NCBI GenBank assembly: GCA_030068145.1
Contig: JAPJBO010000310.1
Span: forward strand, 124,001 to 188,000
From: Diplonema papillatum
Lineage: Eukaryota; Euglenozoa; Diplonemea; Diplonemida; Diplonemidae
Length of the DNA stretch: 64,000 bases
Direction of reading: 5' to 3'
This document shows, in pieces, positions 1-64,000 of the stretch (the first letter of the stretch is position 1; each line of letters opens with the position of its first letter). The notes below the pieces were generated by a model. The model did not search any database and was not told the origin of the DNA. It saw nothing but the letters and a program-made list of their open reading frames with translations. Position numbers and translations under genes: made by a program.

Positions 1-736
1 GCTGCAAGAAAGCGTGTAGAACTGACGATCGCTCTCGTCGCTTTTGCAAGCGCACTTTGTCGCATTTTTTTGCTCACGCTGGCAGATTTTCCGTCTTCCG
101 CTTGACCAAGGTCGCGCAGAGGAAGCCGGAACCTGCGGTGTGTACCAGCTCAACCCAAACGCGGGTGGAGCGAACCCACACGGCGAGGTCCAGCCTCAGA
201 AGCTGGAGTTAAACCGAGTCACAAGAGCGGGTGTGCTACAACCAAAACGTGCAAATCCACCGCTTTTTCATCTCTAGCTTCAACTCCAGCTTCTGAGGCT
301 GGACTCCACCGTGCAGTAGAGCCTTCGCCCGACCTTCGACAGAAAGGCACCATCGGTATTCGTTTCTGCATTAAGTTCTGTTTGTTCTTGTTTGAGGGGG
401 TGGGGCAGTGCAGTCGGTCGCGAGACTGTTAAGGTGAGCGGTGCCACCTTCCCCCCTGCGAGCTCTCGAATCAACTAGTGTCTGCTGCTGCGGCGGGTTG
501 CGTTTGCGTACACTCATGGTTGAAAGCTGCTGCTGCGGCCTTCGTGAGTGACAGCTGCGCTGTGCCAAGTTGAGCCTCTCACCATCCGGGGGCCCCGTGG
601 TGGCCAAAAGGAAAGGGTAGTATTCTCGCGTTGCAGCCGTGGAGTGCACAACGAGCACAAAAACCAATTCGCGACCGAAATGGGCTTGAGCCCACTCTGG
701 TTGTCGCGGCTTTTTCTCATATTTCTGGACCAACAG
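1..736. other. Non-coding stretch with a short perfect hairpin
   Basis: No convincing gene. The only clear structure is a 21-bp perfect inverted pair, 190-210 and 282-302, whose left arm begins CCAGCCTCAGAAGCTGG, separated by about 71 bases. It could be the end structure of a small foldback repeat. Small open frames here have no protein-like composition. Confidence 0.5.
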
Positions 737-941
737 GTACCAGGGAAAGCCTGCTACACGGGAGCAAGCTTCACGTGTTCGGCGGTACTGCAGAGCCACG
801 GGCCTCCGGGTCAAGTGGCTACCGATTTCCCAAACTAAAGCATCAAGGCTTGGCGCACCTTGGGGCTTGGCGCTCGCGCTGCACACAAGCTCGTCGAGAC
901 GGTCAGCCGCAGGGCAGAGCGGACGAGGTTGTGGCACTGTG
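737..941 (-). repeat. Dispersed repeat family A, copy 1
   Basis: About 205 bp that match, in reverse complement, the segment at 61788-61997, and in part 11640-11730. The shared text includes TAGGCCCGTGGCTCTGCAGT and the stretch around ATCGGTAGCCACTTGACCC. The copies differ by scattered substitutions and small indels, so this is an old dispersed family. No coding capacity is conserved between copies. Confidence 0.8.
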
Positions 942-1842
942 CTGCGTAGGGCAGGAGCGGCTTTTTTCTTTTTCTTTGTCTTGACCAACAAGGACTCCCT
1001 ACGGACTCCGTCTTCTCACGACAGGAATCCAGATCGGCGCGTGTCGTTCCTGAACCAATCTCCTTTCTGGGACCGAACAACTCGGACCCAGCCTCTCCTC
1101 GTGCAACACAAATTTCAACTTGCGGGGGGGAAAAACAATATCCGCAAAAGAAGACTCGAAGATGAAGGTGGCCCGTTCGCGCTTTTGCATTTTCTCCTCG
1201 GGTAGCCTTGCGTTCTCATTTGCTGTCTTGCGGCTCGCGGCTGAAAAGGGCTTGCACTCAATCGCTCGTGCCCCCAGGGTGATGGGATGCTGGCAACATA
1301 CGTCCTGGGATGCTACGGTATACGGTCGACATGACCACGTATCCCCAAGCACTTAGATCGTGTGTACGCATCACCAGCCTGCTGCCTCTTGGTATGAATA
1401 ACGTGGTACCTACCCCGAACGCATACCATGCTTGTGGTGTGTACACACTAACATGGTGTGATACATCAGCTCTAGCAGTACCTGGTGTGAAAGCAGCTGG
1501 TACTCAGGATCATTCTGCTAACCATGCCCCCATACTACCTCAGGAGCACCCAGGAGGTATGGATGGAGGACATCTCTGGCATGGGTTGGACCATTTGGAA
1601 TCCTGTTGGGATCCTTAGCAAACGTACCTTAACCTCCCAAAGATTCCCTCCCAATTACCTGTGAAGGCAATTTTCTCATGTCTATTTAAAAAATTGGCAC
1701 AGCTGGTCGGAAGTTGCATGTTCGGGTCTCTCGCGACTTGACTGTGGCTGTCGTATGCTCGTGACTTATTGAGCGAAGGTTCGCATAGCATTTACAGAAT
1801 CTCTTAGCGTTTACAGTTCTTTTACCATTTATGAAAGGTGTA
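942..1842. other. No recognised feature
   Basis: About 900 bases in which I see no gene. The segment around 1280-1600 has weak similarity in wording (CTGG, GGTATCC, TATGC) to the 155-bp repeats at 32.7-33.1 kb, too weak to call. Confidence 0.4.
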
Positions 1843-2086
1843 GCCGGCTCTTCCCGGCTACTCGCGTCCTCCGCATCGCGGCGTGCCTATCGGCGCAAAC
1901 GAGAAAGCGAAGATTCCGATTCCTTTTCGGATTACGAATAGTCAGTAATGTCCAAGCACAGTTGCAACCGACAAGGGTTGCGCCGCGCCGAAAGCGCGGA
2001 AAGAGTGACCCTTCTGGAGTCACGTAGGGAAAAGCTGGCATAGTGTGGTACTCATTTGCATGCAAATGACTCCCCACTAACGCAAC
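1843..2086 (+). repeat. Dispersed repeat family H, copy 1 (carries ATTTGCATGCAAAT)
   Basis: Matches 34508-34683 closely, starting at GCCGGCTCTTCCC and ending at CCCCACTAAC. This copy has an internal insert of about 60 bases relative to the other. Both contain the perfect 14-bp palindrome ATTTGCATGCAAAT, here at 2054-2067. The flank beyond 2086 (ACGCAAC, then CACCCAACGACTG) recurs loosely at 10190-10300. Confidence 0.8.
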
Positions 2087-2959
2087 ACGAAGAGTGTCCG
2101 ATGAAACCCCTTGTCAACACCACCCAACGACTGCGACGCGCGTGCGAAATGTCGGACGCTAGCGTCTGTCAAGAGCATGCGTGACTCAGCCGTGTTTTAA
2201 AGGTGAGATGAGAGGCATCGGCTCACTCTGTCAAAGGACCATACCACTAACGCAACAAGAAGACGAAAAGGTGTGTAAATATGACACATGACCGGGGAGT
2301 TAATACATTGGACCCAGCTACCGCGGTCGGTGTAAGCCCTTGGCTCGATGGACACGCGAAGCTGCAAACCCATAGCAGTCAAACTTGCGTGAGTGCGTGG
2401 ACCCCTTAGAAGCAAGGCCCATCACACTACTTAGCCCGGGTCTCTCGGTCGCGTCCCCCCCCTCCTTCTGTTGGTCTCCTGGTCTTGAATCTCGCTGTTC
2501 GTGCTCGAATGCTTCAGCGCAGTCGTCAAGCCACCCAAGAAACAGGTGCTTGGGAAGGGGATGTCGTTGGACGGGAATTTCCTCTGTGACCTTGTCCAGA
2601 CAAGCTTATTTCCGTAAGTCCCCTGGACGGGTATTTTCATCTTGCCCCTACGCAATGTAAGCGATAGGGTTATCCCGGATGGTTTGCTTACTGAACCGTT
2701 TTACCGAAAGCAGAATTAAGAAGACGCACGAAAACCTAGGCACAAATATATAGCTCAAAGCATCTGCAGAATAACACGAAACGCCTCTGGCAACAACCCG
2801 TTTTCACATTTCTTGCGGGACACAATTTGAGTCTCGCGTGCGAGTAGGGCACCTTAGCTCGTAGCACTCCGTGAAGAATCCGTGACCCACCTCCGTGTTG
2901 ACGCTCCTCCGGCCATGCAATTCATCGAGGGCATCTTGAGGCGGAACGAAACGTAAGTA
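2087..2959. other. No gene; repeat fragment at about 2715-2825
   Basis: The segment 2715-2825 resembles 22640-22745 (both contain CTCAAAGCATCTGCAGA), a minor dispersed family. CAGTCGTCAAGCCACCCAAG near 2520 recurs near 11106. Nothing else is recognisable. Confidence 0.4.
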
Positions 2960-3240
2960 TAAGCCGATCCGTCCCCTCCTGATAGACCGCGATAGACCGA
3001 AAAATACAGCGCCAGGCAATTGTACTCAGCTCCAGGAGATAGGGATAGACCTGATAGACCGTGGTGGTTTGGGTTAGAATGCAAAGAATCTGTGGCGATA
3101 ATCTGCATCGCCGACGGCGTGGTTGTCTCTTCGACCGTGGTGGACCTTGATTCACTGTTATCCACAGCGCCAGGCAATTCGACGTAGTTCCAAGAGACAG
3201 GGATGGACCCGCTTGTAAAGTATCCTTCCCCCGCGCAAGT
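2960..3240. repeat. Family D repeat cluster (CTATCAGGTCCATCCCTATC type)
   Basis: Contains two diverged units, in reverse complement, of the repeat found in tandem at 3877-4172 and again at 5305-5490 and 56283-56430. Diagnostic words are GATAGACCG, GGCAATTC and AGATAGGGATGGACC. Between the units lies AATCTGCATCGCC, also found at about 5545 and 41105. Confidence 0.7.
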
Positions 3241-3265
3241 GAGGAAGAGTTCCTCCATTTCAGCG

Positions 3266-3301
<36 letters not shown>
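3266..3301 (+). repeat. 36-base homopolymer C tract
   Basis: An uninterrupted run of 36 C on the plus strand, so 36 G on the minus strand. It can form i-motif or G-quadruplex structures and is prone to length error in sequencing. Confidence 0.95.
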
Positions 3302-3303
<2 letters not shown>

Positions 3304-3876
3304 CGTTCGTGGCCGCCGGAACCCATTGGCCGCGTACTGGTATCACAACGCCAGGCGTGCGTAGGAGTGCGTGGTTCACTACGCGAAGTCGTTGGCGTGA
3401 GCCTCGACGGAGCGTGGATGAGTGCAGATCTTGGTCGTAGTAGCGAATATTCAACGGAGAACATTGAAGGTTTCCGCGTCAACAGCAATTGGACATGGGT
3501 CAGTCGGTCCTTAGGCAAGGTGTATTGCTCGCCTCAAAGCTGCCACTGACGAGCTTGCTCGGACGTGCAGGATTGCCGAAAGGGAATGCAACCCGGATGA
3601 AGAGATCTGAAGTGACGATCCCATCGTAACCAATGCGATTCCGCAACCGGTTTGAGGATAATGGCTGCAATGTGCCCTTTGCATGGGAGCAAACGAGTTT
3701 CGCATGGTTTGCAGCGTATATCGTGGTGTAGCTAGCTACAAAGTTATCACGAAGCTGGTGAAGCCCTAGTTATTTTGCCGTGTCAGGTGACGCAGACTTT
3801 ACCTGGCTGCTTCACCTGCGACCTTTTTTTTGGTGTGAACGAAGCTGCCCATCAAGAAGTCCTCTTACATAAACCT
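3302..3876. other. No recognised feature
   Basis: Unique-looking DNA between the poly-C tract and the family D array. No open frame here looks like protein. Confidence 0.4.
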
Positions 3877-4172
3877 GTCCATCCCTATCTCCTGGAAGTG
3901 CATCGAATTGCCTGCCGCTGTTCATTGTAGCGATTCGAGTCTATCAGGTCCATCCCTATCTCCTGGAAGTGCATCGAATTGCCTGCCGCTGTTCATTGTA
4001 GCGATTCGAGTCTATCAGGTCCATCCCTATCTCCTGGAACTGCATCGAATTGCCTGCCGCTGTTCATTGTAGCGAATCGAGGGCCACCACAGTCTATCAG
4101 GTCCATCCCTATCCCCTAGAGCTGCATAGAATTGCCTGGAGCTGCATTCTTCTGTCTATCACAGTCTATCGG
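3877..4172 (+). repeat. Family D tandem array, four units
   Basis: Units begin TCCATCCCTATC at about 3878, 3949, 4021 and 4103. The first two are nearly identical with a 71-bp period; the third is longer (82 bp) because it carries GGGCCACCACA, and the fourth is diverged. The array ends CTATCGGACCGGCTT. The reverse complement of its last units occurs at 5305-5490, making a large inverted pair. Confidence 0.9.
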
Positions 4173-4410
4173 ACCGGCTTAATTACACCTGAATACGTTC
4201 AGGCTCAAAGACCCGAGGACAACATTGTGTAACTAAATATAGTTTCAAACAGGAACTGCACACGTGTGCCCGACCACGTGACGAGAGGAGGCCGCCACGG
4301 CGATTTCTTCGAAACGGAAGTGCAGCTGAGGGCCCCCGCATCGAAAATACACGATGTTCAGCTCATTCGGGACAAGCTCGCAGCAGCGCGAAGCAATGCC
4401 CTTTTACCCC

Positions 4411-4803
4411 TCGCCCCGCGCCGTCCAACCCCTCAACAAAACCGTGGGCAGTCGCGTTCAGACCGGGCCACCCACGGTTGTAGGGGCCTCCTCCCTCCTC
4501 CCCGTGACGGATTCGCCTGTGCTCCAGTAGCACGGGTGGTCCTGGCTGTGACGAGCTACGAACAGCCGCCTGACAAACCAGACTCACACCGCTGTCCTGT
4601 CTGCAGACACTCAGGTTCCGCGCTGATGATGGTCCGCCTTCTGTGTCCGTGGCTTAAAGGACCGATACACGGCGCAGACGGGACCAGTGCGGTGTTGAGC
4701 ACATACCCATTCCAAGCACGTTCTTGCAATCGCCCCGCGCCTCCAACCCCTCAACAAAGCCGTGGGCAGTCGGAGTGCACCCTCGTTCAGACCGGGCACC
4801 CAC
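4411..4803 (+). repeat. Family E repeat (copy 1) between direct repeats
   Basis: The core at 4473-4728 (CACGGTTGTAGGGGCC to CAAGCACGTTCTTGC) is one of three copies; the others are at 33424-33664 and 35869-36118. Here the core is flanked by a direct repeat of about 65-70 bp, 4411-4474 and 4730-4803, both containing CCAACCCCTCAACAAA and CGTGGGCAGTCG. The flanks are too long to be an ordinary target-site duplication, so the arrangement may reflect tandem duplication. No clear pol III boxes were seen. Confidence 0.75.
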
Positions 4804-5304
4804 CACGACCCCGGCCGATCCATCTTTCTCCGCCTTTTTTTCATTCTTCGGTATTCATCATCCTTGCGGTTCGCCCTCACAATATATTGTGTGGCACGCA
4901 CAAACAAAATGTTCTTTGTCTTTTTCACTTGCTTCGAACGAAAAACATGTCAGCCTGAGGGTCCGAACGGAGCGCTAAGCCCGCTCCCTCGCGGGCTCTC
5001 GGATTGACGGGCGTGTGATACAGCCACCCTATATTCACGGACGAATCATTGTTCCGCCACGTCGCGAGTGGCAAACGTGTCTTGATGGCTGAAGCACACC
5101 ACTGCGGTGTCAGTTCGTATGAACGGCCAACACTACTGTTTTATCTTCAACCATACTTCAACCCACCTTGTTGGTTTATCGAGCGGCCGCAGAACAGTCC
5201 AACCTCCCCCGACTGTCCTACATAACTGGGAGGGACACAGCTCTACCGCGTACTGCACCACACAGAATTGGGTAGAAAAGCATGGTCTACCCAACTGACA
5301 GTGC
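4804..5304. other. No recognised feature
   Basis: About 500 bases, T-rich around 4825-4930, without a recognisable gene or repeat. Confidence 0.4.
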
Positions 5305-5490
5305 TAAGCCGGTCATCCCCTCCTGCTAGACAGTGATAGACAGAAGAATGCAGCTCCAGGCAATTCTATGCAGCTCTAGGGGATCGGGATGGACCTGATA
5401 GACCGTGGTGTACCTCGATTCGCTACAATGAACAGCGGCAGACCATTCGATGCAGTTCCGGGAGATAGGGATGGGCTGACTTAAGCTGCA
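5305..5490 (-). repeat. Family D repeat, inverted copy
   Basis: Reads, in reverse complement, as the last units of the array at 3877-4172 (AATTCTATGCAGCTCTAGGG, GATAGACCGTGGTG, GATTCGCTACAATGAACAGC). With that array it forms an inverted repeat with a spacer of about 1.1 kb. Confidence 0.85.
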
Positions 5491-5507
5491 GTGTCAGATC
5501 CATGTAG

Positions 5508-5925
5508 TTTGGGTTGCCTGGTAGCATGCAGAGAATGTGTGGCGAGAATCTGCATCGCCTGCGTCGCGGTTATTTCTTCGCACGTGGTGTGCCATGCTTC
5601 TGGCTCTTCAGCTCGTCTTGATCGTCGCGCTCAGGCGCGCGCTTGGTGCTTCGCTTCTCCTTCGACTGCTCGTCCAGGTTCATCGGTTGCGTGTCGATAG
5701 TTGCTTCTTCGTTCGTGTTGCCGTCGCCCTTTCTTGAACCGCTCTCGAATTCCGACTTCGCACTTCCGTGCCTTCCACTTCGTCTTCAGCTGCTTCCGGC
5801 AGAACCGTCACCATGTTGGCGCGCCTTGGCCCCCTTGTAGAAGCTGCTGACACCTTTACCAGTAGGCGCCGCTCATTGCGCGTCCGCTTCCCGCGTTCTT
5901 TTTCAGCAGCCACCCTCTTTCGCGC
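5508..5925 (-). pseudogene. Decayed coding fragment, family L (LPEAAE-type)
   Basis: On the minus strand, broken frames encode basic, Ser/Thr/Glu-rich peptide with the word LPEAAEDE. Related words occur at 40240-40420 on the plus strand (VLVLPEAAEGERG) and at 41090-41390 on the minus strand (GMLPEAEDKQ). All are interrupted and low in complexity. They look like decayed pieces of one multi-copy gene, perhaps belonging to a mobile element since two copies lie inside the 36-42 kb transposon. The function is unknown. Confidence 0.35.
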
Positions 5926-6137
5926 CCTTTGGAGCCAAGGTGGTGCCAGTACTCGCAGGAGACTTGCCTCCGTTCGAGGTCTTCATCGCACCCTCTGAAC
6001 ACGACGAAGTGAAGCACACTGCGTTTCCCGCAACCCAAGTCCCCATGCCAAAGTTGGACGCAGGCGAAATAATGGATTTCCCAGCGTGCCGGCCTTACCC
6101 GAACCCTCTTTTCCTTTTTTTTCTCTTAGTAATACAG

Positions 6138-6353
6138 TTGTACTGAAGGGAACATTTCCGGAACAACGGTTGCACATAAAAGAGAAACCGAAGCCAACGA
6201 AAAAGTGCTAATAACAGGAACCCCTTCCAGAGAGGGTTATACCCAGAACACGCGAAGAACAAGACTTTTGCGTCTCAACATTTTCACCAGTGGATGCTGA
6301 TCGTCCGTTGCTCCGTTTGTCAGCGCAAACCGTCACTCCAAAAAATGTTCCTG
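6138..6353 (+). repeat. Dispersed repeat family G, copy 1
   Basis: Matches 10648-10880 over about 210 bp with many substitutions. Shared words include CCGGAACAACGGTTGCACAT, GAAGCCAACGAAAA and CGCGAAGAACAAGA. Open frames differ between copies, so it is not read as coding. Confidence 0.75.
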
Positions 6354-9300
6354 CAACCAACCTTGCACAAGTGGCACTCGTCCCGAGATTACCGACCCCT
6401 CTCTTTGCGCAGAACTTTTAGGTTGTCTGGTGTCTTCGCGGCTGCGGCCAAACCGCCCTCGGGCGTGGCCAACACGCCAGTACTCCCGAGACCACATCAG
6501 GGTTCAAGTAGGGCTGGTTCTCCCTGGTTTCCAAAAAAACCCGGTTTTGGGCTAAAACCGGTTGTGGTAAAAGTAATAGCCCAATTGGCACATGTCCATT
6601 ACCCTAAACGCGTGTATTTGAGACACCCCGCCCTCAGCCCCCAAAACTTCTCAATTACAAGCGTTTTCTGCTGTCTCAACTACACGGGGGAGGGTAGGTA
6701 TTACGAAAAAGGGGAAACCGTGAGATTCGCCCCAGCTCGGAACCAGTTTGTGCACTTTCTCTGCACTGCTCCAGTGTACCTGTTTGGTCTGCTAAAGAAG
6801 AGCGAGTGAATCTGACGGCAAAACCCCGGGAAAAACTGGGAATAGAGGTTGAAAATACTCGAGGGGGCTGCCTTGTGCTTACTTCGAAGGAAGGGGAGAA
6901 ACAAAACAACTACAAAATGGGTCTTTTTTGTGAACGCTTACGCCCGCCACTGAACCCAGATTCACCTGTGTTTCGTGTGGGCTACAGCACATTTACCTCC
7001 TTTGATCTTTTGCAGCTGGCAGCCTCCTCAAGTATTTCCCGCAAAGCAGGTCTTATACAAAAGAAAAATCCTTTGGGAACGTGTCAGTTAGACTTTGGCG
7101 GACAATGTCCGGCATGGGGGGGGACCACGGCAGGCAGTGCTCCCGCTTGCGAAAAAGTGCGAGGAATTCCTCAAAACAAAAAGAGGCTCGAAAAAAGAGG
7201 GTGAGGAATTCCTCATGAGGAATTCCTCACTTTTTTCCCGTTGGTGGTATCGTGTAGCCAAAGCACTGCATCCCAGTCTACTCGTGGACTGGCGGGCAGA
7301 AGTCTGGGGCTGCCACGGGGGCTGGAGCCGAGAAAGAGGAAGCAGCCCCGGATTTCTTGACAGATTCTCACCCAGTCGACACAACTGCCTTGTTCCACGT
7401 GATCTCTGGTCTGCGTCTACTCGTGCCAATGATTTACCAGCACGCAGCATCGAGTGGTGGTTGAATTTGAAATGGGATGTTGCCTCCAGGAATGTGCAGT
7501 ATATATTGTGACAAACAGACTGAGAAGTGCAACCTTTCTCCACCTGTACCGTATCGTTTCGCCGGGCCCCGGACCCCCCAGAGCTTCTCGGTCTCAGAGC
7601 GGCAAAAGAAAGTTGGTCGGGAAACCAAGGCAAAAACGAAGCTAATAGCCTGCACAACACGGGGGTAAAAAAAATGGGGGGCACAAAAAAAAAACACAAG
7701 CCCAAAGCAAAAATCCGGGGCATTTTCGAAGTTTTTCAGCCAGAAATTCACAGAATCCTACCAGAAACAGGCCAGGAGGATTGGTCCATGGGTAACCAGC
7801 GGTGGAAAAGGGTTTCCGGCTCGCTTTTTTGAGTATTTGCTGTTTTTCGGAGGGGTTTCACACCGGTCATGCAGGCGGTGTTCTAAGGCAAAATACAGGC
7901 ACCATGCGATTGGGCAATTTTCAAGGTCGTTTTCGTGGAATTCAAGTCGGCCTTGGCCCCCTGGTGTCGCTCACCAGCATCTATCAACCCGAATTCGTGT
8001 CAAAGTGCCGCCCGCTTCTCGGCTACGCAGTTTTTCAGCCCATCCCTCGAATTTGTGCGACGGTGCTGTTCCTGCTGCGATGGCCACCATGCTTCCGCTT
8101 CTCGCTGTGCCGCTTTGCTGGCTGACATCCGGACTCTTGCATTACTCTAACTGCACACAGTCAATTTTAGGTGCAGTTCTGGTGTAATCTTGCGGATTTT
8201 GGTGACTTCTGGTACCGAAAACCTGTGCATGCTACCGTTACACTAAGGTGATGCTACCGTGACGCTACCAGGAACAGTCTGTTATGAAGGCATAGGATGG
8301 TTTTCAATACTATACTGAGTCCAGTCTTGTGATCCGGGGGTGTGTTCTGGGGTCGTAACCACCCGAGCTGTCGTTCTCTGTGGGCTCCAACAAGTCGACA
8401 AGGAAATGTTCTTGCTAGAACACGGCAGCTTCCTCGGGTGCGCCAGCCTGAACGTGCAAACCTTGGCCTTTGCTGGAGCATCTGGGCAGTATTATGGTCC
8501 CCCGAGTGCTTTTCTGCTCCGCCAAGTGTTGTGTGCTGCCAGTAGGGATATTTTTCTGGCAGTCTCGGGCTTCAGAAAGGCGTAACGGTAATAGTCAATC
8601 TCGCTCCTCGAAATAGGTGTCAAATTTTAACAGGCCGAAAAATCTCCTTTTTTGGCTTCTGTGCATCATCTACGCAGTTCCGCGGCTTTTTGGCCAGGCC
8701 GTGAATTCGGTGTCATGCCACAGTGGAGGTGACTTGTGGGTGCCGTACCTGGAGTACAGTCACCACCATTGGCAAAAAACTCAAAAAAACTCGAAATCAC
8801 GCTATGTTGGCTGGCCGTGGTACCCCGGTCTCGGGCCTTATTTTTTATGGTTTGCCGTGCCGCCATAGGTCCGCAGGCAAGTGTCCGCCAAAGTCTAACT
8901 GACACGTTCCCTTAACCTCCCTTTACCTAACTGCTATCAACACAACTGTCTCCGCAGCGGCGCGCCAGGTGTCTTCTGAGAGGTGGCACGCCGGGCACAT
9001 GGCAGACCGTGCGGTTCCTCATGAAGGTCCGTGCCCGCTGCTGCCAAGTCCGCGCGTCGCTGGCAAATCCGGGGCCTGGCCGCATTATCCGGTATCCAGC
9101 ACAGAGTATAGGACTCCTCCTTCACCTGAGCACGCTGGGCACCAGTGTTGGAGTTGCTGTGCCGGCATATACAGCTCGCATGGCCTGCACGGGGGCCTCC
9201 TCACAGATGTGCAAGCGTCCACCGCACAGTGTTCCCGACAGCACACACCCACTCGCAGTGTGCGCACTGCATCCAGATTGTTCCTCCGACCCCTGGCAAA

Positions 9301-9550
9301 CAAACACGGCCTCCGCGGCGGGTATCCCTCCTCAACACGGCCGACCTCCACTTAAAGCCGCACAACCAAAAAAAAAAAAAAAAAAACGCTAACCTAAACA
9401 ACTTCCGCCGGTAGAGAAACCTCGCCTAAAGAAATCAACTGCCTTCGGGTAGGCTAGTCTGACACTAGTTGTCGTCGGGAAGAAAAAAAAAAAAAAAAAG
9501 TCTTTTTGATGAAGTACCCCTCGCAGTTGCATGTTCAAAAAAAAAAAGAA
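6354..9550. other. Long stretch without a recognised gene
   Basis: About 3.2 kb. Near 6745-6840 there is a weak match to 62230-62320 (ATCTGACGGCAAA). At 7163-7229 the 12-bp palindrome GAGGAATTCCTC occurs three times, twice back to back. The segment 8960-9360 is GC-rich and may be decayed coding DNA, with a Cys-rich minus-strand reading, but no family can be named. Poly-A/T runs lie at 9368-9386, 9483-9500 and 9538-9549. Confidence 0.4.
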
Positions 9551-9894
9551 GGTAAAACAATGCACGACAAGCGCAGAGATCTGAGAAGAGGCAAATCTCA
9601 CGATTACTATAAAACTTGGTCATCATCGCAGTTTCAGTTTTTTACATCTGAATGACACCTCAACACAAAACAAGTTGTCGACAACTAACAAGTAAAATAA
9701 TAAAACAAAACTACGCATTTCTGGTAAAACAATGCACGACAAGCGCAGAGATCTGAGAAGAGGCAAATCTCACGATTACTATAAAACTTGGTCATCATCG
9801 CAGTTTCAGTTTTTTACATCTGAATGACACCTCAACACAAAACAAGTTGTCGACAACTAACAAGTAAAAGAATAAAACAAAACTACGCATTTCT
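9551..9894 (+). repeat. 172-bp perfect-looking tandem duplication
   Basis: Unit 1 is 9551-9722 and unit 2 is 9723-9894; I see one substitution (AAAATAATA versus AAAAGAATA). The 3' half, from TTTACATCTGAATGACACC to ACGCATTTCT, recurs diverged at 22286-22384 inside the ELAPOR-like gene's intron. The near identity points to a recent duplication. Confidence 0.95.
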
Positions 9895-10586
9895 TTTCCC
9901 TCTGCGCCCGTGGGTTGGGTGCGTGGCAACTAAATATTGCAAGTCTTTGCGCAGAAACCAACCCACTTGACTCACTTATCATAAAAAGAACTTTCACATG
10001 TCCGCCCATACGGGATCGTCGAAAACACAAACCAAAAAATTCTCAGCTGTAAAACGAGTGGTCGGCCACTGCCTGGGCCATGGGCGACCACTGGCCGGCC
10101 GCTGTTGCGTCAGTGGAAAGTCATCGGCTTATGTTGATGACCACCACACGTGACACGAGACTTCACGTTCCGGAACTCTCGATACATGGCTCCCCGCCAA
10201 CGCAACGAGAGCACCCCTTGCCAATACCACCCAACGACTGTGGCTCACAGCCATTGCACAATGCCTGACGGTATCGTCTGGCAAGAGATGACACAACCGT
10301 ATCTGCAGGTTGACGAAAAGCACAAGTTCACGTTGTCAAACGACAATACCATGAACGCAACGAATGCCCGGACGTATGAGAATCTTCGCTTGCCCCTTCA
10401 GCCGAGCTGCACGCCGAGAAGCGTCAGTGGCGAAGGACAGGGGGCTGAGGGCGCGTCTCGTATCGCGCAGCGTCTGACGATGGGGCTGCAGTGTGGTGTT
10501 TCGGACCGTGTGTTTCCTTGTCATACAAAGAGTAGACGTAGTCCGTCCAACTCCGACCAATTACTTTTCTTACTGATCCATTTGTA
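9895..10586. other. No gene; faint match to family H flank
   Basis: Around 10190-10300 words such as CACCCAACGACTG and GTCTGGCAAGAG echo 2105-2175. Nothing else is recognised. Confidence 0.35.
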
Positions 10587-10632
10587 TAGTGCGTTGCTCA
10601 GGGTAGTCGAAGGCCCGACAATCACACTGACG
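10587..10632 (+). repeat. Short conserved dispersed repeat F, copy 1
   Basis: A stretch of about 45 bp, TAGTGCGTTGCTCAGGGTAG followed by TCGAAGGCC and GACAATCACACT, that recurs almost unchanged at 23944-23986 and 53217-53262. The flanks are unrelated, so the core is a mobile or selected unit. Confidence 0.85.
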
Positions 10633-10647
10633 CAGCACATTTTCCAT

Positions 10648-10880
10648 TTGTACTGGCGGGAACAATTCCGGAACAACGGTTGCACATGAAAGAGGAAAAC
10701 GAAGCCAACGAAAATTGCTAGTCCGCGGAAGCCTTCCCCCAGAGAGGTTTCACGCCCTGTCTACGCGAAGAACAAGATGCTTTTGCTTTATCATTTTCAT
10801 CACCTTTGGCCTGTTGATGCTGTTCGTCCGGTTGCTTCGTTTTTATCACTGCAAGCTCCAGCTCCGGAAATGTTCTCGGC
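10648..10880 (+). repeat. Dispersed repeat family G, copy 2
   Basis: Diverged partner of 6138-6353, sharing CCGGAACAACGGTTGCACAT and the CGCGAAGAACAAGA word. Short hydrophobic open frames across it are not conserved in the other copy. Confidence 0.75.
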
Positions 10881-12072
10881 CAGCGCCAATACCTTTTTGA
10901 AATCCGTCCGCGTCGTTGCAATGATTCGCACGGACCTCCACCAACCAACCAAACGCCGCAGAAGAAGTTTGCTACGCCAAGGCGTAGCCGTCGGCCCCGC
11001 GATGGCTTGCAAAGCTTCGCCGGCGGACAGGGCCACACGCGTCCGTTTTGCCCGGCGGTCAAGGGGGCGCCACGTCTTACCGTACAACTGCGGGAATCCT
11101 CTTGCGCAGTCGTCAAGCCACCCAAGTACCAGGGCGTCGGACCAGGGGATTAACTTCCATACCCCACATTTGGACTGTCGGGAAAGAGAAAATGGCACTC
11201 CGCCGTCACCCGGGCCCCCGGCGGAGGTGGCCAATGTGCAATCTGAGGCACTCAGGGCCCAGCATTGTCGTGAAGATACGTCGCGTCGCGCTGTGTTGAG
11301 CCCATTCCTGAGTGAGGGCGCAAAAACCCGTTTGCAGTTCAAATTTGGAAAATGTGCCGGAGACCAAGCTATTGTCCTGTGCACCGTGTCGTTGGACGGA
11401 AAGAATAAACGCCAGCGAACAAAAAGGCGCAGCGCAGGCAGACCAGTAAGCAGAAATCCTTTGTGAGCTGTTAGTCATTTTGGTCCCAGTTGCTGCACCT
11501 TAAGTCGCCGACACCCTCTGGTATCAAATCCGGGCGCTTCCAGATCGCCAAACGAGTTTGCTGTTGCACCCACGCGGCGTTGGCTGGGGATCTTTGACAT
11601 GCCTTAACGGGTTGAAGGCTACCTTGCTACTATTACTTGGACGGATGCGGTAGGCCCGTGGCTTTGCAGTACCACCGAACACGCGAAGCATCTTTGCTCT
11701 CGTTTCAGGCTTTCCCCGGTACACGAATCCTCGCAATACCAAGTCATGTCATGGCCTCAAGCAACCAATCTTTGTGGTTTGTCGAAGAAAAAGGGCGTAG
11801 CCATTTGCATGCAAAAAGCTTGTTGGAGCCGGCTGTATGGTGGTTAACCGCAAGTGCCAAGACATGCCTACGTCTGTTATAGGATTCGGTATCAATCAAG
11901 GAACAGGCCTCGACTCCCCGAAGCTTCGACGGATGCCTAGCTTTCGACTTTCTACCGCCTCGATACTTTTTGTTCGTTGCTGAGTCGTTTGGGCTCATCT
12001 TCTCTCGTCTCCGGGCATTTCCTCTGCGCGCGAATTGCACATAGGGACCCAAAGGTCACGTTCTGTGTGAGC
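10881..12072. other. No convincing gene
   Basis: A plus-strand open frame of 229 codons (10777-11466) covers part of this stretch, but its composition is not protein-like and its beginning lies in repeat G. A partial family A copy sits at 11640-11730. ATTTGCATGCAAA occurs near 11798. Confidence 0.4.
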
Positions 12073-13220
12073 TTGACGTGGAAGACCGTCTGCAGTGCGT
12101 GTTTGGCAAGTCTGCGATGTGTACAAGACAAAGAGCTTAAACGATCTGAAGAGCGCCGCAGCCAAAATGTTGCGATCCTGCGAAGTGACATCAACGTCCG
12201 TCTGCGACCTGAGCCAAAAGGTGAATATCCGTCCGAAAATGACGTGGAAGATGGTCTGCAATGCGTGCTTGGCAAATGCAGTCCACGACAACAGAGCTTT
12301 AGCGATCTGAGAAGAGCACACTAGCCTAAGTGTTACGATCGTGTGAAAGTGGCGTCGACGTCCGTCTGCAACCTGAACCGGTCGGTAGCCAAAAGGTGAA
12401 TACCCGTCCGATAATGACGTAGAAGACCGTCTGCAGTGCGTGCTTGGCTAATGCAGTCTGCGATGCGTGCACGACAAGGAGCTCCAGCGATCTGAAGAGC
12501 ACACTAGCCTAAAGTGTTACGATCGTGTGAAAGTGGCGTCGACGTCCGTCTGCGACCTGAACCGGTCGGTAGCCAAAAGGTGAATACCCGTCCGAGAATG
12601 ACGTAGAAGACCGTCTGCAGTGCGTGCTTGGCTAACGCAGTCTGCGATGCGTGCACGACAAGGAGCTCCAGCGATCTGAAGAGCACAATAGCCAAACTGT
12701 TACGATCGTATGAAAGTGGCGTCGACGTCCGTCTGCAACCTGAACCGGTCGGTAGCCAAAAGGTGAATACCCGTCCGATAATGACGTAGAAGACCGTCTG
12801 CAGTGCGTGCTTGGCTAATGCAGTCTGCGATGCGTGCACGACAAGGAGCTCCAGCGATCTGAAGAGCACACTAGCCTAAAGTGTTACGATCGTGTGAAAG
12901 TGGCGTCGACGTCCGTCTGCGACCTGAACCGGTCGGTAGCCAAAAGGTGAATACCCGTCCGAGAATGACGTAGAAGACCGTCTGCAGTGCGTGCTTGGCT
13001 AACGCAGTCTGCGATGCGTGCACGACAAGGAGCTCCAGCGATCTGAAGAGCACAATAGCCAAACTGTTACGATCGTATGAAAGTGGCGTCGACGTCCGTC
13101 TGCAACCTGAACCGGTCGGTAGCCAAAAGGTGAATACCCGTCCGATAATGACGTAGAAGACCGTCTGCAGTGCGTGCTTGGCTAATGCAGTCTGCGATGC
13201 GTGCACGACAAGGAGCGATC
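12073..13220 (+). repeat. Satellite with ~183-bp unit and 366-bp higher-order dimer
   Basis: Seven units start at GACGTRGAAGA, at about 12076, 12241, 12416, 12601, 12784, 12967 and 13150. The first two are diverged and shorter (165 and 175 bp); the later ones are 182-185 bp and nearly identical. The later units alternate between two forms, CACTAGCCTAAAGTG and CAATAGCCAAACTG, so the true recent repeat is a dimer of about 366 bp. The minus strand is open through the dimers because 366 is divisible by three. I do not read this as a gene: the frame has no start context and simply follows the repeat. Confidence 0.9.
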
Positions 13221-13238
13221 TGAAGAGCACATTAAAGA

Positions 13239-13414
13239 GAGACCGCTGAGGGTATTTACGACACCTATAAAGGAACCTTTTCGACGATGATCAACCCCCG
13301 GATTCTCAAGCGAACCTTCACTCTACGTATATACGACACCTATAAAGGAACTTTTTCGACGATGATCAGCCCCCGGATTCTCAAGCGAACCTTCACTCTA
13401 GAGACCGCTGGGGA
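13239..13414 (+). promoter_or_regulatory. Tandem TATA-bearing repeats upstream of the GH79 gene
   Basis: Two tandem units (13239-13325 and 13328-13414) each contain CACCTATAAAGGAAC, then TTTTTCGACGATGATCA or a near match, then CTCAAGCGAACCTTCACTCTA. TATAAA lies at 13266-13271 and 13341-13346, the second 94 bases before the GH79 start codon. Related units lie after the gene (15045-15225) and in the ELAPOR-like gene's last intron (28220-28800). The spacing suits a core promoter, but dispersal shows the unit is itself a repeat; promoter activity is an inference. Confidence 0.5.
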
Positions 13415-13439
13415 ATAGTGTGGAAAAGGAAACAAGACA

Positions 13440-14888
13440 ATGCTTTCCGTCGTGCTCGCCGCGTGGGCAGTGGGGCAGATGGTCGTCGTTTCCGTCAACG
13501 AAACGGCGGTGCACCAGACGGTGAGCGAGGACTTCGTGTGCGTCGGCATGGACTGGTGGCCGTCGAACAAGTGCAACTACGGCGTCTGCCCGTGGGGGAA
13601 CGCGAGCATCATCAACGCGAACTTGCAGGACGAGCGCATCATTAAAGCCGTGCAGATGCTCGACAAGCCGATCATCCGCATGGGCGGCACCCAGGGCGAC
13701 ACGATCGTGTACAAGGTCGGTGACCCGGTGCCGGACTGCCCGTCTTTCTCCCCGGCGCCGCCGACCGTCGCGTCCAGCTTCACCGGCGGATGCCTGACGA
13801 TGGAGAGGTGGGACGAGATCTACGAGTTCACGCAGAAGACGGGAGCGAAGCTCGCTTTCGGCCTCAGCGCGAGGTACGGCAGGCAGTCGTCTCCGCAGAG
13901 CCCGTGGGACCCGTCAAATGCCCTCGCCCTGATGAAGTACACCGTGGCCAAGGGATACGATCACATTTTCGCGTACGAGTGGGCCAACGAGCTGTCGTAC
14001 AGTGCGCAGATGTTCTCAGACGGGATCCACCAAGTGCACGACGCCATCAACGACGCGTACACCGGGTCCAGCATCGCGCCGCCGAAGATCGTCTCGCCCG
14101 ACTACATCAGCTGGAACGCGACGCTCTTCGAGGAGCTTCTCCCGCTGGTGCAGGACGTGGCGTTCGCGCTCTCGTGGCACGACTACCCCCTCGGAGCCGG
14201 GTATGACAACCCGAACTTGGACCAGAAGGTGATGGACCCGAACCAGAACAGCGGATGGACCAAGGACGCGGAGCAGGGTGTCGCCCTCTCGAAGAAGGTC
14301 AACAACGGGAAGGTGAAGATGTGGATGGGCGAGTCAGGGGGCGCGTACAACAGCGGGCACAACGGCACGTCGAACCGCTTCGAGTACGCGTTCTGGTACA
14401 TCGACTCGATGGCGGCGTTCGCGGCAGCCGGGCAAGACGCGTTTTGCCGGCAGGCGTTTTTGGGAGGGAACTACGAGCTGCTGGACCACCGTACGAACTT
14501 GCCCAACCCGGACTTCTTCGGCGCGGTTCTGTTTAAAAAGCTGCTGGGGCCGCGGGTCCTCGCGGCTGCGTCGAACAGCACGGACCTCCACGCGTACGCA
14601 CAGTGCACGCCAGGGACGTCGGGGAACGTGACTGTCTTGATGCTCAACTACGGCGCCGGCGCCGCGACGGTGAGCCTGCCGCCGGCCGCGGCGCCGACCC
14701 GTCAGGAGTACCACCTGCGCGGCCACGGCGGCGTCCTCAACTCGTCGCACGTCGACCTCAACGGCGAGATGCTGACCATCGACTCGGAGCTCTCGCCGGC
14801 CGTGGTCGCCGCGACGGGTCCCGTTTCGGTGGCGGGGCAGTCGTACGCCTTCGTCGTGTACAAGGGTACCGGCGTCTGCGGCAACTAG
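13440..14888 (+). CDS. Secreted glycoside hydrolase family 79 (heparanase / beta-glucuronidase-like)
   Basis: Single exon, 482 codons, ATG to TAG, strongly GC-ending codons. A hydrophobic N-terminus (residues 1-18) looks like a signal peptide, and several N-x-S/T sites suggest a secreted or lysosomal glycoprotein. It has the (beta/alpha)8 layout of GH79 retaining enzymes: the acid/base Glu is E184 in the motif YEWANE, the nucleophile is E298 in MWMGESGG, and WHDYP (247-251) is the conserved strand-end motif between them. The C-terminal part (about 370-482) is beta-rich, as in heparanase. Members cleave beta-glucuronic acid or 4-O-methylglucuronic acid links in glycans such as heparan sulfate or arabinogalactan proteins; the substrate here is unknown. 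The length is usual for the family and nothing looks broken. The start was chosen as the first ATG leading into the signal peptide. Confidence 0.92.
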   Translation: MLSVVLAAWAVGQMVVVSVNETAVHQTVSEDFVCVGMDWWPSNKCNYGVCPWGNASIINANLQDERIIKAVQMLDKPIIRMGGTQGDTIVYKVGDPVPDCPSFSPAPPTVASSFTGGCLTMERWDEIYEFTQKTGAKLAFGLSARYGRQSSPQSPWDPSNALALMKYTVAKGYDHIFAYEWANELSYSAQMFSDGIHQVHDAINDAYTGSSIAPPKIVSPDYISWNATLFEELLPLVQDVAFALSWHDYPLGAGYDNPNLDQKVMDPNQNSGWTKDAEQGVALSKKVNNGKVKMWMGESGGAYNSGHNGTSNRFEYAFWYIDSMAAFAAAGQDAFCRQAFLGGNYELLDHRTNLPNPDFFGAVLFKKLLGPRVLAAASNSTDLHAYAQCTPGTSGNVTVLMLNYGAGAATVSLPPAAAPTRQEYHLRGHGGVLNSSHVDLNGEMLTIDSELSPAVVAATGPVSVAGQSYAFVVYKGTGVCGN

Positions 14889-15014
14889 AGAGTGCGAGGG
14901 TTAGAATTAGAGCACCTATTTGGTATCGGAAGGTATCAAAGTAGGTGCGAAATCAGGCAAACCTTGCGCGCTAGCTTCGGTTAACCGTGAATCTAATTAT
15001 CAGGGCTTACCCCA

Positions 15015-15020
15015 AATAAA
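15015..15020 (+). other. Candidate poly(A) signal of the GH79 gene
   Basis: AATAAA about 127 bases after the GH79 stop codon, in an AT-richer context. Position fits; use is inferred. Confidence 0.4.
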
Positions 15021-15044
15021 ATTCTCGCTTTCATTTCACCAACC

Positions 15045-15396
15045 GGGGCCGGGCACACATAAAGTTTCAAGCGAACTTTCACTCTAAAAGTAGGCAACGA
15101 AGACACACACACACCCACACACACATACGCAAACCTTTAAAGTATTCCCTTTCGACGACGTCACCCGGAGCCTTTAAAAACCCGGATCTTCAGGCGAAGT
15201 TCCTGCTGGCGACCTCTTTCACTCTAAAAAACACCTTCTAAACGCGTTAGGGGACTTCACAAGGTTTCACAACGGAGTGACACAACACCCGAAACGAGTC
15301 GCACTCTTTTACTTTTCTCAACCCCCCGCCATACCCAAGCCTCTACGGTCAACCGGAGACTTTAAAATACCGACCTTCTAATCCACAAATAACGCT
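15045..15396 (+). repeat. TTCACTCTA repeats followed by family B copy 1
   Basis: 15045-15230 holds two degenerate units related to the GH79 upstream repeats (CAAGCGAACTTTCACTCTAA). From about 15238 to 15396 runs family B: the palindromic start CTAAACGCGTTAGGGGAC, CACAAGGTTTCACAACGGAG, then CCGGAGACTTTAAAATACCG and ending at ATAACGCT. Other family B copies are at 23190-23349 and 34233-34393. Confidence 0.8.
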
Positions 15397-15690
15397 AAAA
15401 AAGAAACCACCGGATCCTCCTAAAAAAAACTCGAAACAGTGTCGTCCAAGAGAAAAGTGCGAATCCTGCCCCTGGTGGTGTCGGTCACTAAAGGTCCCTA
15501 CTGGCTGGGCGAGCCGAAGCAAAAAAAGGAGTGCTGTCGTTGTTGCTCTGTGGTCTTCTGAGTGGTGTGGGGACCAGTTTTGACGTGACGCCTTGGGCTT
15601 GTCGATTCACGAATGACGAGGAATCGGTTGCGCGTCTAAGACAGAGATGTCTCACCCCTCCATTGCATCCCTTTTGTATACAATACAACA
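15397..15690. other. No recognised feature
   Basis: AT-rich start, then unique-looking DNA with no protein-like frame. Confidence 0.35.
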
Positions 15691-15782
15691 TCTTCTTCGA
15701 AGAAGACTTGATGCTAGCGTCAGCCTGCATGAGAGGCAGTGCTTTGCCAACATTAAACTAAGATTTCCCTCCCACTTTGGCG
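15691..15782 (+). repeat. Dispersed repeat family J, copy 1
   Basis: TTCGAAGAAGACTTGATGCT to AAACTAAGATTTCCC. Other copies are at 38148-38232 and 45190-45288, where the 3' end runs into a C tract. The shared AAACTAAG plus C-run end suggests a defined 3' terminus. Confidence 0.8.
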
Positions 15783-16312
15783 CAAGGATGTTTTCTGGCT
15801 TCAGTACGACTCTTTGCGATTGTGTTGACTATGACGAATGACGAGGAGTCGAATGTACGAACCCGAGACGGAGCTGGCCCCCCTCATCCCCACCCCCACC
15901 AACTCTTTTCGTGCAAGGATGGCTCTTGGTTCAGAGCCCGGGAGGTATCTTCGGGTTCTCTTCGGGTTTCCAGAATCCGTCCTCTATGCTCTTATTCGGT
16001 ACCCCCCCCCCAAACTTTGGAATGGTCTGCCTTCAGACGAAGAACGAGGTGCGCGCGTCACCGCGGTGGAAACAATAGTGCACGGGGGGTTTTCACACCC
16101 TACTTACGGACTTGCCCTCCCTTTTCCCTTGTCTTTTGCACTTTTTTTTTCTGAGTAAGGCGGCTCTTGACCCGGACTCAAGAAGCCTTTCTGACTGGTC
16201 GCTTCTGCACAAGCAGTGCCCTCTCTCGACTGCTACGACCTGCAGACCCCGCGTGAACGTGCAAGGCGCACATGGCCATGCAGGAGCAGGCCTACGCAGC
16301 TCATTCCTGCTG
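15783..16312. other. No recognised gene
   Basis: Contains GACGAGGAGTCG and GACGAGGAATCG words at 15617 and 15841 (local duplication) and a short C run at 16002-16010. No protein-like frame. Confidence 0.35.
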
Positions 16313-16458
16313 GGAGTTTCTGCTCTTCGTATTGTCTGACGAGAACTGCCTAGAAGAAAGGGAGAAGTAAGAACACGTCTTTGTAACTGATATCACTAGC
16401 GCAAGGGAATGCTGAGTGACTGCCTTTACCCAGGGAAACGAGCTTGGGCGAGGTCACC
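16313..16458 (-). repeat. Dispersed repeat family I, copy 1
   Basis: About 140 bp found again at 41501-41638 and 53444-53574 in the opposite orientation. Shared words include AAAGACGTGTTCTTAC, TCTCGTCAGACAATACGAA and GCCCAAG(C/T)TCGTTTCC. A fragment is also at 62006-62035. Confidence 0.85.
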
Positions 16459-17938
16459 TTGAAACCTTGACTGTTTCTTTGAACCAACCACACCCTGAAG
16501 GCTGTGTAGAGTTCTCTCATCGACTTTCGTGGTGCATCAACTCCCTCAGTGAAACTGTGATCCTGTGTCCCATGGGATGTGGCGACACACGTACACGGTA
16601 CTACTAATGTTAGTACTGCAACGCGCGTGATCCTGACCAACCATGGATGTGCTCTTGTAGTGTGTTCCGTAGGATGAGATGACGCCACCATGTCGTTTTT
16701 TTTTCTTTCTTGCAAGACCCGAACGCCGTAAGTGTTCTTGTTAAAAAAGAGGAAGAGGACGATGCGTTCGCGCATTGTTTTCTTCTTCTTTTTTTGTGTG
16801 GTGCCATTTGGATCCAGCAGGTGGGAGCAGCAACGCGACGAACAGAAGTTCGTCTTCCTACGATCTAAGAGTTTCACCTCTGACACGCAGGAGTAACGTA
16901 CGCTATCGAGGTCTTGTTGTGCACCATGCCAAGTGTCGCCATGGAGCACTTATGGAGTTCAATCGGGGCTCCGTAGTAGTTGTGGGCACAAAGGGAAACC
17001 AAGGTTCCAACCCCTAGTCGCCAGCCGCGAATCACCAGTGTAGGAGAGTGTAGTCGAGCGTTGAAGAGTGTGATCGAAATTGACACTAGTGTTTTGGGTT
17101 CTCCCACTGGTGGACCCCTGGTTTGCCCATGGGCGACCATGTTGACCACTGTCTGGCCCAAGAAGTAGGGACGGGAGCCGCCGGCAAGTGGGCAACTGGG
17201 TCTACGGATGCTGCGTCTCCTGCTGTTTCCTGCGCTTCTGCCCACCCATTGCTGTCAGAAACGGCGACCAAAAACACCTTGACCCCAGCGTCCTGGTTTG
17301 TCCCCTCCTCCTTCCTGGTATCGCCAGTGCACAAGGGGAGGGTTTGTTTATCATTGCAAGCCCCTATTCCGAGAATGGTCTCCCCCCTTCCACAGAGCCC
17401 GCATTTTCCTTTTTTTTTCTTCGAGACATTGCAATGTGTTCCAAAAATGCAAGCCTGAGCAATGAGCGAACCAACACCAAACTGAAGATCATGTCACTGT
17501 CACAGTTTACATGTCCGTGCTTCACATGGAGATCCCTAACTCAAGACATACCAGGTGAAAAAGAAGAAGAGCAACCTGGAGAGAGGGCCCAAAAACTCGG
17601 CCTGCTCAAAAAAAAGTGTGGATGCGTCAACGCAACAGTTTTCGAAAGGATAGCGAAAGAGCGAAGGCATATTTTTTACATAAACACTCCCCCCATCCGT
17701 ATTTCTGGGAGTCAAGCCACGGACCCCTTTCCCTTCTGGTGTTTTCTTTTCTGCTTGTTTCGGCTCATCAGGTCTCGATGGCTACCTGTTTCGTGGTGGT
17801 TTTACACGTGCTTTCTTCCCGGTGCCTTCGGTAACAAGTGCAACGAGACCAGGACCGTAGCTGTTTCCGTGTCACATGACGGAGGAGCAACCGTTTCTGC
17901 GCCACAAGACCAAAAAGGGCAAAAGAGAGACGCGAATT
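16459..17938. other. No convincing gene
   Basis: About 1.5 kb. An open frame of 286 codons runs 17188-18048 but ends in the CTG repeat of the next array, and its composition is Cys/Phe-rich noise. CAGGTG and GT/AG words are frequent but no exon can be supported. Confidence 0.4.
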
Positions 17939-18062
17939 GCCGGGAGGCGTGGCGATGCACCGTGCGGTGGTTCTGCCGCTGCTGCTGCTGCTGCTGCTGC
18001 TGCTGCATATGGGACGGAATCCGAAAATCTGAAGAGAAACGAAGCTAATGCCCTGTTAGTTA
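17939..18062 (+). pseudogene. Truncated copy 1 of the ELAPOR-like signal-peptide exon, (CTG)9
   Basis: Begins CGGGAGGCGTGGCGATGCAC, encodes MHRAVV-like peptide followed by nine CTG codons, then jumps to CATATGGGACGGAATCCG, which in copies 3 and 4 lies far downstream. The middle of the exon is therefore missing here. It is the first of five tandem copies leading to the real exon at 20438. Confidence 0.8.
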
Positions 18063-18213
18063 CTTAATAGACTCTTTGAAAAGCTCGTGGAAAAAAGAAA
18101 AAAGGGGTTGGGACAAATTTGTGCCTTTAGCAAAATTTTGCTTCTCAGTATTATTTTGGCTGACTCTTTACAAGAAAAACTAAAACACCGAACCTCTAAA
18201 CCACAATAAACGC

Positions 18214-18395
18214 TAAAAACCGTACACCGCGAGAGTAGGAGAAAGTAGAAAGGGAAACTAGAGTTTTCGTTGACCGCACTGCCCTGAGCCCAAATCCTGG
18301 ACGTGGTTTCAGGTGGCAAATTTGGCAAATGATCATGATCAGATGGTCCTACTTGGGCGGTTCAGTTTCCTCACACATTGCATGTGGCTAATAAT
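18214..18395 (+). repeat. Dispersed repeat family C, copy 1
   Basis: ACCGTACACCGCGAGAGTAG to CATGTGGCTAA, found again at 62322-62472 just upstream of the phosphagen kinase exon with high identity. The preceding words AACCTCTAAACCACAATAAA tie it to the 28-kb repeats. Confidence 0.85.
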
Positions 18396-18666
18396 ACTCT
18401 CCTCCTCGCCCGTCTCGCTGCTCCGTACTCGCTGCTCTCGTCCTTGCTGCTGCGTGATGTCAGATTGATGGTGCGTAACAAACGTAGAAAGGTCATGCAG
18501 AGATTCTCGTGTGTATGCCACGAACTTCTTCAAGCGAGGGGTAAAATTACGGTGTTCTTCTCGAGAGCGACGGGGTAATAACCTTTGTACAAGTGTTAGT
18601 TCTCGTCGGAATAGTATTAATATCTTCGATCTTATACGACAAAAAAAAGGGCAAAAGCGACGCGAT

Positions 18667-18880
<214 letters not shown>

Positions 18881-19012
18881 TCTTTGAAAAGCTCGTGGAA
18901 AAAAGAAAAAAAGGGTTTGGGACAAATTTGTGCCTTTAGCAAAATTTTGCTTCGCAGTGTTATTTTGGCTGAATCTTTACAAAAAAAAAAAATGGGCAAA
19001 AGCGACGCGAAT

Positions 19013-19060
19013 TGCCGGGAGGTGTGGCGATGCACCGTGGGGTGGTTCTGCCGCTGCTGC

Positions 19061-19093
<33 letters not shown>

Positions 19094-19460
19094 ATGGCGG
19101 TGAGGCGATGGAGCGGCTGTGCGGGCCCCAGGACTACGTCGCGAAGTACGGCGAGTGCGACGGCACCGGGGGCAGGAGCGTCGAGAGGACCAAGTCCGAG
19201 AACAGCTCGTGCACCTCGGACGGCGGCCGGACTTCGTTTACGCTGCCTCTGCAACGCGCACGAGCTGCGCCCCGCGCTGCTGGGCACCTGCGAAGACGGA
19301 GAGCTGTCCACGCTGCAGCCGTCGGACAGTTGCAGCATCGGGACGGACATCCTCGACCTAGAGGGGGATTATGGGGTTTCAGAAAAGGAGCACATGGGAC
19401 GGAATCCGAAAATCTGAAGAGAAACGAAGCTAGTACCCTGTTGGTTACTAAGTCGACTCT
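19013..19460 (+). pseudogene. Truncated copy 3 of the ELAPOR-like first exon, (CTG)10
   Basis: Carries the signal peptide and the next ~100 codons of the real exon (words MERLCGPQDYV, KYGECDGTGG, TKSENSSC), with small indels that shift frame, then leaves the exon after SDSCSIG for GACCTAGAGGGGGATTATGG. It cannot give the full receptor, but could be transcribed. Confidence 0.8.
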
Positions 19461-20157
19461 TTGAAAAGCTCGTGGAAAAAAGAGGTTTGTTTGTGCGCTC
19501 TAGCGGAACTCACCTGCTTTGGTAAGTTTCATGCAGCTCGCTGCCAACTACTAATTTTTAGTACCAACAATGCATTGTTAACACAAAAAAAAGGGTTTGG
19601 GACAAAATTGCGCCTTAAGCAACAAAATTGCTTCTCAGTAATATTTTGGTTTTCGGAGCCAGGAAATCCCCGACTCTTTACAAGAAAAAAAAGGGCAAAA
19701 GAGACGCGAATTGCCGGGAGGAGGGGCGGGAGGAGTGGCGATGCACCGTGCGGTGGTCCTGCCGCTGCTGCTGCTGCTGCTGCTGCATGGCGGTGACGCG
19801 ATGGAGCGGCTGTGCGGGCCCCAGGACTACGTCGCGAAGTACGGCGAGTGCGACGGCACCGGGGGCAGGAGCGTCGAGTGGACCAAGTCCGAGAACAGCT
19901 CGTGCACCTCGGACGGCACCGGCCGGACTTCGTTTACGGCTGCCTCTGCAACGCGCACGAGCTGCGCCCCGCGCTGCTGGGCACCTGCGAAGACGGAGAG
20001 CCGTTCACACTGCAGCCGTCGGACAGTTGCAGCATCGGGACGGACATCCTCGACCTAGAGGGGGATTATGGGGTTTCAGAAAAGGAGCACACGGGACGGA
20101 ATCCGAAAATCTGAAGAGAAACGAAGCTAGTACCCTGTTGGTTACTAAGTCGACTCT
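19461..20157 (+). repeat. 697-bp tandem unit holding copy 4 of the first exon, (CTG)7
   Basis: 19461-19796 and 20158-20493 are the same sequence 697 bp apart, so the segment just upstream of the real start codon was duplicated recently. Copy 4 of the exon starts at ATG 19741 and is truncated after SDSCSIG exactly like copy 3. The unit includes a 96-bp family N repeat (19486-19580, repeated at 20183-20277). Confidence 0.9.
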
Positions 20158-20437
20158 TTGAAAAGCTCGTGGAAAAAAGAGGTTTGTTTGTGCGCTCTAG
20201 CGGAACTCACCTGCTTTGGTAAGTTTCATGCAGCTCGCTGCCAACTACTAATTTTTAGTACCAACAATGCATTGTTAACACAAAAAAAAGGGTTTGGGAC
20301 AAAATTGCGCCTTAAGCAACAAAATTGCTTCTCAGTAATATTTTGGTTTTCGGAGCCAGGAAATCCCCGACTCTTTACAAGAAAAAAAAGGGCAAAAGAG
20401 ACGCGAATTGCCGGGAGGAGGGGCGGGAGGAGTGGCG

Positions 20438-23400
20438 ATGCACCGTGCGGTGGTCCTGCCGCTGCTGCTGCTGCTGCTGCTGCATGGCGGTGACGCGATG
20501 GAGCGGCTGTGCGGGCCCCAGGACTACGTCGCGAAGTACGGCGAGTGCGACGGCACCGGGGGCAGGAGCGTCGAGTGGACCAAGTCCGAGAACAGCTCGT
20601 GCACCTTGGGCAGCACCGGCCGGGCTTCGTTTACGACGAAGGCCGGCTGCCTCTGCAGCGCGCACGAGCTGCGCCCCGCGCTGCTGGGCACCTGCGAAGA
20701 CGGAGAGCAGCCGTTCAAGCTGCAGCCGTCGGACAGTTGCAGCATCGGGATGGACATCCTCGAGGCGATGTGTCCCCACGAGTCCTGTGGGACGACTCTG
20801 TGCCCTTGCACGGAGGAAGACATGGGGTCGACGTTCACGCCTTGCGACGAAAACAACCAGCGGCGGACGGTGTTCTTCTGGACCAGGAAGTGCGAGCCGG
20901 GCGCGCTGCAGCTGCCGCCGCCCGGACCGCCGCGCACCTGCGACAGCAGGTGCTTCGAGGGCGAGATCCTCGCGCCCCCGCACGACACGTGCCAGCCGTG
21001 CCCGGCCGGCACGTCCAGCTCCTCAGCGGTCGTCTACAAACCGCCGTGGGTCAAACTCCCCGACGAAGCGTACTCCTTCTGCGCCACCGAGGGTTGCTCG
21101 CACTGGCGGGTAGAGTCCGAGTTCCTCGCTTCCCGCCCGGACCTCGACAGTGCGTACATGAAGCTGTGGGTCAACCTGAAAAGCGACCCTGCTTACCTGA
21201 AGATCACCTACCGCATCGTCGGCAAGTTGTACCCGTCGGTGGGGGAGGTGGTCCTCTTCGTCGACGACCAGTACGTGTTCTACGACCAGGAGCAGGACGA
21301 CTGGACGAGCATCACGGTCGACCTGCAGAACCGCGAGTACTGCCTGTGGACGGTCGAGTTCCTCTCGACGGACGAACGGCTCGCGTCGCTTTGCGCGAAG
21401 GCGAACCACATCATCCCGTACAACCCCGCGCTGAGTCTGTCGCCGGCGAAGTTCCGGTCGAGGACGTTCGACACCGTCGTCTTCCACAACGCGGACGAGG
21501 CGTGCAACTTCACGAAGCCCGAGCGCATCGCGTTCGGCGGCGACTGGGTCGTCGTCGTGCGCGAAGTGTACAGCGTCGACGAGAGGGGATCCGTGTCCTC
21601 GTCGTTCACCATGTGCGCGTGGGAAGACGCCGTGCTGCGGGCCCAGGAGCAAGGGGCGCAGGCGGTCCTTTTCCTGACGGCGCGGGATCAAGTCGGGATG
21701 GACTTCCCTGCGAACTACGCGAAGCTCGACATCCCGATCGCGTACATCAGCGACGAAATCGACGAGTTCACGCTGGCGACGGTCGAAGCGGCCCGGTTCG
21801 TCAAGAACCAGCAGAACGCGGGGAGCACCGAGGTGCTCTTCGTGTACGACAAACTCGTGGACTTCGACCCGTCGTCGTCCGCGCACATCCAGAGCATCGA
21901 GATCCACGGGACCAAGCTGTACCCGACCGAGTGCACGGAGTGCCCTGCCGGCTCGTTCGCGCCCGAAGCCTCGCCGCTCGGCTGCATGCCGTGTCCGGAG
22001 AACGAGTACGCGCCCGCCCCCAACTTCGCGGCGTGCCTGCCTTGCCCCGGCACTGTCTCATCCGACCGCGCGTCGTGCTTCGACAGCAGCCGCACCTGCT
22101 CCGCAGCCGACTACAGGCCCAACGTCGGCGAGTGCAGAATCGTACGCATTTTCTTTTGCAAAGCAATCAACAACCAACACGAAACTACTTTGTTCATAGG
22201 TGTCGCGGCAAGTTTTGGCAGCTGCTGCTTAACAATGCTCGCCTGCTTTCATGGCACTTGCACTTTACAGAACTCAATGCTAAACAAAATCTGATGTGAT
22301 TTACATCTGATTGACACCTCAACACAAAACAAGTTGTCAACAACTAACACGTAACATATTAAAGCAAACCTACGCAGTTCTTCGCTTTCACCACATGGTG
22401 TTGCGTTTCAGAACTTTTGAGTTGTGTTTGTGTGTCTCGTCGTGTAGAAGTAGACCCGCATAACCTCACGTCCGTTCAACACGTGGCTCGGTAGTTGCCG
22501 CACTTGGGATCCTTTCGGTTCATTGTCTGGCAGCTTCGCCGAGCATTTCCTTCCAAGCTGGCGCTTATGTAGAAGAGCGCATCGCCTTGCGTGGTGTAAC
22601 CGCGGTGTTTGGCGGCAAAGCCTCACCAGCTTTAGCCCGGTACAAGACGTACGAAACCTTAGACACTAATATACCTCAAAGCATCTGCAGACGCACGAAA
22701 AGCCTCCGGGAAGAACCCCGTTGTTCACATCCCTTTGACCCGGAAACACACTCAGTTTTTTGTCCCCCGAGGTTTTATTATCCTGCAAACGAACCAGCGC
22801 CAGGTGTAACCCAAAACCCCCGTGTTTTGGTCTTCTTGAAAGGTAAAGAGGATGCCTGCGTCTTCTCCATCCAACCCACGGGTCTTCTCTCTGTCACTCC
22901 AATTTCTCCCCTCATGTGGCACCACGAAGCGAAGTCCGTCGCTGCTGACGGGCCCAGAGAAGGGAAATGCAACCGTCATAACATGCAGGGTCAAAACCTT
23001 GTGTCTTTTTTAAACGCTGCCGCGAGGCCCCCCCCCCAAAAAAAAAATTGGAAAAAAGAAATTGCTCAACTTCATCAAAAAATACTGCAGTGATTGTTCC
23101 AAAATTTTTAAAAAATTAAAAAACCCAATCTTTTGTCCGGAAAAAATGGGTGGCCATTTACCAAAAAGACACAAGGTTTTGACCCTGCACCCTAAACGCG
23201 TTAGGGGACTCCACAAGGTTTCACAACGGAACGACACATCACCCGAAACGAGCGGCACCCTCTCACTTTTCTCAACCCCCTCCATACCCAAGCCTTTACG
23301 GTCAACCGGAGACTTTAAAATACCGACCTTCTAATCCACAAATAACGCTACATGCTGGCAGCGCGTTTGTTGGGAAGAGATTTCCCTAACGACCGTCTCA

Positions 23401-26400
23401 CTAACAGGCTATCTTCCCCACGCCCCCGCAGTGTCAACTTGAAATGCAGACACCGCACACAGGGGTAGGCTTGTTCAAAGGCTGGCGTTACTACGTACAA
23501 ACAAACACCGCGCCCATTCTTTTTCTTCCCACGCTATCACCAGTGCATAATACAGAGACGTGATTTTGGCGGATACGCTGTCGGCTGAGGTTGATAGCTG
23601 GCGCGATCATTATTGTGCATACCGCAGCTACGGTCTACCACCACGGTGTCACAAGTGTAGTGGTTGTGATGTATACTGCATACCACAGCACCACACATAG
23701 CGTACGTAGCACTATCAGGGTGTGTCATACGTGGGTGGGAGGGACTGCTAGCTCCTATTCATCTCCGCAAACACTCACACAGTTTCAGTGCGAGGAAGAG
23801 ACCTGCGAGTCGACGCTGATCGTACGAAGAAATCTGTCGTTCTACGCTGTATGTCCACAACTTCTCCTTGCCCGTGGAGTTTTCTGTCATTGCGGCAAGC
23901 TTTGGGGCTGTTTTTACAGCTGGAAACTACTACTACTGTTTGATAGTGCGTTGCTCAGGGTAGTCGAAGGCCTGACAATCACACTAATGCAACAAATTTA
24001 CTGTTTGCATCCGACGCCATTGCCAAAGGGGCCTTGCCTCGACCAGGCGACGTCGAGTGATCATGGGGATCACCGCCTACTGCACGACTGCATCGAGATC
24101 ATGGTTGCTGCATATCAAGTTCAAACTACTGCGATTTGCATTGCCAGGGAGGCCTTGGCTCGATCAGTCGACGTTGCGTAATCATTGGAATCCGCCGACC
24201 ATCACGACTGCATCGACATCATCATCAAGTTCTAACTACTACTGTTTGCATCCGACGCCATTGCCGAAGGGACCTTGGCTCGATCAGTCGACGTTAAGTA
24301 ATCATGGGGATCTGCCGACCATCACGACCGCATCGACATCATTATCAAGTTCTAACTACTACTGTTTGCATCCGACGCCATTGCCAAAGAGGCCTTGGCT
24401 TGACCAGTCGATGACAAAGTAATACCCCCCACCTGCAGCACGACTGCACCGACATCCTTGTTGCTGCATATCAAGCTCGAACTAATACTACTACTGTTGT
24501 TGCACCCAACGCCATTCCCAAAAGGACCTTCGCTCGACCAGTCGACGACTAAGTAATCCCCCCTCATCCCATCCACCTGCAGCACGACTGCATCGAATCT
24601 GGCGAGACGAAGCCTGCGTGGAAGCTCATCGCGTGCGAGGCGTGCCGCCCGGCGAGTTCCGCGACACGAACCTCCTCTGCGACGCCTGCCCGGCCGGCCT
24701 CGCGCTGAAGGAAGGCGTGGACACGACGAAGTCCTCGTACGCCGCCAACGCCATTGCCAAAGAGGCATTGGCTCGACCCGTCGACAACTAAGTAATTCCC
24801 CCCCCCATACAGCATGACTGCATATCGACATCCTTGTTGCTGCATATCAAGCTCGAACTACGAAACTTTACTACTCATTTGCATCCAATACCATTCCCAA
24901 AGGACCTTGACTCTACCAGTCGCACGACTAATTATCCCCTACCATCTACAGCATGACTCGTATCGACATCCTTGTTGCTGCATATCAAGCTCGAACTACC
25001 AAACCTTACTACTCTTTTGCATCCAATACCATTCCCGAAGGGCCTTGACTCGACCAGTCGCACGACTAAGTATCCCCTACCACCTACAGCATGACTGCAT
25101 CGAATCTGGCGAGACGAAGCCTGCGTGGAAGTGCGAGGCGTGCCCGCCCGGCGAGTATCGCGACATGAACCTCCTCTGCGACGCCTGCCCGGCCGGCCTC
25201 GCGCTGAAGGAAGGCGTGGACACGACGAAGTCCTCGTACGCCGCCGACGCCTGCACAGCCTGCGCGGCGGGCACCGGGCCCATCCCGACGCTGTCGTACC
25301 CGGGCGAGTCGCACTGGCTGCCGAAGGTCACCGGCGCACTGTGCGAGCGGACTGAGTGCCCGTGGAGCAAGGACTGCGCGGTTGGCATCGACCGTGGCGG
25401 GCGGCGTACGCGGAAACCGCGGATGACGGGCCGGACCTCGCGTCCCCCCTGCGCCTGAGGAACGGAGTCGGGCTGGCGGCGGTCCGCACGGCGAGGGAGG
25501 TGCTGACGTTCACGGACACGTTCGTCGACGCCATTGCCAGAGGCATCGACAACTAAGTAATTCCCCCCCACCTACAGCATGACTGCATATCGACATCCTT
25601 GTTGCTGCATATCAAGCTCGAACTAAACCTTACTACTCTTTTGCATCCAATACCATTCCCAAAGGGCCTTGACTCGACCAGTCGCACGACTAGGTATCCC
25701 CTACCACCTACAGCATGACTGCATCGAATCTGGCGAGACGAAGCCTGCGTGGAAGCTCATCGCGTGCGAGGCGTGCCCGCCCGGCGAGTATCGCGACATG
25801 AACCTCCTCTGCGACGCCTGCCCGGCCGGCCTCGCGCTGAAGGAAGGCGTGGACACGACGAAGTCCTCGTACGCCGCCGACGCCATTGCCAAAGGGGCCT
25901 TGGCTCGACCAGTCGACCACTAAGTGATCATTATCATGCTCAAACTACTACTACTACTACTGTTTGCACCCGACGCCATTACCAAAGAGGCATTGGCTCG
26001 ACCAGTCGACCACTAAGTAATTCCCCCCCCACCACCTACCGTGACTTAAAGGACCGAAGCATCCCCTACCACCTACAGCATGACTGCATCGAATCTGGCG
26101 CGACGAAGCCTGCGTGGAAGCTCATCGCGTGCGAGGCGTGCCCGCCCGGCGAGTATCGCGACATGAACCTCCTCTGCGACGCCTGCCCGGCCGGCCTCGC
26201 GCTGAAGGAAGGCGTGGACACGACGAAGTCCTCGTACGCCGCCGACGCCTGCACAGCCTGCGCGGCGGGCACCGGGCCCATCCCGACGCTGTCGTACCCG
26301 GGCGAGTCGCACTGGCTGCCGAAGGTCACCGGCGCACTGTGCGAGCGGACTGAGTGCCCGTGGAGCAAGGACTGTGCGGTCGGCATCGACCGGTACTGCT

Positions 26401-28912
26401 GGCGGGCGGCGTACGCGGAAACCGCGGATGACGGGCCGGACCTCGCGTCCCCCCTGCGCCTGGTGAACGGAGTCGGGCTGGCGGCGGTCCGCACGGCGAG
26501 GGAGGTGCTGACGTTCACGGACACGTTCGTAGACGCGGTCGGGTCTATCTCCTTCAGCTACGCAGTCGCCGCACCGGCCGCCGCGGCGCTGGCGGCGGTG
26601 CAGGTGCGGTTTTCGGTGTTCTCCGTTGACGACGGCCGTGACATCTACGTGAAGGAGAACCTCGCAACCGCCCTCGGCGCGGAGCAGACGGTGACCGTCG
26701 CGCACGGGCTCAGCGGGGTCCTGCGGGTCTCGTGGGAGTACGCGAAGCTCGCGGCCACCGATTCCGACGTGATTTTCAGCATAACCGCGTTTTCCGCCGT
26801 CGGCTGCCTCTCCGGAGGTGCCTCGCAGTGCGACGAGTGCCCGGTGGGGATGGTGTGCCACGCAGGTAGCCTGCCGGTATCGTGTCCATCAGGGACAACC
26901 CGTTCGGGCGACGAAGCGTCCTGCGGGCCTTGCTCGGGGAACACGGTGGCACCGCTGCGGGGATCCTCGGTGTGCGCGCCGTGCGGCAAGTCGTTGGTGG
27001 CCAACGAGGGACACACCGCTTGCGTGCCGAATGCAACGTGTACGATCCTGTCCGACACGGGGCACCCGTATAATCTGGAGCTCCTCGGGCAGGATGGGTA
27101 CATCGTCGCGACGGAGTGGCAGGGGACGGAGGGGATCGGTGCGCAGCCGAGCACGGTGGAACTGCGGCTCTGCCCAGACGGAGGACAGTCCTTGGCTCGG
27201 AAGCCGAAGGCCGGGCGCATGGGCGAGGCGGTGCTTGCCCGCTCACTGGGGGAGGCGACGCGGGACCGGAACAAGCTGACGCTGCACGCCACGGCGGGCG
27301 ACCGGTGCGAATCGGCGGCGGGAGAAATCACGCGGTATTCCATCGAGGTGACCCTCATCTGCGCGGCCCCGTCAGGACTCCACGGGGAGCTGAGCATGAC
27401 CTTCCAGCAGCCGGCAGCGGACAAATGCCAGTACTACTTCTCGGCGCTCTCGCCGGACGCCTGCCCAGTCTGCACCGCCGACTCGTGGACCCTGGTGAAC
27501 ACGAACTGCAGCGACGGCTTGCAGCAGCAGTCCTGGCACCGCGAGGAGGACTGCCAGGGCGATCCTCCTGACCTGCCGCCCATGGCACCCTGCGTCTCCG
27601 CCGAGAGCGACGACACTTCGAAAGTGTGGCTCGTCGTCGGCGTCACAGTCCCGGCCATCCTCCTGCTGACCATCGTCGTCTGGGTGCTGTACAAGCGCAG
27701 CGTCAAGCTCGAGGCGAAATACGCGAAGCTCTCCCGCAAGCGCGACGCAACCCCCAGCGAAGCCCCCCCGGTCGCAGGTATCCCTTCCGCTTCGGGCTTT
27801 GTTCGTGCGTGCCGGCTGATCGTTTTCCCACTTGTATTTACCCTGTGTATATTCAGGTAAGGAATTCTGGTCAACCACCAAAACACGCTGCCTACGTCTT
27901 TTTAGCCTGCACAATACAAAGAAAGGCAACCCGCACGATCGTTAGTACTAAAAACGCGCGTGGGGGGCCCAAGACTAAATTCAAAGCGAGTTTCTTCTTG
28001 GTGTCGGTCGCAGCACTTAGAAACTTGGCTAGCCGTAGTTAAAGTGTATAATCATCCCTCATATCCCTCATACTACCCGCTTCACAACCTCAATGGTCAA
28101 CCGGAGACCCTGAAACACCGAACCTCTAAACCACAACAAACGCTAAAATACACGCACAAGTACACGTACTGCCACTACAGCAGATACGTTACGCGCACTA
28201 ACATACTATACCTCAAAGGAACCTGTACGACAAAGGTCACCCGGAGACTATAAAACCCAGGATCCCTAAGCGAGCTTGCACTCTGAAATTGGCCAGCCAT
28301 AGTTAAAGTGGGTAATCATACCTGCATCCCTCATACTACCCGCCTCACAGCCTCAATTGTCAGCCGAAGACCCTAACACACCGAACCTCTAAACCACAAC
28401 AAACGCTAAAATACACGCACAAGTACACGTACTGCCACTACAGCAGATACGTTACGCGCACTAACATACTATACCTCAAAGGAACCTGTACGACAAAGGT
28501 CACCCGGAGACTATAAAACCCAGGATCCCTAAGCGAGCTTGCACTCTGAAATTGGCCAGCCATAGTTAAAGTGGGTAATCATACCTGCATCCCTCATACT
28601 ACCCGCCTCACAGCCTCAATTGTCAGCCGAAGACCCTAACACACCGAACCCCTAAACCACAATAAACGCTAAAATACACGCACAAGTACACGTACTGCCA
28701 CTGCAGCAGATACGTTACGCGCACTAACATACTATACCTCAAAGGAACCTGTACGACAAAGGTCACCCGGAGCCGGATCCCTAAGCGAGCTTGCACTCTA
28801 AAATTGGCCAGCCGTAGTTAAAGTGTGTAATCATACCTGCATCCCTCATACTACCCTCCGAACAGCGCGTGATCACCGCGAGCAGCCGGCAGGACCTTCA
28901 GCCGTAATTTAA
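20438..28912 (+). CDS. ELAPOR/KIAA1324-like cysteine-rich type I membrane receptor with a PA-like insert
   Basis: Three proposed exons: 20438-22141, 26079-27777 and (less sure) 28866-28912, giving about 1150 residues. Exon 1 has a Leu-rich signal peptide, the family motif C-x-x-x-DY-x(5)-GEC (CGPQDYVAKYGEC), GCC2/GCC3-type Cys pairs (CQPCPAG, CTECPAG, CMPCPENEY), and a stretch (DWVVVVREVY to EAARFV) resembling a protease-associated domain. It ends in a second DY motif, CSAADYRPNVGEC, cut by the intron. Exon 2 resumes at HDCIESG with more Cys-rich modules, an MRH-like beta region, a membrane span (27627-27692) and the juxtamembrane words KLEAKYAKL, matching human KLEYKYSKL. Exon 3 supplies a short tail and TAA. 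Human ELAPOR1 is an endosome/lysosome-linked transmembrane protein; the same site is likely here. The PA-like insert is not in the human protein as I recall it. Start: the ATG giving a signal peptide. Confidence 0.85.
22286..22384 (+). repeat. Third, diverged copy of the 9.5-kb tandem repeat
   Basis: TTTACATCTGATTGACACCT through AAGTTGTCAACAACTAACA to CTACGCAGTTCTT, equivalent to the 3' half of the 172-bp unit at 9551. It lies just inside the big intron of the ELAPOR-like gene. Confidence 0.85.
22982..23189 (+). mobile_element. MITE family K, copy 1
   Basis: 208 bp with terminal inverted repeats of about 27 bp; the left end starts CATGCAGGGTCAAAACCTTG and the right end is its reverse complement lacking the last two bases. 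No coding capacity. It abuts family B repeat copy 2. The intact sister is at 29674-29889. Confidence 0.85.
23190..23349 (+). repeat. Dispersed repeat family B, copy 2
   Basis: CCCTAAACGCGTTAGGGGAC to ATCCACAAATAACGCT, highly similar to 15238-15396 and 34233-34393. It starts directly at the MITE's right end. Confidence 0.85.
23944..23986 (+). repeat. Short conserved dispersed repeat F, copy 2
   Basis: TAGTGCGTTGCTCAGGGTAG continuing to GACAATCACACT, inside the large intron of the ELAPOR-like gene. Same core as 10587 and 53217. Confidence 0.85.
23987..24582 (+). repeat. ~120-bp intronic tandem repeat (GCATCCGACGCCATTGCC type)
   Basis: Units with TACTGTTTGCATCCGACGCC, then CTTGGCTCGATCAGTCGACG and TAATCATGGGGATC repeat about every 120 bp from 23999 to 24430 and go on, diverged, between the exon copies up to 26030. 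The GTCGAC palindrome is in almost every unit. This repeat supplies the junctions of the truncated exon copies. Confidence 0.85.
24583..24746 (+). pseudogene. Truncated copy a of ELAPOR-like exon 2
   Basis: Starts after a CACCTGCAG acceptor-like end with CACGACTGCATCGAATCTGG and follows exon 2 to GTCCTCGTACGCCGCC, then passes into the intronic repeat at AACGCCATTGCC. One base is missing in the GCGTGCCGCCCGG stretch relative to the real exon, shifting frame. Confidence 0.85.
25090..25532 (+). pseudogene. Truncated copy b of ELAPOR-like exon 2
   Basis: The longest copy: acceptor-like CACCTACAG, then CATGACTGCATCG and about 440 bases of exon 2, ending at TTCGTCGACGCC where it joins the intronic repeat word CCATTGCCA. 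It lacks the four codons for KLIA and carries a deletion at the real exon's GTACTGCTG, which breaks frame. Confidence 0.85.
25714..25883 (+). pseudogene. Truncated copy c of ELAPOR-like exon 2
   Basis: Identical in sequence to the start of the real exon (26079 on) apart from isolated bases, up to GCCGCCGACGCC, then into CATTGCCAAAGGGGCC of the intronic repeat. It has an acceptor-like CACCTACAG but no obvious donor after it. Confidence 0.85.
28026..28856 (+). repeat. ~256-bp tandem repeat in the last ELAPOR-like intron
   Basis: Units at about 28026-28290, 28291-28553 and 28554-28805 and a partial unit to 28856. Each contains CTAAACCACAAYAAACGCTA, CACGTACTGCCACT and a TATAAAACCCAGGATCCC end with GAGCTTGCACTCT, the element also seen upstream of the GH79 gene. 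The third unit lacks the TATAAA segment. Confidence 0.9.
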
Positions 28913-29673
28913 AATAGCTGAAAACCTGGGCTATACTCTGCATCAGGTGTTGCCCATCATTGAATTCCACACACACACACACGCAGAAGTAGCCGAGCTT
29001 GATGACAACGACGAATCTTAGTCAGTCCGCCTCGGTGTAGCCGCGGGCCGTTCTTCATGGTGTCTAGCGAGCAATTTGTTCGATAGCAGCCACAAAGGGC
29101 AAATGAGTGGTTGCTTGATGGTACAGTCGCGCGTAGGGTTCGAGCCTGCGGCCTTGACAGGCGACCGGACTGGCAACTCACCTGAGTTTCGCCTCCGACT
29201 TTTTGCATGCGGCGGTATTGGTAGCGTTTGGAAGGACGGGGGGGCGAAGGCTTGCGAAATTCGCAATACACATTCCGTATCCTCTGACGACACATTCGCT
29301 CGATTCTCGTGCCGGGATGACTGCTGCGATCCATCTCTCCAGTTATTTACCGACTGGATGGCAGCCTGAGGCCATAAGTCGCAGAGAGGGTACGTTTGAC
29401 AATCTTTATCAAACGCAAACGTTTGACAAACGTGCAATCGTGCCGTTTGTTTACCGACGGACCGCGTCTATACCACAGTACACGACGCTTGATGACGCTT
29501 GTCCACGTGGCTGCAGGTGGGACAAACATAAGGGAAAAAGGCTCCTTCCGGGTTTCCTTGGGCGTGCACAGAAAGATACTAGCCTCCAGCAAGTGTTCCA
29601 GGGACCGCCTGCACGCACGGGTTGACTTACAAAACAGTGTGCAAACAGCGAGACTTGCGAGGAACGTGCATAC
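28913..29673. other. Intergenic; possible tRNA-derived SINE near 29095-29160
   Basis: A (CA)n tract lies at 28969-28985. GGGTTCGAGCC at about 29136 resembles a pol III B box, and GTGGTTGCTTGATGG about 35 bases upstream loosely fits an A box, but the T-stem does not fold as a tRNA. At 29393-29435 there is a cluster of CAAACGTTTG palindromes. No gene is supported. Confidence 0.25.
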
Positions 29674-29889
29674 CATGCAGGGTCAAAACCTTGTGTCTTT
29701 TTAAAACGCTGCCGCGGGGCCGATGGCCCCCTATTTTTTTTTTTTTTTTTGGATTTCTTTTTTGTGGCTCAACTTCATCAAAAATTACTGCAGAGTTTGT
29801 TCCAAAATTTTAAAATCCAAAAAACCCAAAAATTTCCGGATTTTTTTTTTGGCCATTTCCAAAAAGACACAAGGTTTTGATCCTGCATG
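29674..29889 (+). mobile_element. MITE family K, copy 2, with 4-bp target duplication
   Basis: 216 bp, starting CATGCAGGGTCAAAACC and ending GGTTTTGATCCTGCATG, terminal inverted repeats of about 29 bp with one mismatch. ATAC occurs directly on both sides (29670-29673 and 29890-29893), a convincing 4-bp target-site duplication. The interior has T and A runs and no gene; movement would need a transposase encoded elsewhere. Confidence 0.9.
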
Positions 29890-30849
29890 ATACGAAGATG
29901 TTTCATCGTCGGCAGCACCGACCAAAGCAGAAATAGAGTGGTGCCGACGGTGGTGTCCCTCCCGATTCCACGAACGAAGCGTTTTTTACCTTCTTGTTAG
30001 GGGTGCCCACTCAGGCCCTTTTTTTGTCCGGAACCCGAATTTTCATTATTCGTCTATGTTGTTGGTCAGCCTTTTGTACACCCATCAAGGGAAAAACATG
30101 TCTAGAACCCATCTTTGGTCGTGGATGAGCAAAAATTACCATCTTTAACCCCTCAAACAGTAAAGAAACAGTGTCCGCAAGCTCCCTGAGAGGCTCTGAA
30201 AACGCAGGGATCCGCCCTCTGATCACTGTTCGCCAACCAACGGTCAGCCTAGCAGCTTCTTTGTGGTCTGTCAGTACCTGAGATGCTCTACAAAACACCC
30301 AATTGTGCTAGGAACCTACAAAAGGCACAGGAGAGCCCTCACATACAGTGTTTTAGGGTGATTACCGACGTGCCTCGTGCCCTGCACCGTCCTCGAAAAT
30401 GCTCGCGAATTGAAAAAAATGCTCGTGATTTGAAAAAAATGCTCGTGATGTGAAAAAAGTGCTCGTGTAGCCTCAAAAGTGCTCGGAAGTCCTCCCACCA
30501 GCTTTGCTGAGCACTATTCTGCACCAAAGAGACAGTACCGGCCTCCTGATGCCCTCGTTTGACTCTCTTCTGATACACCGTTACACAGCGTTACACAGCG
30601 TTACATCACCGTTACACGCCGTTACAATTTTGCACCGTTTTTTATTGATTTTGTCCCTAGTGTCAGTTACTGTCACCGATTGCACGCCAAAACCACGGCG
30701 AAAACATCCTAAGTCGCAGTGTGGTGGCCCATTGGATGCTAAAACAGTAGAGGAAAGGTCATTTTGGCTCAAATTCAGGCAAGCAGACCCTTTGGAGCCT
30801 TAGAACAGTGGTAAAAGATGGCAAATTGGTGTTTCACCTTAGAATATGG
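29890..30849. other. No gene; short 20-bp repeats and GTTACA repeats
   Basis: 30397-30480 repeats AAAAATGCTCGTGATTTG-like units about four times. 30583-30630 repeats CGTTACAC(A/C)(G/C). At 30760-30772 CATTTTGGCTCAA matches the inner part of the dinoflagellate spliced leader. No open frame looks real. Confidence 0.4.
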
Positions 30850-31560
30850 TGAAGAGGTGGGGGAGAGGTCCTTTTGTGTGGGGAAGAGGTCCTTCTGAGT
30901 GGGGGAGAGGTCCTTCTGTGTGGGGGAGAGGTCCTTTTGTGTGGGGGAGAGGTCCTTTTGTGTGGGGGAGAGGTCCTTTTGTGTGGGGGAGAGGTCCTTT
31001 TGTGTGGGGGAGAGGTCCTTCGTGTGGGGGAGAGGTCCTTCTGAGTGGGGGAGAGGTCCTTTTGAGTGGGGGAGAGGTCCTTTTGTGTGGGGGAGAGGTC
31101 CTTTTGTGTGGGGGAGAGGTCCTTTTGTGTGGGGGAGAGGTCCTTTCGTGTGGGGGAGAGGTCCTTCTGTGTGGGGGAGAGGTCCTTCTGTGTGGGGGAG
31201 AGGTCCTTTCGTGTGGGGGAGAGGTCCTTTTGTGTGGGGGAGAGGTCCTTCTGGGTGGGGGAGAGGTCCTTCTGAGTGGGGGAGAGGTCCTTTCGTGTGG
31301 GGGAGAGGTCCTTTTGTGTGGGGGAGAGGTCCTTCTGAGTGGGGGAGAGGTCCTTTTGTGTGGGAGAGGTCCTTTCGTGTGGGGGAGAGGTCCTTTTGTG
31401 TGGGGAAGAGGTCCTTCTGAGTGGGGGAGAGGTCCTTTTGAGTGGGGGAGAGGTCCTTTTGTGTGGGGGAGAGGTCCTTTTGTGTGGGGGAGAGGTCCTT
31501 CTGGGTGGGGGAGAGGTCCTTCTGAGTGGGGGAGAGGTCCTTTTGTGTGGGGGAGGGGTC
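30850..31560 (+). repeat. 21-bp minisatellite, about 34 units
   Basis: Units of GTGGGGGAGAGGTCCTTTTG plus one base, with variants TTCTGAG, TTCGTG and TTCTGGG at the end of the unit. Because 21 is divisible by three and the unit lacks stops, long open frames appear in several frames on both strands. One or two units are shortened (31019, 31361), shifting the phase. Confidence 0.95.
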
Positions 31561-31857
31561 CTACAATACCCCCACCACCGTCCCAGCCGGGGTTTGCAAG
31601 TGACCAGGTTCGTTTTATTTTCCCTTTTGGATCCCTTCGCCGCAAATGTTTGGCGCAAAAATGAGTGTTTGAAAGTCGTTTCACCCTTTATTCCTCGTAC
31701 TCACTGAAGGTATCCGGACCAGGCAAGGCTTCCCGGTGTTACAGTATCTCGTAGATGCGGCTTTTGTGTTTTCTGGAGGTTAGCCATAAATTCTGGACAA
31801 TGTGCATGTTTTCTTTTGGGTAAACGAGGGTAACAGATGGGGTTTTGTGGGTTTTAT
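31561..31857. other. No recognised feature
   Basis: Unique-looking DNA between the two 21-bp minisatellites. No protein-like frame. Confidence 0.3.
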
Positions 31858-31980
31858 TGGGGGAAACATGGGTTTTACTAGGGTAGACGTGGATTTCCCT
31901 GGGGTAGACGTGGATTTCCTTGGGGTAGACGTGGATTTCGGTGGGGTAGACGTGGGTTCTCCTAGGGTAGACGCGACCTA
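31858..31980 (+). repeat. Second 21-bp minisatellite, about six units
   Basis: Degenerate units of GGGGTAGACGTGGATTTCC. In one plus frame it reads GVDVDF repeats inside an 84-codon open frame (31802-32056). It has the same period as the neighbouring array but an unrelated sequence. Confidence 0.85.
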
Positions 31981-32756
31981 TTCTAAGGCGGATACAGGCG
32001 ATCTGATGGCGAAACTGCCGCCAATAGGGTACCAGTTGGCTCGGAAGGGTGTTTAGGGTCACAAAAGTGATATTTCGATGACTAGGGTGCACACTATTTG
32101 CGAAAGTATGCTAAATCACCTCTTTTCGTGTTATAATGGAAGTGGTGGCAACCACCTCAAACGTCGTGAAATACCCCCTAAAAACGCAGTTTTCTGCCTC
32201 GCAGTCCCCCGACTGGGGGTTTAAAACGTTTTTGAAGCGATTGCTAGCGGTTCCTAGGGTGGAATCGCTCTCAAAATCACTAAAATGTTGAAAATTGGCT
32301 TCCGGACAAAAAATCGTACTGTAGCCCCTATGGAGTGGGCACCCCTATTCTTGTCTTTTTTTTTGAAGCCAATTCCGAGGGGACGAGACGACAACTACTA
32401 CTGAATCCAAATCATGGGATTTTTTCAGTTTTCTGGCGGCGCTGTGTTTGCGTAGTGTGTTCCAGTTTGTCTTCCTGCATCGGGGGGTTCCCCCCCCTCC
32501 AAATTCTGGATTTCCATCTTGCGTAGTGATCGCGCAAACGCGCCCGCGTACCTTTTCCCCCCGATCCAAGTATGACGAACGTTGCCGTTTGAGTAGGCCG
32601 AACACGCAAGCAATCCTCTTTTTCTTTTGATTGACCTTTTGTGTTCACTTTTTTTCCTTTTTCGTACCCTGCTACCAATTTCCCCAAGCGGGTCACCGAG
32701 GGGTGGCGTACTTCAGGCTCGGCGCTTGCGCTGAGTACGAGCCCTGAGGTACACGG
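31981..32756. other. No recognised feature
   Basis: About 775 bases without a gene or clear repeat. Confidence 0.35.
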
Positions 32757-33115
32757 TGGTCTGTGGTCCTGAGGACCTCATGCAACATCCTCGTGGGTGT
32801 GTATGTATCACCACACCATCCACTGGCAGCTAGTGTAGTATCGCGGTATGCTGGTGGTATCCCAGCACCTACGTATACCATCCACCTGCTAGGTATCAGG
32901 GATGCTGAGGTGGTATGTGGTCCTGAAGACCTCATGCAACATCCTCGTGGGTGTGTGTGCATCACCACACCATCCGCTAGCAGCTATCGTGGTATGCTGG
33001 TGGTATCCCAGTACCTACGTATACCTGCTACCTGCTAGGTATCAGGGATGCTTAGGTAGTGAGGACCGCATGCACCATCCTCGTGGGTGTGTACGCATCA
33101 CCGCACCATCCACTC
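32757..33115 (+). repeat. ~150-bp tandem repeat, 2.4 units
   Basis: Units contain GGACCTCATGCAACATCCTC or a near match, GTGTGT, CATCACCACACCATCC and TGCTGGTGGTATCCCAG. They start near 32757 and 32912, with a third partial unit from 33060. Confidence 0.85.
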
Positions 33116-33423
33116 AGCAGAGGCCAAATCGGGCCTGAATTCATCCGGGAAGCTTTCGTAGCACCCGATTTCTCTGGGTTTAGAAGTCCTCGTTGAAAAG
33201 CGCATGAGGGACCTGAGGCCACATTCGAGTATACATAAAATATGCATACCAAATACGCATACCAAAATGTACGATGCCAATATCCCTTTCGAGACCTTGA
33301 ATCTCCGGTTGTTTTCAAGCGAACTTTCACTCGCAGCAAGAACGACCCAATCGATGGAGAACACTGTATTCTATATGCTAGTCCACCCCCCCCTCGTCGG
33401 CCGTTTTAACTGATTGTTCAGAC
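33116..33423. other. No recognised gene
   Basis: About 300 bases holding a single TTCAAGCGAACTTTCACTC word (33316-33334) of the GH79-upstream type and nothing else recognised. Confidence 0.35.
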
Positions 33424-33664
33424 ACGGTTGTAGGGGCCTCCCCGTGACGGATTCGCCTGTGCTCTGGTAGCACGGGGTCCTGGCTGTGACGAGCTACGAA
33501 CAGCCGCCTGACAAACCAGACTCACACCGATGTCCTGTCTGCAGACACTCAGGTTCTGCGCTGATGATGGTCCGCCTTATGTGTCGTGGCTTAAAAGACC
33601 GTAGCACGGCGCAGACGGGACCGGTGCGATGTTGAGCGCATATCCATTCCAAGCACGTTCTTGC
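33424..33664 (+). repeat. Dispersed repeat family E, copy 2
   Basis: CACGGTTGTAGGGGCC to CCAAGCACGTTCTTGC, missing some bases compared with copies 1 and 3. Fixed ends in all three copies suggest a mobile unit of about 245 bp. Confidence 0.85.
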
Positions 33665-34232
33665 TATTCCCCTCGTCGTCCCCAGCTCTGACCTAACATT
33701 TTAAAGGACTCTACCCCGCCTCGTCGGAGAGACTCGAAAAAAGAAGAAGGACGCAACACCAACTGTCGACCGCAGGCACAAAAAAAAAGGGTAGGCTAGT
33801 CTGACACTAATTGGCTAGTTTTCGTGGCCCTCGTGGGGAAAAAAAAAAAAAAAAAAAAACACGGATCCTTCAAACTCGGAAAAACTGTCTGGAAACGAAG
33901 AACCCCCGGCGTGTATTTTCTTGCAGCAGGCGCATCGCAATTACCACCCCCCAACCCACACTGTCTCGCCAGGGCTGAGCACTTACGCCCAGCTCCCTCA
34001 TCCTTCTGAACGCCTTCGCAAAAGAGCATTTTCCTGTTCCACTTTCTAACGACGAATAAAAAAGGGTTCCCGAACCTGCGGCTAGCACTTAAAGCTGTCT
34101 CCTTTCTTTTTCGGAAATTCCTGACGAGCACGCAACCCGGTGAACTTAACCAAGAGTCGAAGATTAGCATCGAAACTTCCTGGCTTTTCACGCCGTAGCA
34201 GAACGACCACACCCTACCCAATCCCAAGCACC
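33665..34232. other. No convincing gene
   Basis: Contains an A run at 33839-33859 and AT-rich DNA. A 153-codon minus-strand frame (33796-34257) is not protein-like. Confidence 0.35.
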
Positions 34233-34393
34233 CCCTAAACGCGTTAGGGGACTTCACAAGGTTTCACAACGGAGTGACACAACACCCGAAACGAGCTGCA
34301 CCCTCTCACTTTTCTCAACCCCCCGCCATACTCAAGCCTCTACGGTCAACCGGAGACTTTAAAATACCGACCTTCTAATCCACAAATAACGCT
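34233..34393 (+). repeat. Dispersed repeat family B, copy 3
   Basis: CCCTAAACGCGTTAGGGGAC to CCACAAATAACGCT, close to 15238-15396. Confidence 0.85.
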
Positions 34394-34507
34394 GGTAATG
34401 AAACGTCACGAAAAAGTGCGCCCTCTTCGATGGCATGCCCTGACTCGGGCCCTTTCTCGGATTCTGATTCCGATCCTCCACGGGTCACACAACGATCGCG
34501 CCCTCCC

Positions 34508-34683
34508 GCCGGCTCTTCCCAGCTACTCGCGTCCTCCGCATCGCGGCGTGCCTATCGGCGCAAGCGAGAAGGGTTGCAGTTGCGCCGCGCCGAAAGCGCG
34601 GAAAGAGTGACCCTTCTGGAGTCGCGTAGCGAAAAGCTGGTATAGTGTGGTACTCATTTGCATGCAAATGACTCCCCACTAAC
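34508..34683 (+). repeat. Dispersed repeat family H, copy 2
   Basis: Shorter partner of 1843-2086, with the same ATTTGCATGCAAAT palindrome at 34656-34669. Confidence 0.85.
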
Positions 34684-35005
34684 ACGAACCACAGGTAAAT
34701 CTGGGTTTAGTGGCGGGCGTAAGCGTTCAACAAAAAAGCGCCTGCTCAGGTGTCTTTTTTTCCCGGGTACTGGCGCCGAACCTGCCATCACAGACATAAC
34801 TTACTACCACACGCCGATCTCAGCATCACTCGAACTTCGCTTCCCGAACTTAGTATCGCCTGAATTTTTCTTCGCCGAACTTAGCTTCACCAAAACTTAC
34901 GCAACAAAACGACGAAAAAGCGCGAGTTTCAGGTGCGTGCCGTTGAAAGGTGCATTGCACATTCGGTGTCAACCAAACCGGGTTGTCAAGGCAAAACACA
35001 ATCGC

Positions 35006-35268
35006 AGGAACCCAGTCCGAAAAAGAACTACAAAAAAGAAAAAGATGGGCGGTGGCAAGGGTGCCTTTTACAAGGCGAAGCACGGCGGAGGTGGTAAGGA
35101 GGGCGGGAAAGGGTCGAAGGAAGAGGCCTTCGGCGGGGAAAGGCAGCCTGTTATGTGTTGTCGCATCGGGTTGCGACGGAGCGCCACAGGAGAATGATGG
35201 GGACGTGGAGATGGGTCGAACGTGGAACGCGTCCGCCACGCAGCCCTCGACGAAGAGGGCCTGGTGAG
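35006..35268 (+). pseudogene. 5' fragment of the ABC-class ATPase gene
   Basis: Copies the 5' untranslated end and the first ~80 codons of the gene at 49961: ATGGGCGGTGGCAAGGGTGC, FYKAKHGGGGKEGG-type peptide, and RTWNASATQPSTK, ending at CCTCGACGAAGAGGGCCTGG. Small deletions shift the frame before the end, and the ATPase core is absent. It is a broken partial duplication lying 14 kb upstream of the intact gene. Confidence 0.85.
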
Positions 35269-35868
35269 ACTTCAAAAGAAACGGCTGGTATGCCACTAGT
35301 ATACTGGCTGAAGGTCCGACCGGAAATGTGTTCCGAACGGCGGACCCCGCAATCCAGTGGGAAACCATGGACAAGGAGGCTCCGAAAAGAGGGAGGAAAG
35401 AAGCATAAGGGTGCCCCTTCCGGTGACGGTTGCCACCCGTCGTCGTATACAAGGTGCAAACGATGCTTAACGCGCACCTTACTGTGTGGCCATCGCTTTT
35501 CTGGCGGGGTTCAACATTGCCCGGCGTACATGTGCCCTTCTCACCTCCTGGTGCTGATCGCACTCCCTCTTTGTCTTACGCCGCCGAAAAACCCCGGTCT
35601 TGTAGCCTGTGGCGCGGTGCTCCCGCCGTCCTGACTGATCGTATCTGGATAGCCATTATTGGAAGCGGATGTGCTTTCCCGATCGTCTTCAGCACGTTAA
35701 CCCAACGGCCTCGCATAACGGAGCTGCAGACCTCAAAGTCATCACAACCGGATGCGTGTGGTTGCGTCTGCTCCACGCGGTATCGGGCGGTGTTGTCGGA
35801 GCATAGACAGCGACAGCAGGAAGAACCCCACCGACAATACAGAAGAGGACAACAGATCAAAAAGCAGA
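35269..35868. other. No recognised gene
   Basis: Follows the ATPase fragment; open frames here are not protein-like, though the DNA is fairly GC-rich and may hold more degraded gene sequence. Confidence 0.35.
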
Positions 35869-36118
35869 CACGGTTGTAGGGGCCTTCTCCCCGTGACGGA
35901 TTCGCCTGTGCTCTAGTAGCACGGGTGGTCCTGGCTGTGACGAGCTACGAACAGCCGCCTGACAAACCAGACTCACACCGCAGTCCTGTCTGCAGACACT
36001 CAGGTTCCACGCTGATGATGGTCCGCCTTATGTGTCCGTGGCTTAAAGGACCGAAACACGGCGCGGACGGGACCAGTGCGGTGTTGAGCACATACCCATT
36101 CCAAGCACGTTCTTGCAA
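35869..36118 (+). repeat. Dispersed repeat family E, copy 3
   Basis: CACGGTTGTAGGGGCC to CCAAGCACGTTCTTGC, ending 14 bases before the left arm of the composite transposon. Confidence 0.85.
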
Positions 36119-36344
36119 ACCCCCCCCTCCTGGTGCAACCCACTGTGGACCTACTGTGGGACCCACCTTAGCTAAATTCTCTAAGGTGAAATGGTGGAAA
36201 AAGTGGGTCAAAATTTTTTTTTTTCGAGTGCTTTTTTGGGAGGATTTGGGCCAAAAAAAAAATTTTTTTTTCTTGGTCGCTGCTGAGGAAACCACCTTAG
36301 AGCGGTCACCACCCTGCTGCACACAGGCCCTGCAGGAGGGGGGG

Positions 36345-38062
36345 GGGTACCCACCCACCCCTCGTTGCCGTCCGGCTGACAACGATGCCGAGTTTAGGGG
36401 CCTTAGCATCAGCACTGGGGGGGGGGTGGAAAAATCCCCGCATAGTCCACCAGGGTCTGACGGGTACTGAGGCCCCATACCCTTCCTAAAACATCATTCT
36501 GCGTTCAAATACGCCCTCAGAAGCCTCCGGAGAGCCTTCTATGATGTCCCAAATGCGATTTTGTGGGTTTTTAGGGGGTCCCCCCGTCTGCAGGCCGTAA
36601 ACCGCCATACAAGACACATATGCAACCTGATGCTGGGTCGCTCCTCGGAGCAAAATCTCGGCCTAAACACACGTTTTCGGCGTTCTCTATCATTCTCCAG
36701 GTGCATTCGACCCTCGGACTTCATAAATTATCTCGCTTACAGGTGTTCCGGGGTGTGCAAAAACAAGGCGAATGGACCCTACAGACCGTACCACGCCCTG
36801 CCTGTCTATACAGGCTTTGGGGTCGAATTGCGCCGCCTTGGCGCCATGTGCACCGTTTTGGTCTCGTTTGTGCTGCTTTGGGATCCACTAAGAACTCTGG
36901 TCTGATTTGCGGGACGCTTTGCTCGGTTTTGGTGCCCACTTTCACCGTTCAAAGTGCATCCAGTGGTGAAGACTTTGCGCCGAAGCTGGAGAGGAAGCGA
37001 CCCAGTAGGCGCCACTTCACCGTGAGCGGGTCTCGGAACATGACTCAAACTGTGGCCCAGGTGATACTGCCGACCATGGCGGGTGTGTGCGCCACACAGT
37101 TTGTCTGACCAAGCTCACTGCACAGGAGCTTGCCACACATCCCTCGGGTCATGTGCCGCGTTGTGCAAAGTCATCCAGCGAGAAGCACTTTGCAGCCATG
37201 GGTGAGAAAGATGCCAGAAGGGAAGACATTGCCAGGAAAGCTCTGAAAGCCTGCCCTGAAAACGGTGAAGCCTGCTTCAAAATCATGAAGTGAACGCGTC
37301 GTAGTCAACCGCTTCGACGACGATTGAGAACGGCTGATAATCGCCTGTTGCTTAACGCTTGTCCTACTTCGTTCACTAAGACTTGCAGAATCACCAGAAT
37401 AGCATAAAATGATGCAGGTAGAAGCCTGAACAGGCCTTAGAACAGTGAAAGTGGGCGCCAAAACCGAGGAAAGCGTCCCGCAAATCAGACCAGAGTTCTT
37501 AATGGACCCCAAAGCAGCACAAACGAAGCCCGAAACGGTGCATATGGCGCCAAAGCCGGTGCAATTTGACCCCAAAGCCTGTATAGACAGGCAGGGCGTA
37601 GTTCGGTCTGTCCCCAATGCAGGGGTCCATTCTCCTTATCTTTGCACGTCCCGGAACACCTGTGAGTGAAAGAAACCACGAAGCCCGAGGGTCGAATGCA
37701 CCTGGAGAGTGCTAGAGAACGCCGAAAACGTGTGTTTGGGCTGGGATCTTGCACAGAGAAGCGACCCAGCTTCAGGTTGCATATGTGTCTACTATGGCGG
37801 CTTACGGCCAACAGGCGGGGGGACCCCCTAAAACCCCACAAAATCGCATTTGGGACATCATAGAAGGCTCTCCGGAGGCTTCTGAGGGCGTATTTGAACG
37901 CAGAATGATGTTTTAGGAAGGGTATGGGGCCTCCAGACCCTGGTGAACTATGCGGCGATTTTTCCGCCCAACCCCCCCCCCCAGTGCTGATGCTAAGGCC
38001 CCTAAACTCGGCATCGTTGTCAGCCGGACGGCAACGAGGGTGGGTGGGTCCCCCCCCCCCTA
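36345..38062. mobile_element. Foldback element with ~600-bp inverted arms
   Basis: Left arm about 36345-36955 and right arm about 37435-38062 are reverse complements at roughly 80-85% by eye (shared words CAAATGCGATTTTGTGGG, CAGAAGCCTCCGGAGAGCC, GCCTGTCTATACAGGC). The ~480-bp middle is unique and codes for nothing clear. The structure fits a non-autonomous foldback or long-TIR element. The arms' divergence suggests it is not recent. Confidence 0.85.
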
Positions 38063-38147
38063 AACACCCCCCCTCCCACCCCCCGAAAGAAAGAACAGAA
38101 AAAACAGAAAACGGAAAAAAAGAAAAAAAGAAGAAAAAAGACTCTGC

Positions 38148-38232
38148 ATTCCGCGAAGAAGACTTGATGCTAGCATCAAACACTTAGAGGCAAGTAGCGC
38201 CTGAACACGAAACTAAGATTTTCCCCCCCCCC
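38148..38232 (+). repeat. Dispersed repeat family J, copy 2
   Basis: CGCGAAGAAGACTTGATGCT to AAACTAAGATTTTCCCCCC, ending in a C tract next to the left GGTGGACCGGTCA subterminal region. Confidence 0.8.
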
Positions 38233-38235
38233 TCC

Positions 38236-38345
38236 TGCACACGGTGGACCGGTCATGGTCATGACCGCATGTTTGACCGGTCAGTTTTTGACCGGTCAGC
38301 TGAGAACGTTATGCGGTCATTGACCGCATACCTTGCGGTCATTGA
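38236..38345 (+). repeat. Left subterminal inverted repeat with TGACCGGTCA / TTGACCGCA units
   Basis: CTGCACACGGTGGACCGGTC followed by TGACCGGTCA twice and GCGGTCATTGACCGCAT. The partner at 42255-42413 has at least eight such units in the opposite sense. Clustered short palindromes near both ends are typical transposase binding sites in DNA transposons. Confidence 0.7.
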
Positions 38346-38485
38346 ACGCATCCTGTGGTAAGCCACAAGGATTCCTGCCTTTTTGGGTTGAAAATCACCC
38401 GGTCTCGGTCTCTCTCTTTTCTGGTAAACGTGCTTCTGCGTTTCGGGGGTCAGAAACGCTGGTTGGAGAAAAGGTATGTTGGGTG

Positions 38486-39435
38486 TCACCTACAGGGCTT
38501 TTTTGTGGGATTTCTGAGGTCACAATCACACGGTGTGCTCCAGCACCGGGTGAACTGTGCAGTCCATTTTGCGGGTGTCACACCTGCACCTGTGTAAAGT
38601 TTAGATGGCTTCGAAGTTGTAGACGTTGGAGTGCCGCGGTCTTGACCAGGACTCGTCTGGCCGCTCGCGCTCCGATCTGTGCCAAGCAGTCGGGGCGCGA
38701 GCGGAGGCACCAAATTTATGGCCTCATACGTCAAGAACCTTGTGCGCCCTGGACGCCCGCATACTCGAGGTTCTAAGCAGCGCCAGAAACTCGCCCACAA
38801 TCTGCGGAGTAGCGCCGTGGTCATGGACGGCATCGAAGATCGTCCTGAACTCCTTCACGCCCGGCGGCTTCGCCCGCCGTGGAGGACAGCCATCATCCTA
38901 CTCACGCTCTTTCATTGAGCGGGTCGTCGAGGACACACGCCGCCGCTTTGTTCTCCGCCAGCACGGACGCCATGATGTTTAGGGGCACCCCATAGGCCCA
39001 TTGTCGCCCATCAGCAACAGGCGACCACCGCCACCGTAGGGCCCGACGCCCATGCCTCGACACTTGGGCCTGTTGTCCGTGGCTCTCGGAGCAGGGAGCC
39101 CCGGGGCTGGTCGGTGCCCGGGGCTCAGCCCCGGAGCGCTCCAGGAGCCCGACAGGGACGGGCATAGAACACACTTTCTACTGTTTTCCAGGTAGATCCG
39201 TTCCCAGCCGCGAGCGAGGCGACTCCTCGACTCGTCTGTGGGAGAGCGGCAGAAGAGGATAAAGGCCTCCCAGAGCTTGTATTTCCCAGCACCTTTCTTT
39301 CTTGTCCTGCTCATCCGCACCCAGTTCACTTTGGTCGTCAACGCAAACCCGTCAACGCTCTCGTCCTCCGAATCTTCATCGACGGGTGAAGATCAGAGCC
39401 AAAGGGGACAGCTTTATCGGTCTCAGGGGTGAACA
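38486..39435 (-). pseudogene. Decayed transposon gene, minus strand
   Basis: Read on the minus strand, protein-like pieces lie in different frames: DEDSEDESVDGFALTTKVNW with KYKLWEAFILFCRS and RLARGWERIYLENS (39410-39180), then NIMASVLAENKAAACVLDD (about 38990-38915), then GVKEFRTIFDAVHDHG and IVGEFLALLRTSSM (about 38860-38770). Frame changes separate them, by decay or by unrecognised introns. I do not recognise the family. Position between the inverted ends suggests a transposon-encoded protein. Confidence 0.45.
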
Positions 39436-39512
39436 CCGACGACCCCCTGCAGATGGCGCAGTACATGGCGCAGCTTGGGTGCGGCGGCCATCACTAAGCT
39501 GCCACCCGGACG

Positions 39513-40500
39513 GTGTTAGCGAGTTTTCAGATTTTTCTGGACTCGGTGCCGTCGCCGCCAAAGAACCAGATCACTGCCTGGGGAGCTTGGCCGACGGCCG
39601 CCGCGCAGGCTTTGATGTGGGCAAGGGGCGGTACGGACTCGTTGCCGCTCCTCTGTCCGCATCGTGCTGCGGCACCTCGATGGGATCTCGGGCCCGAACC
39701 TCCTGCTTTTCCCGGGCGGGGCCTGAAGTCCTATTTCTTCCAATTCCCAGTAGGACGGCCGACGCCGGGGAGCCCAACGGGCTACGAGATGAGGCCAATT
39801 TTCCGCGGCGGCGAGGAGACGATGGGAGTCTTGGAGACGCAGCTGAAGGCGAGGCGGTGAGGCGTGGGGGATGGACCTTTTCCCGACGTACGGAGAGAGG
39901 GCGGAGCGTGCAGCGAGATGGACGGCCTTCGACGACACCACGGAGAAGAAGAAGGGCAAGAAGTCGGCCGTTGTCGGAGGAGACCCGTGGCTCGTACCGG
40001 AAGGGATTCCCCGACACGAAAAGTGGGGTGAGCGGAAATGTGTGCCGAGCACCGGATGACGCAGTGCACCACATGTAAGACGACAACGGAATGCTGTCGC
40101 AACCATCACCACCGATGTCTCGACCATGAGATGCCGACGTGCGACAGCTGCAAGAAACACGCCGACCTGAGGAGTAGGAGACGCGGGCACTGCTGCAGGA
40201 AGGGCACCACCGGGCGGCCGTGGCGAGAGGAGAAGAATCAACGACGAAGAAGAGGAAGGCGGAGCCGGAGGGCCCCGCGTCAGCGCCGAGACAGGCGAAG
40301 CGTGAGAACGTGGTGCTCGTTCTGCCGGAAGCAGCGGAAGGCGAGCGAGGACCCGCAACATCGGCATCGACTTCAGCAGCGAAGGTCGGGAAGACGGCGC
40401 TTTCTTCGGGCTTCGGACCAGGAGACCCGACGGGGGCGTGGCTCTGTATTGGTGGCGCCTGGGCAGGTCGTTTTCTATGATTGCGCAGGACTCTGATTTT
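39513..40500 (+). pseudogene. Decayed transposon gene, plus strand, with Cys/His cluster
   Basis: Plus-strand pieces in shifting frames include MDLFPTYGERAERAARW and VVGGDPWLVPEGIPRHEKW (39871-40035), a Cys/His-rich stretch CTTCKTTTECCRNHHHRC and CDSCKKH (about 40065-40160) resembling a zinc-binding C-terminal domain, and KKRK-rich, VLVLPEAAEGERG text (40230-40400). No intact gene remains. The long minus-strand frames over the same DNA look like GC-rich shadows. Confidence 0.4.
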
Positions 40501-41089
40501 GTCATCACGGAGCTTGCCGGGGACGACAGGATAGTCTGGTACGACGACTGGGCCCTCGTCGGTGCCTGTCCGGGCGCGCTTCGCGCTGTGCGCAACCGTC
40601 CTGCAGCGTGCCCGTATGGTGCGCATGATGGTCAAGGACGAGTAGTCTGTCCTCGAGCAAGGACGAGAAGTCTGTCCTCGAGCCCAGCTCGACGCCGGTT
40701 GTCCTGGGAGTCGAGTTTGACTTCGCAGCGAAGAGGTACCGGCTATAGCAAGGGTGGGTGCAGAAGCCGCACCTCCTCTTTTGCTCTGTCGATTTGACGC
40801 AAATGACTCTGCGCGGCGTCGGATGGTGACCCTGGCGCACCAGGTCCTGACCGGTTCCCTGGGCTGGGAGTCGCTAGTCCGCGTGAGGGACGATATCGTT
40901 CCGTTCCTGCGGGGGTGAGCCGGCGTCTATCGGACAACCGGTGGGTCGGCTTCGACTCGAAGCTGCACCCTCGTGGAGGCGTGGTCCGATGCCAGCACGC
41001 AGGGACGGGCGGGACTGGTGGGCTCTCACACTCGCACACAGGGAGTTGATGCACCACGAAAGTCGAAAAGAGATTTGGGATAGCATGCA

Positions 41090-41390
41090 AGAATCTGTAG
41101 CGATAATCTGCATCGCCGGTTCGCACGTGATGTGTCACGCTTTCGCCTCTTTAGCCCCCTCGGGCGATGGCCGCGCTTCGACGCTCTTCTACGCCGTTTT
41201 GTTGTCGGCTCCGACGCAGAGTTCGTCCGCTTCTTCGCTCGCGTCAGTGCCGTCTTCTTGACCCTCGCCGCTGGCTTTAATGTTGATGTTGCGGGTCTCT
41301 GATGTTGTTTGTCTTCTGCTTCAGGTAGCATTCCGGGTGTGCTCTTTGTCGCGTTGACGATACGTGGCGAGCAACGTTTTTCCCTCATGT
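41090..41390 (-). pseudogene. Decayed coding fragment, family L, second copy
   Basis: Minus-strand frame of about 120 codons (41026-41388) with GMLPEAEDKQHQRPATS and KKTALTRAKKRTNSA, related to the VLPEAAE stretches at 5.8 kb and 40.3 kb. Rich in Lys/Arg and low in complexity. It lies in the opposite direction to the 40.3-kb copy within the same transposon. Confidence 0.35.
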
Positions 41391-41500
41391 GGAAACCGAG
41401 TCAGTAATCGGTTCCCTCAACCCGCTGACCATGATTGGCGCTGATGCTCTATTCGATTGTACTTTCGGTGAGGCAGTTTCTCACTGGCGTTGTGGTGGAT

Positions 41501-41638
41501 CCTCGCCCAAGCTCGTTTCCCGGGTTAAGGCAGTCACTCAACATTCCCTTGCGCTAGTGATCAGTTACAAAGACGTGTTCTTACTTTTCCCTTTCTTCTG
41601 GGCAGTTCTCGTCAGACAATACGAAGAGCAGAAACTCC
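41501..41638 (+). repeat. Dispersed repeat family I, copy 2
   Basis: CCTCGCCCAAGCTCGTTTCC to GAAGAGCAGAAACTCC; inverted relative to copy 1 at 16313. Confidence 0.85.
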
Positions 41639-42254
41639 ATGGCGATGTGGGCCCCGTAGAGATGTCCCGCAGCACATCTTCTTTGCCGAGCTGACGACAG
41701 CAAAGTTTGCGACTCCGCTGTCGACAAGTAGAATCTTTGTCGACAACTTGCCTTTGTTTGTGCGCTCGCAGCCTTTGTTCGCACTTTCTCTCGTTGAAGA
41801 GATATTGTGCTATTTGCAAAGGCTGCCTTCCTGTTGAAATCATCTGTTCTCATAGTAGTGGACGCCACACTAATTTTTGTGTACGCCGGACACAACTGTT
41901 TGCGAGACTGGAGGCACTCGTTGCATCGAAGAGTTTGCAAAGGTCGACAGTCAACCTTGGGTTTTACATCGTCTGTTACGATGGAAAGGTGCGTGGCGTC
42001 CCGTGTCTTTCTTCGCACGGGCTCACCGTCGCATCGTTTGAGAGAACTACACCACCAGGCTCGTTGCCAATCAAAAAACTGTCAGCTGCCCGTGAAAGTG
42101 TCTCACTCCTCTGCGAGGTCGGTTTGACACGCTTTCACGTGTAAAAAGGGTGAGCCACTTACACGGGGGGGGGTACGTATAGTTGTAAGTGCGTACTTCG
42201 AGAATTAGGCCTTGCATGGGTACACTTTGCTGCCTATTTTACCTTGCAAAGTGT
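41639..42254. other. Transposon interior, no recognised gene
   Basis: About 600 bases between repeat I and the right subterminal repeats. Open frames here (to 145 codons) are not protein-like. Confidence 0.35.
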
Positions 42255-42413
42255 CATAAGTACCGGTTATTGACCGCAATGTTGCGGTCAATGACCGCAT
42301 GGGTGCGGTCAATGACCAGTACCCTACCGGTCAATGACCGCAAGGTACCGGTCAACATTATTGCGGTCAGCGTGGTGCGGTCATTGACCGCACCAGCCCT
42401 TGACCGGTCCACC
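42255..42413 (+). repeat. Right subterminal repeats of the composite transposon
   Basis: At least eight copies of (A/T)TGACCGCA or its complement GCGGTCAATGACC, plus TACCGGTCAA words, ending TTGACCGGTCCACC and passing directly into the right arm. Mirror of 38236-38345. Confidence 0.75.
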
Positions 42414-42610
42414 GTGCAGGGCCTGTGTGCAGCAGGGTGGTGACCGCTCGAAGGTGGTTTCCTCAGCAGCGACCAAGAAAAAAAAATTTTTTTTTTGGCC
42501 CAAATCCTCCCAAAAAAGCACTCGAAAAAAGTTTTTTTTGACCCACTTTTTCCACCATTTCACCTTAGAGAATTTAGCTAAGGTGGGTCCCACAGTAGGT
42601 CCACAGTGGG

Positions 42611-44830
42611 TTGCACTCCAACATCCTGCCATATCTATATGGTACTCCGAAGCTACACAAACCCGAGCCTCGGATGCGGTACATTGCCGGCGTTTCAGAG
42701 AAGGGAAACACGGAGAAAACGGACGAACAGCAGGCAAAAGCTGAAAAAACTCCCAACAAGAAGCAACCGAAGACGCGCGCCTCAACAACACCAGCCCACC
42801 AAGAGACATCGGGCATCCTAAAACTGGTTCTAGCCACACTGCAAGGCAAGGACGAAGCGTCTCGGGCAAAGACGGGGATACGTCGCTTCTTCGTCGTCGA
42901 ATCAATTGACGGCGTAGCCGTTCACATTAAGACAAACTACGCACGGCTACGCCAGAAGGTCCCACGTACATTCGATTTCAAAGAAATGTACACAAAGATT
43001 CCGCAACAGCGAATTGTAGAGTACGTCATGCTCGCTGTGTCGGAAGCATTCGAGTACGCGAAGGCGGAACGTGGTTGTGACCTGAAGGCACGACGGTCGA
43101 AGCAGCAGTTCGAGTTCAGCAATGCTGACGCGATGGACGCGACAGCATACAACGTCGAGGAGATCCGGGAATTGGTCGAATTCATTGTCGGCAACACGTT
43201 TGTGACGAACGGTGGTCAATGTTACCAGCAGGTAACTGGAATTCCAATGGGCGGTAACGCAAGCCCAGATCTGGCGAATCTGTATTGCTACTGGTGTGAA
43301 AAGCTTTACATCGATAGCCTGATCACGGAAGGACGCCATGAAGAAGCCAGAGCCCACGCCGACAGCGTCAGGTTCATCGATGACTTCCTGACTTGGAGTG
43401 CACGACCACCACCGGAAGCAATCTACGGCATGGAATATTCGGAAACGTCGAAAGACGTTGACGACGTAGTCTTCTTGGGAATGCGCGTTAGAGTTGAGAG
43501 GGGTAACAAGGCCAACTTCATCCGACTCTCCGTTCTGGACAAGGGTGAAGAGTTTCCATGGTACCCCATCAAATACACGCATGCCGAGTCGACGGTCCCG
43601 CGAAACACCGGAACCTCGATATTCAAAGGTGCCCTGATACGAGCAGCCCGCATCTGCAACAACATGCCTGATCTCAAAGTCGAGATCATGAAGGTGTACT
43701 ACCGGTTGCGAGATCGTGGGTTCTCCGGACGTGAACTGCGACACACGTTCGATACTTTTGTCGTGCAGACATACGGCAAGTACGAACTGGACGCACGGGT
43801 GCTGACACAGTTTTACCACTATGTTGGGAAAGCCTATGACGAAGGACGCCCAACGAACGAAGAGAAGCCGTACATCAACACCCGACAGCCGAACCGACCC
43901 ACCTCCCCACCACATCAGACGCCCAACCCGCCCGAGCCCGAAAACACCACAACGACTGTCTCGCCCTCAAACGAACCAACAGGTTCTCCCAAACGCAACC
44001 GCAACGGCATCACCAACGTTCGCAACACGTGCTTCTTTGCCGCCAGCGTCCAATTTCTGGCACGCAAACGAAACTTCCGGAACCAACTCGAAACTATTGA
44101 GCGTCCGGATGAAGAACAGTTGAAAATCCGTCGACTTTTCACGGATTTTGATGCTGGCCGTGACATCCATGGTTCGATGGCAGAAATTCGAAGTCTCGTT
44201 TTCGGCACAACTGAGAACGACTCCGAACACCGTGATGCCCACGAACTGCTGACATGGATGAGAAGCTGCGTGAGGGGGGATAACAATGACCCAACGATGG
44301 TGACATACTCACGGCGAACCACCTGTAAAGTGTGTCAGGAGACCTCGACAGCGGTGCCGGTGTTAGAACCATTTCTCCTTGTAGAGCTCAAAAACAGGGA
44401 GAACTCCTACACCGAGACGGTTGAAGCTCTTGTAAACAAAGTAAAGAACAAGAGAGCAGCCGATGTCGACCTCGACTGTACAACATGCCGAAAAAAGACG
44501 GTAGGCTCCTCGAAAGAGGTCTATGCCTTTCCAAATATGATGGACGTGGCACTGAAACGGGCCCAACGGTCGAAGAGGACAGGCGAGGAGATAAAAGTGA
44601 AAGCCCGCACACCAATCCAATCAACCATTGGGATTGGCGAAGACACGTACATGGTGACGGGTTTCATAATCCACACTGGAAAAGTACATGCTGGGCACTA
44701 TTACACCATTATGAAAGAAGCAGACGAATGGGTGTGTTATGACGACCAGCAAGTATCAGTGCTCTCATGGGAAGCATGTGCCGGAAAGTTCGTTTCGAAC
44801 GGTTACATCGTCTCCCTTGAGAAGATATAA
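42611..44830 (+). CDS. Penelope-like reverse transcriptase fused to a USP-type ubiquitin protease
   Basis: One frame of 739 codons. RT domain (about 1-400): YGTPKLHKPEPRMRYI (10-25), motif A FDFKEMYTKIP with D122, motif B QQVTGIPMGGNASPDLAN (206-223), motif C RFIDD with D257/D258, and a thumb with ALIRAARICN and RLRDRGF, typical of Penelope-like elements. A Pro-rich linker (420-460) leads to a USP domain (465-739): Cys box NGITNVRNTCFFAASVQF with C474, two zinc CxxC pairs (572/575, 623/626), His box HTGKVHAGHYYTIMK with H696, and WVCYDDQQV with D711/D712. No GIY-YIG nuclease follows. The reading frame starts at a non-ATG triplet inside the transposon arm that ends at 42616; the first in-frame ATG (42674) would lose the first RT motif, so the 5' end is missing or lies in an unseen exon. 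Both active sites look intact. Confidence 0.85.
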   Translation: MHSNILPYLYGTPKLHKPEPRMRYIAGVSEKGNTEKTDEQQAKAEKTPNKKQPKTRASTTPAHQETSGILKLVLATLQGKDEASRAKTGIRRFFVVESIDGVAVHIKTNYARLRQKVPRTFDFKEMYTKIPQQRIVEYVMLAVSEAFEYAKAERGCDLKARRSKQQFEFSNADAMDATAYNVEEIRELVEFIVGNTFVTNGGQCYQQVTGIPMGGNASPDLANLYCYWCEKLYIDSLITEGRHEEARAHADSVRFIDDFLTWSARPPPEAIYGMEYSETSKDVDDVVFLGMRVRVERGNKANFIRLSVLDKGEEFPWYPIKYTHAESTVPRNTGTSIFKGALIRAARICNNMPDLKVEIMKVYYRLRDRGFSGRELRHTFDTFVVQTYGKYELDARVLTQFYHYVGKAYDEGRPTNEEKPYINTRQPNRPTSPPHQTPNPPEPENTTTTVSPSNEPTGSPKRNRNGITNVRNTCFFAASVQFLARKRNFRNQLETIERPDEEQLKIRRLFTDFDAGRDIHGSMAEIRSLVFGTTENDSEHRDAHELLTWMRSCVRGDNNDPTMVTYSRRTTCKVCQETSTAVPVLEPFLLVELKNRENSYTETVEALVNKVKNKRAADVDLDCTTCRKKTVGSSKEVYAFPNMMDVALKRAQRSKRTGEEIKVKARTPIQSTIGIGEDTYMVTGFIIHTGKVHAGHYYTIMKEADEWVCYDDQQVSVLSWEACAGKFVSNGYIVSLEKI

Positions 44831-45189
44831 ACACTTTCACTCAGTGGAAGCAGTGCCCCGTGGCGGTTGGTTACGAGCCACAACCCAAACCAGAACCCCC
44901 TTTTTTTAATCTGACGAAGGAAGGATGCGATAAACATTGGAACCAGAAAGTTGTGAAAGCACCGGAACAGGACCGAAAGTCCCCGTCCAAAGGACCCACT
45001 GAAGAGCTCTAACTTTGGATTGGTATGCGTTCAAGAGCGAAACCAGAGACAAAGAACGAGGTGCACACAACACCGCGGTGACAAAAAGAAAAAAAGAATA
45101 CAGAGGAATAGTCCCTCAAGGTTCCAGACCCTACCTGCGGAGTCTTACACTCCCTGCGACCCTTTTCCCTTTCCCCTATTTTATTTTAC
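44831..45189. other. 3' flank of the RT-USP gene
   Basis: No gene. Contains a GGACCGAAAGTCC hairpin at about 44970. CTGACGAAGG (44915) resembles part of a hammerhead core, but the required stems are absent. Confidence 0.35.
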
Positions 45190-45288
45190 ACTTTCTTCGA
45201 CGAAGACTTGATGCTAGCATCAAACATGCATGCGAGGCAGTACTCTGCCTAAACATTAAACTAAGTTTCCCCCCCCCCTTTTGGCATC
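45190..45288 (+). repeat. Dispersed repeat family J, copy 3
   Basis: TTTCTTCGACGAAGACTTGA to AAACTAAGTTTCCCCCCCCC, ending again in a C tract. Confidence 0.8.
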
Positions 45289-46329
45289 GTACCATATGAA
45301 TAGCAAACTTGGGCCGTCTCCCAAGTTTACTGTTTACCCGAAAAAAAACTTGGGCGGGTGGGGAAAAAAAGAAAGTGATACTTTTCTGAACAGGCAGTTC
45401 TTTTTTGGGCATTGGCCAGGGTCAGTCAGTGCACTATGCCACCGAAGAAGCGGGCGAGATTCAATCACAGGGTACACTCGCTGACTTTTTAGCTCCAAAT
45501 GCATAACCTGCTGGTCATGCTCGAGTGCGCCAGGAAGAGTGAACAGCTCAAGTCGAAAGCGCAACCTCAGCCAATATTCGGGTTATCGCACCTACGACTG
45601 CCACTCTAGTCCTCTAGCCGACTTCATGAGACAGCAACTCGCTCTCCGAGGATTCGCATACCAATCAACGCATGCAGGAGCTATGTGCGGGATTTGCAAA
45701 TCGCAGAGAAGTCTACCTCGACGCCTTTTTGTCTTGTATTGACCGGAGCAGGTGCCGGCGCCAGGAAACTAGATCGGGGCTGACGTTCAGTTGGAACACA
45801 AACAAACCCTGTTGCCCCAGCGCCTTTACCCGATCTTCTTGCCGCAGCGCGTTCTGACTGCCAAGTTGGCACCTGGCTGGGCGAGCATGACACAGTGCGT
45901 GCGGCAAAAAGCATCGGAAACTTCTGCCAAGAGGCAACATTCCAACTGCCCAAGTTTCACCCACTGCACTCCCAACTTTCCCGCCAAATCCTTCAGACCC
46001 ATATAAGCCCCTGCTCAGCATCCACATGTGACGACATTCTGCATCATAGCTTGTGGTTACCTATTGGCTCGTATCAGATCGCCGACGGTGAGCTTCAGCG
46101 ACCTGCTCTGCGCAAACGAGACCGCTACGACATATAAGAAGGGGCCGAGCCAAGTCGAAGAACATCCCAGGAAGGGCTGAAGAGTCAGAGAGCTCGCCAG
46201 AAGACGAAGGTGATCCCGCCCTCTGAAAGGAGAGCCAAAATTTGACCGGAAACGGACACCGGACGGATCGACAGAAGGACCCGCTGGTATCCTATAGGAC
46301 CCCCTCAGCATGAGGAGCCTTCTGGCGTT
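45289..46329. other. No recognised gene
   Basis: About 1 kb. Short Cys-poor open frames around 45790-46140 are not family-like. Confidence 0.35.
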
Positions 46330-46408
46330 TCTTTTAAAAGAAACGGAAACGTTTCCGTTTCCGTTTCCGTTTCCTTATTTCGAAAAAACTAAAAGAAACG
46401 GCGTTTCC
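46330..46408 (+). repeat. GAAACG/CGTTTC palindromic cluster
   Basis: AGAAACGGAAACGTTTCCGT followed by two more TTCCGT units and an AGAAACGGCGTTTCC hairpin. It is one of several AAACGTTT-centred clusters in the window. Confidence 0.8.
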
Positions 46409-46989
46409 ATCCAACTTAGCCCTAGGGGGGGTAGGAACCCTTAACAAACTATCGTGATTTCAGGTTTTTGGATTTTTTTCAACAAGGGAACACGCACCCG
46501 CCCTGTGCACCCCCAAGGATGGGCCCTCCACAATGTTTATCGCCCGGAAAAATGTTCAAAACGCTCTGCTGGCTGTTATTTTCGCGCCGAAATGCATTTT
46601 TGAGCATTTTTGGTCTGTGGACATTCTGTGGACAAAATCCGCCGACTTTCCTCTGGAACCGGAATTTTGTTATGGGACTGAATTTGCCCATCTAAAAAGT
46701 CACTATTGGGCTGTTTGTGTGTCAGAGTGCACCCATGAGCGATGGAACGTGGTAAAAATACACTTTACACGAGGCGAGCGTCGCAGAGTGGAGGGGTCGC
46801 ATAATATTTTCCGGCGCCACCGGCTTGAAAAACGGAGTTCGCACGAGAGTTTGAGAGAGTTTTGGTGCCGAACATGAACGATTTTCACACCCTCGGAGCT
46901 TCTTCGTGACCGAACCGACCGGGAAAATGACTTGGGTTGCACCAGGTTGTGACCTGCGGGCCAAAAACGCTGTTTAGACGCCGGTATTG
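46409..46989. other. No recognised gene
   Basis: About 580 bases. No repeat match or protein-like frame was found. Confidence 0.3.
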
Positions 46990-47085
46990 ATGGTGCAACG
47001 GTACAGTGACGGTAGAGTGACGGTAGCGTGACGGTAGCGTGACGGTAGCGTGACGGTAGCGTTACGGTAGCTCTGTGGAAGCGTG
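46990..47085 (+). repeat. 11-bp repeat GTGACGGTAGC, about seven units
   Basis: Units such as AGTGACGGTAG and CGTGACGGTAG in a row from about 47003 to 47075. GCTACCGTGACGCTACC at 8252 is an inverted echo. Confidence 0.9.
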
Positions 47086-47100
47086 AAAATAGCATAGTGT

Positions 47101-47619
47101 GTGCAACAGCAAGCGAAAAAAATGTCAATCCACCAGCAATGCTCAGAATGCCATGCGAAATTGACTTCTCTCACGTACAACGATGCCGAGTCCCAATTTT
47201 TGCTGGCCAAAACGCAATTACAAGAGGTGAAAGAGGGAGGAGGATGCACCAGGTCACGGTCGAACCGTGCAGAAGGCAAGAGCAGATACAATGAAGGACT
47301 TCGGGGGTCAACACAACGATTTCGAAAGGCCGGTGGGCGAAGAAAGTTTGTGAAAGCCTCCGCCATAGGACCAGGAAGACGCTCTGGTGAGGTGGAGTAC
47401 AAACGAGCTGGAAAACCTTCTTCAGAAGTCTGTGCAGAGAGTTCAGTCGCAAGGGACCTGTGGTGTTTCGATCCTGTCGAAGGTGCGGGAAGGGAGGAAA
47501 ACATAAATAACTCCACCCCGTGGCAGCTACCATGCAGGGACCATCGGTCGCGAAAACGGCGGGCTCGCGTGGTGTGCTTGGGTAAATGCCGAAGTGAAGG
47601 TGAAGACCGTGCCATTTGA
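47101..47619 (+). CDS. Hypothetical protein, uncertain
   Basis: An open frame with ATG at 47122 encoding MSIHQQCSECHAKLTSL, then NDAESQFLLAKTQLQEV, which reads like real protein, including one CxxC pair. After about residue 38 the composition becomes Arg/Gly/Ser-rich and less convincing, and CAAGAG|GTGAAA at about 47228 could be a splice donor ending a short first exon. I do not recognise a family. The 367-codon minus-strand frame over the same DNA is not protein-like. Confidence 0.25.
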   Translation: MQQQAKKMSIHQQCSECHAKLTSLTYNDAESQFLLAKTQLQEVKEGGGCTRSRSNRAEGKSRYNEGLRGSTQRFRKAGGRRKFVKASAIGPGRRSGEVEYKRAGKPSSEVCAESSVARDLWCFDPVEGAGREENINNSTPWQLPCRDHRSRKRRARVVCLGKCRSEGEDRAI

Positions 47620-48480
47620 CAAGGTTTGCAGCCGGAACCAACGCGTGAAGGCCGGCAGCCACGGTACGCTGTAGATGCTGTGTACGACCTTCCCGACTCT
47701 CGCCGCTGGAAAGGCGACTCGGCGGTCGTAAGTCCTGGAGTTTTTTTATACTGTGCAGAGGAGCTGAGTTTCGATTCGATGGTGTTTTTCCTCCGGCACA
47801 ACCGCGTTTGTCATCACTAGAAGGAGACGGTTGGTAGCGTAGCGTGGGTTGCTTGCACTGCAGTGCTGGTGTGGTCATGCCTGTGGGTAGCCGGGACGTG
47901 GCTTTGGACCAGCACGTTTGAACCCGGCTGTTTGGCTGCTGCCCTGGTCCCGACGTTGCGCACGCCAACACAGCAGCATCCCTGGGGGCCCCCACTCGTT
48001 TGCTGTTTCTGCGGCGGGGCTGGTGTTGTCGTGTTGGTTGGCGAGCATACTTCAGTGGCACTACCGGACGATCACTGCGGGTCCGTTGGCACTTGCTCTG
48101 CATCTGGAGCACTTCTTTTCCGACGGCGCAGTCGCAAATGCTGATCATATTGCTTGTGAATGAAGCAATTGGCTCATTTTCCTGGTAGTTTGGGCCTGTT
48201 TGAGTCCTGGGGCCGCTACTTATCTGAAATAGAAGCTGATCTGGCATGCTTGTCGATTTGTAGAAATGGGCCATGCCTGCGACACCCCATTTTAGGTCAT
48301 TTTTGACCCGAAAATTGCCACTTTATCTCATTTCCTCCTGCTTTGTGGCCAGCCAGCGCCCGAACGGGGCACTATTTTCGGTTTCCTGACCGTTTTGGGC
48401 CCACACCACTTCATTTTCACGACCTTCTTCACCAAATGACCAAAAACACGAAATTTTCACCCGCCCTAGGGCAGTGAAGC
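47620..48480. other. No recognised gene
   Basis: About 860 bases with no supported gene or repeat. Confidence 0.3.
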
Positions 48481-48481
48481 T

Positions 48482-48582
48482 GGTAAACATTGAGTAAACG
48501 CGTTTACTCCAAAATGAGTAAACGTAAACGTTTATAAACGGTAAACGTTTACGTTTACTCGCGGTAAACGTTTACTCGCCTC
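48482..48582 (+). repeat. GTAAACGTTTAC palindrome cluster
   Basis: About eight GTAAACG / CGTTTAC units in 90 bases, including the 12-bp palindrome GTAAACGTTTAC twice. It borders the 3' end of the hAT reading frame and could be a subterminal binding array of that element. Confidence 0.85.
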
Positions 48583-49050
48583 CAGAGCACGGTTAGACCA
48601 TACTTGGCCTCCTGGCGCAACCCACGTTCCATCAGGCTGTCCATCTCTTTTATGGCGGCGTCAAGCATCACCCCACCGAGTTCTTCGGGCGTTGGGGGGG
48701 TGTACTCATCGTGTGCTGATAGCCCGCACAGGACTGAAACCATGGTCAGGAACGAACGACCAGTAGCCTTGTTAAACCCGATGGCTTCTTCATAGAAGAA
48801 GTCCCTGATGGCTTCGTGGGCGTCCACTACAGTGGTCGCTCGAGTGAGGAATGGCACCATATTCAGCTGCTTCGTCTTGGCTTTCTCGTTTTTCTTCTGC
48901 TGCCTTCAGGGATGTTTGCTACCACCGTGGATCTTTTGGGGTGCAGCCGCCAGTGCCGCTGCCTTGGCCGAGCAGGTGCTCAGCAGGGGCGGTGGAGAAG
49001 GCCTTATCGCAGGACTTGCTGGTTACCTTGCGCATCTTCGATCCGGGTAG
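48555..49050 (-). pseudogene. hAT-type transposase N-terminal remnant (BED finger and DUF659-like)
   Basis: Minus strand. 49050-48922 reads a BED-zinc-finger-like peptide, MRKVTSKSCDKAFSTA with AEHLLG and a later GGCTPKDP, then a stop. After a frame change, 48902-48555 gives VVDAHEAIRDFFYEEAIGFN, then RSFLTMVSVL and EYTPPTPEELGGVMLDAAI, which follows the hAT/DUF659 pattern (FFYE-x-x-I-x-FN, Y-x-PP-x-x-x-L, LLD). The DDE catalytic region and the C-terminal dimerisation domain are not seen. A family N repeat overlaps its upstream edge. Confidence 0.65.
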
Positions 49051-49112
49051 TTGGCAGCGTACTACATGAAACTTACCAAAGCAGGTGAGTTTCCGCTACT
49101 GCGCACAAACAA
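49048..49112 (-). repeat. Family N repeat, copy 3
   Basis: In reverse complement, TTGTTTGTGCGC, CTCACCTGCTTTGGTAAGTT and CGCTGCCAACTAC; the same core as 19486-19580, 20183-20277 and 56856-56952. Confidence 0.85.
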
Positions 49113-49960
49113 CAAATCATACAGAAGGCTCCATTCATAGGGTTAGCTTCAGTTTCAATTGTGAGGCAAATCCTCACATTTTGGAAAAAAAAAAAAAAAC
49201 GGAAAAAAAAAAAGGAGCCCAGCACAAGCTGCTGGTGTTGACAAAAAAAAGTCTGGGGAGGAAACTGGTGTCACATCCTCTAGTCCACCTTGGAAAACGG
49301 AAAAATCCGAAAGAAATATGCGTTTTTTTCGGGAACCCTGGGGGCCAGTCCCGTGGTGTATGGGTCAAACTGGGTCCAACTGCTGGTGGGGCCTAGCTAA
49401 AGTCTCATCATCAGGAGGGCAGTCATAAATACGTCACCAAGAAACATACCCAAAAAAAAAAAAAATCGCCGCTGCGCGGGGCCAAGAAACTACCCCCCTC
49501 TCAAAAGTGTATCCAAAAAAAAATTTGCCGCTGCGCGGGGCCTGAGTCAACAATAATAAGCCAAACCCGTTCTTATACAAGACGGGGAGGACGCGATCTG
49601 AAACACAGGGGTCCTCGGTGAAGCACCCTGGTTCAGTCGGTCGGGAGTCCAACCCACTGCACCACGGTGCAACAGCGAACAGAGGCTTTTCTTCCGCGCA
49701 AACTGCGCTTTTTCTGAAGAGCTTCTAGCCGAACCCCTGTTTTTTACATCTCTTCGAGACAAAAAGTGCCCAATATAGCTTTCCCACCAGAAAATGGCTG
49801 TCCCTTACATTATTTTTAGGTTGTACACGATTTTGAGGGTCACGCTAATACCCTGGCTCCATTCAGCAAAAAAAAAAAAAAAAAAAAAAAAACATCAAAA
49901 CAAGACACGCTCTCCTCTCAGGAACCTACCCAATCCGAAAGAAAAACCACAAGAGAGAAG
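49113..49960. other. Upstream region of the ABC ATPase gene
   Basis: Several A and T runs (49184-49215, 49450-49463, 49869-49891). GCCGCTGCGCGGGGCC-like text occurs twice (49468, 49527). The 5' untranslated end just before 49961 matches the 35.0-kb fragment. No TATA box can be assigned. Confidence 0.4.
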
Positions 49961-52900
49961 ATGGGCGGTGGCAAGGGAGCCTTTTATAAGGCGAAGTACG
50001 GCGGAGGTGGTAAGGGGGGCGGGAAAGGGTCGAAGGAAGAGGCCTCCGGCGGCGGCGGGAAAGGCAGCCTGTTCGACAGAGCGGCCGGAGCGTCAGGAAG
50101 CAACGGAGCGCAGGAGAACGATGGGGACGTGGACATGGGTCGAACGTGGAACGCGTCCGACGCGCAACCCTCGACGAAGGAGAGCCTGGTGTCCAAGCTC
50201 ATCGGGCTGGAAGGCAGGCAGTACCCGATGTACCGTGGCATCGAAAACTACGCGTACAGGTTCAGCGAGGGCTTCACCCTCATATTGGACCGGGCGCAGA
50301 CCGACCCTTACGCACCGCCGTCGAAAATGAGGTTCCTCGTCTCTTCGCAGACAACTGGATACTCGGCTGGCCTCGTGTCGAATAGAGTGCGTAGAATCGC
50401 ACTTGCGGACTACCTGTGCCGCAGGTTCTGGGAGGAGGTTCACCACATCGGTCTCGACGAGGTGAAGCAGTCGGCATCGTATCACGCCGCGAAGGGCGGG
50501 GAGCTTAACATCGAGCGCCCCACGCAGCACGTTCTCGAGCGGACTTCGGTCGTCGTGTATCCGAACATGGAGGTCGAGGTGCGCTTCCAGCTCTCGCTGC
50601 CGGCGAGGGGGCGGAGCATTCTGGGCGAAGAATGCGCCCGGCTGGTCTGCGGCACGCTGCCGTCGGTCATCTCGAAGACGATCCCCGCGGGAGCGAACGA
50701 CATGGCCCGCATTTCGAGCCACCTGGAGTGCGTCGAGGACCAGGAGAGCCTTCGGCTGTCGCTGCCGGCGCTGAACCTCGTCGCGTTCGTCGCGAACGGC
50801 GCGATCCTGCCCCGGCGCGGCGGCGACGACGACCGGCCGATGGAAGGTCGGCGCGGGGAGGCCACGCGGCCGGTGCCGTTTCGCTCGCCGGAGTCGATGC
50901 AGGTGACGGTCAAGCTGCCGAACCGGGGCGAGGTGACGGGGATGGGCATCCGGCCGGGGGTAACGCTGATCGTGGGAGGTGGGTTCCACGGCAAGTCGAC
51001 GCTGCTGCGGGCGTTGGAAGTCGGCGTGTACAACCACGTGCCGGGGGACGGGCGGGAGTTCGTCGTTTCGGTGCCGGATGCCGTCAAAGTCCGGGCCGAG
51101 GACAAGCGGGGCGTGCAGAACGTGAACATCAGCCCCTTCCTCAACAACCTGCCCATGGGCAAGCCGACGGACAACTTCTCGACGCAGGACGCGTCCGGGT
51201 CCACGTCGCAGGCGTCGAACATCATCGAAGCCCTCGAAGTCGGCGCCTCCGCGTTGCTCATCGACGAGGACACCTGCGCCACCAACTTCATGATCCGTGA
51301 CCGCCGCATGCAGCTGCTCGTCTCCAAGGACAAGGAACCCATCACCCCGTTCATCCTCAAGGTTTGCTCCCGGCTTCTATCGGGACCGCGTAGAGGGAGG
51401 GAAAACGAGACTCCTCCAGTGCAGACACGGAAAGCCTGGGAGCTACAATATTATACGGGGAGCAAAGTGTACAATACTGATAGAAATCTCAACCCTCACC
51501 CGACAAGGAACCCATCACCCCGTTCATCCTCAAGGTTTGCTCCCGGCTTCTATCGGGACCGCGTAGAGAGGGGGGAAAAATGAGACTCCTCCAGTGCAGA
51601 CACGTAAAGCCTGGGAGCTACAATATTATACGGGGAGCAAAGTGTACAATACTAATAGAAATCTCAACCCTCACCCGACAAGGAACCCATCACCCCGTTC
51701 ATCCTCAAGGTTTGCTCCCGGCTTCTCGGGACCGCGTAGAGGGAGGGAAAACGAGACTCCTCCAGTGCAGACACGTAACGCCTGGGAGTTACAATATTAT
51801 ACGGGGAGCAAAGTGTACAATACTAATAGAAATCTCAACCCTCACCCGACAAGGAACCCATCACCCCGTTCATCCTCAAGGTTTGCTCCCGGCTTCTGTC
51901 GGGACCGCGTAGAGGGGGGGAAAACGAGACTCCTCCAGTGCAGACACGTAAAGCCTGGGAGTTACAATATTATACGGGAGCAAAGTGTACAATACTAATA
52001 AAAATCTCAACCCTCACCCGACAAGAAACCCATCACCCCGTTCATCCTCAAGGTTTGCTCCCGGCTTCTATCGGGACCGCGTAGAGGGGGGGGAAAATGA
52101 GACTCCTCCAGTGCAGACACGGAAAGCCTGGGAGTTACAATATTATACGGGGAGCAAAGTGTACAATACTAATAGAAATCTCAACCCTCACCCGACAAGG
52201 AACCCATCACCCCGTTCATTCATAAGGTTTGCTCCCGGCTTCTCGGGACCGCGTAGAGGGAGGGAAAACGAGACTCCTCCAGTGCAGACACGTAGCGCCT
52301 GGGAGTTACAATATTATACAGGGAGCAAAGTGTACAATACTGATAGAAATCTCAACCCGACAAGGAACCCATCACCCCGTTCATCCTCAAGGTTTGCTCC
52401 CGGCTTCTCATCGGACCAGTGATACAATGCTGGTATCTGATGGCGACTGAGTCCGATGCAGCAGACGATGATGGTGTTGATGGCAGCCACACTACTAGTG
52501 ACGTACTATAGACCACAGTGGTAGAATTGCTGGTGTCACGATAGCGATTGCACTAGCAGACTTATGGTGTTGATGGCAGCCACACTACTAGTGACGTGCC
52601 ATAGACCACAGTGATAGAATGCTGGTGTCACGATAGCGACTGCACTAGCAGAGTCCGATGTAGCAGACTTATGGTGTTGATGGCAGCCACACTACTAGTG
52701 ACGTACCATAGGCCACAGTGGTAGAATTGCTGGTGTCACGATAGCGATTGCACTAGCAGACTTATGGTGTTGATGGCAGCCACACTACTAGTGACGTACC
52801 ATAGACCACAGTGGTAGAATTGCTGGTGTCACGATAGCGATTGCACTAGCAGACTTATGGTGTTGATGGCAGCCACACTACTCCTATACAACAGCGGCAG

Positions 52901-55334
52901 CACGAGGCCACAGTGATATAATGCTGGATGCCATGATGGCGACTACACAAACAGAGGCATAGCACGAGTCCCCTGTAGCAATCTATGGGTGTAGAGAGAA
53001 AGCGAGACAACCGACTGAGCGAATATCGCCAGAAACACTAAGGAATGAAAAGGCAATGGACATCCTGGCTCAAGCATGAGTCAAATTCTAGCCCGATACC
53101 GTAAAGCTTCCTATCACTGACCACATGCAGCTCGTGTCGAAAGACACTAATCTGTACGTCCCACGAGATCGTCGGAAACACAAAAATAACGTGGGGGAGG
53201 AATGTACCTGGTGTAATAGTGCGTTGCTCAGGGTAGTCGAAGGCCTGACAATCACACTAGTGCAAAAAACTTACACTTGGTGTCGGGCACAAACAGTCCC
53301 GGACATGGCTAGCCATGACCCTTTGTGAAAGTTTACACCGAAGAACAACCCACACCCACATAGCCCTTACTTGCTCTTAAGATAACCCATTTCATAAAGG
53401 TCAATACCGGAATCTGCGACGAACGCTGCAAGTAAAACATCCCTGGTGACCTCGCCCAAGTTCGTTTCCCCGAGTCAAGGCAGTCACTCATAGGGATATC
53501 AGTATCAAAGACGTGTTCTTACCTCTCCCTTTTTCTTGGCAGCTCTCGTCAGACAATACGAACAGCAGAAACTCCCATCACTTCATGCCACGTTAACAAC
53601 TACCATCAGTTCACGCCTACCACTAACACTTCATGCCTGCAGGTTCGCCAACTTTTCAATGAGTTCGGAACGTCGACTGTGTGCGTAGTCGGTGGTGCAG
53701 GGGACTATCTGGAAGTCGCTGATCAGGTTGTGATGATGGACTCATACGAGCCGAAGGATGTCACAGCAGAGGCGAAGGCAATCGTGCAACAGGTAGCCTT
53801 TTCTTTTTCTGATTCCTCACCCTCACGATTGTGGGGACGATGACTGCAGGCTTCGGCTTGTATGGAGGAAAGAGGCGCAAGCAACCACGGCCTTATCATG
53901 ACTGTCTCGTTTGAACATTTTCCAGCTAATACGAGAGAGATGTGACGCGCGCTTATCATGGCAGGCTTCATACACACTCCCTTGACACTTCAACCCAAGG
54001 TACACTGCACGCGACACTTTTCACTTCTCACTTGATCGCCTCACACACTGCATACGACACTTTCCACTTTTCACTTGACACACTTCTCACATACACTTTT
54101 CTTGACACCCTTAAGATGCCACCTCGTGTGACACGCTTCGCATGACAGACTTCGCCTCACACACTGCATACGACACTTTTCTTGACACACTTCGCATGCC
54201 ACACCTCGCGTGACAGACTTCATTTGACACGCTTCACATGATGTACCCCAATCTCCTCCTGTGTCAAGCCGAAGCGAACAGCTCACAGAGTCATACGAAC
54301 CGTGGAGGTAGCAAGAGGCAAAGTTGGTAGGGTGCGGTCAGAGAGAGAAAAGAGATTTGCGAAGCGAGCCGTTTTTTGTTTTTGCGTTCTAGTGGTTCAT
54401 TCCATTCAATCGACCAGCATCGAGAGACTCATGGAGCTTCACACGCCACCTCGTGTGACACGCTTTGCACGAGAGGCTTCACATGACTTCGCTCAAACAC
54501 TCTGTACGACACTTTTTCTGGGCGCACTTCGCTTGCCACACCTCGTGTGACACGCTTCACATGACTTCGCTTCACACACTGTATACGACACTTTTCTTGA
54601 CACACTTCGCATGCCGCACCTTGCGTGACAGGCTTCACTTGACACGCTTTACATGATGTAACTCAATTTCCTCCTGTGCCATCGTCCCGAGTGTTCAAGC
54701 CGAAGCGAACAGCTCACAGAGTCATACGAACGTGGAGGTAGAAAGAGGCAGGATTGGCCAGAGAGAGAAAAGAGATCCGCGAAACGAGCCGTCTTTTGGG
54801 TTTGCCTTCTGATGATTCATCCCATTCCATTCAATCGACCAACATCGAGAGACTCACGGGAGATTCATCGTTTTTCCAAAACACAAACAGCTACCCAGCG
54901 GCATGTCAACAGCAGACCGAGAGCGTGAGAGCGGGCAGACCTTCGGCAAAGTGACGCAGCGGATTCCCCTCGCAGATGGAGTGAAGGAGTGTGTGTCACA
55001 CCAAAAAGCGAAGGTGATGCCCCGCGGCATCGACACGCTGGTGTTCGGCTCCGAGAACATCGACTTCTCCTTCGTGGAACAGGTCGTCGAAAAGGGCCAG
55101 CTCGCCGCCATCGGCGACTACATCCAGGCCATGACACGCTTCATGGACGGCCGAGCCACCCTGAAGCAGATTCTGGACCGAATGGAGAAAATGATGGACA
55201 CCGACGTCGGCTGTGCCATGGACCTCATTAAGCCGGCCTGGATGGTCCCAGGAGGCACGTACAGCAGGCCCCGCCGGCTCGAAGTCGCTGCAGCTATCAA
55301 CCGCCTGCGAACGATGAAGTTCTTGATTGCCTGA
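49961..55334 (+). CDS. ABC-class ATPase (PF09818 type, MRB1590-like), three exons
   Basis: Exons 49961-51361, 53643-53792 and 54891-55334, all joined in phase 0, give 664 residues and TGA. Residues 1-35 are a Gly/Lys-rich tail (FYKAKYGGGGKGGGKG) suited to RNA binding. The core has Walker A GGGFHGKST (339-347), a family signature ASGSTSQASN (411-420) and Walker B ALLIDEDTCATNFM (431-444). Exon 2 adds TVCVVGGAGDYLEVAD; exon 3 joins as QQ|LPSGMSTADRERESG and ends with the family's RPRRLEVAAAINRLR. This is the single-protein ABC ATPase family of bacteria and protists; Trypanosoma MRB1590 binds RNA in the mitochondrial editing machinery. The role here is unknown. Exons 2 and 3 were placed from GT-AG sites and the family pattern, and the joins are strong. 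Intron 1 (2.28 kb) is made of tandem repeats that include the exon 1 end. A broken 5' copy lies at 35.0 kb. Confidence 0.9.
51505..52410 (+). repeat. Six extra copies of the exon 1 / intron 1 junction of the ABC ATPase
   Basis: AAGGAACCCATCACCCCGTT and CATCCTCAAG|GTTTGCTCCC occur at the real junction (51332-51370) and again from about 51505, 51680, 51850, 52022, 52197 and 52362, period about 165-176 bp. Each unit holds the last ~30 bases of the exon, the donor, and ~140 bases of intron with ACAATATTATACGGGGAGCA. The copies are nearly identical apart from single-base changes and short indels. Confidence 0.95.
52431..52890 (+). repeat. ~95-107-bp tandem repeat in intron 1 of the ABC ATPase
   Basis: About five units of ATGGTGTTGATGGCAGCCAC, ACTACTAGTGACGTACCATA and TGCTGGTGTCACGATAGCGA. 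Unrelated to the junction repeats just before it. Confidence 0.9.
53217..53262 (+). repeat. Short conserved dispersed repeat F, copy 3
   Basis: TAGTGCGTTGCTCAGGGTAG continuing to GACAATCACACT, inside intron 1 of the ABC ATPase. Confidence 0.85.
53444..53574 (+). repeat. Dispersed repeat family I, copy 3
   Basis: GACCTCGCCCAAGTTCGTTT to AACAGCAGAAACTCC, ending about 68 bases before exon 2 of the ABC ATPase. Confidence 0.85.
54264..54862 (+). repeat. 429-bp direct duplication in intron 2 of the ABC ATPase
   Basis: CAAGCCGAAGCGAACAGCTC to CATCGAGAGACTCA occurs at 54264-54431 and 54693-54860; between and before them are degenerate GACACACTTCGCATGCC / CACTTTTC units (54000-54250, 54440-54660). 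The second copy ends about 28 bases before the exon 3 acceptor. Confidence 0.9.
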
Positions 55335-56282
55335 ACTGCTCGCGCATCCTCCCCCCGCATGCCGCGATGAAGTCACAATGGAAACATGTTGCGCCCAGAC
55401 CATTTTGAACCGGGCTTATGGTGGACAAATCTTGGGACTTTTGGCTAAGGTTTGAAGACTTTGTGCTGATCACCCCGCACAGGACGGGTGGGACTACTTC
55501 AAGTCCGTCGTCGCGCTAACGACAGCCGTGACTGTTACCGGAAGCGAGTTGGCCGGCCCGAAGCTGCATCAGGGTTCATGATGAGAGGCGGTACTGTCAG
55601 TGTAGTCGTCGCTGCGAAACCGTCGATAGTTACCAACCTGCCTTTGGGGTACCAGAGCTTGCGGTTCCAGATAGAAGGACAGTGTGCACAGAGCCTCCAC
55701 TGCTCGGACTTACCCCCGGTGCTTTCTGTGTCTCCGGACTGCTTGTCACCAGGAAACCCAGCCTCCTTATTCAAAGTGTTCGAAGGGTCTCGCTCAAGCA
55801 CTCTCCGTTGATGACGACATCGCTGTTGTTCCTGGTAACTCAATAGCCTGCGACGACGCTTGCGACGCGCTGGACACGTGTTCTGCGAAGTCAGGTTCCC
55901 TGTCGAGAACCCATCTTCGGGGTCGAATGGCGTGGTGATTTCACGCGCCACACCGGGCGGGTCAGGTCTGGACTCAGATTGAAGGTGTTGTGAGTGGCGC
56001 TCTCGGGTGCTACCCGCGGCTCCTGATTTCTTCCAGGCCTTCTTGCACGTTGTGCCCGCAATGAAGTGTCAGCTTGGAACTGTTACGAACAAGAGGAATC
56101 CAACTGGTTAATTAAACCACAGCATTTCGCTTCATCACAGCGATGGCGAGTGGAATGTGACTTCTGCCCAGTGCCCTGAATGTCAAGGGGTAAGTCCGAG
56201 CCTCAACTGCTCGGACTTACCCCCGGTGTTTTCTGTGTGCGGGGGGGGGGTTTCACTCCGCTTTGTTTAGCTAACCTAAGCC
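55335..56282. other. 3' flank of the ABC ATPase, no further gene
   Basis: CAACTGCTCGGACTTACCCC or a near match occurs at about 55700 and 56202, a local direct repeat ~500 bp apart. A G run lies at 56241-56249. Open frames of about 100-140 codons are not family-like. Confidence 0.4.
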
Positions 56283-56430
56283 GGTCCATCCCTTTCTCCT
56301 GGATCTACATCGAATTGCCTGCCGCTGTGCATCACAGTGAATCACGGTCCAGTCCGTTCCTATCCCCTAGTGCTGCATCGAATTGCCCGGAGCTGTTTGT
56401 TCGGTCTATCGCGGTCTGTCAAGAGGGGAT
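56283..56430 (+). repeat. Family D repeat, diverged units
   Basis: GGTCCATCCCTTTCTCCTGG, CATCGAATTGCCTGCCGCTG and TCTATCGCGGTCTGTC, the same family as the 3.9-kb array. Confidence 0.8.
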
Positions 56431-56440
56431 GGACTGGCTT

Positions 56441-56777
56441 AGGCAACCTTCGTTTTGCGGCAGATGAACTCGTTGGACAAGTATCTTGAGCCACGATTTC
56501 GCCCGCATTTCTGGCTGGCCGCTCGCCATCGACGACTGGCACCGCATTGTCTGCCCAATTCGCCAGCGAGCTTGCTGCTGTATTGGAGATCTTGTCTCAA
56601 TCAGGCAACCTTCGTTTTGTGGTAGATGAAGTCGTTGGACAAGTATCTTGAGCCACGATTTATCCCGCATTTCTGGCTGGCCTCTCGCCATTGGCGGCTG
56701 ACTTCCGATGGTTCCACCACATTGTCTGCCCAATCCCCAGCGAGCTTGCTGCTGTATCGGAGATCTTGTCTCAATTG
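56441..56777 (+). repeat. 162-bp direct duplication
   Basis: AGGCAACCTTCGTTTTG starts at 56441 and again at 56603; both run through GGACAAGTATCTTGAGCCAC and GCGAGCTTGCTGCTGTAT to GGAGATCTTGTCTCAAT. Identity is high with a few substitutions. Confidence 0.9.
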
Positions 56778-56855
56778 TGTCTGTAATGGCCGCTGCAGCT
56801 TGTTAGTGTGCGCTTCGGCTCATTTGCAACCTTCAACGTTCGTTCCGTCTGTCTG

Positions 56856-56952
56856 TAACAATGCGTTGTTGGTGCTAAGAATTAGTAGTTGGCAGCGTAC
56901 TACACGAAGCTTACCAAAGCAGGTGAGTTCCGCTATTGCGCACAAACAACGA
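56856..56952 (-). repeat. Family N repeat, copy 4
   Basis: Reverse complement reads TTGTTTGTGCGC, CTCACCTGCTTTGGTAAGCT, then CTACTAATTCTTAG and CAACAACGCATTGTTA. With the copies at 19.5 and 20.2 kb it defines a ~96-bp unit. Confidence 0.85.
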
Positions 56953-56999
56953 GGCTGCGCGTCGTGAGCTAGCGGCCGACCCTTGCTCAAGTGGCCGCG

Positions 57000-57500
57000 A
57001 TCTGCGATGGATAACCCTCGCTGGCCCAAGTTATGGTTTGCGATCTGAGTTCGTTGACTCAGCTAGTCGGCGCATGATTAGCCCGCACTTTCAATCATCC
57101 TGGACGTGCGAATAGATGGACTGGCCAACCATCATCAGTCATGACTTCGCGTGCCTGACACCTGATCTGCGATGGATGAACTTGTTGCATTCAGTCACAA
57201 GTTCACCCGCATGATGGGTCCGCACTGCGAATAGATGGGCTTGCTGACCATCATCAGTCACTAACCACTTCACGTGCCTGACCTTTCACTTCATTTAATA
57301 CCCCGCCTGATTGATTATCCTGCACTTGCGAATAGATGGGCTGGGCAACCAACATCAGTCATGATTCCGTGGGCCCGGCCGGCCTCGATTTGCGATAGAT
57401 GAACTTGTTGCCTCGCTTCAGTCACGAGTTCACCTGCATGATCAGCCTCCAGTTGCGGATAGATGGGCTCGCCGACCATCAGTCACACGCACGCATTCGG
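57000..57500 (+). repeat. ~115-bp degenerate tandem repeat
   Basis: About four units with TGCGAATAGATGG, CCATCATCAGTCA, TGCGATGGATGAACTTGTTG and AGTTCACCCGCATGAT. Confidence 0.8.
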
Positions 57501-57696
57501 CCTTGAATGGAGTATAACACTTCAACTGCTCGACGATCGAAGTTAGTCTTCTCTGTCTTCTCGTTTGATCATCTTTTTCGGTTGGGGCCCACCGCTGATC
57601 TCGGAGTCGGAATCATATTGTCTTCGGAAAAATATTGGATAGGAAAATATTTGGATAGGAAAAATATTTGGATAGGAACTACCGTATGCGGGTTTA

Positions 57697-57773
57697 ATAC
57701 GAAACGTGTAAATGTTTCTTAGCTACTTTTTTGGCCAAAGTGTTTCTTAATTAACACGTTTCGTACTAAAAAC
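57697..57773 (+). repeat. Palindromic TTAATACGAAACGTG hairpin
   Basis: TTTAATACGAAACGTGT at the left and TTAACACGTTTCGTACTAAA at the right fold back over about 77 bases. A diverged copy is at 59307-59400. Confidence 0.8.
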
Positions 57774-58265
57774 ATGGGGTCTGACGTACTTAGTGAGGAA
57801 AAACGTATCGCGGTCAGAGTATTAGCGACAAGAGCGTTCTGGCACTTGTGCATGAAGACGACAGGCGTGGGCGGGCTCTGGGATGCAGTCTATGAACTGC
57901 AGCGCCGCAAACAAGGAATGGTAACCGCAGCTCCAATCGTGTTCACGAAGGTGTTCCTTAGGCGGGCACGCGTCAATGATGACAGGATCTGCGCATTCAC
58001 TCAGTACGAGACACTCGTTGAAGTTGCGAAGGAGTTCGGCGAGAAAGTTGTCCCCGCAACCGGTGGCAGTGTTGGCGGTGGCTCTCGGAGCTGGAGACTT
58101 CCAGCTCCCGGCTCTTGGGAGCCAGCTCGGGAGCTGGAAAGAGCCAGCAGGAGCCAGCAGGGCACAATAAAAAGCCATCTCAAAATTCCGGGCGAGTTTC
58201 GTGGTGACCGGGTTGAGCGACGCAAATTTACTGGAAGAGAAAGTTTCCGATCCAACAGGAGATGA
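57774..58265 (+). CDS. Hypothetical protein exon inside the TIR element
   Basis: ATG at 57774 opens 163 codons. The first ~98 (words LSEEKRIAVRVLATRAFWHL, GLWDAVYELQRRKQGM and FTQYETLVEVAKEFGEKVV) look like a folded, mostly helical protein. The rest (from about 58068) falls in a GGGAGCTGG-type low-complexity repeat and is probably non-coding, so an intron or frame end is likely near 58066. No family recognised; it may be a transposon protein, given its place. Confidence 0.4.
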   Translation: MGSDVLSEEKRIAVRVLATRAFWHLCMKTTGVGGLWDAVYELQRRKQGMVTAAPIVFTKVFLRRARVNDDRICAFTQYETLVEVAKEFGEKVVPATGGSVGGGSRSWRLPAPGSWEPARELERASRSQQGTIKSHLKIPGEFRGDRVERRKFTGRESFRSNRR

Positions 58266-58385
58266 AGCCGACCAAGGTTTCGTTGAAGACAGCCCCCAGG
58301 CAGTGTTGGCGGTGGCTCCCAGCTCTTGGGAGCTGGTTCTTATGGCTCTTTGGGAGCTGGGAAGAGCCAGCGGGAGCTGGGTTTC
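58064..58385 (+). repeat. Duplicated AGCTCC/GGAGCT-rich segment
   Basis: CAGTGTTGGCGGTGGCTC begins blocks at 58064 and 58301, each followed by palindromic CAGCTCTTGGGAGCTGG words and GAAGAGCCAGC. The blocks flank a unique piece of about 140 bases. Confidence 0.8.
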
Positions 58386-58411
58386 TGGTGAAAATTTTGC
58401 TCGTGCGTGCA

Positions 58412-59090
58412 GCAGACCTTTTTTGACGATTTTTAGCTCGCGATAAGCTCCGATGAAGAGAACCGTGAAGAATGGATCCGGGGACCAAGAAGTATGTGCG
58501 TGGTTCGCGGGTCTTTACAAGATGCAGGGCACCGGACATGGAAACCACCAGGTTTGTGACGGGAAGGACGGGAATCGATCCCCTGGGTGGTGCAGTTTTT
58601 TTCGCCGTCCACGGAGCAGACCTTTTTCAACGACTCTTTGCTCGCGATCAGCTCCGATGAAGAGAACCGCGAAAATTAGACCTGAGGATCAGAAAGTACG
58701 TGCGTGGTTCGCGGGTCTTTATGCTATGCTGGGCACCGGGCGTGGAAACCACCAGGTGTGTGTTAAGAAGGGCGGGAATCGATCCCCTGAATGGTGGCAT
58801 TTTCCCGCCTGTCCACGTAGCAGATCTTTTTCGACGAATTTACGCTCGCAATCAGCTCCGATGAAGAGATCCGTGAAAATTAGACCCGGGGATTACAAAA
58901 TATGTGCGTGGTTTGTGGGTTTTTGTAAGAGACAGGGCCCCGGCGCGGAAACCACCGGGTGTGCATCGAGAAGGACGGGAATCAATCCCCCGAGTGGTGA
59001 CATTTTTTTGCTGGTCCACGTAGCAGACCTTTTTCGGCGATTTTTTGCTCGTGATCAGCTCCGATGAAGAGATCCGCAAAAAATAGACCC
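58412..59090 (+). repeat. 204-bp tandem repeat, 3.3 units
   Basis: Units start GCAGACCTTTTT at 58412, 58616, 58820 and 59023. Each has CAGCTCCGATGAAGAGA, GTGCGTGGTT, GGAAACCACC and CGGGAATCGATCCCC. The last word looks tRNA-like by chance but no cloverleaf fits. Identity by eye is about 80%. Confidence 0.9.
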
Positions 59091-59706
59091 AAAAGAATGT
59101 GCAAAGGTTTTCTCGCATTTTGGGGGAATGTCGAAACTGCTTCGCATGGGGTGAAGGGCTGACACGGGCGAAGATATCGGTGCAAATTTCTTTTTTGACG
59201 GGTTCAATTTTTCTGCCAATTTTCCCGCGTCCTTTTTTACTGTCGAGCCCCAGTTTACTCCAAGTACGAAACCCCTCAAAACCCCCTATGGAAGTGCAGT
59301 TTTTAATACGAAACGTGTTAATGTTTCATAGCTTCAGGTTCGGGGTGTTTCTTAATTAACACGTTTTGTATTAAAACCGTTTCGTACTAAACACGTTTCA
59401 TATTCAACCCGCATACGGTATTTTGGATAAAACGGCCTTCCGCGGAACATTTGGATATTTTTCTGGAAATTTTGTTTTTGAATTTATGTCTCCTCTGAGT
59501 GCCCGCACAGCAGTAGCTGCTTTACCCGGACGGGATTTTCTGTTCGGCTCTCTTGATGTACACCCCGGACTCCCACTCCGGATTGCGGGGTAGTAGTTTT
59601 GCGGTCATTTGTGCGGTCGGCCTCACTCCCTCGATGCGGGAGTGGGACCTCCTCAATGCGGAAGTGGCCACTCCCGCACTTTTTCACTCCCGCATTGACT
59701 TAGTAT
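59091..59706. other. No gene; hairpin and CACTCCCGCA repeats
   Basis: 59307-59480 holds the second TTAATACGAAACGTG hairpin and TTGGATA words. 59560-59700 has inverted TGCGGGAGTGG / CACTCCCGCA pairs, possibly another element's end. Confidence 0.5.
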
Positions 59707-60353
59707 ATGGCTGCTGAAGTCCGGGGTGTAAGAAATGGTCAAATAAGAAGGCTACACATCAGTGCCATGCAGCACAAAACGAACCAGGGATATCAATCAG
59801 ATATACCGCACGAGCAACACCGCAGAACGCACCGCAGAAAAGCGCGGGAGTACAGCTCGTGGGAGGAAAGAGACCTTGAAATAGGTGAGCTTGTTGCCGT
59901 CTAGGACTCACGGGAGAGATGCAGAAGTGGAACAGCATGCCAGGCAAAAAGAAGGTTTCGCGTGCAACGACCACTCGCGCTCGTACGCTGTACGGGAAAA
60001 ACTAACTCCATTGCGCACGCTCTAGGCGGAAGTCGGAGTGAACCGATCGACGTTGACGAACAAAAGGCCAAGAGAGGCCGTCTATTGTCATTAAGAAAAA
60101 GGAGACCGTGATCCTTTTAGAACTGATCGAGCGAAGAACGAACGAACGGGACCGCTGTCACTTACTCGCTCGTGAGCGTGCTTGCGCGCGCGACCGTCAC
60201 CCGAACTACTGGGTTAGCACAGAATGGGCTCGGAAGTGGTGTCGGAAGCACAACTACGTACAGACGACTAAGACAAGCAGAGTACTGGATGAAACCCAGA
60301 CGGAACAAAAGAAAGAAGAGATGCGGCCAGCTGTTCATGCTTTAATGGAGTAA
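59707..60353 (+). pseudogene. Transposase-like remnant with CENP-B/Tc5-type HTH
   Basis: Two open pieces. 59707-59904 codes a basic peptide (HEQHRRTHRRKAREYSSWEE). 60108-60353 codes ILLELIERRTNERDRCHL, then HPNYWVSTEWARKWCRKHNY and SRVLDETQTEQ, resembling the second DNA-binding helix-turn-helix of pogo/Tc5 transposases (GW-x-R-x-F-x-KRH pattern). No DDE core follows; the reading frame ends at 60353 where the captured repeat begins. Family assignment is tentative. Confidence 0.4.
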
Positions 60354-61199
60354 CGATATCCGACAAAGCTGCGTCTTGAAATGCGACCATGCTGCGGCGC
60401 TTTTCATGCCATGCGACACTCGCCCCGAAAGGTACTCGTGATGTGCACATTGACTATGGGCGACAAGCAAAGCGTTACTGTTGTGACTGGTGGGGCTGCG
60501 GACGGGACACCCATCCCCGTAGTACCAAGTGATCTTTGCGGGGAAAACGAGCCGGATCATTCCCCAGGTCGCAGACACGAAGGGGTTCCACTTGACCTCG
60601 ACCCCGAATAAATGGGCCAACACCGCGACAACAAAGCAGTACATCGACTGGTGGGGCTGCGGACGGGACCCATCCCCGTAGTACCAAGTGATCTTTGCGG
60701 GGAAAACGAGCCGGATCATTCCCCAGGTCGCAGACACGAAGGGGTTCCACTTGACCTCGACCCCGAATAAATGGGCCAACACCGCGACAACAAAGCAGTA
60801 CATCGACTGGTGGGGCTGCGGACGGGACCCATCCCCGTAGTACCAAGTGATCTTTGCGGGGAAAACGAGCCGGATCATTCCCCAGGTCGCAGACACGAAG
60901 GGGTTCCACTTGACCTCGACCCCGAATAAATGGGCCAACACCGCGACAACAAAGCAGTACATCGACTGGTGGGGCTGCGGACGGGACCCATCCCCGTAGT
61001 ACCAAGTGATCTTTGCGGGGAAAACGAGCCGGATCATTCCCCAGGTCGCAGACACGAAGGGGTTCCACTTGACCTCGACCCCGAATAAATGGGCCAACAC
61101 CGCGACAACAAAGCAGTACATCGACTGGTGGGCGAAGATGGTGAGGGCGCAAGAAACGGTTCCATCAGCAAGCGCTTTTCCTTCTGCGAATCGAACCAT
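60342..61199 (-). CDS. Open frame of four tandem 53-residue hydrophobic repeats (captured exon)
   Basis: Minus strand, 285 codons. After RFAEGKALADGTVSCALTIF comes HQSMYCFVVAVLAHLFGVEV and KWNPFVSATWGMIRLVFPAK with ITWYYGDG, repeated four times. The 159-bp period (60652, 60811, 60970 on the plus strand) is exactly 53 codons, so the frame stays open through the identical copies; the copy nearest the 3' end (60491-60651) has two extra bases and shifts frame. The unit resembles the C-terminal membrane part of GT2 polysaccharide synthases (S-x-x-LLAHLFGI-x-W pattern), a weak match. It lies inside a TIR element, so a captured and amplified host exon is likelier than a working gene. Confidence 0.45.
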   Translation of the reverse strand: MVRFAEGKALADGTVSCALTIFAHQSMYCFVVAVLAHLFGVEVKWNPFVSATWGMIRLVFPAKITWYYGDGSRPQPHQSMYCFVVAVLAHLFGVEVKWNPFVSATWGMIRLVFPAKITWYYGDGSRPQPHQSMYCFVVAVLAHLFGVEVKWNPFVSATWGMIRLVFPAKITWYYGDGSRPQPHQSMYCFVVAVLAHLFGVEVKWNPFVSATWGMIRLVFPAKITWYYGDGCPVRSPTSHNSNALLVAHSQCAHHEYLSGRVSHGMKSAAAWSHFKTQLCRISLLH

Positions 61200-61571
61200 C
61201 AGCGTCCCCGTTGCTTCCTAGTACCGGCCGCGAACCGAGACCCAGACCCGCTGGGTCGGAGCGTCCAAAGCGCTCTCAGCCTAGGATTCCGTGGCTCATG
61301 AGGCGCGGGGGGAAACCAGAGTTAGGGGGCGGGGGAATACGTTCTGGACTTAACAACCGGAAAATCGCCTTGAACTTTGATCGGACCGGAAAAATATTTG
61401 GATAGGAATAATGTTTGGATAGGAAATATTTTGGATAAAATGGCCGTCCCAGAAATTTTTGGATATTTTCCTATCCAATATTTTTCCGAAGACGGTATGT
61501 GAATAGGCAGTCACCACGTGGCGAATGGCTACCGTTTCCTGCAGATATTGGAGCGTCTCAGCTAAAAATGC

Positions 61572-61712
61572 TGTCCAGGACGTTCCAAAGGAATGAAAGA
61601 GCAAACAAGGCACACACACACACACACGGGAAAAGGTTGCACCCAGCTGTCGAAGTGGATCCAGGCCGGGTGCTGCGACAAGGAGTACTTCTCTGCCCCC
61701 GCGAAAGAGAAG
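61572..61712 (+). pseudogene. Partial 5' copy of the phosphagen kinase exon
   Basis: Repeats the 5' flank of the real exon (GGACGTTCCAAAGGAA, GAGCAAACAAG), then, after a (CA)n tract, continues as CAGCTGTCGAAGTGGATCCA, GGCCGGGTG and GACAAGGAGTACTTCT. It lacks the start codon and the first ~45 codons and then leaves the exon. Confidence 0.85.
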
Positions 61713-61787
61713 AAGAAGAAAAAGGCCGCTCCTGGTCCAGGAACGTGACGGGCAACCACAGCTTGCAAAGCTTGAGTCGGAGGCAGC

Positions 61788-61997
61788 TCAGTGCCACAAC
61801 CCCGTCCGCTCTGCCCTGCGGCTGACCATCTCGACGAGCTTGTGTTCAGCGCGAGCGCCAAGCCCCAAGATGCGCCACGCCTTGATGCTTTAGTTTGGGA
61901 AATCGGTAGCCACTTGACCCGTAGGCCCGTGGCTCTGCAGTACCGCCGAACACGTGAAGCTTGGCTCCCGTGTAGCAGGCTTTCCCTGGTACCCCGG
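61788..61997 (+). repeat. Dispersed repeat family A, copy 3
   Basis: Full-length partner of 737-941, inverted, at the other end of the window. Confidence 0.85.
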
Positions 61998-62321
61998 TAG
62001 AACTGCCTAGAAGAAAGGGAAAAGTAAGAACAATCGTTCCCCCCCCGGTAAAAAAAGATAAGTGCGTTTCAGCGAGTCGCAGTTACAAGCGGGGCGGGCG
62101 CCCGAGTTGTTTGTTAACTGATTGCTCAAACACGGTTATTACGGGCGTTCAGACCACCAGATCGGGAGCTGAGCATGCCGTGGGACCCCAATATGGCCCA
62201 ATAGACTCCCACCGTACCGGAAGCGGCTCGTGCACTTCTCTGCACCGCCGGTGTACGTGTTGTTCAACATGCTGCACTTGGAAAGATGCCGTGGATCTGA
62301 CGGCAAACTCCGGAGAATTCG
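61998..62321. other. No gene; fragments of families I and C-flank
   Basis: A family I fragment (AACTGCCTAGAAGAAAGGGA) at 62006-62035, and 62230-62320 resembling 6745-6840. Confidence 0.4.
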
Positions 62322-62472
62322 GAAAACCGTACACCGCGAGAGTAGGAGAAAGTAGAAAAGGGAACCTAGAGTTTTCGTTGACCGCGCTACACCCTGAGCC
62401 CAAATCCTGGATGATCAATCGAAGGTCCTACTTGGGCGTTTCAGTTTCCTCACACATTTCATGTGGCTAAAA
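62322..62472 (+). repeat. Dispersed repeat family C, copy 2
   Basis: ACCGTACACCGCGAGAGTAG to CATGTGGCTAA, matching 18214-18395 with a ~25-base deletion. Confidence 0.85.
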
Positions 62473-62635
62473 AAAGAATCACACAAAAGGTCGAAAGCCA
62501 CCAAACCGTACGCCCGTTCGGGATCGTCGGAAACACAATTCGGAGCTTTGAAGAAGATCCGAACACTTGACCTCTCGTCAGGACATTCCAAAGGAAAACA
62601 AAAAGAGCAAACAAGACTTACACGCGGAAAAGAAA

Positions 62636-63064
62636 ATGACCGCTTCCACCCGGGCTGTGTTGCGTGCTGTTGGTGTTGGGGCGGCAGGGTTCGCTGTGGC
62701 CAGCACCGCGAAGGACGCCAGCGCGCTCTCCGGCGACTACCCGCCGAAGGGGCTCTCGCACGGCGTACGCCAGCTGCCGAAGTGGATCCAGGCCGGGTGC
62801 GGCGACAAGGAGTACTTCTGCCCCGAGAAGAACGCGGTGTTCCCCGCAGACTTCACGCCCGACCAGATGCCAGACCTCAGCGGGCACTCGAACTTCATGG
62901 CCGAGGCGCTGCGCGAGCACCCGGAGGCCTACCAGAAGTACAAGGACGTCTACACCAAGAACGGCGTCGGCCTCGCCAAGTGCATCAAGACGGGCGTCGA
63001 CAACCCGGGGCACCCTATGATCAAGACGTGCGGCATCGTCGCCGGCGACGAGGAGTCTTACACG
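62636..63064 (+). CDS. Phosphagen (arginine/creatine-type) kinase, first exon, partial
   Basis: ATG at 62636 opens 143 codons to the donor ACG|GTATGC. Residues 1-32 ([19 protein letters not shown]) look like a targeting peptide or membrane anchor; the rest is the N-terminal domain of ATP:guanido phosphotransferases: [14 protein letters not shown] (79-92), TGVDNPGHP (119-127) and [10 protein letters not shown] (133-142), matching the family's C(V/I)AGDEESYEVF. These enzymes move phosphate between ATP and a guanidino compound to buffer ATP. The catalytic domain, and so the substrate type, is beyond the window. Partial copies of this exon lie on both sides (61572-61712 and 63802-63852). A Cys-rich insert ([12 protein letters not shown]) before the domain is unusual. 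Confidence 0.85.
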
Positions 63065-64000
63065 GTATGCGTTCGCTCGAGAGAAAGCAGGAAAACTCAA
63101 TGGTACCATTCTTGGCGTGATGATGAGAAGGGGATGTTAAGTTTTCTACTGTGGATCACACCAATTATGTCCAGAAACCCCATGGTAAAAGCAAGAACCC
63201 TTAAAATAGACTAATTTCCTAGGGCAAAACCCTTGTTTGAAGTGGGAAATATGGGCACAAAATTTGTTTTGAGTGGATTGTAAGGGAATTTTCTGTGGGA
63301 TCGTTGCTCACGCAGCACGCACAAAAGGAAGGGAAAACTCGTTCAGTAGTCATTCATGAATCAACCGAATCCATGCTAACTTGCGAGATGGCAGAAAAGG
63401 TCTCACCAACGTTGGTGGAGTCTCTTTGGGGGAAAGGGAGGGTGGGCAATTTCAACCGTTAGCTGGCTAGGAGAAACAACCCACTACCTGTGTTGTTCGT
63501 ACGTGCACTTCCGTACCTCCTCTGTACACAATTCCCTCAGTGGGGTACTGCACGTATTCCACCCCTACATACCGCTCACTCAAAGGCACGAGAGGATATT
63601 GCAAATAAATGAAGCTGTCAACGAAAAGCAAAAGAACCAACCAACCATATCTACGCATTTCTTTGGTTGCACAAGAGCGAAGATCTTTTAAGATTGATGC
63701 TTTTTGGACGAGTACAAGCGCTTGTACAAGGTTACTGCACCCAAAAATAGTTGAGTCGCAGCTCTTGACACGACAGATGGGAAAAAGAAGGTGGGTATTC
63801 GCATGATCAGACGGCGGTATCGTCGCCGGTGATGAGAGGTCCTACATGGTCTATGCCCGATACTATGCGGAACAACCCAAACAACTATGCGCAACTATGC
63901 GCATTAAACGGGTTTGAGAGCCTTCCGGCTACCTATCTTAAAGAGGATGGGAGATCTTTGAACTTGCGTCGTGGTAAGTATGCGGAACAACCGCGGATTT
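63065..64000. other. Intron 1 of the phosphagen kinase gene
   Basis: AT-rich compared with the exon. Apart from the boundary copy at 63802-63852 I see no exon; the next exon is presumably beyond the window. GGTCTCACCAACGTTGGTGG near 63400 holds the small palindrome CCAACGTTGG. Confidence 0.5.
63802..63852 (+). pseudogene. Partial copy of the phosphagen kinase exon end
   Basis: GCATGATCAGACGGCGGTATCG and GTCGCCGGTGATGAG match the last ~45 bases of the exon (ATGATCAAGACGTGCGGCATCG), with TACATGGTCTATGC in place of TACACG|GTATGC. It repeats the exon-intron boundary about 740 bases downstream. Confidence 0.7.

Follow-up and report, generated by a model that had tools for sequence, protein, structure and literature searches.

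The window, that is, the whole 64,000-nucleotide stretch of contig JAPJBO010000310.1 of the marine flagellate Diplonema papillatum analyzed here, contains an open frame in which a reverse transcriptase (RT) appears to continue into a ubiquitin-specific protease (USP). Do these two enzymes really belong together, what kind of element carries them, and what might the peptidase do for it? The first-pass annotation had proposed a Penelope-type RT fused in frame to a USP, and both parts of this proposal stood: the window ORF list gives 739 open codons at 42611 to 44830 (+ strand) without an internal stop, both profile and fold identify the C-terminal part as a USP, the copies scored elsewhere in the genome keep it, and the RT has a telomerase-like fold and is accompanied by a GIY-YIG nuclease in full-length copies.

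The window copy and its domains

Two Pfam profiles had been suggested as a check, and only that of the peptidase succeeded. UCH matched residues 466 to 722 with an E value of 1.6e-18 (67.7 bits against a curated cut-off of 23.9), placing the C-terminal part in the USP family as predicted, while RVT_1 stayed below its cut-off (E=0.067), so that the RT was recognized instead by its homologs, by its motifs and by the fold that a homolog adopts. Our own RT HMM, made from six relatives, matched the window frame with an iE of 5.1e-186, although this model, like that for GIY-YIG and the others we built, was seeded by a few of the same proteins later scanned. The RT fold was closest to telomerase, as in Penelope-like elements (PLEs), and the structures matching the USP included the SAGA Ubp8 module, USP1 and many other USPs, all close in Z. 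The catalytic residues and CxxC pairs picked out in the first-pass annotation (Table 1) were all correct, and Cys, His and Asp are kept in all 11 complete USP rows, which represent eight distinct families.

The best homologs of the window protein were D. papillatum proteins, but RT-USP proteins were also found from further sources (P0013, P0015, P0030 and P0035). One of these, P0015, is a de novo transcript, labelled in a way that points to the diplonemid Rhynchopus humris; it spans both RT and USP, placing the two halves on one transcript rather than on separate ones. In another D. papillatum family (P0016), the gene model ends just inside a candidate USP, with a 26-residue match below the Pfam cut-off (E=0.00028). 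Several public D. papillatum models (P0006, P0007, P0008, P0010, P0025 and P0074) consist of element pieces apparently fused to host genes (UNC93-like, dynein chain, STIP1-like, TTC39B, RRP12 and, weakly, a calpain-like protein), probably as annotation artefacts, and P0002 is named ubiquitin hydrolase 26.

Table 1. Features of the retrotransposon copy in the window (window coordinates)
Feature	Position	Strand	Remarks
5'-truncated retrotransposon copy, subfamily A	42614..45275	+	blastn against A copies
RT-linker-USP open frame, 739 aa, without native start codon	42611..44830	+	
Reverse transcriptase domain, aa 3-405	42617..43825	+	RT HMM, iE 5.1e-186
RT motif A aspartate D122	42974..42976	+	nearly invariant in 20 aligned proteins
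RT motif C aspartates D257/D258	43379..43384	+	invariant in 20 aligned proteins
Pro/Ser/Thr-rich linker	43826..44005	+	mostly low model confidence; without Gly-Gly; dN/dS 0.18-0.39
USP (peptidase C19) domain, aa 466-733	44006..44809	+	
Catalytic Cys474 of USP	44030..44032	+	
USP CxxC pair 1, aa 572-575	44324..44335	+	
USP CxxC pair 2, aa 623-626	44477..44488	+	
Catalytic His696 of USP	44696..44698	+	
Catalytic Asp711/Asp712 of USP	44741..44746	+	
3' untranslated region, ending ...AAACTAAGTTT(T)	44831..45275	+	

In blastn comparisons, homology to other copies starts at 42613/42614, inside the RT, and stops near 45275 (per-copy ends from 45259 to 45278), with identities of 99.4 to 99.8% to the subfamily A copies L002 to L019 and of 96 to 97% to L024. 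Upstream of 42614, the sole match was a stretch of 108 bp at 76% in L021. Judging from these alignments, the window copy is 5'-truncated and has lost its GIY-YIG nuclease in this way; it was itself probably dead on arrival. No target-site duplication was evident around it on inspection by eye. Some 260 bp before the insertion, at 42260 to 42355, a 21-bp unit of inverted symmetry is repeated in an array. Elsewhere in the window there are a glycosyl hydrolase family 79 gene (13440 to 14888, E=3.2e-76), preceded by tandem repeats at 12074 to 13400, and an ABC-class ATPase gene (51329 to 52414 together with the ORF 49961 to 51583; PF09818, E=4.9e-100) that passes in its 3' part into tandemly arrayed repeats of about 171 bp, resembling the repeat-bounded genes described in the available passages of PMC10161547.

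Full-length copies and mobility

The search of the D. papillatum genome scored 61 of 1,538 candidates, so that RT copies without a USP may have been missed, and gave 62 rows falling into subfamilies A (27 rows, 98 to 100% identity, two of them one split copy), B (7 rows, 78 to 80%) and C (28 rows, 72 to 73%). Since L018, L019 and L020 have common 3' flanks, some of the rows probably count a single insertion more than once, on contigs that are duplicates. In 57 of the 62 the sequence spans from before D122 to the end of the USP, only one has an internal stop, and 33 lie within frames that are 1,400 codons long or longer; RT and USP thus occur together in further copies among the candidates scored.

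Counted from the likely ATG, the full-length copies (L031 to L034) encode 1,408 (A), 1,422 (B) or 1,441 (C) amino acids, arranged as a basic N-terminus (26 to 28% Lys plus Arg), GIY-YIG, a CPC motif, RT, a Pro-rich linker and USP; in L032 the nuclease occupies residues 208 to 296, CPC lies at 500 and the RT at 672 to 1074. The GIY-YIG domain was recognized in all four by our own HMM (iE from 1.1e-24 to 2.8e-27, one of the four being a seed of the model) and by Pfam in P0021 (E=2.8e-6). In this detail the first-pass annotation, which had seen only the truncated copy, was not supported: the element does possess the nuclease. N-terminal-endonuclease PLEs are defined by a nuclease N-terminal to the RT with a CxC motif between them, and the copies here show this order and motif together with tandem copies, pseudo-LTRs and no canonical hammerhead: an Rfam search of L031 to L034 and the window gave no match at gathering scores. 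A PLE with a C-terminal endonuclease was considered and rejected.

Several features are signs of retrotransposition. Four distinct 5' truncation points were found, at 42614 (window), 42637 (L018 and L019), 42859 (L021) and 42975 (L022) in window coordinates, and the 3' ends of copies agree within about 20 bases, the earliest being that of L004 at 45259. Three copies lie head to tail on C510 with a period of 5,726 bp. The full-length copies of A and B are bounded by identical terminal repeats, 76 bp long in A and 119 bp or more in B; none were found in the C copy. Most of the A copies shown differ from poly-A tailed elements in that AAACTAAGTTT(T) is followed at their 3' end by a stretch of C residues whose length varies. 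The 17 A copies comprising the window and L002 to L017 have only five codon differences over the shared frame, two of them residue-changing (in one, the window copy has Tyr instead of Phe at residue 421), and this near-identity indicates a recent spread. Viral contigs searched with P0001, A3 and A2 yielded no relatives, and nothing there points to a virus.

Selection and the diversity of peptidases

Purifying selection on RT and USP had been suggested as a check, and both domains show it. We calculated dN/dS by the Nei-Gojobori method with our own script for one copy per subfamily, the ratios being approximate because dS is high (1.5 to 1.7 for the USP). Given in the order A-B, A-C and B-C, they were 0.056, 0.085 and 0.086 for the RT, 0.111, 0.134 and 0.139 for the USP, 0.094, 0.036 and 0.037 for GIY-YIG, 0.18, 0.39 and 0.20 for the linker, and 0.28, 0.36 and 0.38 for the basic N-terminus. 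The linker ratio exceeds that of the USP in every pairwise comparison, and on these ratios the USP has been kept under purifying selection in all three subfamilies. The idea of a chance read-through, or of a functionless one-off capture of a host USP fragment beside an RT, would suit the window copy taken alone, which is truncated and has no start, but copy number and dN/dS refute it, and selection on the USP in three subfamilies, RT-USP proteins from other sources and the P0015 transcript speak against it as well.

The USP is one of several peptidases found at this position. A tree of the RT was built from 68 of 90 proteins, omitting 10 redundant D. papillatum rows and 12 short RTs (including P0013 and P0071). 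One clade (98/92) takes in every deubiquitinase-labelled row, with 25 Josephin, eight USP and four OTU rows plus P0033 (OTU, on weak evidence) making up 38 of its 43 rows, although the three protein searches were all seeded with deubiquitinase-bearing proteins and are thus biased toward such architectures. No deubiquitinase was detected in the other five rows of the clade (P0034, P0037, P0038, P0064 and P0070) or in any of the 25 tree rows outside it. The AU test rejected a single clade for USP (p-AU of 0.00039) and for OTU (2.9e-6) with weakly labelled rows (P0016, P0019, P0032 and P0033) included, and again without these and P0070 (0.00022 for seven USP rows and 0.00004 for three OTU rows), on groups defined after the tree had been viewed and with long branches in the tree. 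The OTU rows P0014 and P0018 nest within a group of USP rows (100/98).

As for the labels themselves, the OTU profile matched P0018 and P0031 above the curated cut-off and P0032 and P0033 below it; P0014 had no match and is tied to OTU via P0018. Among six Josephin-labelled proteins scanned with Pfam, three were above the cut-off (best, 5.8e-12 in P0055), P0017 fell 1.6 bits short, and P0019 and P0059 had no match. Precomputed Josephin annotation exists for 11 of 47 rows and a Josephin fold was found in related proteins, whereas a profile of A3 searched against PDB sequences did not find Josephin. Of the 24 rows aligned, which do not include P0019 and P0052, 22 have the Josephin catalytic Cys and 23 the His. 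Both residues are lost in P0071 and P0019, and the Cys in P0066; these would be degenerate copies or non-catalytic forms, so activity is not universally kept. In P0070, the C-terminal 800 amino acids show, by eye, a Ulp1/C48-like pattern (GHWY ... SLDNG ... QTDSWSCG), possibly a fourth, Ulp1-like fold; against PDB sequences this protein gave nothing below E=0.5.

Two proteins carry in addition a J-domain near the C-terminus, P0031 being RT-OTU-DnaJ (DnaJ E=5.1e-19) and P0035 RT-USP-DnaJ (8.5e-20), which indicates that the fold was swapped while its neighbors stayed. The window thus contains a genuine RT-USP element, conserved and of recent mobility, which exemplifies a wider pattern: a PLE clade that carries deubiquitinases of three folds or more. 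That three unrelated folds supply one activity at one position in one RT clade is most simply explained by selection for taking off ubiquitin or a modifier resembling it, which suggests that deubiquitinase activity gives such elements something important.

Putative role of the peptidase and related systems

What this could be is a matter of interpretation. The first-pass annotation had put forward protection of the RT or its complex, or an effect on chromatin, and either would be plausible. We favor, with a probability of roughly 0.55, an N-terminal-endonuclease PLE in which the GIY-YIG nuclease would nick DNA, the telomerase-like RT would copy RNA at the nick (target-primed reverse transcription, as suggested for PLEs in the available passages of PMC11167929) and the USP, presumably active and held on a flexible linker, would strip ubiquitin from the element's ribonucleoprotein (RNP) or nearby partners, countering ubiquitin-dependent degradation or eviction by the host. 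On its flexible tether, such a deubiquitinase would most readily reach the protein of the element itself, the RNP or the machinery that tags it, and action in cis on its own protein or RNP is our guess. Protection in cis is favored as it best accounts for the recurrence, the position and the J-domains, the last of which would fit a role in proteostasis.

The main rival, which we consider rather unlikely, has the tethered deubiquitinase ease integration by acting, where the element inserts, on chromatin or on repair factors (e.g., ubiquitinated histones or PCNA). The USP would indeed be carried to target DNA by the RT and the GIY-YIG nuclease with which it shares a protein, and the Ubp8 module and USP1 are among the structural matches, though many others match too; the close Z values reveal no histone-type specificity, and the two J-domains indicate protein quality control instead. 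Processing of the element's own protein, in the manner of viral papain-like proteases, would agree with the placement of the peptidase, which comes after the RT and a linker whichever of the three folds it has. We find it decidedly improbable, as USP and Josephin enzymes normally cleave after the C-terminus of ubiquitin and Gly-Gly is missing from the RT-to-peptidase linker in nine of the 10 proteins inspected (P0035 has one). That the domain is a non-catalytic module binding ubiquitin or a host factor seems very improbable: the Josephin-like domains of P0071 and P0019 could be cited for it, but the catalytic residues persist in every complete USP row and in nearly all aligned Josephin rows.

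Extending the protective reading from this element to the whole group is more tentative, and we put it at a little under an even chance that this protist clade of telomerase-like retrotransposons depends on a deubiquitinase, repeatedly acquired from unrelated folds (USP, OTU, Josephin and perhaps Ulp1) and sometimes joined by a J-domain, as a counter-defense against ubiquitin-based restriction. Many viruses counter their host with deubiquitinases. If confirmed, protection by the tethered enzyme would imply restriction of retroelements by the ubiquitin system in some protists, presumably as the selecting force, with elements responding in kind. The near-identical intact copies in a cultured diplonemid make the idea testable.

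A literature search, mostly of titles and the beginnings of abstracts, found no report of a deubiquitinase on a PLE, nor did the passages available from PMC10161547, PMC11167929, PMC6431247 and PMC3482391; in the main text of the D. papillatum genome paper, "Penelope" and "ubiquitin" both occur zero times (PMC10161547). A USP or Josephin domain on a PLE is therefore likely new in print. Canonical Penelope/Poseidon elements have the same telomerase-like RT and GIY-YIG in one ORF, but their nuclease is C-terminal, they possess a hammerhead ribozyme, and no deubiquitinase is mentioned in the available passages (PMC11167929). Cellular USP12/USP46, Josephin-2 and ataxin-3 resemble the C-terminal domains found here in fold and catalytic residues, but identity in structural alignments is only about 16 to 23%, and the domains of the elements are fused to an RT. 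The N-terminal-endonuclease clade, including Naiad and Chlamys, was reportedly described by Craig et al. in 2021. Elements of this type share with ours the N-terminal GIY-YIG, a CxC lying between it and the RT, terminal repeats and the head-to-tail arrangement of copies (the Rfam search here yielded no hammerhead ribozyme), but those described here differ in their C-terminal USP, OTU or Josephin domain; to our knowledge, no C-terminal deubiquitinase has been described for Naiad/Chlamys-type PLEs. Dualen/RandI non-LTR elements carry an OTU domain. An OTU-like cysteine protease is also carried by Helentrons, according to the available passages of PMC6431247. Both are likewise mobile elements coding for a deubiquitinase-like cysteine protease, but they belong to other element classes, and their protease is an OTU rather than a USP or Josephin.
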